Below the pieces are notes generated by a model, which saw only the letters and a list, made by a program, of their open reading frames with translations, was not told the origin of the DNA and did not search any database. Shown in pieces: positions 1 to 35,582 of a stretch of DNA of 35,582 nt; within the stretch, counting starts at the first letter, position 1; each line of letters starts with the position of its first letter. The stretch lies in assembly GCA_030053935.1 (NCBI GenBank), contig JASGCU010000016.1:1-35582 (forward strand), read 5' to 3'. The DNA is from Chitinophagaceae bacterium (GTDB lineage Bacteria > Bacteroidota > Bacteroidia > Cytophagales > JASGCU01). A program made the translations under genes and the position numbers.

Positions 1-38
1 GTGCCACCGGTGATAAGAATAACTTTATTGTTGAACAT
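1..38 (-). CDS. Start of NAD(P)-dependent sugar-nucleotide dehydratase/epimerase (partial, PseB-like)
   Basis: Only the first 13 codons are inside the window. Starting at the ATG read from position 38 they give MFNNKVILITGGT, which is the first beta strand and the start of the glycine-rich NAD(P)-binding loop of the extended short-chain dehydrogenase family. This exact style of opening is typical of UDP-N-acetylglucosamine 4,6-dehydratases of the PseB type, which begin the pathways to pseudaminic acid and related surface sugars. It lies 15 bases downstream of the FkbM methyltransferase on the same strand, so it is probably the next gene of the same glycan operon. The family (SDR, Rossmann) is well supported. 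The PseB assignment is inference from 13 residues and context. Confidence 0.6.
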   Translation of the reverse strand, partial: MFNNKVILITGG

Positions 39-53
39 GTATCAATTAAACTA

Positions 54-1133
54 TTAGTTTGAAGGATATGGTACCCACATATACTGTGCCCATATATTAT
101 AATTATTAGATTTTAAGAAAGAATGATATTTTGTTAACTTTTTATATTCTTTTTTATGTATTTGTTTTATAGAGTTTATAATTTTTATACTATCTTTTTC
201 ATCTATAAGATTATTTTCTCTACAGTATTCGGTCATTTGTATTGCTTCTGCATAAAAATTATAAACACAGTATAGAGATATGAGTTTTCTAATAATTGAT
301 ACAGGCGGTTGTTCTTTCTTTACCCAATTTATACTCCTAAAATATACCGCATCAAATTCATATACCCTAGCACTAACTGATGGGGATTGCTCATGAGCAT
401 CAAGATATATTTTATGGTATGATTTATTATCGGTAGAATTAGGTATATGTCCTCTATTTATCCTAAGTTCAAAAAGTTCAAATCCAGATTGTCTCATAAA
501 ACTATCGGTATTTTGGAAAGTAGCCTGATTCATGTATATCTCATGTAGCCCTACTTCCACTTCTATCAGCATTATATCTTTCAACATATCTGGTGAAATT
601 CCCTGTATAATTTCTAATTCTGCACCTTGAACGTCCAATTTTATAGCATCAAAATTTTTCACCTTTATCTCTTTTAGAATTGTACTTAAATTTCTTGTTT
701 CTATTTCTAGTTCTTTCATAGGAAACAAATAAGTACTTTTTTCTGAAAATAAAACTGATTCTTTATTAACTGGTAAAATAGAACTTCCAGTGGGAACATT
801 ACTAAGATAGAGTGTTCTTTTCCCATCTTTTCCAGAAAGTGCCTTATTTATATAATGAAAATCATGAGGATGAGAATACCTTCCAACAGTAGATATCAAA
901 TCATCATAAGATCGTAAATCAGGTTCAAAAATATAAAAACAAGTATTACCTATTAATTTATGATGATGGGGCTGTAAATTCACCGCTCCTCCCACATCTA
1001 CAAGAGTTATTTTTTCACCATCTAAAAGGTCTCGAATCTCACAAATAGTATCAGAAGATAAAGTAGTTTTGTTCCTCTTCCATAGTCGAGCAAATATTAA
1101 AGCGTTTTTTATAATTTTTTTTATATACATCAT
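54..1133 (-). CDS. FkbM family methyltransferase
   Basis: This 359-residue protein is predicted to be an S-adenosylmethionine-dependent O-methyltransferase of the FkbM family, probably acting on a sugar or glycan. The SAM-binding motif I is VDVGGA at residues 45-50. An acidic end of strand 2 follows (FEPD, about 69-72), and the family-typical DAIKLDVQGAE lies at 162-172. The last 80 residues or so are lysine- and tyrosine-rich, beyond the core fold, and not recognised. Two ATGs stand in tandem at the start. The first overlaps the stop codon of the oxygenase upstream by four bases (ATGA), which suggests translational coupling. Together with the Wzt-like ATPase and the sugar-nucleotide enzyme start downstream, the context points to modification of an exported polysaccharide. 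The substrate is unknown. Confidence 0.85.
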   Translation of the reverse strand: MMYIKKIIKNALIFARLWKRNKTTLSSDTICEIRDLLDGEKITLVDVGGAVNLQPHHHKLIGNTCFYIFEPDLRSYDDLISTVGRYSHPHDFHYINKALSGKDGKRTLYLSNVPTGSSILPVNKESVLFSEKSTYLFPMKELEIETRNLSTILKEIKVKNFDAIKLDVQGAELEIIQGISPDMLKDIMLIEVEVGLHEIYMNQATFQNTDSFMRQSGFELFELRINRGHIPNSTDNKSYHKIYLDAHEQSPSVSARVYEFDAVYFRSINWVKKEQPPVSIIRKLISLYCVYNFYAEAIQMTEYCRENNLIDEKDSIKIINSIKQIHKKEYKKLTKYHSFLKSNNYNIWAQYMWVPYPSN

Positions 1134-2353
1134 TTTTTTATGCCTATAGAATTAAAAACTAATCTTTTGAGTTTCCCTAATCGCCTACGAATAAAAACTT
1201 TTTTTGTAGGTTTTTCCGAAAATATTACTTGAAGTGCGATCCTTTCACCACTGTTTAGAAGACCACCTCTATGGAGCACATTTGCTCCGTCAAAAACTAA
1301 AAATGTTCCTGCCTCTCCCAAAATATGTTTTTCATTTTGTAAAACATATTTTTCTTCACTACTACCAGGTATAAGATCCCATCCAAAATGAGAATTCCAT
1401 TGCATAAAATTTGGTAATTTCATGAAATCTTCTCTAAATATTGGGCATGAAAAAATCTGATGGTAATTGTGCTGATAAAAATTCTTCTCTTTAAATAGAT
1501 CCCCCCTGCCCACCTGTCCTATTATTCTTCCAACTAAATACCCTAATGCTGTCAATTTTAGGTCACTTAGATGGGGAATACTTACAGACGTTGGTCCATT
1601 ATCCTTTGTAACATCACTTAAATACAATATTGATTTTGGGTAAGCGGGAGATTCATCGTAATGAAAATAAGTAGTTTTAGCTGGTAGATCATAATTATCG
1701 TATTTTACGTTCCACCAAGTAGATTTTGGAACACTTAATTCTAAAGCAAGTCCACCTACATGCATTTCACGACCAGTATACATGCTCATGAGTTCATTCA
1801 TTTTTAAATACTCAAATTGTTTGTTTACTACGTCAGCAATTTTTTGAACTATATCACCATTATTTATAGAAAGATCATCTCTTGTTGTTTTTCCTTCCCG
1901 TACATTTTGTTTAAAAACTTCTATTGCAGGTTGACCAACCTTTAATATTTCTTCTACTGCACGTTTTTCTATTTTTGAAACATAATACAAATTTTCTTTC
2001 AGAAAAATATACTTATCATACAGTGATTTTTCTTGTTGAGTTTTAAGAAAAGTTTTTGTTTCAAGAAAATAAAATTTTATATCATTTTCAAGTAAAAAAT
2101 TTATTTCATTAAATAAATCAGTAATAAAATAACCATCCCTTTCTATTTTTTTTTGTTTTAGCAATATGAGTTTTATTTTCTCTAACTCTCCAAAGCATTC
2201 ACTTTTAATTTTTTCTTTTAATTTTCTTTTTAACCGAAACCCTTCTATCTTTATTACTTTGTACAATGTTTCAAAATTTTGAATATCCTCTTGCGAGAGT
2301 TCAAACGAGTAATTTGGTTTAAGAAAAGCCTTATGGATCCTGTAATCTATCAT
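1130..2353 (-). CDS. PhyH-like 2-oxoglutarate/Fe(II)-dependent oxygenase
   Basis: This 407-residue protein looks like a non-heme iron, 2-oxoglutarate-dependent dioxygenase of the phytanoyl-CoA dioxygenase type. The iron triad can be placed as H231-x-D233 (in TYFHYDES) and H361 (in NVLHRGG), with R371 (in GERIAL) as the likely 2-oxoglutarate-binding arginine. The spacing and the small hydrophobic segment before the distal histidine (GTFLVFDGANVL) suit the double-stranded beta helix. The first 180 residues or so are lysine/glutamate-rich and helical, which is unusual, and I do not recognise them. The gene sits between a Wzt-like ATPase and an FkbM methyltransferase and overlaps the latter by four bases. 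A role in hydroxylating or tailoring a surface glycan or lipid carrier is inferred from that context only. Confidence 0.72.
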   Translation of the reverse strand: MIDYRIHKAFLKPNYSFELSQEDIQNFETLYKVIKIEGFRLKRKLKEKIKSECFGELEKIKLILLKQKKIERDGYFITDLFNEINFLLENDIKFYFLETKTFLKTQQEKSLYDKYIFLKENLYYVSKIEKRAVEEILKVGQPAIEVFKQNVREGKTTRDDLSINNGDIVQKIADVVNKQFEYLKMNELMSMYTGREMHVGGLALELSVPKSTWWNVKYDNYDLPAKTTYFHYDESPAYPKSILYLSDVTKDNGPTSVSIPHLSDLKLTALGYLVGRIIGQVGRGDLFKEKNFYQHNYHQIFSCPIFREDFMKLPNFMQWNSHFGWDLIPGSSEEKYVLQNEKHILGEAGTFLVFDGANVLHRGGLLNSGERIALQVIFSEKPTKKVFIRRRLGKLKRLVFNSIGIKK

Positions 2354-2407
2354 TTTTTTAATTATACGTGTAATTTTTTAATTTTTTTAACAATAAATAT
2401 GATGTAT

Positions 2408-3661
2408 TTAAATTTTTGTTATATGTACTTTCTCAATAACGGGGTCTCTAAAAATCTTTATGGATGGAACATCTGCAACATGTGCATCAATAACATCGTA
2501 TGGAGAATTATTTTTATCTAACAATACAATATATGGAAAAGCGTACTCTAAATTACAAGAAGAGAGATTATCTATCTTAAGATGTAGTTTATGGTAAACA
2601 TTTTTCTTAATAATGTCATCACAACGGTACTTATTTGTTCCATAGGCTAAACTATTGGGAGAATTTTGAAATCCTATAGCTACAAATAAGTTATCATTTT
2701 CTATATCAACAGATGAAACAAGTGTAAACAATAATACTAAAAAATTATTTTCTTGAGAAGGGAAATGGGTACATTCAATATCTTTTACAAGTACTTTCCC
2801 ACAAACATTTCCAGTTGCTCTACACCTCTCTATTCGTTTATTGATAGATGTTTCTTTTATAATAAACTCGTAATTTGTTTTACCTTGATATTTTTGAACA
2901 ATGGTTTCAGATATATTAAAACTTTGTAATTGTCCATTGCTAAGTAGGATTGATGTTGGACATAAATCCAAAATAGTATTTAAATTATGACTCACAAACA
3001 GCACCGTCCTTCCTTGTCCTTTCGAGATATCTCCCATTTTTCCGAGGCATTTTTTCTGAAATTCAGCATCTCCTACGGCTAATACTTCGTCAACAATCAA
3101 AATTTCACTTTCTAAATGTGCCGCAACCGCAAACGCAAGCCGAACATACATTCCCGAAGAATACCGTTTTACGGGAGTATCTATATATCTTTCTACCCCT
3201 GAGAAGTCCACTATTTCGTCAAATTTTCTGGTTATTTCTTTTTTTCGCATGCCAAGGATAGCACCGTTAAGAAATATATTTTCTCTTCCGCTTAATTCGG
3301 GATGAAAACCTGTTCCTACTTCTAACAAACTGGCTATCCTTCCTTTTATTTTAATGGTTCCTGTGGTAGGAGAGGTGATTTGGCTGAGAATTTTTAAGAG
3401 AGTACTTTTCCCCGCACCATTTCTGCCAATAATTCCTACAGCATCCCCTTGCTGTATTTCAAAATTAATATCTTTCAAACTCCATACAATATCAGATTTT
3501 CCTTTTTTGCTTCTATCGTTTGTTTCTCCTATTTTCAAAAAAGGATCTTCTTTTCCTCGTTTGATAGCCCACCATCTTTCTATGTCTCTGCTCAGTGTTC
3601 CTGTGGAAAATTGCCCTAATTGGTATGCCTTTGATATGTTTTCTGCTTTTATTACCGTCAT
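2408..3661 (-). CDS. ABC transporter ATP-binding protein for polysaccharide export (Wzt-like)
   Basis: This 417-residue protein is the ATPase of an ABC exporter that moves lipid-linked O-antigen, capsule or teichoic-type polymer across the inner membrane. Walker A is GRNGAGKST at 79-87, the signature is YSSGM at 167-171 (the variant seen in polysaccharide exporters), Walker B is ILIVDE at 187-192, and the H-loop is FVSHN near 225. Residues from about 250 to 417 form an extra beta-rich C-terminal domain as in E. coli O8/O9a Wzt, where it recognises the terminal modification of the glycan. That fits the methyltransferase and oxygenase genes immediately downstream. No permease (Wzm) gene is next to it in the window. 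A 10-base gap separates it from the upstream gene. Confidence 0.9.
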   Translation of the reverse strand: MTVIKAENISKAYQLGQFSTGTLSRDIERWWAIKRGKEDPFLKIGETNDRSKKGKSDIVWSLKDINFEIQQGDAVGIIGRNGAGKSTLLKILSQITSPTTGTIKIKGRIASLLEVGTGFHPELSGRENIFLNGAILGMRKKEITRKFDEIVDFSGVERYIDTPVKRYSSGMYVRLAFAVAAHLESEILIVDEVLAVGDAEFQKKCLGKMGDISKGQGRTVLFVSHNLNTILDLCPTSILLSNGQLQSFNISETIVQKYQGKTNYEFIIKETSINKRIERCRATGNVCGKVLVKDIECTHFPSQENNFLVLLFTLVSSVDIENDNLFVAIGFQNSPNSLAYGTNKYRCDDIIKKNVYHKLHLKIDNLSSCNLEYAFPYIVLLDKNNSPYDVIDAHVADVPSIKIFRDPVIEKVHITKI

Positions 3662-3670
3662 GTTTTTAAT

Positions 3671-4369
3671 CTATTCCTTTTCTACAATAAGTTTTTTTAA
3701 GTGCCTCAAAGTACAAACAATTTTCATTAAGTCTTCTTTTTCTGTAGCGTCGTACCCTCCACTTACGCAAAAAATATCTTTTTTGAGAGTTGCAAAGAAC
3801 CAATTCCTTTCTATTACATAGCATCCGTAGATATATTTGTTATTTTTATTTTGTTCTCGGGCAATGAGCATAGCGGCGAGCATTTGTCCTTGCGCATCAT
3901 TTTTTCCATATTCATTTGCTTTTTTTAATTCTTGCATAAAAAAATAAGGTACATCCGGTTCCCCCGAAAAGGTATAAGAAGCCATCATTCCATCACAAAT
4001 AACCGATAATTCTTTATTTTCAACTATACCAGATATAGAGCGTTCATAAAAAAATTTACATATTCCTTTGATATTGAGATTTGCTACGTGCATTATAAGA
4101 GAGATAAAGTGCATTTTTAACTCCTCTTCATTCCATCCCCAATGCAATGTATTGTATTTCTCTATTGCACTCTGTAAAAGAAGATTGTCCTCGTTACTTA
4201 TATTTTCAAAATAGTTGAGCCACGTGGTTAATCTTTCACAAGAATCTGATACCTGTATCCTAAAAGCATTTATTACTTTGTTACTTCTTAAGTTATAAAA
4301 CTTTTCCGGTTTTTGTTTTGTAATATCCATTAGAGTATTTTTTTTAGAGTATTTTTTTGTAATAATCAA
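3671..4369 (-). CDS. Hypothetical protein, PD-(D/E)XK-like fold (larger of an adjacent pair)
   Basis: This 232-residue soluble protein has no signal peptide or membrane segment. I do not recognise it by name. The middle and C-terminal half shows an order of features seen in PD-(D/E)XK nuclease-like proteins: an acidic residue in a strand (SVICDG), a later E-x-K (FMQELKKA), a glutamine-containing helix (GQMLAAMLIA) and a closing strand pair (YIYGCYVIERNWFFATL). The same order and the IYGC...W.F..L ending recur in the next gene upstream (4434-4940), so the two look like distant paralogues. An alternative in-frame start lies at the second Met (MDITKQK, residue 14). It lies just ahead of the Wzt-like ATPase and may be co-transcribed with it. 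Nuclease activity is not shown; the family may be catalytically inactive. Confidence 0.6.
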   Translation of the reverse strand: MIITKKYSKKNTLMDITKQKPEKFYNLRSNKVINAFRIQVSDSCERLTTWLNYFENISNEDNLLLQSAIEKYNTLHWGWNEEELKMHFISLIMHVANLNIKGICKFFYERSISGIVENKELSVICDGMMASYTFSGEPDVPYFFMQELKKANEYGKNDAQGQMLAAMLIAREQNKNNKYIYGCYVIERNWFFATLKKDIFCVSGGYDATEKEDLMKIVCTLRHLKKLIVEKE

Positions 4370-4433
4370 TAATATACTGAAAAACTCCTAAAAGTTTTGG
4401 AATATTATCCAAATAATATGTTTCTGTATCTAA

Positions 4434-4940
4434 TTATAAGAGAGAATTCAATCGCATAAACTTCCATTCGCGCCCCGTAGTCACACATCCATAAATATAT
4501 GGGACGGGTGTTTTCTTATTTTCATTAAATTTTTTAGAAGCATACATTTGAACGGCACATTGGGGTATTCCTAAGTCAATATCTTGTTTTTTTGCTTCTA
4601 CTACTTGCATTATAGGGTAGTTCAATACTAAACTTTCTACATTTTTTGTAATGATAAAATCACATTTTCCAGTGAGTTCTTTATCTACCTTCAGGTTTAT
4701 TCCAGAATAAATAGATATATATTTATTATTCTGCTGTCTTACTTCAGTGAGAATAGGAGCAACTATAAATTCAGAACGAGCTTTTTCTGTCCAGATAGGA
4801 TATTCTTTTGCTATTTCTAAGCATGTTGTAATCCATTGGCTCGGTTTTACTAGTGGTATGTCTGAAAATAAATTATTTGTTTTACTTTTCACCCCATATT
4901 TTTCGTGGAGCATTTCTAAAGATATATTTTTATATGCCAT
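4434..4940 (-). CDS. Hypothetical protein, PD-(D/E)XK-like (smaller of an adjacent pair)
   Basis: This 168-residue soluble protein of unknown function resembles a widespread group of small uncharacterised proteins in Bacteroidota and cyanobacteria (recognition from memory). The likely PD-(D/E)XK core is D in GKCDFIITKN, then E-x-K in MQVVEAKKQD, followed by a conserved glutamine in LGIPQCAVQMYAS. It ends with the strand pair YIYGCVTTGREWKFMRL, with the ORF finishing a few residues later. The E-A-K-K pattern is intact, so metal binding is possible. It is separated by 64 bases from the related 232-residue gene downstream and is the first gene of the minus-strand cluster. A role in DNA cleavage, DNA repair or a toxin-like activity cannot be decided from the sequence. 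Confidence 0.62.
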   Translation of the reverse strand: MAYKNISLEMLHEKYGVKSKTNNLFSDIPLVKPSQWITTCLEIAKEYPIWTEKARSEFIVAPILTEVRQQNNKYISIYSGINLKVDKELTGKCDFIITKNVESLVLNYPIMQVVEAKKQDIDLGIPQCAVQMYASKKFNENKKTPVPYIYGCVTTGREWKFMRLNSLL

Positions 4941-5363
4941 TTTTCTTAATATTTGAAAACAAGGAGATACCTATTTTACAATATATACTTTGATAATTTT
5001 TTTAAATTATTGGCTCATAAAGAATCAAATGATCTTGTATTTTTGAAATAAATATAAAATATTTTGAATGTATCTCATTATCTTTACTTCTATAATGTAA
5101 ACAATGAGTGTTATTTAAAAATAAACGAACAAATTCTAAATATATTTTTTATTTTCATATTTTTTGTTTTGTGTATTATTACTCCAAAATATTTTTAAAA
5201 ATATTGCTAAAATACAAATCATTTTTAGTATATTTGGCTTTTGGGTAAACTGAACGGATGTAATCATACTTTTTTAATATTAAATGAGTGTAAGAATATA
5301 TTGAATATATTTGGTTCAAAAGCATTTTAAAATAAATAATAAATAGAAAGAAATATATTGAGA
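4941..5363. other. Divergent intergenic region, probable promoters
   Basis: About 420 bases of very AT-rich sequence separate two divergently transcribed genes. It must hold the promoters for both the minus-strand glycan cluster and the SLBB export gene. On the plus strand there are two exact matches to the Bacteroidota -7 element TAnnTTTG: TATATTTG at 5229-5236 and at 5306-5313. A TTG that could act as the -33 element lies at 5204-5206, 22 bases before the first match, which is slightly long. The second match has no good -33 partner. No RNA gene or coding segment was recognised here. Confidence 0.45.
5229..5236 (+). promoter_or_regulatory. Candidate Bacteroidota -7 promoter element for the SLBB export gene
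   Basis: TATATTTG matches the Bacteroidota sigma-factor -7 consensus TAnnTTTG exactly, and a TTG at 5204-5206 could serve as the -33 element. The resulting leader would be about 125 bases. The same octamer at 5306-5313 is an alternative. In such AT-rich DNA these matches can occur by chance. Confidence 0.3.
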
Positions 5364-7940
5364 ATGAACATAAGACATGGTATGATTATTGTGGGGATGG
5401 TAGTGCTTGCTAACAATACTCTTTTTGGGCAGATAAATACTGAAAATGAACAGTTAGAGTATATCAGAAGGCAAGCAGAGCAATTGGGAATTTCAGAAAA
5501 AGAGTTATTGGAAGTGTATAAAAAAAATGGACGGGAAGACCTCATTATAAAATCAAAAATAGAAGAACAAAAGCAGAACCGTTTGAAACAAAATCAAAAA
5601 ATAAGTACAAAAAAAGATGATTTTGATGCTGAAAGAAACAAAGAACCTGTCTCAGTAGATGATATATTAGTGGAAGAAGATGAGGAGGAAGAGAGTGGTT
5701 CCCCAAAAAGATTTAAACTTACAAAAAAAGAGGACAAAATATTTGGGTACAAATTATTTAAAAAACGGAATCTTGATTTTATACCAAGTGACCAAACCGC
5801 TACCCCTAAAAATTATATATTAGGCGGAGGAGATGAGCTTATAATAGAGGTGTATGGTGCTTACCAAAAAACATATAGAGTAGAGGTTTCTCCCGATGGC
5901 AATATTAACGTGCCTGTTATTGGTATAGTAAGTGTTTCTGGATTATCCATTGATGTAATGAAGAAATTGTTAATAGAAAAACTTTCTAAAATACATGCAG
6001 GAATAAAGGGTTCTAATCCAAACACTTTTATTCAGGTAAGTTTAGGAAATATGAGAACGATAAAAGTTAATGTGGTTGGTGAAGTTAAGAATCCGGGGGC
6101 CTACCTTCTGCCTTCTTTTTCTCCGGTTTTTCATGCTCTTTATTCTGCGGGTGGTCCTTCTATTTTAGGAACACTTCGGCATATACAAGTATATAGATTA
6201 GGAAAACTTATTACAGAAGTAGATGTATATACTTTTTTATTACATGGCGATGTATCAGGAAATATAAGATTAGAAGATAATGACGTGGTTCTGGTGAGAC
6301 GAATAGAAAATAGAATTGAAGTAAAAGGGCAGGTGAGGACCCCTGGATATTATGAAATGAAACCCCAAGAAACTGTCTTAGATCTTTTAAAATATGTGGG
6401 AGGATTTACAGATATGGCATATAAAGAGGAGATAAAAGTTGTTAGCACTTACCGAAATGAAAAAGAAGCAAAAGATGTTTCCAAACAAAATTATGGTTCT
6501 TTTACCTTCAAAGATGGAGATAGAGTGGAAATATCTAAAATTTTAAGTGCTGTTTCTCAAAAAGTTCAAGTAGCAGGTGCTGTTTTCAGAGAGGGCATAT
6601 ATGAATACACGAAAGGTATGACTCTCAAACAATTAGTGTATAAAGCGGGAGGTGTAAGAAAAGATGCTTTTATGGATAGAGCAATTATCTATAGAACTGA
6701 AAAAAAATTGCAATACAGTACTGTTTCCATCAACCTCAATACAGCATTAGATAGTTTAGCAGAAGACTTTATTTTACAAGAATCTGACGTTTTACATCTA
6801 CCGAGTATATATGATATACGAGAAGAATTTTATGTGCAAATTACAGGAGAAGTAAATAAACCTGGCTATTTTCCCTATTTAGAAAATATGACAGTAGCAG
6901 ACCTTATAATAGCAAGTGGTGGGATAAAAAACTCTGCTTCTAAGATGTATATAGAAATAGCAAGAAGAACCCAAGACAAGAGAGAGGATCCTCTTACTGA
7001 AATTATAAGAGTTAATATACCCGAATCTTTTTATTTTTTTGAAAAAGATACTATTAATAATATCATTCTATCGCCTTTTGATTATGTATTTATAAGAAAA
7101 AATCCAAGTTATGAAGAGCAAAAAACAGTGAACGTTATGGGAGAAGTGGTATATCCGGGTGAATATGCCCTTGAAAATAACCAAATATATCTATCTGATA
7201 TTCTCAAAAGATGTGGGTTATTTACTAAATATGCATATATAGAAGGGGCATCTTTGAAACGTAGAACTGAAAAATATATAAAAGAAGAAAAAATAGATGC
7301 TGATTTAAAAAAATATAAGCAGATATCCGATTATTTGAAAAATACTATCAAAGAATCTGATGCTTCTATTCAAACAAACATAAAAAGATTGGATATAAAA
7401 ATACAAGAAATTTTTTTACAAAAACAAGAAAAATATATTCAAGAACAAGATACTACTTCTCAAAAGACTGAAAAACGAAAAGAAAATGAAGACCAATTTA
7501 CAGAAGAATATGAAAATGTGGATATAAACTTGCCTAACATTATAAAAAAACCAAAAAGTAAGCAAGATATAATTTTAAAAGAAGGTGATATTATACTTAT
7601 TCCTTCGCAACTAGAAACAGTAAAAGTTCGAGGAGAGGTTTTACATCCTACTTCTATGCGATATGATGGTACTAATAGATTTAGAACCTACATAAATAGA
7701 TCGGGAGGGTTTTCTTTTAAAGCAAAAAAAGGAAGTTGTTACGTTATTTATCCGAATGGAAGAATAGCAAAAACCAAAAACTTTGTTTTTTTTAGAATAT
7801 ATCCAAAATTAAAACCAGGATCAGAAATTTATGTACCTGCAAATACTAATAAAAGGCCTATTACTGCTTTTGAAATCATTGGTGCTACTTCTTCTTTGGT
7901 TACGACTCTGGTTCTTATTTGGAATATAACTAAAAATTAG
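5364..7940 (+). CDS. Outer-membrane polysaccharide export protein with multiple SLBB domains
   Basis: Read from the ATG at 5364 (an upstream in-frame TTG at 5358 adds two residues and is less likely), this is an 858-residue exported protein with a signal peptide ending near FGQ. A charged, helical segment fills residues 25-130. A polysaccharide-export (Wza/KpsD-type) domain begins near GGGDELIIEVYG (about 152). Six SLBB-type units follow, opening with a G-x-V-x-x-P-G-like pattern near 230 (VVGEVKNPGAY), 318 (GQVRTPGYY), 400 (GAVFREGIY), 492 (GEVNKPGYF), 590 (GEVVYPGEY) and 754 (GEVLHPTSM). A lysine/glutamate-rich, probably coiled-coil insert of roughly 90 residues separates units 5 and 6. The C-terminus has one hydrophobic segment (about 833-853). 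Its likely role is the periplasmic/outer-membrane channel for exopolysaccharide or O-antigen. No Wzc-type kinase is adjacent. Confidence 0.9.
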   Translation: MNIRHGMIIVGMVVLANNTLFGQINTENEQLEYIRRQAEQLGISEKELLEVYKKNGREDLIIKSKIEEQKQNRLKQNQKISTKKDDFDAERNKEPVSVDDILVEEDEEEESGSPKRFKLTKKEDKIFGYKLFKKRNLDFIPSDQTATPKNYILGGGDELIIEVYGAYQKTYRVEVSPDGNINVPVIGIVSVSGLSIDVMKKLLIEKLSKIHAGIKGSNPNTFIQVSLGNMRTIKVNVVGEVKNPGAYLLPSFSPVFHALYSAGGPSILGTLRHIQVYRLGKLITEVDVYTFLLHGDVSGNIRLEDNDVVLVRRIENRIEVKGQVRTPGYYEMKPQETVLDLLKYVGGFTDMAYKEEIKVVSTYRNEKEAKDVSKQNYGSFTFKDGDRVEISKILSAVSQKVQVAGAVFREGIYEYTKGMTLKQLVYKAGGVRKDAFMDRAIIYRTEKKLQYSTVSINLNTALDSLAEDFILQESDVLHLPSIYDIREEFYVQITGEVNKPGYFPYLENMTVADLIIASGGIKNSASKMYIEIARRTQDKREDPLTEIIRVNIPESFYFFEKDTINNIILSPFDYVFIRKNPSYEEQKTVNVMGEVVYPGEYALENNQIYLSDILKRCGLFTKYAYIEGASLKRRTEKYIKEEKIDADLKKYKQISDYLKNTIKESDASIQTNIKRLDIKIQEIFLQKQEKYIQEQDTTSQKTEKRKENEDQFTEEYENVDINLPNIIKKPKSKQDIILKEGDIILIPSQLETVKVRGEVLHPTSMRYDGTNRFRTYINRSGGFSFKAKKGSCYVIYPNGRIAKTKNFVFFRIYPKLKPGSEIYVPANTNKRPITAFEIIGATSSLVTTLVLIWNITKN

Positions 7941-8689
7941 TAATGTAAAGGGAATGAATATTCTACATCCATAAGGCACAATCCATGAGCGGGAACATTT
8001 CGAGAAGCGTTTTTTCTATCTCTTTTTTCTATAATGTTATAAAATTGAGAGAGTGGTATTTTTTTTAGTCCCACATCTAAAAGAGTTCCTACTATACATC
8101 TTACCATACCTCGCAAAAATCTATTTGCTTTTATATGAAAAAATGTTTTCTCACCTTCTCCTTGCTCCCATTTTACTTCGTAAATAATACATTCAAAATG
8201 TTCTACATTGGTATGTTCTTTGGAAAAGCATTTATAGTCATTCCATGTAAAAAAAAATTGCACTGCCTTGTTCATCAGATGTATATCTGGTATTGCTCTT
8301 ATATAATAACTTGTGTTATTCAAAAAAGGATTTTTAGAATGATGTATACAATATTTATAGGTACGAGAAAGGGCATTGAATCTTGCATGAAACTTTGGTT
8401 CTACGGGTATTATTGCATTCACAGAAATGTCCTTAGGAAGAAGCATATTTATTTTATGCAGAAGATATTGTGGTTCTATTTTTAAGTCATCAATATCTAT
8501 ATGTGCTACTTGGCATAAAGCATTTACTCCGGCATCAGTTCGGCTACTTCCTATACATTCTATTTCTTTTCCGTATAATTTTTTTAATACTTCTTCTATA
8601 AGATTTTGAACTGTTTGTGTAGTATTGTATTGCTTTTGCCAACCGCTGTACTGTTTACCGAGATAAGATATTTTTAGAAAATACCGCAT
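7937..8689 (-). CDS. truA: tRNA pseudouridine(38-40) synthase TruA
   Basis: This 250-residue protein is the enzyme that isomerises uridine to pseudouridine at positions 38-40 of the tRNA anticodon arm. The N-terminus MRYFLKISYLGKQYSGWQKQ is typical. The catalytic aspartate is D52 in SSRTDAGVNAL. The C-terminal half has the family motif FLRGMVRCIVGTLLDVG near 190. Its length matches the family. It is convergent with the SLBB gene and the two stop codons overlap by four bases (7937-7940). phoH lies upstream on the same strand with a 36-base gap, so the two may be co-transcribed. Confidence 0.96.
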   Translation of the reverse strand: MRYFLKISYLGKQYSGWQKQYNTTQTVQNLIEEVLKKLYGKEIECIGSSRTDAGVNALCQVAHIDIDDLKIEPQYLLHKINMLLPKDISVNAIIPVEPKFHARFNALSRTYKYCIHHSKNPFLNNTSYYIRAIPDIHLMNKAVQFFFTWNDYKCFSKEHTNVEHFECIIYEVKWEQGEGEKTFFHIKANRFLRGMVRCIVGTLLDVGLKKIPLSQFYNIIEKRDRKNASRNVPAHGLCLMDVEYSFPLHY

Positions 8690-8725
8690 AGATAGAGAAG
8701 CAATAAAAGTGAATGATCAAAGTAT

Positions 8726-9685
8726 TCATTGAGATGGGTTTACGTTTATACTGTCTTTTTGATAAGCAACAATAATATCTTTTACAAGGGGGTGTCGCAG
8801 AACGTCCCGTTCATCTAATTTTACAAATCCAATTTTTGTATTATCTTTCAGAATACGTAGTGCTTCTAATAATCCCGATTTTTGTTTATGTGGAAGGTCT
8901 ATTTGTGAAGTATCTCCTGTAACAATAATTTTAGAGTTTATACCCATTCGTGTAAGGAACATTTTTATTTGCATTTGAGTGGTATTTTGGGCTTCGTCTA
9001 AAAGTATAAAAGCATTATTCAGTGTTCTTCCTCTCATATAGGCAAGAGGAGCTATTTCAATAATATTATTCTCTTGATAAAACTTTAATTTTTCTATGGG
9101 GAGCATATCTTGTAGAGCATCGTAAATTGGCTTGAGGTAAGGGTCTATTTTTTCTTTCATATCACCGGGTAAAAAACCTAAGTTTTCACCAGCTTCTACC
9201 GCAGGTCTGGTAATAATAATTTTTCGGACCTCGTTATTTTTTAAAGATTGGAGGGCAAGTGCTACAGAAATATATGTTTTACCACATCCCGCTGGACCAA
9301 TAGCAAAAACCAAGTCATTTTTTTTACTTTTTTCTACTAGTTCTATTTGATGTGGAGTACGAGGAATTATTTTAGATCCTTTATTACCGTATAATAAAAC
9401 AAATTCTTCTTTTTTTTCATGAAGGTCCCCTGGTTTTTTTATAATAGTATCTATATCTTGTTCTGTAACAATACCATAAGTATTATAATGCTGTATAAGT
9501 GCATTTATGATTTCATTTACTTTGGATATTTCCAAATACTCCCCTTTTATAAAAATTTCATTTCCTCTAGATATAATTTTAGTTTTTGGAAAAGATTCCA
9601 CTAAGGTGCTTATATTTTTATTTTCCGCACCTAAAAAATGCACCAAAGAAATATTATCTTCTAATGTTATAACTTTTTCTAACAA
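8726..9685 (-). CDS. phoH: PhoH family P-loop ATPase
   Basis: This 319-residue cytoplasmic protein belongs to the PhoH (YbeZ/PhoL-like) ATPase family, linked to RNA and ribosome metabolism. An N-terminal small domain (about 1-75, KH-like in the family) precedes the ATPase core. Walker A is GPAGCGKT at 130-137, and Walker B with a DEAQ box is FILLDEAQNTT (about 226-236). The sensor-like segment IIVTGDTSQIDLP and the C-terminal LDERDVLRHPLVKDII are characteristic. Its length is normal. The usual neighbour, the rRNA endonuclease YbeY, is not in the window. It appears to be transcribed with truA downstream. Confidence 0.95.
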   Translation of the reverse strand: MLEKVITLEDNISLVHFLGAENKNISTLVESFPKTKIISRGNEIFIKGEYLEISKVNEIINALIQHYNTYGIVTEQDIDTIIKKPGDLHEKKEEFVLLYGNKGSKIIPRTPHQIELVEKSKKNDLVFAIGPAGCGKTYISVALALQSLKNNEVRKIIITRPAVEAGENLGFLPGDMKEKIDPYLKPIYDALQDMLPIEKLKFYQENNIIEIAPLAYMRGRTLNNAFILLDEAQNTTQMQIKMFLTRMGINSKIIVTGDTSQIDLPHKQKSGLLEALRILKDNTKIGFVKLDERDVLRHPLVKDIIVAYQKDSINVNPSQ

Positions 9686-9852
9686 TTTTTTTGTTTTTTA
9701 AAGAAAAAATACTTTAAATACTAATACTGTAAATATATAAAATATTGATAAAAAGTAACTATTTAGCTACTCTTTTTCTTTGATAATCAAATACTGAGTA
9801 TCTTAAAAATGAATATTTTTCCATAATAGTTACTATTTTTTTATTTTTTTTA

Positions 9853-9906
9853 CCACAGAGGTACGAAAGGTATCAAAGGTCTTTCATTCTTATCATTCCT
9901 TTGTGG
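9853..9906. repeat. Imperfect inverted repeat, CCACAGAGG / CCTTTGTGG
   Basis: CCACAGAGG at 9853-9861 pairs with CCTTTGTGG at 9898-9906 (8 of 9), with a spacer containing further AAAGG/CTTT words. Sequences of the style 'accacagaggcacaaagg' are common scattered intergenic repeats in Bacteroidota and other bacteria (general knowledge). This looks like one decayed copy. Confidence 0.4.
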
Positions 9907-9954
9907 GTCATATATTTTTTTATTTTCTGTAACTATTGATATGTAAATATATAA

Positions 9955-9984
9955 CAAAAAAGGACTCCATTGCTGGAGTCCCCT
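9955..9984 (-). terminator. Rho-independent terminator of the susC-susD-lipoprotein operon
   Basis: GGACTCCA (9962-9969) and TGGAGTCC (9974-9981) form a perfect 8-bp stem with a four-base loop. Read on the minus strand it is followed by a run of six T (9956-9961). It starts about 38 bases after the stop codon at 10020, in the right place to end the operon. On the plus strand CCTTTTATTTT follows, so it might also act weakly in the other direction. Confidence 0.85.
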
Positions 9985-10019
9985 TTTATTTTCAAATACA
10001 AAATGTATACTCTTATATA

Positions 10020-11708
10020 TTACCTCATCGTTATTTGAAGTGGCACAGTCGTATTCAAACTTGTGTTCCCTGTACTATTCACAAAATAGAAATATAAATC
10101 AATATCTCCATTTGCTGTGAAAGGTATATACTGAGCAGAATTAGAAGCTGCAAAAGATCCCGAAGCTACAGATTCAAAATCATCTGCTGAAGTATCAAAT
10201 CCTCCACCTGTTTTTTGCACTGGAGCTAGTCCACCACGTTCAACAGCTATATAATAAATAGTTCCACTTGTAGAACTTTTAATGATAGCACCTACGTTTG
10301 TTCCCGTAGTATCCGCTTTTCCTGTGATATAGAGTTGATCCCCGTAGTCATAAGTAGCACCTACCGATACTATAGGAGTATTAGGAGTTGCTAAATCGCA
10401 TGTGAGCCATGATGTATTTACTATACTAGTACTTCCATTAGGGAATAAAAAATTATTTCCCGCAAGGTCTTTTATACCTTTTACTGTAATAGTAAGTTGT
10501 CCATGAGTAGCAGAAGGTGCTTCGCTATCTTTAAATCTATATGCATAACTAATAGTCAGTTTATCTGAAGAGAGAGTAAAGGATTGGAAACCAAGTGTAT
10601 CCAAATTTTGTCCTCTTACATCAATAGATGCACCCGAAATATCTACTGCCTCATTAAACGTAGCACTTATTACAGTAGATTGTCCTTTTCCTATACGTGT
10701 AGGAGAAGTGCCTGTTGCAAAAGTAGTGCGCATAATAGGTGCAGTATTATCCACTGCTATATCAAATGTTGTACTGTTCTGTGTTAAATTAGTTCCTGAT
10801 ATAGATGCTTGTGCCCCTGAAACTGCCAATTGCACTGGTCCTGTATAATCTGAAGGAGCTGTGTATAAAGCATAAAATTTATTTTTAGTGGTCTTATACT
10901 TTGTCACCGTACCTAATGTTCCTGTGGTAGAGATGGTGTTTGTTCCCGCTGCTACAATAGATAGAACCGCAGTAGGAGTATTTGTAATCTCATCAGCATC
11001 ATAAGTAAGAAATATACTATCAACTCCAGCGCCTTTCAGAGGTACTGATTTTTTTCTGGTTATAGTAACAGCAGGTTTATAGTCATTTACATCCAAAAGA
11101 CAGTAATTTAACCTTTGTGCGGGATAAAATACATCGCTTGCCTGTAATCCGGGTGCAACTAATTCATCAGCGGTTATCTTCGTACCATTTGAAAGAGTCA
11201 GATCTGTAAGAATAATTATTCCCACTTCTCCGTATGTATCCGCCAAGGTTTTTTGACCCGCTGTTGTTTTTGGGTCAACGCCTATTTTTGATAATATAGT
11301 AGAAAGAGGTATACTTACGGTTATCTTTTTAAACTTTTCTCCATCTGTGGAATTGCTAAAATCACTTGCTTGTTTTGTTATTCCTAGAGGAACCTTTGTA
11401 GTAACTTTTCCTTCTTTTTTGTTTACAAAACATTCTATACTTCCTAAAGTACTTTGATCCTCTGCTAAAAAAACAGCGTCAAATTCAAATACTTCTGTTC
11501 CTGTTACAGAATTGTAATAAAAAGCATCTCCTCCTCCACAAGCGTAAGTACCATTAAAATAGATTTCGTCTAACTGGGTGCCACGGAGTGATAAAAAAGT
11601 TCCTTTTTTTACTTGTTCTGATAATAGAGGATCTAAATCGGGGTCTGCACAAGAGAGTACTAATGCAAATCCTATTATTAAAAATAAGTTATATATTTTA
11701 TTTTTCAT
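10020..11708 (-). CDS. Surface lipoprotein of the SusCD operon, with Ig-like domain
   Basis: This 562-residue lipoprotein has a signal peptide with lipobox ending LVLSC (C20), followed by acidic residues (ADPDLD). In Bacteroidota such a lipoprotein export signal is compatible with surface display. The central part contains a bacterial Ig-like segment beginning DNTAPIMRTTFATGTSPTR, with FNEAVDISGASIDV and a hydrophobic beta pattern, similar to domains found in extracellular adhesins and glycan-binding proteins. The C-terminal 130 residues are beta-rich and end in a domain with no name I can give. It follows susD by 24 bases and is the last gene before the terminator, so it takes the position of SusE/F-type accessory binding proteins. 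The ligand is unknown, and no glycosidase or peptidase accompanies it directly. Confidence 0.7.
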   Translation of the reverse strand: MKNKIYNLFLIIGFALVLSCADPDLDPLLSEQVKKGTFLSLRGTQLDEIYFNGTYACGGGDAFYYNSVTGTEVFEFDAVFLAEDQSTLGSIECFVNKKEGKVTTKVPLGITKQASDFSNSTDGEKFKKITVSIPLSTILSKIGVDPKTTAGQKTLADTYGEVGIIILTDLTLSNGTKITADELVAPGLQASDVFYPAQRLNYCLLDVNDYKPAVTITRKKSVPLKGAGVDSIFLTYDADEITNTPTAVLSIVAAGTNTISTTGTLGTVTKYKTTKNKFYALYTAPSDYTGPVQLAVSGAQASISGTNLTQNSTTFDIAVDNTAPIMRTTFATGTSPTRIGKGQSTVISATFNEAVDISGASIDVRGQNLDTLGFQSFTLSSDKLTISYAYRFKDSEAPSATHGQLTITVKGIKDLAGNNFLFPNGSTSIVNTSWLTCDLATPNTPIVSVGATYDYGDQLYITGKADTTGTNVGAIIKSSTSGTIYYIAVERGGLAPVQKTGGGFDTSADDFESVASGSFAASNSAQYIPFTANGDIDLYFYFVNSTGNTSLNTTVPLQITMR

Positions 11709-11732
11709 GTTTCTATATATTTAAAATTTTAT

Positions 11733-13427
11733 TTATTTAAATGTTCCTGATGGCCAGTTATCCCAAAAAACAGGTGTTTCTACTTCATTTGATTTTTGCT
11801 TTGCTGTATTATTATTGGTAACATAATCTTGAGGATAATACAGTGTGCGTAAAAACAAGTTTCCTACTCCTCTTACTGTAGAAATGGTTGGTTCCATATA
11901 GACCTGGAGAGTAGGTATTCTTCTGTATAAGTTGTATGCTTCTATACCGTTTCCAAAAAGAGCATAGTAATACTGTTCTGCTATGGTAAGTAATTTTCCA
12001 TCTGCATTCGCAACATCATACTCTTTTGTTACTATCTCTATATAATCAATGGTAGATGGCTCTAAACCGGCAGTAAGCCCTTGTCCTTTGGAAACAGAAA
12101 AGTTTCTTACCTGTGTTATGGATTTATTAATTCCATCTAAGAGTGCTGCCTTAGCATTTGCTGCCTGTCCTAATTTTGCAAAAGCTTCTGCTTTTATAAA
12201 GTCAGTATAGAACGACATAAATATAGGGCTAATTCCTGCACCATTTGCTCCTTGTCCTCTCTGAGTTACTACTTGGTAGCTCGTATTAGAAACAGGATTG
12301 AGATCAGGTCTTCCCCCGTATGGATAAGGTCCTACACAAGTAATAGCTCTCGAATCAGGGTTTGTTCCCGAAGCGTCCGCATGGTCACGTCCATAAAATC
12401 CAGGGTCAAAGGTGCAAAATGCTGTACCAAATCCTTGTTCTATGTAGTGGTCTAAAGCTGCTTCTGCACATCCTACTGATTTTGGATCATCTTTTTTTGC
12501 TTGGGCTATACTTCCTACTTGTCGGTAGAAATAATACCTCCAACGAGGATCTTGTACTCCTTTACTGTAATACATTCTATACATAAATCCATTATTAATA
12601 TACCCTCCTGCAGTTCCTGCATTGGGATCATAATAAGTATTATATACAGGATGTCTCGAATCAGGCACTGTGGATGTTCCCCACTTATAGGTAAAGTTTT
12701 CAGCTTCTGTGTCTATGAGATTAGCAGCCAGGAGTGGAGTAGCTTTTGCTATGGCACCCGCTGGGTCTGTTAATGCAAGATTCATATATACTTTGAGTTC
12801 TAAAGTATTTGCAAGTGCAGTCCAGTTTGCTCTACTTCCTGCATAAAAAATATCCTTTGCAGGTGCGATTACTGCTTCTGTTTTTGCTAACTCTTCTTTT
12901 GCCTCCGTTAGAAGTTTCAGTGCGTATGTATAAGCATCTTTTCCCGTAGAAGCAGGGGGATTAAATGTAGTAGGATCTAAGGCACCACTTTCTTCAGTAG
13001 GTATATCTCCAAAAACATCTACTAAGGTAAGATATACGTATGCAGACAAAATCTTTGCTATTGCTGCATGTGTGCTTCTTCCTAACTTCGTTTTCCCATC
13101 TTCAGAAATACTTTTTAGTAAAAGTTTTGCATTTATAAGTACATCTTGGTATCCATAATTCCACATATCGTTTTGATCCGCTGCAGGATATGATGTGTTA
13201 TAGGTAAACCCTGCTATCATAGCCCTATGTCTTACTAATCTGGATGTAGTACCGCTCACTTCCTCAAAAAAATCTGCAAAGCTTGTTTGTACTGCATTCA
13301 AGATAAGATCAGGATCCGCTAAGGCTTCTGATATATTATTGGGGTCTGTCAAATTTTCTTCAAAAGTTTGGCATGAAAAAACGCTCATGATAACTATTAT
13401 TCCAAAAACTACAATTTTATTTTTCAT
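11733..13427 (-). CDS. SusD/RagB family nutrient-binding outer-membrane lipoprotein
   Basis: This 564-residue lipoprotein has lipobox SVFSC (C19) and belongs to the SusD/RagB family. These proteins sit on the outer membrane as the lid of a SusC transporter. The N-terminus FEENLTDPNNISEALADPDLILNAV, the helix-rich (TPR-like) composition, and segments such as AKILSAYVYLTLVDVFGDIP and SRANWTALANTLELKVYMNLA are typical, closest to the SusD-like subfamily often annotated SusD_2 or RagB. It starts 27 bases after the susC stop and is followed by the third lipoprotein, forming one transcription unit. The substrate could be a glycan, peptide or siderophore-like ligand. Nothing in the operon settles which. 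Confidence 0.93.
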   Translation of the reverse strand: MKNKIVVFGIIVIMSVFSCQTFEENLTDPNNISEALADPDLILNAVQTSFADFFEEVSGTTSRLVRHRAMIAGFTYNTSYPAADQNDMWNYGYQDVLINAKLLLKSISEDGKTKLGRSTHAAIAKILSAYVYLTLVDVFGDIPTEESGALDPTTFNPPASTGKDAYTYALKLLTEAKEELAKTEAVIAPAKDIFYAGSRANWTALANTLELKVYMNLALTDPAGAIAKATPLLAANLIDTEAENFTYKWGTSTVPDSRHPVYNTYYDPNAGTAGGYINNGFMYRMYYSKGVQDPRWRYYFYRQVGSIAQAKKDDPKSVGCAEAALDHYIEQGFGTAFCTFDPGFYGRDHADASGTNPDSRAITCVGPYPYGGRPDLNPVSNTSYQVVTQRGQGANGAGISPIFMSFYTDFIKAEAFAKLGQAANAKAALLDGINKSITQVRNFSVSKGQGLTAGLEPSTIDYIEIVTKEYDVANADGKLLTIAEQYYYALFGNGIEAYNLYRRIPTLQVYMEPTISTVRGVGNLFLRTLYYPQDYVTNNNTAKQKSNEVETPVFWDNWPSGTFK

Positions 13428-13454
13428 TATTTTTCTCTTAAGTTTAATTGTAAA

Positions 13455-16400
13455 TTAAAAAGTAAGTTTTACGTTAAATCCATATCTGCGAGCAGAAGGA
13501 CCTCCGATATAGTCAAATCCTGCACCGTTACGTGTTCCAAAAGCTGTTCGGTTAAAATCAGCAGCAGAATAGAGGGGAGCATTTATAGCACGGAACCAAA
13601 GGTTATTACCTGTTAATGCTATGCTTAGTCCTTTGAGTTTTATTTTTTCTAACACATTTTTAGGTAATGAGTAAGCAAGCGATATCTCACGGAAGTAGAT
13701 GCGAGATGCGTCATATATTCCTACGTCGCTTATGCCATCCCCATGTCCTATAATAGTATTTCCAAAATATACTCCTGCAGTAGTAAGAGGGAGATTGTTG
13801 GGGGTATATCCTGTAACAACTCCTTCTGCATTTCTCACTTCTCTTACACCTGGTAAGATGAGAGGTAGGGAAGTATCGAACTCTTCCAAGTCCTTAGCAA
13901 CTCCTCTCGCAATTGGAGTTGCCGCAGAATAAGAAAATACTTGTCCACCATGGGTATAATCCCATTGCATATTAAGAGATATTCCTTTCCAACTGAGAGT
14001 AGTGATGAAAGCACTTATCCAATCAGCATTCGGGTTGGCTATAATACCTATATCAGATGCTGCTGCATAGTTACCATCTTCTCCTATAATTCTTTGTCCG
14101 TCGGGAGATTTTCTTATATATTTTCCTTTTATGATATTCAATTGTTCACCTTCTATGGCAAAATTTCCCAAATCGGTATACCCATTTATAGGTATCTCTT
14201 TAGATCCTTCTGGTAAGTCAGTTACTTTAGATACATTCTTGGTCCAGTTTACTTTAATATTCCAGTCCCATCCATTGAGTGAACGAAGGGGGTTTATATC
14301 AAAACTGATTTCATAACCACTGTTATTCAAATTTCCTGCATTGATATAACTTTCTGTATATCCTGTAGACGGATCTAAAGGACGGAGGATTATTTGGTCT
14401 TTAGAAACTCTGTTATACCAGGTAAAGTCTAGTTTTAAAAGATTCTTAAGGAGTGTGATCTCTGTTCCTACTTCAAACTCTGTGAGTAATTCGGGCTTCA
14501 GATTCGGATTTGCTAATCTATTAGGGTATTTATTGGTAACATAGTTATAAGCATCTGCTCCAACAAATCTTTGAGAATTGAGCGATATGTATGGTCGGGT
14601 GTTATAAGGATCGGGATAGTTCGCAGAAGAACCGTAGGATACTCTGAGTTTCCAATAATCCAATACACTTGGTAGGAGATTAGGAAAAGCGGCAGTAGGT
14701 AGAAAAGATACACTCACACCTGGGTAAAGAAGAGATTGGTAGTCTTTTTCTACCGTAGAGCCCCAGTCATTTCTTACTGAGAGATCTAAGTACACAAAGT
14801 TTTTAAACCCTAAACTCACGTTTGAATATATACCTGCCCATGCTCGTGTTTCTAATCTATTAAGGTTATATCCTCTCCAATCCTTTGGAAGAGTAGAAGT
14901 GAAGTTTCTATGTTCCAACAGACCAAACACTACTTGTCCTAAACTTTCTAATCCTATTTGTTCGTATGTGTCTTGTCTGAAATTACCTCCAAGAACAGCA
15001 CTGAGATCAAAATTTGATCCTAGTTTTTGTTGAAACGAAAGGATAAGAGAATGATCCCATATAGTATTATTTCCTGTTGTTGTTCTATATTGTCCAGGTA
15101 AAACCTCTGTAGCATACCCTACACCTCCTTTATTTACATAATTAAAGGTTTTTTCAGAATAGGTATCTAATCCTAAACGGTAAGTGATTTTGAGAGCATC
15201 TATTATTTGATAATTAACGTTCATCTGAGAGATAAATCTATCTGTTTTTGATCCTTGCCGTGCATATTCTCTTATCCAATAAGGATTAGTGATAGAGTTG
15301 TTATTCCTATAGTACACATTCGCATGGGTTATAGGATGTTCCCAAGGCCAGTTAGTCAAATCAATGTTTCTAGGGGTATACAGAAGATTCGCCCAAATAG
15401 AAGGACCTCCAACAGAGTTAGATCCTTGTCCTGCTGCTGCGGGAGGGGTTTCTTGTTCCGTTCTTGAAAAGTTAAATGATGCTCCCATAGAGAGTTTATC
15501 TGTCAATTTAGCATTTCCTCCAAAAGAGAAGTTATCACGAGAAAGAGTATTGTATTTTATGAATCCTTCTTCTCCAAGATGACTATAACTGAGTGATATG
15601 TTTCCAAATTCATTTCTCGCAGAAAGAGATAAGGAAGTAGTAGCAGAATACCCTTGTTGAAAGAAATCGTTCACGTTATCAGGCGCAGCAGTAGGAATAT
15701 ATCCTGTTGCTTGTGCAAATTCTGGTCTCTCCGGAAAAACATTTCTCCATTCGTAATATGGATGTCTATCAGTAGGTTTTGGTTTCCCGTCAAATAGAGA
15801 TCCCCAGTTACTAAAGAACTCACCGTATGTGCCATCGAATCCATTTGCCCATTTATTTTGGAATTGAGGCAGTATAGCTTCATTTACATAGTATGATTGG
15901 CTAACAGATCCTTCAAATCTTGGTGCATTTTTTGCTGATGGTCCCCCTGTTTTGGTAGTAATAAGAATAACTCCATTTCTTCCTTGAGATCCATACAGTG
16001 TGGTAGCCGCAAGTCCTCTTAATACACTCATAGAAGCAATATTATTAGGATCTATATCAAGATAGCGAGTAGGTGCTACTTGTCCATCTCTAAAGTCCTG
16101 ATTGCTATCATTAGTAGAAGTATTAATAGGTACTCCATCTACTATCCATAGTGGTTGTGTATTACCTGTTATAGAACTATTTCCACGTATATTAATTCTT
16201 GATCCTGATCCTGCTATACCGGAAGAGTTAAGAATTTGAATACCTGGGGTTCGTCCTTGTAATGCACGTCCTATATCTGTCTCTGGTTTATTATTCAGAG
16301 TAGCCGAAGAGATTGTTGTTTGTGCAAATCCAAGTGTTTTCGCTTCTCTAGAAATACCTTGAGCAGATACTATAACTGCATTTGCATCCAGTTGTTTTAT

Positions 16401-16706
16401 ATCGGCTTTCAAAGCTACATCCATGTCTACCTCTATTGCTCCTTCTTCCACAAGAGTCTCTTGAGGAGTTAAACCAATAAAAGAGAAAACTAATACTCCC
16501 CCTTCTTTTGGAATGGTTAGCTTATAATTGCCATCAATATCCGTGATGGTACCGGTTGTGGTACCTTTTAATACCACATTCACCCCAGGCAGACCTGATC
16601 CATCTTCATGAGATGTAACTTTTCCGGAAATAACCCGGTCTTGTGCATATACTTGATTTACAAATAAGCACATTAACAAAAAACTACTGAGTAATATATA
16701 TCTCAT
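13455..16706 (-). CDS. SusC/RagA family TonB-dependent outer-membrane transporter
   Basis: This 1083-residue outer-membrane protein has a signal peptide (MRYILLSSFLLMCLFVNQVYAQ) and a carboxypeptidase-regulatory-like domain at about 24-100 (ISGKVTSHEDGSGLPGVNVV). A TonB plug domain follows at about 115-255, including TDIGRALQGRTPGIQI and the SusC signature region NPNNIASMSVLRGLAATTLYGS. A roughly 22-strand barrel ends in the aromatic C-terminus NVKLTF. This is the energy-dependent importer partner of the SusD protein encoded next. The length is normal for the family. A 16-bp tandem repeat lies just upstream, and one copy of the 96-bp element lies about 370 bases upstream. A possible -7 element (TAATTTTG on the minus strand, 16828-16835) has no clear -33 partner. 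Confidence 0.96.
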   Translation of the reverse strand: MRYILLSSFLLMCLFVNQVYAQDRVISGKVTSHEDGSGLPGVNVVLKGTTTGTITDIDGNYKLTIPKEGGVLVFSFIGLTPQETLVEEGAIEVDMDVALKADIKQLDANAVIVSAQGISREAKTLGFAQTTISSATLNNKPETDIGRALQGRTPGIQILNSSGIAGSGSRINIRGNSSITGNTQPLWIVDGVPINTSTNDSNQDFRDGQVAPTRYLDIDPNNIASMSVLRGLAATTLYGSQGRNGVILITTKTGGPSAKNAPRFEGSVSQSYYVNEAILPQFQNKWANGFDGTYGEFFSNWGSLFDGKPKPTDRHPYYEWRNVFPERPEFAQATGYIPTAAPDNVNDFFQQGYSATTSLSLSARNEFGNISLSYSHLGEEGFIKYNTLSRDNFSFGGNAKLTDKLSMGASFNFSRTEQETPPAAAGQGSNSVGGPSIWANLLYTPRNIDLTNWPWEHPITHANVYYRNNNSITNPYWIREYARQGSKTDRFISQMNVNYQIIDALKITYRLGLDTYSEKTFNYVNKGGVGYATEVLPGQYRTTTGNNTIWDHSLILSFQQKLGSNFDLSAVLGGNFRQDTYEQIGLESLGQVVFGLLEHRNFTSTLPKDWRGYNLNRLETRAWAGIYSNVSLGFKNFVYLDLSVRNDWGSTVEKDYQSLLYPGVSVSFLPTAAFPNLLPSVLDYWKLRVSYGSSANYPDPYNTRPYISLNSQRFVGADAYNYVTNKYPNRLANPNLKPELLTEFEVGTEITLLKNLLKLDFTWYNRVSKDQIILRPLDPSTGYTESYINAGNLNNSGYEISFDINPLRSLNGWDWNIKVNWTKNVSKVTDLPEGSKEIPINGYTDLGNFAIEGEQLNIIKGKYIRKSPDGQRIIGEDGNYAAASDIGIIANPNADWISAFITTLSWKGISLNMQWDYTHGGQVFSYSAATPIARGVAKDLEEFDTSLPLILPGVREVRNAEGVVTGYTPNNLPLTTAGVYFGNTIIGHGDGISDVGIYDASRIYFREISLAYSLPKNVLEKIKLKGLSIALTGNNLWFRAINAPLYSAADFNRTAFGTRNGAGFDYIGGPSARRYGFNVKLTF

Positions 16707-16724
16707 TGTTTACTTTGTGTTAAA

Positions 16725-16756
16725 TTAATAAATAAATAAATTAATAAATAAATAAA
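16725..16756. repeat. Perfect 16-bp tandem repeat (two copies) before susC
   Basis: TTAATAAATAAATAAA occurs twice back to back at 16725-16740 and 16741-16756, 19 bases upstream of the susC start. It consists of a smaller AAAT unit. Such runs are prone to slippage and lie in the 5' leader, where length changes could alter translation or promoter spacing. Confidence 0.85.
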
Positions 16757-17077
16757 ATGTAATAAATCACTACAAAAAATTAATAACTACTTAATTATAC
16801 TAAATTAAAATAAAATATTCTAAAACGCAAAATTATTTTTTTTTATATACTTTCACTATAACCATTATAAAATCATTCAAAAAACGAAAATTAAACACGT
16901 TTTCTTGTTGTTTTTATATTTTTTATAAAGAAACAAAAATAATAATACTTAAAAATGCAACTTTTCTAATATTAAGGTGTCTTTATGAGTTTTGATAACG
17001 TAAATCTATAAAAAGTATCGTATTTAATCTATAGCTTTAAAATGTTCACCTCTGTGTTTCAGCAAAGTGATATTAAG

Positions 17078-17173
17078 ATGGGTTCTAAAAATTGATTTAT
17101 TCAAAAAAAAGTGTTGGTAACTATTGGTTTGTAAGGGATACAGTTTTTATGATTTGAATTTTTAAAACCCCTC
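17078..17173. mobile_element. 96-bp MITE-like element, copy A (5-bp duplication TTAAG)
   Basis: This element starts ATGGGTTCTAAAAATTGA and ends GAATTTTTAAAACCCCTC, giving imperfect terminal inverted repeats of about 16 bases. It is flanked by TTAAG on both sides (17073-17077 and 17174-17178), the expected sign of transposition. It is 96 bp long, like copies B and C, and differs from them at about ten positions, so it is the most diverged of the three. It encodes no protein and must depend on a transposase elsewhere. Confidence 0.8.
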
Positions 17174-17311
17174 TTAAGTTCTTTGGTTTTGAATAATACT
17201 TTTTTATCAAAGCCCATTGCAGCAAGGATAGGATAATCGCATATCCTTGGTATTTTGTTTATTCTGTCTGAAAGGTAGGGACTGTATTTTTCATTAATTT
17301 TTTTTATTTGG

Positions 17312-20128
17312 TTATTTTTCGGGATTAAGAATAACTTTTATTACTTTGTTGAGGGATACATATTTTTGAGCAACTTTTTGAATATATTCGCTTTTGAGAG
17401 CATTTATATTGTCTATTGTTTTTAAAATATCATCAGGATTTCTTTTTTCATAATAAGAAGTACGCAAAGCATCAATCCAAAAAGAATTTTCTTGAACTTC
17501 TATTTCAAAATTTCTTTTTTGTGCTTCTTTTATTTTATTTAAATCCTCAGGTGTAACACCTTTTGTTTGTATTTTTTTTATTTCTTCCATAGTCGCTGTA
17601 ATAAGATTATTTACATTTTGTGGTCCGCATGGAAATTTGACAGAAAAAGTATAAGCATTGTATGGAAGCAAAGACCCGTTTCCATAAGCACCTACTCCAT
17701 AAACCCCCCCTTTCTCTTCTCTTAAAATTTCTATTAGTTTGATACTCAATACTTCTCCTAAACAAGACAAATAATACGCTTCTTCTTTATTATAAGGCGC
17801 TTCTGTTTCCCATTGAAGGATAACTTGACTTTTTGGATCTATTCCTTTTTTAAATTCTTTTTCTGAGGGAGCTTTAGGAGGTCTTGCTCCAATGTCTTTC
17901 CATGTTTCTGCTCTCTTTATACTTGGTAAAGAAGCAATGTATTGATTAATAAATGGTTTTATCTCTTCTATTTGAAAACTTCCTACAAACCAAAAAGCAA
18001 AATCACTAAAATCTGCATATCTTTCTTTATAAAAAGCAAAAGATTTGTCTAAACTCACTTTATCTAAATCCGATACAGTAGGAAAAACCCCTTTTCTAAA
18101 ATGGTTGTTGTTTAAAAATCTACGAGATTGGTCAAGAAAATAATATTCGGGATTTGCTGTTAAAGAAGGGAGAAATCCTTTTTGGTTGGTTATAAATCCT
18201 CTGAAAACATCTTCATCTTTTTTAGGATCCGTGGCATATAAATACAGAAGTTGAAAAAAAGTTTCCATGCTTTCTTTATCTGTATTTCCTTGTATTCCTT
18301 CACTCAATTCTCTTATATAAGGGGAAACGGTTACTTTTTTACCTGATAGAATTTTTTGCAAATCATTTACACTAAATTCTCCTACTCCGGATTCTTGAAT
18401 AATACTCACTGCATTTTGAGCGGAAAAGTAATCTTCGTCTGAAGCCAAGCTAGTTCCACCTGGACTCCATGTATTCATAACAATTTCATCATTTTTGAAA
18501 TTAGTAGGTTTCAAAAATACGATACATCCATTGGAAAGCACTAATTTTGTTGTCCCTAATAATTCATTTTTTGTCTCAGATATAATATTTCCTGGTGTTG
18601 GTAAAATTGGAATCAAACGAGAATTAAATTGTTTATCTTCATAAGGAGATATGTTCCATCTAGAAACATTGTTAAGTGTTTCTATAACATCTGTTTCACT
18701 GGGTAAGGTAATTTCATTTTTATCCACAGAAGCAATTATAACGACTCTATTTTCATTTGTCATGTAGCGTGAAGTAGTATTCACTTCGGATAAGGTTATA
18801 GAATCAATATTTTGCTTAAGAAAATTATATTCCCATTCTATACCTGGAATAGGTTCTTGTTTCAAAAAATGATTTATATATTCGGAAACATATTTGTGAG
18901 ATTCTGTTTTATCTTTTTCTTTATAAGAAGACTCGTATTGTTTGAGAAGGTCAAATTTTAATCTTTTCAGCTCCCCATCGGAGAATCCATATTTTTTTAC
19001 TCTTTCTATTTCATAGAGAATCGCAAGTCCTGCTTCTCGTATACCTTTTTCATTTGTATATGCTCCTATAAGAAAGGCATCTTTTGTTCTTACCCAGCTA
19101 CTTCCAAAACTATTAAAAGCACCTATGTAGGGAGGGTTAGAGGTTCTTACTTTTTCATTCAAACGAATATTAAACATCTCTGAAAACATTCTTTTTTTTA
19201 GAAAGTTTTTATAATCGGTTTCATTTAAAAAAGGTTCTACGGGGAACTTATATAATAAATCTACACTATTATAAGATGCTTCTTTGTCTGTCACTATAGA
19301 TACGTATGTTTCTTGATGGTCAGGAACAGAATATATTTCTTTTTTTCGGAGAGGTTGTGATACGGGAATATTTTCAAATGTCTGTTTAATTTTTTCTTCT
19401 ATAATAGAAGATGAAATATCTCCTACTACGATAACAGCCATCAAATCTGGTCGATACCAATCTTTATAGAATTTTTTTATTGTTTCCAATGAAAATGATT
19501 CTAGTATTTCTTTTTTTCCAATAGGTAACCTTTCTGCATATCGAGATCCTTTATAGATAACAGGAAGATATTTGTCTAACATTCTTTGGTCTGCTCCTCT
19601 TCCTAAACGCCATTCTTCTATTACTACTCCTCTTTCTTTTTCTAATTCTATTGGGTCAAAAGTGACCAGAGAAGCCCATTCTTTTAAAATTTGTAGTCCT
19701 TTATCTACTATTTTTTCATCATCAGTTGGAATAGGTATCATGTATACTGTTTCATCAAATGAAGTATAGGCATTGAGATCTGCACCAAATTCTACACCGA
19801 TAGATTGTAAATAATTTACAATTTCGTTTTTTTTGAAATTTTTGGTTCCATTAAAAGCCATGTGTTCTGTAAAATGTGCTAAACCTAACTGATTAGGGTC
19901 TTCTGAAACAGATCCTATATTCACTACCAGTCTTAGCTCTGCTCTCTTTTCGGGCTTTTTATTCTCACGAATATAATAAGTAAGCCCATTTTTGAGGGTA
20001 CCTATTTTCACATTTGGATCTATAGGTATTGTGATATTTGTATATCCAAACAAATGCAAAGAAGTGAATAGAATCAGTGTTATCCCTAGTATTTTCATAT
20101 TCCGACACATTATTATTTTTTTATTCAT
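17312..20128 (-). CDS. M16 family zinc metallopeptidase (PqqL/pitrilysin-like)
   Basis: This 938-residue periplasmic or outer-membrane-associated zinc peptidase has two M16 repeats. The inverted zinc motif is H85-F-T-E88-H89 (in LAHFTEHMAFNGT), and E165 in EKERGVVIEEW is at the expected distance of 76 residues, so the N-terminal half is catalytic. The second half, from about residue 540, lacks HxxEH and is the usual inactive M16_C partner. A signal peptide is present. Starting at Met11 (MKILGITLILFTSLHLFGY) gives a more standard one than the upstream Met1, so the true start may be 20098. The 938-residue length matches PqqL-like proteins. It stands alone between a repeat-bearing gap and the PLP-enzyme gene. 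Its substrate is unknown. Confidence 0.93.
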   Translation of the reverse strand: MNKKIIMCRNMKILGITLILFTSLHLFGYTNITIPIDPNVKIGTLKNGLTYYIRENKKPEKRAELRLVVNIGSVSEDPNQLGLAHFTEHMAFNGTKNFKKNEIVNYLQSIGVEFGADLNAYTSFDETVYMIPIPTDDEKIVDKGLQILKEWASLVTFDPIELEKERGVVIEEWRLGRGADQRMLDKYLPVIYKGSRYAERLPIGKKEILESFSLETIKKFYKDWYRPDLMAVIVVGDISSSIIEEKIKQTFENIPVSQPLRKKEIYSVPDHQETYVSIVTDKEASYNSVDLLYKFPVEPFLNETDYKNFLKKRMFSEMFNIRLNEKVRTSNPPYIGAFNSFGSSWVRTKDAFLIGAYTNEKGIREAGLAILYEIERVKKYGFSDGELKRLKFDLLKQYESSYKEKDKTESHKYVSEYINHFLKQEPIPGIEWEYNFLKQNIDSITLSEVNTTSRYMTNENRVVIIASVDKNEITLPSETDVIETLNNVSRWNISPYEDKQFNSRLIPILPTPGNIISETKNELLGTTKLVLSNGCIVFLKPTNFKNDEIVMNTWSPGGTSLASDEDYFSAQNAVSIIQESGVGEFSVNDLQKILSGKKVTVSPYIRELSEGIQGNTDKESMETFFQLLYLYATDPKKDEDVFRGFITNQKGFLPSLTANPEYYFLDQSRRFLNNNHFRKGVFPTVSDLDKVSLDKSFAFYKERYADFSDFAFWFVGSFQIEEIKPFINQYIASLPSIKRAETWKDIGARPPKAPSEKEFKKGIDPKSQVILQWETEAPYNKEEAYYLSCLGEVLSIKLIEILREEKGGVYGVGAYGNGSLLPYNAYTFSVKFPCGPQNVNNLITATMEEIKKIQTKGVTPEDLNKIKEAQKRNFEIEVQENSFWIDALRTSYYEKRNPDDILKTIDNINALKSEYIQKVAQKYVSLNKVIKVILNPEK

Positions 20129-20192
20129 AGAAAAAGTTAATTTTTTAGATATGTATATATATGTTTAAATATTATGAAATAAATTTTATTGC

Positions 20193-21314
20193 TTACTTGA
20201 TTTTACGTGTTCTTGGTTTTCTTGTTCTTATGCTTTTTATTTCCGTAATTTTTTTCTTTTTATAATACGTACTGATTCTTTTCACGAGGTTAAGAATATC
20301 TTCTGTATTAAAATTTGCATTTATAATGATACGGGTAATACTTTTGCTATATGAGTGCGGATAAGGAAAATGGGAAATAATTACTTTTTTAGAATATAGA
20401 TATTCATACAGATCGTTATCGGGTTCTTTGAAACAAAATATAGGAGTATGTTCGGAGGTAACCGTCAGTTTTTGTATAAAATCAGAATTAAAAGAATTTT
20501 TTAGGGTTTTCAACTTATTAATTTGTTTTTTTCTCATCTGCTCTGAGTGAAGAAAGGCATACATGTAAGAAGGAGCAGGGGGGGATGCGGATATAAAATG
20601 AGAAGATTTTTTTATATATTCTAATATATCTTTATTACCTGCTATAATACCTGCTTGACAGCCGAGAGCTTTTCCCATAGAAGCAACCATTGCTATTTTT
20701 ATGGAGGGGTTAATAGAACGGATATACGTTATAAGTCCTTCGCCTTCTTCTCCATTTATTCCTATTCCATGCGAATCATCTATTATAAGTAATAAATCTT
20801 TAGACCGAGGTATGTTTTTTAGCCAATCAAAATTTATTATTTTTGCATGTAATGGATCTGTTGAATTTACAGCTATTGCTATTTTTTGAGTTCTATAATC
20901 CTTCATAAGTTGGATTATTTTAGAAGGACTCATTAAAAATGAATTTTCTATAAAGTGCTTTCTATTATACCATAATGAGGGATGTGCATCTTCTGCATAA
21001 TACAAATCATATCCATTTTCTATCACAATTTTTGTCATTATTTGTCCAGCTACGGTACCTGATGATACTACAACAGCATCTTCTACTCTTAGCCAACGTT
21101 TGAGATAATCTTCTACTTCTTGGTATAGAGATACTTTGAAATTCGATTTTCTAGAAATACCTATTTGACTACCATATTTTTGAACTCCTTTTACTAGTAT
21201 CCTTAAAAATTGAGGGTTTGTTGATAACCCTAAATAAGAGTTGCTGGCAAAATATAAATACTTTTTGTCGTTTATTATTACCTGTCTATTAGATATTATT
21301 TTTGTATGGAGCAT
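20193..21314 (-). CDS. Alpha-oxoamine synthase-like PLP enzyme (BioF/Kbl/SPT family)
   Basis: This 373-residue cytoplasmic fold-type I PLP enzyme belongs to the family that condenses an amino acid with an acyl-CoA (8-amino-7-oxononanoate synthase, 2-amino-3-ketobutyrate CoA ligase, serine palmitoyltransferase). Visible landmarks are the substrate-binding opening YFASNSYLGLS (21-31), GSQIGISRKSN (48-58), the cofactor-stacking region, DDSHGIG with D179 and H182, and the Schiff-base lysine K215 in ASMGKALGCQAG. The basic C-terminal tail (RTRKPRTRKIK) is not typical of the family. No biotin or threonine-degradation genes are adjacent, so I do not assign bioF or kbl. A 14-bp perfect palindrome lies 72 bases upstream of the start codon and could be an operator. 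Confidence 0.82.
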   Translation of the reverse strand: MLHTKIISNRQVIINDKKYLYFASNSYLGLSTNPQFLRILVKGVQKYGSQIGISRKSNFKVSLYQEVEDYLKRWLRVEDAVVVSSGTVAGQIMTKIVIENGYDLYYAEDAHPSLWYNRKHFIENSFLMSPSKIIQLMKDYRTQKIAIAVNSTDPLHAKIINFDWLKNIPRSKDLLLIIDDSHGIGINGEEGEGLITYIRSINPSIKIAMVASMGKALGCQAGIIAGNKDILEYIKKSSHFISASPPAPSYMYAFLHSEQMRKKQINKLKTLKNSFNSDFIQKLTVTSEHTPIFCFKEPDNDLYEYLYSKKVIISHFPYPHSYSKSITRIIINANFNTEDILNLVKRISTYYKKKKITEIKSIRTRKPRTRKIK

Positions 21315-21386
21315 TCTTAATTATTGTTTAAATAAAATATAAGTAAATAAATGAAACGTTTCTATAATAAATAGAAGGATGCATTG

Positions 21387-21400
21387 TAGAGCATGCTCTA
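21387..21400. promoter_or_regulatory. Perfect 14-bp palindrome upstream of the PLP-enzyme gene
   Basis: TAGAGCATGCTCTA is its own reverse complement and stands out in AT-rich surroundings because of its GC-containing core. It lies 72 bases upstream of the start codon at 21314, in the 250-base gap between coxB and the PLP-enzyme gene. Its position fits an operator for a dimeric regulator. The gap holds nothing else I recognise. Confidence 0.4.
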
Positions 21401-21564
21401 AAAATTCTTTTTTAGAAAAATAATGAATTTTATAACTATTAATAATCAAGTATTTAGAAAACTATAAGTACATCAAAAATGATTTTTAAAAGTTATATCA
21501 TTGTATGAAAATTAAAATTACTATAAGTGAATTTATAAAATATTATTAACAGTAAAATAATATC

Positions 21565-22566
21565 TTATTTTGTTATTCTTTGGGATACATAGCTTGGATT
21601 TTTTTCAATCCATGGGGTTTGTTCCAAAAGCCATTTTTCATATTCTTTTGGCTCATCTACTATTACAATATATTTCATAGAAAAATGACCTTTACCACAA
21701 ATTTTATTACATACTAGTTCGTAATTAAATTCAGGGTTACCTGTTTCTTTTCTCATATCTTCGGTAGATTTCGTAGGTAATAACCAAAAAGTAGTAGGGA
21801 GTCCAGGAACAGCATTTATTTGTGCTCTGAAATGTGGGAGATAAAAACTATGTATAACGTCTCTTGATCTTACATTAAATTTCACGTTTTTTCCTTTGGG
21901 AATATGTATTTCTCGTGGAATAAAATCATCATACGATGCTTTATCACTAAAATCTATTCCCATTCTATTTTCAGAATCTGTTAACCGAAAATGGTATTTT
22001 CCTAATTGATTGTCTTTTCCTGGATAACGAGAAACCCATGCAAATTGATATGCCATCACTTCTATTTCTACAGCATCTTCCGGTGCTTTTCCTGTTATCT
22101 TTTGCCATGTATCCAATCCACTAATGATTAAAAAAGTAAGCACTATAGCAGGAATGATAGTCCATATAAATTCTAATGTATGATTTTCTGGGTAATATTT
22201 TGCTCTATACAATTTTTTATATTGGTATTTCCAAGAAAATCCAAATAAGATTATATGAGTAATAATAAAAGCTACACTAATAATAGCAATAGTAGACCAA
22301 AATAAAAAATCTGTCTCTTTCCCATGCGCCGATGCAAGAGGAAGGTCGTAACTCTTAAAATGTGTAAAAGAATACCAAGCAAAAAATGCGATTCCTAAAA
22401 AAAGAAATAGCATCATTAAAAAAGCATTTACTTTATTGCTTTTAGTATCTTTTTCATCTTTATTTTGTGTTCCTTTTAAAATATCTGTAACTTTACTTAT
22501 TTTTGCTAATATGAAAATAATAAGTATTGTAAACAGAATCCCTAGAATAAAAATAGTTGTAAGCAT
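21565..22566 (-). CDS. coxB: Cytochrome c oxidase subunit II
   Basis: This 333-residue membrane protein carries the CuA centre that receives electrons from cytochrome c or directly from alternative complex III. About four hydrophobic segments precede the periplasmic cupredoxin domain (near 4-22, 48-66, 88-110 and 132-150), an N-terminal extension common in Bacteroidota. The CuA ligands can be placed as H239, then C286, C290, H294 and M297 in CNKICGKGHFSM. The asparagine-lysine between the first cysteine pair is the usual Bacteroidota form. It follows actF by 17 bases. In most relatives coxA comes next, but here the strand continues with an unrelated PLP-enzyme gene. Confidence 0.95.
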   Translation of the reverse strand: MLTTIFILGILFTILIIFILAKISKVTDILKGTQNKDEKDTKSNKVNAFLMMLFLFLGIAFFAWYSFTHFKSYDLPLASAHGKETDFLFWSTIAIISVAFIITHIILFGFSWKYQYKKLYRAKYYPENHTLEFIWTIIPAIVLTFLIISGLDTWQKITGKAPEDAVEIEVMAYQFAWVSRYPGKDNQLGKYHFRLTDSENRMGIDFSDKASYDDFIPREIHIPKGKNVKFNVRSRDVIHSFYLPHFRAQINAVPGLPTTFWLLPTKSTEDMRKETGNPEFNYELVCNKICGKGHFSMKYIVIVDEPKEYEKWLLEQTPWIEKNPSYVSQRITK

Positions 22567-22583
22567 ATTGTTTTAATTTTTGT

Positions 22584-23852
22584 TTAAATATGATGGTGTA
22601 AACTTTCTTCTAACAATGGGTGATTTTTGGCGACAAGTGGTACTTTGGCTAAATGCGATAAAATAACATATAAAAATGCCGCAAAATACACACATAAAAG
22701 ACCTATTTCTAAAAATCCTATCCCTCCATTCTCCTTAAGAGTCCCTGGTGTTACCATAAGATAGAAATCTAACCAATGCCCTAATATTACTATTGGACAC
22801 ACTAGTTTTAAAGTACGAGTATATCGTTTAGCATCCCTAGGCATCAGTATTAAAAAAGGTAAAAAGAAATTAACGATAAGATTTATAAAAAATATTGGTG
22901 CGTAATGATCGCTCTTCCATCTTTGTAAAAAATAGATAGTTTCCTCAGGAATATGTGCATAATAAATCAATAAAAATTGAGAAAACCATATATAAGTCCA
23001 AAAAATACTGAATCCCCATACGAATTTTCCTAAATCATGTAAATGGTTTTCATTTATTATATTTAAATAGCCCCTGTCTTTCAATGAAGCAACTATGTAA
23101 GTAATGAGTGCTAATCCCGATACCCACCAACTAGCAAAGACATACCATCCTATCATGGTACTAAACCAATGCGTGTCTATTGATAATATCCAATCCCATG
23201 CGGATATAGATGATGATACTGCAAAAAACACTAAAAATATGGTAGATAACACTCGTATTTTTTTCCAATATATATGTCCTCCATCAATATCTTCTGCTAA
23301 AGAATGTTTCCTTATAACCCAAAATAGAAAAAACCATACCGAAAAAAATACTACTATTCTGGTAAGATAAAATGGAATATTTAAAAATGCTTTTTTCCCA
23401 TCTATAATAGAATCGTATTCAGAACTGCTTTTATCATATAAAGATTCGTGAGTCCAATGAAATAAGTCATGTTTTGCTACTAAAAATATTACTAAGGTCA
23501 ATACTCCTGCTATAGGTAACCAATACCCAAATGCTTCTGGTATTCTTTTTATTCCTGCTGACCAACCCGCTTGAGCAGCGTACTGTATTGCTACAAAAAA
23601 TACCCCTATGAGAGATAATCCTGTAAAAAACACATTGTTTATCCATAAATTAGCGAACAATCTTTGTGTCCAATGAAATACACTGTGCTCTCCTTCTGAA
23701 ACATTTGCACTGTGAATCTCATTATGTCCTGAATTCACAATCAACAATATTCCTAAAAGAGATAAAACTACTCCTATAATGCCTACTATAAGTAAGCGTT
23801 TTTTTGTAAGTGTTGTAAATATATACGATTTTTCTATCAACTTTTCTGTCAT
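22584..23852 (-). CDS. actF: Alternative complex III subunit ActF (quinol:cytochrome c oxidoreductase)
   Basis: This 422-residue integral membrane protein has about ten predicted helices. It matches ActF, the NrfD-like/PsrC-related subunit that ends the actABCDEF operon of alternative complex III, which oxidises quinol in Bacteroidota in place of cytochrome bc1. Recognisable features are the first helix after a short basic N-terminus (KKRLLIVGIIGVVLSLLGIL), AGWSAGIKRIPEAFGYWLP, SAWDWILSIDTHWFSTMIGWY and FLLIYYAHIPEETIYF, all typical of the family. coxB follows at 17 bases, the standard order. ActA-E are not upstream: instead there is about 980 bases of non-coding sequence with two miniature elements. 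The gene itself appears intact. Confidence 0.9.
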   Translation of the reverse strand: MTEKLIEKSYIFTTLTKKRLLIVGIIGVVLSLLGILLIVNSGHNEIHSANVSEGEHSVFHWTQRLFANLWINNVFFTGLSLIGVFFVAIQYAAQAGWSAGIKRIPEAFGYWLPIAGVLTLVIFLVAKHDLFHWTHESLYDKSSSEYDSIIDGKKAFLNIPFYLTRIVVFFSVWFFLFWVIRKHSLAEDIDGGHIYWKKIRVLSTIFLVFFAVSSSISAWDWILSIDTHWFSTMIGWYVFASWWVSGLALITYIVASLKDRGYLNIINENHLHDLGKFVWGFSIFWTYIWFSQFLLIYYAHIPEETIYFLQRWKSDHYAPIFFINLIVNFFLPFLILMPRDAKRYTRTLKLVCPIVILGHWLDFYLMVTPGTLKENGGIGFLEIGLLCVYFAAFLYVILSHLAKVPLVAKNHPLLEESLHHHI

Positions 23853-24304
23853 TGTATTATTACTAAACTATTATTGTGTATGTTCTGATTTTTTAACTTT
23901 TATAATAATGTATTTTTTTATTTTTGTTCTCTCTAATTAGCTATACAGAGTGTTTTATAATTTTTGTGTTTTATAAGCTTTATCATAATTATATACCAAA
24001 AATTTATATGGTACCAATGAAATAGGATATTATGCTTCTCAGTATCTTAAAATAATTGATTATTTTTATTTTTTTGAGTTTGTACTATTTTTTTCTTTTT
24101 TAGTTATTCTAATCTTTTTCTTTTCTTTGTAATGTTTTTACTTAGTTTTATTGTTATGGAATATAATCTATTCTATTTTAAAAAAGAAAATTACTAAATA
24201 ATATCAAATTTTTATATTTCTTGATAAAAATAGTGTAAATACTGTAAAAAAATAAAAAAAATTCTATTGTAATATTTTTACATAAAAAATATCTTGTATG
24301 CGAA

Positions 24305-24329
24305 TGTATCGAAAGTCACTTTTGATACA
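24305..24329. repeat. Inverted repeat (12-bp arms) beside miniature element copy B
   Basis: TGTATCGAAAGT and ACTTTTGATACA form arms matching at 11 of 12 positions around a single central base. The segment through about 24350 resembles 26456-26506 (shared CTTTTGATA and TTTTGTAA blocks with substitutions between), so it belongs to a second, more diverged repeat type. Confidence 0.5.
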
Positions 24330-24355
24330 CTCGCAGTTTTGTAACTATTATAATG

Positions 24356-24451
24356 GGGGGTTCTAAAAATTGATTTCTTGCAAAAAAAAGTGTTGGTAAC
24401 TATTGATTTTTAAGGGGTACAGTTTTTAGGATTTGAATTTTTAGAACCCCC
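24356..24451. mobile_element. 96-bp MITE-like element, copy B (5-bp duplication TAATG)
   Basis: It begins GGGGGTTCTAAAAATTGA and ends TTGAATTTTTAGAACCCCC. The outer 16 bases are perfect inverted repeats of each other, the best-preserved termini of the three copies. TAATG directly flanks both ends (24351-24355 and 24452-24456). The interior is almost identical to copy C and non-coding. All three copies share the same orientation. Confidence 0.88.
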
Positions 24452-24710
24452 TAATGTATAAATAGGGTTAAAATTCAATGTTTTGTAAACAGAACTTTTT
24501 GAACAGTAGTTAGATAAAACAGGGATTCCTCTCTAAAATCGCTATTGTACAGAATTATTAAGTTTTCGTAAGAAACTCAATATATAGCAGGGCAGGACGG
24601 GTATAATGAATAGTATAGTATTTAAAAAATAGAGGATTAAATAAAGAATTGGTTATGAAAAATAGTCAAATAAAATTAATATCATATAAAGATACTTTAA
24701 AATTATAAAG

Positions 24711-24806
24711 GTGGGTTCTAAAAATTGATTTCTTGCAAAAAAAGTGTTGGTAACTATTGATTTTTAAGGAATACAGTTTTTAGGATTTGAATTTTTAGAA
24801 CTCCTC
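24711..24806. mobile_element. 96-bp MITE-like element, copy C (5-bp duplication TAAAG)
   Basis: It begins GTGGGTTCTAAAAATTGA and ends GAATTTTTAGAACTCCTC, and is flanked by TAAAG on both sides (24706-24710 and 24807-24811). It differs from copy B by a few substitutions near the ends and one base in an A-run. It lies only 255 bases from copy B, and its right end is about 28 bases from the stop codon of the cytochrome/monooxygenase gene. Confidence 0.86.
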
Positions 24807-24833
24807 TAAAGTAAATAATCAACTAATGCTTAC

Positions 24834-26408
24834 CTACTCTATTACAAAGGTTGTTTTTTCCAATATTATATTTTCTTTTACGGCTTCGAATATATATAAG
24901 CCTGAAGGAAGATTCGCAAGTGGAATTTTTGTAAATGAGGGGGCATTTTTCATTTCTAATATTTTGTTTCCTGCATTGTTATAGAGATTGATATCTATAT
25001 TTTTTTGTTTTGTTTCGTAGTGCAAAAATTCATGGGTAGGATTGGGATAGATTTTAAATAGATGATGTGTTAAATATTTATTATTACTTGTGATAACAGG
25101 TTGGTTATACGAGCAATTTTGGTAGTGTGGTAGATGGGTATTTTCATCAATAGTTATATTTTCATCCCCAGTTTTATAAGGGGTGGCTGCGAAAAAAAAC
25201 ACCATCATTTCATCTGTTGTTGATTCGCCTACATTAACTAATCGTGGTGGATTACTTGGATTATGATGATTATGAATAGTATTGTCATAAGTTGCTTCTC
25301 CATAAAGAGTACTGCCAGCTGGAACTACAACAGGTTTTTTAAAGTCATAAAAACCTTGCCAATGGAAATCCCAATTAGGAATATCTATGAAGCGAATGGT
25401 GTCTTTTTTAGGAGTTATTGCATATGCTCTCATACTTTTACATAGAAGATGTGCATGGGGAGCGATGCTCACAAAGGTAATATCTCCTAAAAAAGTAGGT
25501 ATTGTTTGTTTTTCATAAAAAGTTTTTACTGTATTTGGTTCTATTGTAAGAGAAGGATTGATATTTGTTATATGATTCAGAATTGGTTGTATAGTAATAT
25601 TTCTGATGTTTGATTCTGTAGAAAATTTTATATTTACTTTTGTAGAATCATATTGTTGAGATCCTTCTTTAGGATAATGAACTTGAATAATTATTCTTGC
25701 CCCCATATCTATTTGTATTCCCATTCCGATAGGGGTAGAATATGAGGAACTACCAGGAACCCATCCACCAATAAGTTTTGCGGTATTACTTCCAATTCCT
25801 CCAAAATTTGTATACCCTGGTAGAGTATCTATTGCATCTAATCTAAGGGGTTCATCGCTGGTGTCTTCATATATAAGTACATGATGTACTATGTTTCTAT
25901 TACCTGGTATAACTTCTATACTTTTTATAAATGCTTGATTGGTAATTTTTTCACTTACAATAAAACACCTATAGAGATCGTCTTCTATTTTAGGGACTTG
26001 GTATTTGGGCATTTTAAGTAATAGATCTGGATTCAATATTTGATTGGAGGTAACGGAAATGGGTACTGCGATTTGTGGTTCATTTCCTTCGGGTAACCCA
26101 TTATTTATCCATTGAATAATACTTTCTATTTCGATATTTGTTAGGTTTCTTTCGTGGGCTAAGTTTTTATAAAGAGGATTTGGTGGCCATGGGGGCATTG
26201 TTTTATTACTTACGGTTTCTTTTATACGGTTTTTCCAAATATTTACTTTATCATAGGTTGTGAGATCAAAAGCTAATCCTTTTGAATTATGACAATTGGT
26301 ACAGTGGGAATAAAATATACAGGAGATATCACGATTCCAAGTAAGGGACTCTTGTGCTTTTGTTTGTATATTATTAAGGATAAGCATTATTACATATAAA
26401 TATTTCAT
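24834..26408 (-). CDS. Secreted c-type cytochrome / copper monooxygenase-like protein with type IX sorting domain
   Basis: This 524-residue exported protein has a signal peptide ending near TKAQ (19). A short cytochrome c domain follows, with heme motif C36-T-N-C39-H40 and a likely Met ligand in NKTMPPWPP. Next is a region resembling the copper type II ascorbate-dependent monooxygenase fold: HHVLIYEDTS, then PHAHLLCKSM (H-x-H copper ligands), the PNWDFHWQ segment and DEMMVFFFA (candidate Met ligand). The last 75 residues, from LFKIYPNPTHEFLHY to the end, form a type A C-terminal sorting domain, so the protein is probably secreted through the type IX system and released or anchored at the cell surface. 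Similar cytochrome-monooxygenase proteins occur in Bacteroidota, Acidobacteria and Planctomycetes. Substrate and activity are unknown. Confidence 0.8.
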   Translation of the reverse strand: MKYLYVIMLILNNIQTKAQESLTWNRDISCIFYSHCTNCHNSKGLAFDLTTYDKVNIWKNRIKETVSNKTMPPWPPNPLYKNLAHERNLTNIEIESIIQWINNGLPEGNEPQIAVPISVTSNQILNPDLLLKMPKYQVPKIEDDLYRCFIVSEKITNQAFIKSIEVIPGNRNIVHHVLIYEDTSDEPLRLDAIDTLPGYTNFGGIGSNTAKLIGGWVPGSSSYSTPIGMGIQIDMGARIIIQVHYPKEGSQQYDSTKVNIKFSTESNIRNITIQPILNHITNINPSLTIEPNTVKTFYEKQTIPTFLGDITFVSIAPHAHLLCKSMRAYAITPKKDTIRFIDIPNWDFHWQGFYDFKKPVVVPAGSTLYGEATYDNTIHNHHNPSNPPRLVNVGESTTDEMMVFFFAATPYKTGDENITIDENTHLPHYQNCSYNQPVITSNNKYLTHHLFKIYPNPTHEFLHYETKQKNIDINLYNNAGNKILEMKNAPSFTKIPLANLPSGLYIFEAVKENIILEKTTFVIE

Positions 26409-26418
26409 TTTTATCGAG

Positions 26419-26530
26419 ATGGGTTTTAAGAATTTTATGTTTATTTTATTTTTGAGATACTCCGAAAACCGCTTTTGATATATTTATAATTTTGTAATTA
26501 TTTGATTATGAATAGTTTTAAAACTCATTA
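26419..26530. repeat. Possible degenerate miniature element
   Basis: The left end ATGGGTTTTAAGAATTTT resembles the 96-bp element start (ATGGGTTCTAAAAATT). The right end AATAGTTTTAAAACTCATT is close to its inverse. The interior differs from copies A-C but resembles the sequence just left of copy B. No target duplication is clear. It lies in the 205-base gap between the cytochrome/monooxygenase gene and the zinc-ribbon membrane protein. Confidence 0.35.
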
Positions 26531-26613
26531 TTTCTGTACAAAAGGTTTTTAGCGTGAACTTAGTATTCATAAATTTTTTATTAGAATCGCTCTATAAAAT
26601 ACTGTATAATGAT

Positions 26614-27363
26614 TTATTTAATGCTAATTTTATGAATTATAAAGTGTCTTTTTTCTTTATGTTCGCAGTAATCACAGTGATAATATTTTACCATTTCACC
26701 TTCTAAAAATTCTGTTGCTTCGTGAATCATTTCACTTTTATCTATTCGTAGAGTTTGGTAACCACATTCAGAGCATTTCAATGCGTGAAGTTTTCCGTCA
26801 TATCTTTCTATTTTTTTTAAACCTGTGGTATCATCTATCCAAACGTCATAATCTATAGAGTTTAATAATTCTTCTCTTTGCATTCCTTCGTCTAGGTAGA
26901 GGTCTTCTTCTTCTTCATTCAGTAGCCTTAAAGGTCCAATACGTCTTCCATTCTCATCTGTTAGAAATCGTGGTATTTTGTGACGAATATATTCTAACCT
27001 TTTTTCCATCTGTAAGGGATAATAAACATTAAAGTAGTATCTGAATATTACTGCTAATATAAGTCCTACTATTAAAAAGCTAAACGCAACAGCTAAAAAT
27101 TTTAGCACATTGTCCCCTATGTCTTCTCGGACAAAAAAATAATTCAGAAAAAAAGTTATGGAGAGAGTAGCTAATAAAGATATTCTCCACAAGTTTTTTT
27201 TCTCGCTTTTATTAATATAATCATAATGTTCTTTTGGTTCTTTTAAAGTTGCTTTATAAATTAGAAAATATAAAAGCAATATAAAAGATAAAACAATAAA
27301 TGTTATACCCAATACTAATGCATAAACATCCCAATAATTCTTTATAAATTCTGATAATTTCAT
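26614..27363 (-). CDS. Membrane protein with C-terminal zinc ribbon, function unknown
   Basis: This 249-residue protein is not recognised by name. Three hydrophobic segments (about 14-36, 59-77 and 86-108) form a membrane anchor. A cytoplasmic-looking part follows, with an acidic stretch (LLNEEEEDLYLDEG). The C-terminal 60 residues carry two CxxC pairs, CSECG and CDYCEH, about 32 residues apart and typical of a zinc ribbon. The histidine-rich HKEKRHFIIHK follows. The only gene context is dapF upstream on the same strand, 110 bases away, which does not define a role. A membrane-tethered metal-binding or nucleic-acid-binding protein is possible. Confidence 0.6.
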   Translation of the reverse strand: MKLSEFIKNYWDVYALVLGITFIVLSFILLLYFLIYKATLKEPKEHYDYINKSEKKNLWRISLLATLSITFFLNYFFVREDIGDNVLKFLAVAFSFLIVGLILAVIFRYYFNVYYPLQMEKRLEYIRHKIPRFLTDENGRRIGPLRLLNEEEEDLYLDEGMQREELLNSIDYDVWIDDTTGLKKIERYDGKLHALKCSECGYQTLRIDKSEMIHEATEFLEGEMVKYYHCDYCEHKEKRHFIIHKISIK

Positions 27364-27472
27364 AATAGTATAATAATTGTTTTTTATAAAATAATATGTA
27401 TAATTTTTTTTTTAGTAAATAAATATTTTTATTAATAATAACCTATATTGATATATAATTCTAAATATAAGC

Positions 27473-28264
27473 TTAAACCATATTGAGAGATATTATCCCT
27501 TCAAAAATTTTATTTGTTGTATTTGTTATATAAATATTCGTGTATTCGTTTTTTTTTTTAATAAATTCTACTTCTATGCTTCCCCCTTTTGTAATTATTT
27601 GTAGAGGACTTTCTATATTTTTAGATTCTGAAACTATTAGTGCAGAAGCTACTGCCCCTGTTCCGCATGAAAGAGTTTCATTTTCTACTCCTTTTTCAAA
27701 AGTTCTTACAAATATTTCTTTTTGATTTATATATTCTACAAAATTTACATTTGTTCCTATATTTCCAAATATGTGAGAATATCTTATAATTTTTCCTTCT
27801 TCTACTACATTATAATTATGAATATTTTCTACAAATTTCACATAATGTGGGCTACCTGTATTTATAAAAAAATCAGTTCCTATTTTTTTTATAGTTTCTT
27901 TTTTTATATTTTTGAGAGCAAGGTGTATTTTATGATTTTGAATATATGCTTGATGCGCTCCGTCGTAAGCAAGAAATTTTGTGTGAGTTCCAATAATTTT
28001 GAGATGGTGAGAAAATCCTACCATGCATGTGGTTCCGTTAGCACAAAAACTTTTACTTCCATCGGGATTATAATATATTACTTCGAAATCGTATGTTGTA
28101 TGGTTTTGAAGTAGTAGAATTCCATCAGCTCCTATTCCTAATTTTCTATGGGTTATTTTTTTTATGTCATCTATATTCAGTTGTAAGCTATCATTTCTGT
28201 TATCTATGAGAATAAAGTCATTTCCCGTTGCTTGATATTTTACAAAATGAATAGAGGTACTCAT
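27473..28264 (-). CDS. dapF: Diaminopimelate epimerase
   Basis: This 263-residue cytoplasmic enzyme converts LL- to meso-diaminopimelate in the lysine and peptidoglycan pathway. The two catalytic cysteines are C74 (SFCANGTTC) and C200 (ETLSCGTGA), with the substrate-binding opening QATGNDF at 11-17 and the GIGADGILLL motif near 43-52. The first active-site loop is unusual: the common form is CGNG(A/G)RC, whereas this protein has CANGTTC. The rest of the family pattern is kept, so activity is likely but not certain. It is the last gene of the rpsP-rimM-trmD-rplS cluster, 17 bases after rplS. Confidence 0.93.
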   Translation of the reverse strand: MSTSIHFVKYQATGNDFILIDNRNDSLQLNIDDIKKITHRKLGIGADGILLLQNHTTYDFEVIYYNPDGSKSFCANGTTCMVGFSHHLKIIGTHTKFLAYDGAHQAYIQNHKIHLALKNIKKETIKKIGTDFFINTGSPHYVKFVENIHNYNVVEEGKIIRYSHIFGNIGTNVNFVEYINQKEIFVRTFEKGVENETLSCGTGAVASALIVSESKNIESPLQIITKGGSIEVEFIKKKNEYTNIYITNTTNKIFEGIISLNMV

Positions 28265-28281
28265 AGTTTTAGTATTCGATT

Positions 28282-28671
28282 CTATTTATTTATATTTTTT
28301 GTTTTTGTGGATATTTTTTCTTTTATTTTAGATGCTTTTCCCATTTTTCCACGTAAATAATATATTCTTGCTCTTCTTACGTTTCCTTTTCTGACAAGTT
28401 CTATTCCTTCAATAAAAGGTGATATTATAGGAAATATTCTTTCTACTCCTACGCCACTTGCTATTTTTCTTACTGTGAATGTTTCGCCGTTTGTCCCTGT
28501 GTTTTTTCTTTGTATGACGATTCCTTGAAAAGATTGGATACGTTCTTTTGCTCCTTCTGTTATTTTTAGGTTTACGTTTATAGTATCACCTGCTTTAAAA
28601 AGAGGGTATTTTTTATTGGTAACATTTTCACGATAGGATTCTTCTACTATATCTATAAGTTTGTTTTTCAT
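28282..28671 (-). CDS. rplS: 50S ribosomal protein L19
   Basis: This 129-residue protein is L19, located at the 30S-50S interface. Family landmarks are [48 protein letters not shown] and the basic [14 protein letters not shown] motif near the C-terminus, followed by a lysine-rich tail. The length is normal. It starts 38 bases after trmD, as in the conserved rpsP-rimM-trmD-rplS operon. Confidence 0.98.
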
Positions 28672-28709
28672 TTTTATTTTTAAGTAATTTAATAATTTTT
28701 ATTTATTTT

Positions 28710-29393
28710 TTAGTGAGAATAGAGTAATTCTGGTCTTTTTTCTTTTGTTTTTATAATTCTTTGTTGGTGGTTCCATTCGTCAATAATTTTTTTATTTCCT
28801 GAGAGGAGTTCTTTGGGGACTTTCCAGTTTTTATATTCTGCGGGTCTTGTGTATATTGGGGGTGCTATCATGTTATTTTGAAAGGAATCTGTGAGAGCAG
28901 AGGTTTCATCGTTTATTACACCGGGGATAAGCCGTATAATACTATCACACAAAACAAGAGATGGTAGTTCTCCGCCTGATAAAACATAATTTCCTATACT
29001 TATTTCTCTTGTGATGAGATGTTCACGTACTCTTTCGTCTACTCCTTTATAGTGTCCGCATAGTATAACAATATTATTTTTTAGAGAGAGGTCGTTTGCT
29101 ATTTTTTGGTTTAGCAATTCTCCATCGGGTGAGGTGTATATTATTTCATCGCAGTGATTTTTTTCCTTTAAAAAATGAATACATCTATCTATAGGTTCTA
29201 CTTGTAGAACCATTCCTGATGCTCCTCCGTATACATAGTCATCAACTGTTTTGTGTTTATTTGTGCTAAATTCTCTTAAATTATGGATATTAACTTCTAT
29301 AATTTTTTTTTGGATTGCTCTTTTCAAGATACTGTGTTCAAAAAAATTTTTTACAATATCTGGTAGTACTGTTATTATATCAAATCTTTTCAT
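28710..29393 (-). CDS. trmD: tRNA (guanine-N1)-methyltransferase TrmD
   Basis: This 227-residue SPOUT-class enzyme methylates guanosine 37 of tRNA to prevent frameshifting. The N-terminal MKRFDIITVLPDIVK, DDYVYGGASGMVL (51-63), LCGHYKGVDERV (111-122) and the trefoil-knot SAM-binding segment IGNYVLSGGELP (133-144) are all present. LTDSF near 166 carries the likely catalytic aspartate. The gene overlaps the rimM stop codon by four bases (29390-29393), which indicates coupling. The length is typical. Confidence 0.98.
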   Translation of the reverse strand: MKRFDIITVLPDIVKNFFEHSILKRAIQKKIIEVNIHNLREFSTNKHKTVDDYVYGGASGMVLQVEPIDRCIHFLKEKNHCDEIIYTSPDGELLNQKIANDLSLKNNIVILCGHYKGVDERVREHLITREISIGNYVLSGGELPSLVLCDSIIRLIPGVINDETSALTDSFQNNMIAPPIYTRPAEYKNWKVPKELLSGNKKIIDEWNHQQRIIKTKEKRPELLYSH

Positions 29394-29905
29394 ATATTGA
29401 GTAATCCGTCGGGTATGTGAGAATTTATTATTTTATTTGTTATATCTATTGTTTGTATTATTTCTTTTGTATAAGGTATAAGTATTTCTTTATGTTCTTT
29501 GGTAACCCCTATAAGTGGATTATTTTTTAATGGGTATATGTTTGTTACGGTTCCTATATGAATATTGTTGTCTACGACATGGAAATTTATAATTTTATGG
29601 ATAGATTTTTGAAATTCTATTTTTTTTTCTGTTTCTTTATCGGATGGGATAGCCCATATTTCTTTGTTTAAGAGGGTATGAGCTTCTTTTGGAGTATTGA
29701 CTTCTTCAAACTTTAGGAATATTTTATTTTGAGATATTTTGGAATAGGTGATAAAAAAAGGTATATATTCGGAATTATTTTTTATAAATACAGATTTTGT
29801 TTTTTCAAAAGAGTAATTATTGTGATAATCTGGGTGCAGTATTATTTTTCCGTCGGTACCGTGTATTTTTTTTATAGTTCCTATTTTTGTATACCCTATC
29901 ATCAT
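29390..29905 (-). CDS. rimM: 16S rRNA processing protein RimM
   Basis: This 171-residue protein is RimM, the assembly factor that binds S19 and helps mature the 30S head. The N-terminus IGYTKIGTIKKIHGTDGKI is the family start. The C-terminal half is the PRC-barrel domain, with HVVDNNIHIGTVTNIYP and GVTKEHKEILIPYTKEII. It begins 12 bases after rpsP and overlaps trmD by four bases, the standard operon order. The sequence is rather diverged but unmistakable in context. Confidence 0.95.
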   Translation of the reverse strand: MMIGYTKIGTIKKIHGTDGKIILHPDYHNNYSFEKTKSVFIKNNSEYIPFFITYSKISQNKIFLKFEEVNTPKEAHTLLNKEIWAIPSDKETEKKIEFQKSIHKIINFHVVDNNIHIGTVTNIYPLKNNPLIGVTKEHKEILIPYTKEIIQTIDITNKIINSHIPDGLLNI

Positions 29906-29917
29906 TATAGTGAGTGG

Positions 29918-30382
29918 TTATTGTTTTGGGGTATTTTTTTGTTTTATTGTTTCTATTCGTGTGAGTTTCTTTTTAGTTTCTATTTCTATGGTTTGTTTTT
30001 TTTTGATTTCTTTTTTATTTCGGATAGATGCTATTTTAGATGCTATTTTTTCATCTTTTTTATTTTTCCACTCTATGTATTTAGCGTCTGCATTTTCTTG
30101 TGTTATAGCTTTTTTATCTACTCCGATTTGAAGATGTCTTTTATAAAGGATTCCTTTATAAGATAGTATTGCTCTGATGGTTTCTGTGGGCTGTGCTCCG
30201 TTTGATAACCATTTGAGTGCTTTTTCTTCATTTATAACAATAGTGGCTGGGTTTGTATTAGGATTGTATGTTCCTATTTTTTCTATAAATTTTCCTTGTT
30301 GGGGAGAATTTGAATTTGCTACTACTATGTCGAACATTGCTAAATTTCTACGTCCTCTTCTTGCTAGTCTAATTTTTACCAT
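29918..30382 (-). CDS. rpsP: 30S ribosomal protein S16
   Basis: This 154-residue protein is S16. The first 80 residues are the conserved core: MVKIRLARRGRRNLAMFDIV, GKFIEKIGTYNPNT, EKALKWLSNGAQPTETIRAIL and the KGILYKRHL block. A lysine-rich C-terminal extension of roughly 60 residues follows, which is normal for Bacteroidota S16 and absent in E. coli. It is the first gene of the rpsP-rimM-trmD-rplS-dapF unit. The promoter should lie in the AT-rich gap upstream. Confidence 0.97.
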   Translation of the reverse strand: MVKIRLARRGRRNLAMFDIVVANSNSPQQGKFIEKIGTYNPNTNPATIVINEEKALKWLSNGAQPTETIRAILSYKGILYKRHLQIGVDKKAITQENADAKYIEWKNKKDEKIASKIASIRNKKEIKKKQTIEIETKKKLTRIETIKQKNTPKQ

Positions 30383-30657
30383 TTTTAATGATTTATGTGG
30401 GAACCCGTCCCTTATTTATTTTATGAAATAATAATAATAATTTTTTTATATTTTTAGCAATATAATACATATTTTTTTATTTTTAAAATAAAAATATTTT
30501 GACACATATATTTTAAAAATAATCTGTAATTATTATAAATTTTCGTATTATTATTTGATATTATTATCTAATTTACTTTAAAGTTAGGATTAGTGATCAT
30601 TGTATGGGTTTATTTATTATATATTTATTATAGGTAATATTTTTAGCAAGAAATAAA
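30383..30657. other. Divergent intergenic region between rpsP and the DHH phosphoesterase gene
   Basis: About 275 very AT-rich bases separate two divergent genes and should hold both promoters. A short GC-richer stretch with a possible 4-bp stem (GGGAACCCGTCCC, about 30400-30412) lies in the rpsP leader. It is too weak to call a regulatory structure. No exact TAnnTTTG with good -33 spacing was found. No other gene was seen. Confidence 0.4.
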
Positions 30658-31650
30658 ATGAATGTAAATAATCTACAAAAGATAATAGTATCTTCTCAAA
30701 CTGTTATTATAACTATGCATGCAAATCCTGACTCGGATGCATTGGGAAGTTCTTTGGCGCTGAGTATTTATTTGGAAAAGAAGGGATGTGAGGTTTTTGT
30801 TATATCTCCTACAGGGTATCCAGATTTTTTAAAATGGATGGGAGGAAGTAATTCTGTCATTATTTTTTCAAAAGAAACAGAAAACAGGGTACGGGATATA
30901 TTTTTAAGGGGTGATGTTATTTTTTGTTTAGATTTTAATTGTTATGAGCGTTTGCATAATTTAGAGAGTTTTGTAAAAAGTTCTCCTGCAAAAAAAGTTG
31001 TTATAGATCACCATTTATATCCCAATATTGTTGCGGATTTTATTATTTCTGATCCGAGTAAGTCATCTACGTCGGAGCTTTTATACGATATTATGGTATC
31101 GCTTGGGGATGAGGGACTTGTAGATTTGGATATGGCGGAGAATATTTATGGTGGATTAATAGGAGATACGGGGAATTTTAGGAATTCTAATACTACTGTT
31201 GCGGTTCATTTTTTAGCTGCTCGGTTGATACAGAAAGGAGTAGTTCCGCATAAAATAATAGAATGTATGTATGAGAGTGGTTCTATGAGACGTTTACAGT
31301 TTTTAGGGTATGTATTATCTGAATGTTCAGAGTTTTTGGTGGATACGATTATTTTTACTATAAAAAAAGAGGTGTTACAGAGGTTTGATTCACAGATGGG
31401 TGATACAGAAGGTATTGTGAATTATGGGCTTACGGTGGAGGGGGTTATTTGTTCTATATTAGTGGTGGAAAAGGTTGATAGGGTAAAAATATCTTTTCGT
31501 TCTAAAAATAATTTTTCTGTTTATGAGATGGCGAGAGATATTTTTGGAGGTGGGGGTCATAATTATGCTGCGGGTGCTACTTCTTTTGTAAATGTGGAAG
31601 AGACGGTAACAAAGATTAAAAATTTTTTACGTTGTTATAGGAAGAGTTAG
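30658..31650 (+). CDS. DHH/DHHA1 phosphoesterase, NrnA-like (oligoribonuclease / pAp phosphatase)
   Basis: This 330-residue cytoplasmic protein of the DHH superfamily probably degrades short oligoribonucleotides (nanoRNA) and dephosphorylates 3'-phosphoadenosine 5'-phosphate, as NrnA does. Motif I is H21-x-N-x-D25-x-D27 (MHANPDSDALGSS), motif II is CLDFNCYERL, and the DHH motif is VIDHH (about 117-121). Motif IV is GLIGDTGNFRNSN. The DHHA1 domain ends with the substrate-binding loop GGGGHNYAAGA. All metal ligands appear present. It is the only plus-strand gene in this half of the window. It converges with folP, and the two stop codons overlap by four bases. Confidence 0.93.
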   Translation: MNVNNLQKIIVSSQTVIITMHANPDSDALGSSLALSIYLEKKGCEVFVISPTGYPDFLKWMGGSNSVIIFSKETENRVRDIFLRGDVIFCLDFNCYERLHNLESFVKSSPAKKVVIDHHLYPNIVADFIISDPSKSSTSELLYDIMVSLGDEGLVDLDMAENIYGGLIGDTGNFRNSNTTVAVHFLAARLIQKGVVPHKIIECMYESGSMRRLQFLGYVLSECSEFLVDTIIFTIKKEVLQRFDSQMGDTEGIVNYGLTVEGVICSILVVEKVDRVKISFRSKNNFSVYEMARDIFGGGGHNYAAGATSFVNVEETVTKIKNFLRCYRKS

Positions 31651-32477
31651 GTGTTTTTGAGGGTATTATATATTTTTATGGTTTGTATGGCTTCTTTTGG
31701 GTCGTGAACTCTTAGTATATTTGCTCCATTTTGGAGTGCTATTAGGTGAAGTGCGGTAGTGGTTGGGAGGGATTCATTTGGGGATGTTTCTATTGTTTTG
31801 TATAGGAAGGATTTTCGAGATATTCCTACGAGCATAGGCATATTAAGGCGAGTAAGGTATTTCATTTTTTGGAGGAGTTTAAAATTTTGTTCTGTTGTTT
31901 TTGCGAATCCGAATCCTGGGTCTATGATTATGTCGTTTATATTTTGAGTGCGGATTTTTTTTGCGGTTACTTGTAAATAATCACATACTTCGGTGACAAT
32001 ATCTGTGTATTTTGAGAGTTGGTTCATTGTTTTTGGGGTTCCCCGGTAGTGGGTAAGTATGTATGGGACATGGTATTGAGATGCTATTTGGTATATATAT
32101 GGGTCTAATTGTCCTCCTGAAACGTCATTTATGAGTGTAGCTCCTTCTTCTATTGCCATTTTTGCGATATTAGTTCTAAAAGTGTCTATGGATATATAGA
32201 TGTCAGGGAAGTTTTTTTTTATGATTTTGATTTTTCCTTGTATTCGTTTTGTTTCTTCTAATTCTGTTATATGTTCTGCATCGGGGCGTGTAGAATATCC
32301 TCCTATATCTAATAAGAAAGCTCCTTGTGATATATGTTTTTCTGTGATTTTTAAAAGTTCTATGTCTGTTTTTATTTTTCCTCCGTCGAAGAAAGAGTCG
32401 GGAGTAAGATTTATGATAGCCATTACTCTTGGGATACTGAGGTCTATTATTTTTTTGTTGAGGAGAATAGAGGTCAT
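31647..32477 (-). CDS. folP: Dihydropteroate synthase
   Basis: This 276-residue TIM-barrel enzyme joins 6-hydroxymethyl-dihydropterin pyrophosphate with p-aminobenzoate in folate synthesis and is the target of sulfonamides. Landmarks are IINLTPDSFFDGG (21-33), LLDIGGYSTRPDA (here GGYSTRP where many relatives have GGESTRP), ISIDTFR, LINDVSGG, the pterin-binding IIDPGFGFAKT, GISRKSFL and the closing LRVHDPKEA. The length is normal. It overlaps the upstream TPR gene by four bases on the minus strand and the NrnA-like gene tail to tail. Confidence 0.97.
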   Translation of the reverse strand: MTSILLNKKIIDLSIPRVMAIINLTPDSFFDGGKIKTDIELLKITEKHISQGAFLLDIGGYSTRPDAEHITELEETKRIQGKIKIIKKNFPDIYISIDTFRTNIAKMAIEEGATLINDVSGGQLDPYIYQIASQYHVPYILTHYRGTPKTMNQLSKYTDIVTEVCDYLQVTAKKIRTQNINDIIIDPGFGFAKTTEQNFKLLQKMKYLTRLNMPMLVGISRKSFLYKTIETSPNESLPTTTALHLIALQNGANILRVHDPKEAIQTIKIYNTLKNT

Positions 32478-34342
32478 TGGAGTTCGGGGAAGTTTTGGGA
32501 AAGGTCTTTTCCTTTGTTTTTTATGTTTTGCAATAGTATTTTTGCTTCTTCTGTTCTTTTTTGGGATAGGTATATTGTTATGAGGTAAGAATGTGCGTCA
32601 GAGTTATCGCTTTGTATATTGATGACTTTTTTCCAGTATTGTTCTGCAATTGTGGTGCGTTGGGTATTGTATGCGATGATTCCCATACCGAGTAGGGCAT
32701 CTATATTATTTGGTTGTATGGAAAGAGCTTTTTGGAAGAAAAATTCTGCGGTGTCGAATTGGTTTTTTCTACCGTATAATCTTGCTATACTGATAGGTGC
32801 TTCTATATTGGTATTATCGTTGTTCCATATAGCATTATAGCATCTGAGTGCGCCTGCGAAATCGTTTTTTTGTTCGTATAATCCTCCGATATAAAGAAGT
32901 GTTGGTATTTGTGATCCGGGTTTTATGGATAGAGATTTTATGAGGAGTTTTTCTGTTTGTAGGAGGTCTCCTTTATCAAAAGCAGTTTTTGAGAGAGCTT
33001 GCCATGCATGGGCGCTTTGGGGGGATGTTTCGGTTGCGTTTTTCCAAAAAGCTTCTTCGTTTTTAAAATGTGCTTCTCTTTGGAAGGTATAGAGAGATAG
33101 GATACAAACAAGAGTTATGAGGGCGTATTTTATAGTATTTCGGAGGTTATTTTTTGTTGGGTATCGTAAAAGAATATGTTTTAGCATTTCATTTAACAAA
33201 ATAATGCAGGCAATGGCAGGTACATAAATTCTATGCTCTAAGTAATCACTGATAGCTCCGTGGGTTGCGACGAATAGTGTAGGGGGAAAAATAAAAGCAA
33301 ACCACCAGAAGAATGTCCATATTGCTATTTTATAAGATGGTTTTAGCCAGTATATTATTCCGAATAAAAGAAAATAGGTAATTATTCCAAGATAGGTAGT
33401 GAAAGAAGAATACATAGCCCAGACGGAGAGGTTCCATGGGATGAAAAATTTTGCTATTGATTCACTCAAAAAAGGTATATTATATTGTATAGATTCCCAT
33501 CCTATTTGGATGTCTATGATGACTCCTTCTCCGGGTTTTGCGGATGTAAAAGCGGCTTTTAAAGCTCCGTATCTGATAAGGAACCAGAGGCAACAAATTA
33601 TTCCCCATGTAAATATCATTTTTGTATATACTTTTTTATTTTTTTGAAAAGGGTCTTCTGTAAATAAAAATAAGTATACAAAACAGATGATGAATAGTCC
33701 TAATGCGGCTTCTTTTGTGAAGAGTGCGGCAAATGCCCATAGGATATGTAATACATAGTATTTTTGTTTTTGTAATTGTAAGTATTTTATAAAATATATA
33801 AGAGATGCGAGTGTAAAAATACATAAAAGAGGATCGTTTCTTCCAAAAACCCAGCCAACTGCCTGTACGAACAGAGGATGTGCCATGAACAGGAGAGTGG
33901 TCAAAAGGACTATAAACTTATCATATTTCAATAAAACGAGCAGACGAAATAATAAAATGCAGGAGATGATGTGAAAAATGATGTTAGAGAAATGGTATAT
34001 TTTTGGGGATACTCCGCCGAATTGAAAATCTAATATAAAGCTACTAAACAAGAGAGGGCGGTAATAATCTAACATAGAAGATTCCGCAAATCCTTTGAAA
34101 AAATTGGAAAATTCTTTAAAATATTGTTGGCTGGCTACTAAAAATCGTATATCATCTAATCCTATAAAATCAAAAGATAAAACACGGGCGTATAGTATAA
34201 ATCCAAAAATACAAATGATTGCCCACCAATTATTTATGCATTTATATTCGAATGTGTTTTCTTTGTATTTTATATGAGGATTGTTTGGTTTTTGAATTTT
34301 AGGAGGGTTTGGTTTTATTTTACTTTTTGGTTCAGATTTCAT
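32474..34342 (-). CDS. GT-C-like multispanning membrane protein with C-terminal TPR repeats
   Basis: This 622-residue membrane protein has about ten to eleven hydrophobic segments in its first 420 residues, then a soluble tail with four or more tetratricopeptide repeats (about 435-610, for example LYIGGLYEQKNDFAGALRCY and LLGMGIIAYNTQRTTIAEQY). The first extracytoplasmic loop carries the acidic motif FIGLDDIRFL, as in the DxD/DD loops of GT-C glycosyltransferases. The layout matches the TMTC/O-mannosyltransferase-like proteins of Bacteroidota, which are thought to transfer a sugar from a lipid carrier. It starts just after the acyltransferase gene (12-base gap) and overlaps folP. Glycosyl transfer is inferred from architecture only. 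Confidence 0.75.
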   Translation of the reverse strand: MKSEPKSKIKPNPPKIQKPNNPHIKYKENTFEYKCINNWWAIICIFGFILYARVLSFDFIGLDDIRFLVASQQYFKEFSNFFKGFAESSMLDYYRPLLFSSFILDFQFGGVSPKIYHFSNIIFHIISCILLFRLLVLLKYDKFIVLLTTLLFMAHPLFVQAVGWVFGRNDPLLCIFTLASLIYFIKYLQLQKQKYYVLHILWAFAALFTKEAALGLFIICFVYLFLFTEDPFQKNKKVYTKMIFTWGIICCLWFLIRYGALKAAFTSAKPGEGVIIDIQIGWESIQYNIPFLSESIAKFFIPWNLSVWAMYSSFTTYLGIITYFLLFGIIYWLKPSYKIAIWTFFWWFAFIFPPTLFVATHGAISDYLEHRIYVPAIACIILLNEMLKHILLRYPTKNNLRNTIKYALITLVCILSLYTFQREAHFKNEEAFWKNATETSPQSAHAWQALSKTAFDKGDLLQTEKLLIKSLSIKPGSQIPTLLYIGGLYEQKNDFAGALRCYNAIWNNDNTNIEAPISIARLYGRKNQFDTAEFFFQKALSIQPNNIDALLGMGIIAYNTQRTTIAEQYWKKVINIQSDNSDAHSYLITIYLSQKRTEEAKILLQNIKNKGKDLSQNFPELQ

Positions 34343-34354
34343 TTTTTTAGTTTT

Positions 34355-35104
34355 TTAATAAGGGAAGTATTTTTTTATTTCATTTTCAATGATAGAAAAG
34401 GTTTTGTTTCTGAGAGCATCTACGTCTTTTAGGGTCATCCCTGTTGTTTCTATTGGGGTATGGAAAATAATTTTATTGGGGATATTTCTGAGATAAAAAG
34501 AGCCATCATCGGGGAATACTTTCCAATTAAATGGCATTGTTACGGGAACAATGGGAACCTGGGTTTCTATTGCTGTTCTGAATGCTCCGTCTTTGAATGG
34601 GTTCAAACGAGGGTTCGTATTGCTATTTATAATTCCTCCTTCGGGGAAGATAGCAAGTGATTTTTTTTCTTTGATGGCATGTATAGATTTTTTAAAAGCA
34701 TCTCCTTTACTTTTTATGCTTTTTCTATCTACGGTTATGTGAAGTTTTTTATATACATAACCAAAAAAGGGGACTTTTGATATGGACATTTTACCGACAA
34801 ACACAAAGGGTATGGGAATGAATCCAAAAGTAGGTATATCTATCAAGGAGGCATGATTACTGCAAAAAACGTACTGCTTTGTGGTATCTATTGGACTTTC
34901 CCACTCTATTTTTATCCGCATACATGAAAAGAAAAAAAATAACCTTGTCCATATATGATTTAATAAAAGTACAGATCTATTGAATGGTTTTAGATGAATT
35001 CCTATTAAAAAAAGAGGTAGGAGAAGGAAAAACACGAGACCGAATACTCCAAAAGAGTATCCCATGTAGATTCTGTTAAAAAAAAGTTTTATTTTTGATA
35101 GCAT
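34355..35104 (-). CDS. 1-acyl-sn-glycerol-3-phosphate acyltransferase (PlsC-like)
   Basis: This 249-residue membrane-associated acyltransferase transfers an acyl chain, most likely to lysophosphatidic acid in phospholipid synthesis. The catalytic H-x4-D is H84 to D89 in SNHASLIDIP. The second block, VGKMSISKVPFFGYV, and the phosphate-binding FPEGG at 153-157 follow, and then the conserved VPVTMPFNW. Two hydrophobic N-terminal segments (about 15-37 and 43-62) anchor it. It lies 12 bases upstream of the TPR membrane-protein gene, so the two are probably co-transcribed. It could equally act on another lipid, so plsC is not certain. Confidence 0.9.
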   Translation of the reverse strand: MLSKIKLFFNRIYMGYSFGVFGLVFFLLLPLFLIGIHLKPFNRSVLLLNHIWTRLFFFFSCMRIKIEWESPIDTTKQYVFCSNHASLIDIPTFGFIPIPFVFVGKMSISKVPFFGYVYKKLHITVDRKSIKSKGDAFKKSIHAIKEKKSLAIFPEGGIINSNTNPRLNPFKDGAFRTAIETQVPIVPVTMPFNWKVFPDDGSFYLRNIPNKIIFHTPIETTGMTLKDVDALRNKTFSIIENEIKKYFPY

Positions 35105-35284
35105 AGATATTGTAGTAATTTTTTTATGAGTTCCAAGAATTTATAATTTCTACAACAGAGAGTTGATTTTTTCACTCTGTCGTGAGAATCTGTATTTGTG
35201 TATATGAGAATTTTTTGAATGGTTTTATATGGAATTCCTGCGTTTAGCATTTCTAATCTTGATTCAACTGCTTTTTTTTATGAC

Positions 35285-35377
35285 TCATCGCTCGCTATTA
35301 TTAATCCCTTTCAATTCTGTTATTCCCTTATACAGATAATCTATGTCATCGCCCAAATTAAAATATAAAATGCTCAT
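35285..35377 (-). pseudogene. Fragment of an Rpn-type PD-(D/E)XK transposase-like nuclease
   Basis: A 30-codon open segment starting at the ATG read from 35377 encodes MSILYFNLGDDIDYLYKGI followed by TELKGINN. This matches the style of a conserved internal block of the Rpn/PDDEXK-2 transposase-like family (a YFDLG...DYVYHG-T-F-G pattern). It ends at a stop with no downstream continuation in frame, so it is a remnant rather than a gene. It lies between the acyltransferase and the C-terminal fragment of another copy at the window edge. Assignment is from pattern memory and cannot be confirmed here. Confidence 0.5.
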
Positions 35378-35497
35378 AGATATTACTTTACTAACTCCTC
35401 TTAAGCAAACATTATATTCAAAATGATACTATTCCAATGAGTGTAAGGTTTATTAACATTTAAAATGTAGTTGCAAGCACTTTTGTTGAGCATTTTT

Positions 35498-35582
35498 TTA
35501 TAGGTTCTCTAATTCATTTGCACTTAAACCTGTCAGTTTCATTATCATTTGAGTATTAAATCCTTCCTTCTCCATTTCTTTT
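35498..35582 (-). CDS. C-terminal end of an Rpn-type PD-(D/E)XK nuclease/transposase-like protein (partial)
   Basis: The last 27 codons of a minus-strand gene enter from the right edge. They read KEMEKEGFNTQMIMKLTGLS then ANELENL, followed by a stop. This is the characteristic tail of Rpn-family (recombination-promoting nuclease, PDDEXK-2) proteins, where a short helix-turn-helix-like segment (EEGF.IE.I...TGLS.EEI..L) closes the protein. The catalytic part lies outside the window, so I cannot say whether the gene is intact. The remnant at 35285-35377 just downstream suggests that this locus has held more than one copy. Confidence 0.6.
   Translation of the reverse strand, partial: KEMEKEGFNTQMIMKLTGLSANELENL

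Follow-up and report, generated by a model that had tools for sequence, protein, structure and literature searches.

Introduction

The Cytophagales and other Bacteroidota encode alternative complex III (ACIII) together with an aa3- or caa3-type oxidase in one actABCDEF-coxBA operon, and solved structures are represented by F. johnsoniae (6BTM) and R. marinus (6F0K). ACIII joins its oxidase in a supercomplex. In line with this association, ACIII gene clusters often have an oxygen-reductase cluster behind them (PMC5928083). Displacement of operons has been described as well: in Aquifex aeolicus, ribosomal operons that relatives keep together occupy separate sites (PMC3879981). Here, we analyzed an actF-coxB pair on a stretch of 35,582 nucleotides (the window), which is one entire contig (C16) of the draft genome of an uncultured bacterium, of 2.55 Mb in 156 contigs with a listed completeness of 97.7%.

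The actF-coxB pair and its surroundings

A homology search of the window with actA to actE and coxA gave no match, and only actF and coxB stand together (Table 1). In profile searches, ActF is matched by no Pfam or NCBIfam model; its best match among solved ActF subunits is 6btm_F. CoxB passes both of its Pfam models and scores 123.2 against the NCBIfam CoxB model, below the cut-off of 147.7; solved COX II chains match it with a best E of 9.8e-16, and its CNK loop is shared by 34 of 96 relatives. The place of coxA in relatives is taken by a BioF-like gene, which reaches 106.9 bits with TIGR00858 (cut-off 426.45), while a copper monooxygenase-like gene lies upstream of actF where actE is expected. 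The spacer 5' of actF (23853-24833, 981 bp) holds no ORF of at least 100 amino acids and contains two copies of a repeat that we call R1. The preliminary description of this DNA had read these features correctly: an intact actF and coxB kept together, about 980 bp of non-coding DNA upstream with two elements, and a PLP-enzyme gene in place of coxA. It was silent on a second repeat, R2, of which one copy lies in the 981-bp spacer and another behind coxB.

Table 1. Features of the window, with positions counted from its first nucleotide
Feature	Position	Strand	Evidence or remark
R1 copy 3, 3' of M16 peptidase gene	17077-17177	+	Repeat search
BioF-like PLP enzyme (aminotransferase class I/II), 3' of coxB, at the coxA place of relatives	20193-21314	-	Pfam Aminotran_1_2, E 4.1e-21
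R2 (degenerate) behind coxB	21375-21500	.	nhmmer E 7.5e-19
coxB, cytochrome c oxidase subunit II with CuA loop CNKICGKGHFSM	21565-22566	-	333 aa; Pfam COX2_TM and COX2
actF, alternative complex III membrane subunit	22584-23852	-	422 aa; phmmer to 6btm_F, E 1.9e-87
R2 interrupted by R1 copy 1, upstream of actF	about 24278-24502	-	Halves 24317-24349 and 24461-24499
R1 copy 1, inserted into R2 copy	24355-24453	+	TAAT/TAAT if edge shifted one base
R1 copy 2	24709-24810	+	Target duplication TAA/TAA, exact
T9SS-sorted copper monooxygenase-like gene, upstream neighbour of actF where actE is expected	24834-26408	-	Pfam Por_Secre_tail, Cu2_monooxygen, Cu2_monoox_C
R2 upstream of monooxygenase-like gene	26448-26569	-	Repeat search

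The remaining genes of the complex lie elsewhere in the genome

The genome assembly holds no single act(-cox) cluster; its genes are found at four places, on four contigs. As the preliminary description had supposed, the genes missing from the window are located elsewhere. Genome-wide searches returned one match each for actA (C35:11728-12993), actB (C35:13014-16157) and actF. The sole NrfD match, above the Pfam cut-off, is actC (C93:4126-5496), beside which actD and actE complete an actCDE block (C93:2967-5496), and the sole COX1 match, likewise above the cut-off, is coxA (C7:19856-21706). For COX2_TM, the copy in the window is the only match above the cut-off; a second match falls below it and contains stop codons. 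The single-copy counts cover actA, actB, actF, NrfD, COX1 and COX2_TM. All six Act subunits, CoxA and CoxB are encoded, as judged from homology to a relative's operon, Pfam matches and the match of ActF to 6btm_F. Their names rest on homology to the operons of relatives, on Pfam and on the solved relatives of ActF: with the full-length NCBIfam models, none of ActA, ActB, ActC, ActD, ActE and CoxA exceeds the curated cut-off, and ActB passes one NCBIfam domain model, TIGR04519.

The four blocks are thus actAB (C35), actCDE (C93), actF-coxB (C16) and coxA (C7). The breaks fall at three joints (B|C, E|F and coxB|coxA), and the ancestral order is kept within the blocks. All blocks are internal to their contigs and neighbour unrelated genes: an alpha-type carbonic anhydrase gene (lipoprotein-like by eye) 49 bp 3' of actB, an ORF named YjbR-like by eye 144 bp 5' of actC, a bestrophin gene 3' of actE, and a gene named pdxA-like by eye 3' of coxA. 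The S10-spc-alpha ribosomal block is present in one piece (C3:40203-54370; gene names by eye, rplB by search). On the same contig, nuoH stands alone between a gene for a cysteine-rich-domain protein and a nucleotidyltransferase gene.

Gene order in relatives

Gene order was compared across 98 loci, namely 18 from whole-genome relatives (of 34 with an actF match) and the best 80 of 490 from a GTDB contig collection, with at least two contigs present in both sets, to judge from their identical lengths (L035/L100 and L042/L151). Genes were counted as neighbours if they lie on the same strand with a gap below 1.2 kb, in those loci where both genes of the pair were found. The three joints that are broken here are without exception closed in these loci (B-C 88/88, E-F 98/98, coxB-coxA 93/93), and the other pairs behave alike (C-D 93/93, D-E 95/95, F-coxB 96/96, A-B 81/82); the one A-B exception (L160) has actB read as two ORFs, the first of which starts right behind actA. 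Of the 98 loci, 78 show all eight genes, 19 are cut off by the contig end before the missing genes, and one (L043, from genome G017) has a real split. The Imperialibacter locus L092 has all eight genes adjacent. The contiguous order is therefore the rule in relatives, as the preliminary description had it, and the split arrangement is derived rather than the order of all close relatives. As regards presence, and not gene order, actF occurs in 362 of 390 genomes of the same taxonomic order, this genome included.

Among the 18 whole-genome relatives examined, G017, a member of the same taxonomic order, is also split. Its actDEF genes stand by themselves on its contig C11 at approximately 99.3-102.0 kb, and coxB-coxA about 19 kb away, at 77.4-80.3 kb. 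These breaks (C|D and F|coxB) differ from those in the genome studied here, and because G017 belongs to another clade, its split represents an independent event. Splitting of act-cox is rare, yet has occurred at least twice at different joints among the loci examined.

Conservation and descent of the eight subunits

Columns conserved in at least 97% of relatives were considered near-invariant. They are fully kept in ActA (85/85), ActC (219/219), ActE (25/25) and ActF (85/85), and nearly so in ActD (33/34) and CoxA (278/280); ActB keeps 180 of 188 and CoxB 49 of 53, so that eight and four near-invariant residues are lost, respectively. Six CXXCH motifs are present in ActA, of which five constitute the core set, and one is present in ActE. 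The extra N-terminal motif of ActA also occurs in F. johnsoniae (PMC8552683).

In a midpoint-rooted tree of six proteins, this genome ranks 56th of 99 in root-to-tip length, close to the median. Imperialibacter L092 is its sister in the AB, CDE and coxA trees (support 0.994, 0.996 and 0.965, respectively). For F and coxB together, the sister support is 0.228, and a larger clade including L092 is supported at 0.996. Three blocks with one sister lineage and conserved residues therefore favour vertical descent of one operon under continued selection. Judged by these sequence comparisons, the four pieces, as separate transcription units, probably give rise to one inherited, working complex, so that the functional reading of the preliminary description was a sensible one. 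That the pieces are relics or were separately acquired by horizontal transfer, for which their separate locations might speak, is extremely improbable in view of the nearly complete set of near-invariant residues in eight subunits, the ordinary root-to-tip length, the sister shared by AB, CDE and coxA, the larger clade that joins F and coxB to it, and the similar G+C content of the four stretches (0.308-0.323).

Two dispersed repeats

R1 measures about 96 bp and has inverted ends that form a stem of about 14-17 bp; these ends are also mainly what RNA folding brings out, and an Rfam scan of two R1 loci gave one sub-threshold match, located outside R1. At least 42 matches are listed (40 of 145 candidates scored), 75-99% identical to the copy in the window, and the R1 core matches 30 times with up to three mismatches compared to zero times in a reversed control. 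Of 30 loci examined for target duplications, three were dropped and 27 had both flanks readable. An exact 3-bp duplication is found in 12 of these 27 copies versus 9.3% of mismatched flank pairs, and in 500 shuffles the best count over all shifts was at most eight. With its many short copies, terminal inverted repeats and target-site duplication, R1 is MITE-like. It resembles MITECca01 of Cardinium, which, according to PMC9769881, is likewise short and intergenic, with inverted ends and many copies; that element spans 240 bp, whereas R1 has about 96 bp and 3-bp duplications.

The second repeat, R2, is an inverted repeat of some 125 bp that is more degenerate than R1. At least 41 matches are listed (40 of 141 candidates scored), and the listed copies share 76-90% identity with the query copy. 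Its direction is uncertain, as most copies match both ways. The R2 copy upstream of actF is older than R1 copy 1, which interrupts it. The two halves around R1 copy 1 are recovered as separate collinear BLAST matches of modest significance (E 9.3e-5 and 0.001), and are better evidence than the empty-site score of 52.1 bits, which does not discriminate on its own, since the same value is reached with R1 in place by aligning into R1.

Repeats occur beyond the window too, and the suggestion that the 96-bp element might flank the other pieces holds for part of them. An R1 copy (C93:2823-2925) with an exact AAT/AAT duplication lies 41 bp 3' of actE, and another lies on C35 266 bp upstream of actA with a 100-N gap in between, while none was detected in the 20 kb around coxA.

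Did the repeats cause the split?

Three of the six broken ends hold repeats: R1 behind actE, two R1 copies and R2 ahead of actF, and R2 behind coxB. A search for R1 and R2 behind actB, ahead of actC and ahead of coxA detected none. As a baseline, R1 or R2 is found in 15 of 209 gene gaps, or in 15 of 78 gaps of at least 100 bp, across fifteen 20-kb stretches (300 kb). Against this baseline, three of six ends correspond to a binomial probability of 0.006 (all gaps) or 0.05 (gaps of at least 100 bp), figures to be read with the actF end having been chosen for its repeats. Some link between the repeats and the rearrangement may thus exist.

One possibility is that dispersed R1 (or R2) copies recombined, so that an element between actE and actF exchanged flanks. 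This would fit the R1 copy behind actE and the two upstream of actF, which share one orientation relative to the operon, the presence of R2 both behind coxB and upstream of actF, and the excess of repeats at broken ends over that in gene gaps. A crossover through R1, or an assembler misjoin, should usually leave flanking duplications that disagree. Such mismatches were not found at the R1 copies beside the broken ends, which show AAT/AAT on C93, TAA/TAA at copy 2 on C16 and, with the shift, TAAT/TAAT at copy 1; the first two are among the 12 copies with exact duplications. Copy 1 does share AAT with the C93 copy, by which an exchange could be hidden, but the R2 halves persist on both of its sides. 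Because of the matching duplications and the location of copy 1 inside an older R2, the R1 copies are regarded as simple, later insertions and not as exchange points. R1-R1 recombination as the cause is accordingly not supported by the target duplications, a test that covers R1 only. An event mediated by R2 at coxB or actF may have taken place. Moreover, neither flank of B|C shows R1 or R2, and a repeat adjoins coxB|coxA on a single side. Altogether, we deem recombination between repeats unlikely, and the proposal in the preliminary description that the elements mark the breakpoint is not supported, given the matching duplications, the insertion of copy 1 into R2 and the B|C joint, where no R1 or R2 was detected.

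It is less likely still that the operon is truly contiguous and that unrelated ends were joined via repeats in this 156-contig draft. The R1 copies, several of which are located at contig ends (C53:3, C88:37, C103:37, C20:54, C58:97 and C6:119), and the N gap upstream of actA would provide the opportunity. Nonetheless, three separate wrong joints would be required, a misjoin via R1 would usually have mismatched the duplications, which match, no R1, R2 or N was found at B|C, and the listed R2 copies are too diverged for easy collapse.

The explanation that we favour, and consider likely on the strength of the sequence comparisons, is an inherited operon split in four by ordinary rearrangement, with the complex retained and the repeats incidental. 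In this lineage, which the names of its best matches place in the Cytophagales, an ancestral, vertically inherited actABCDEF-coxB-coxA operon would have been broken at three joints by ordinary genome rearrangement, and the R1 and R2 copies, which occupy half of the six broken ends, would be independent spacer insertions rather than crossover points. The blocks actAB, actCDE, actF-coxB and coxA would each be expressed as a transcription unit of its own, and the encoded subunits, to judge from their conservation, would probably still assemble into one menaquinol-oxidising ACIII with an aa3-type oxidase.

Implications and comparison with known systems

The Bacteroidota promoter motif is TTG-N17-23-TAnnTTTG. 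It occurs in two of 112 upstream regions compared to seven in a reverse-strand control, and is uninformative here. A more far-reaching idea, which we consider improbable, is that the split was more than drift and placed every block in a different transcription unit with control of its own, such as actAB with the carbonic anhydrase gene. If true, the heme wire, the membrane core and the oxidase would be tuned separately in this lineage. Such separate control would need subunit balancing, because plasmid-borne actA under strong promoters has been reported to be lethal in F. johnsoniae (PMC8552683). Taken as a whole, the locus is a clear-cut though rather ordinary example of operon fragmentation with the genes retained. 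A lineage in which the subunits persist without their linkage offers a natural experiment on the importance of such linkage, and the target-duplication test offers a cheap discriminator between repeats that cause breaks and repeats that are merely nearby.

Among the literature matches listed, with most subscription papers beyond reach, none describes a split act-cox operon. Compared with the actABCDEF-coxBA operon of Bacteroidota, the genome has the same eight genes and the same order within the blocks, at four places instead of one. In Aquifex aeolicus, ribosomal operons were moved (PMC3879981); in the genome studied here the breaks concern a respiratory operon, and the S10-spc-alpha block has stayed in one piece.

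CuA loop of coxB

The usual CuA motif of this oxidase subunit is CxExC, with a glutamate, while the loop in coxB of the window reads CNKICG. CNK also occurs in 34 of the 96 relatives compared; glutamate is kept in 60, and the remaining two have CQQ and a gap (one each). Because CNK is shared by these 34 relatives, the loop is a lineage feature rather than damage.

Coordinates of the features discussed
Feature	Genome or locus	Position	Strand
coxB	window	21565-22566	-
Alpha-type carbonic anhydrase (L087; Pfam Carb_anhydrase)	G000, C35	16157-16974	same as actB
actB, two overlapping ORFs	L160 (Bacteroidetes bacterium OLB12)	4284-7399	
Operon split (L187, L043)	G017, C11	72000-110000	
Isolated nuoH (L188)	G000, C3	24979-26085	
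Complex-I-like cluster (L190)	G000, C1	65191-70577	

Organization of the act-cox genes and other respiratory loci

The same operon is split again in G017, a genome of the same order, into actDEF and coxB-coxA, independently of the split in G000 (the genome of the window). The S10 ribosomal block of G017, its genes read by eye, also seems interrupted after rpsC. In G000, the carbonic anhydrase gene starts 49 bp behind actB, and actAB may form a new operon with it. In L160, the two ORFs of actB may stem from a frameshift or from an error in sequencing, or else the gene may be naturally divided into B1 and B2.

Three copies of the MITE-like repeat R1 (L070, L071 and L084, on C103, C88 and C6, respectively) have flanks in common pairwise, the left between C103 and C88 and the right between C88 and C6, and lack matching target duplications. 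These copies may be recombinants, or they may belong to a longer repeat that lies at the ends of contigs.

Complex I genes of G000 may be dispersed too: around the isolated nuoH, no further nuo genes were recognised by eye within C3:20001-60000. The C1 cluster, with matches to Oxidored_q6, Complex1_49kDa and 30kDa, and NADHdh, resembles a Hyf/Hyc-type membrane complex.
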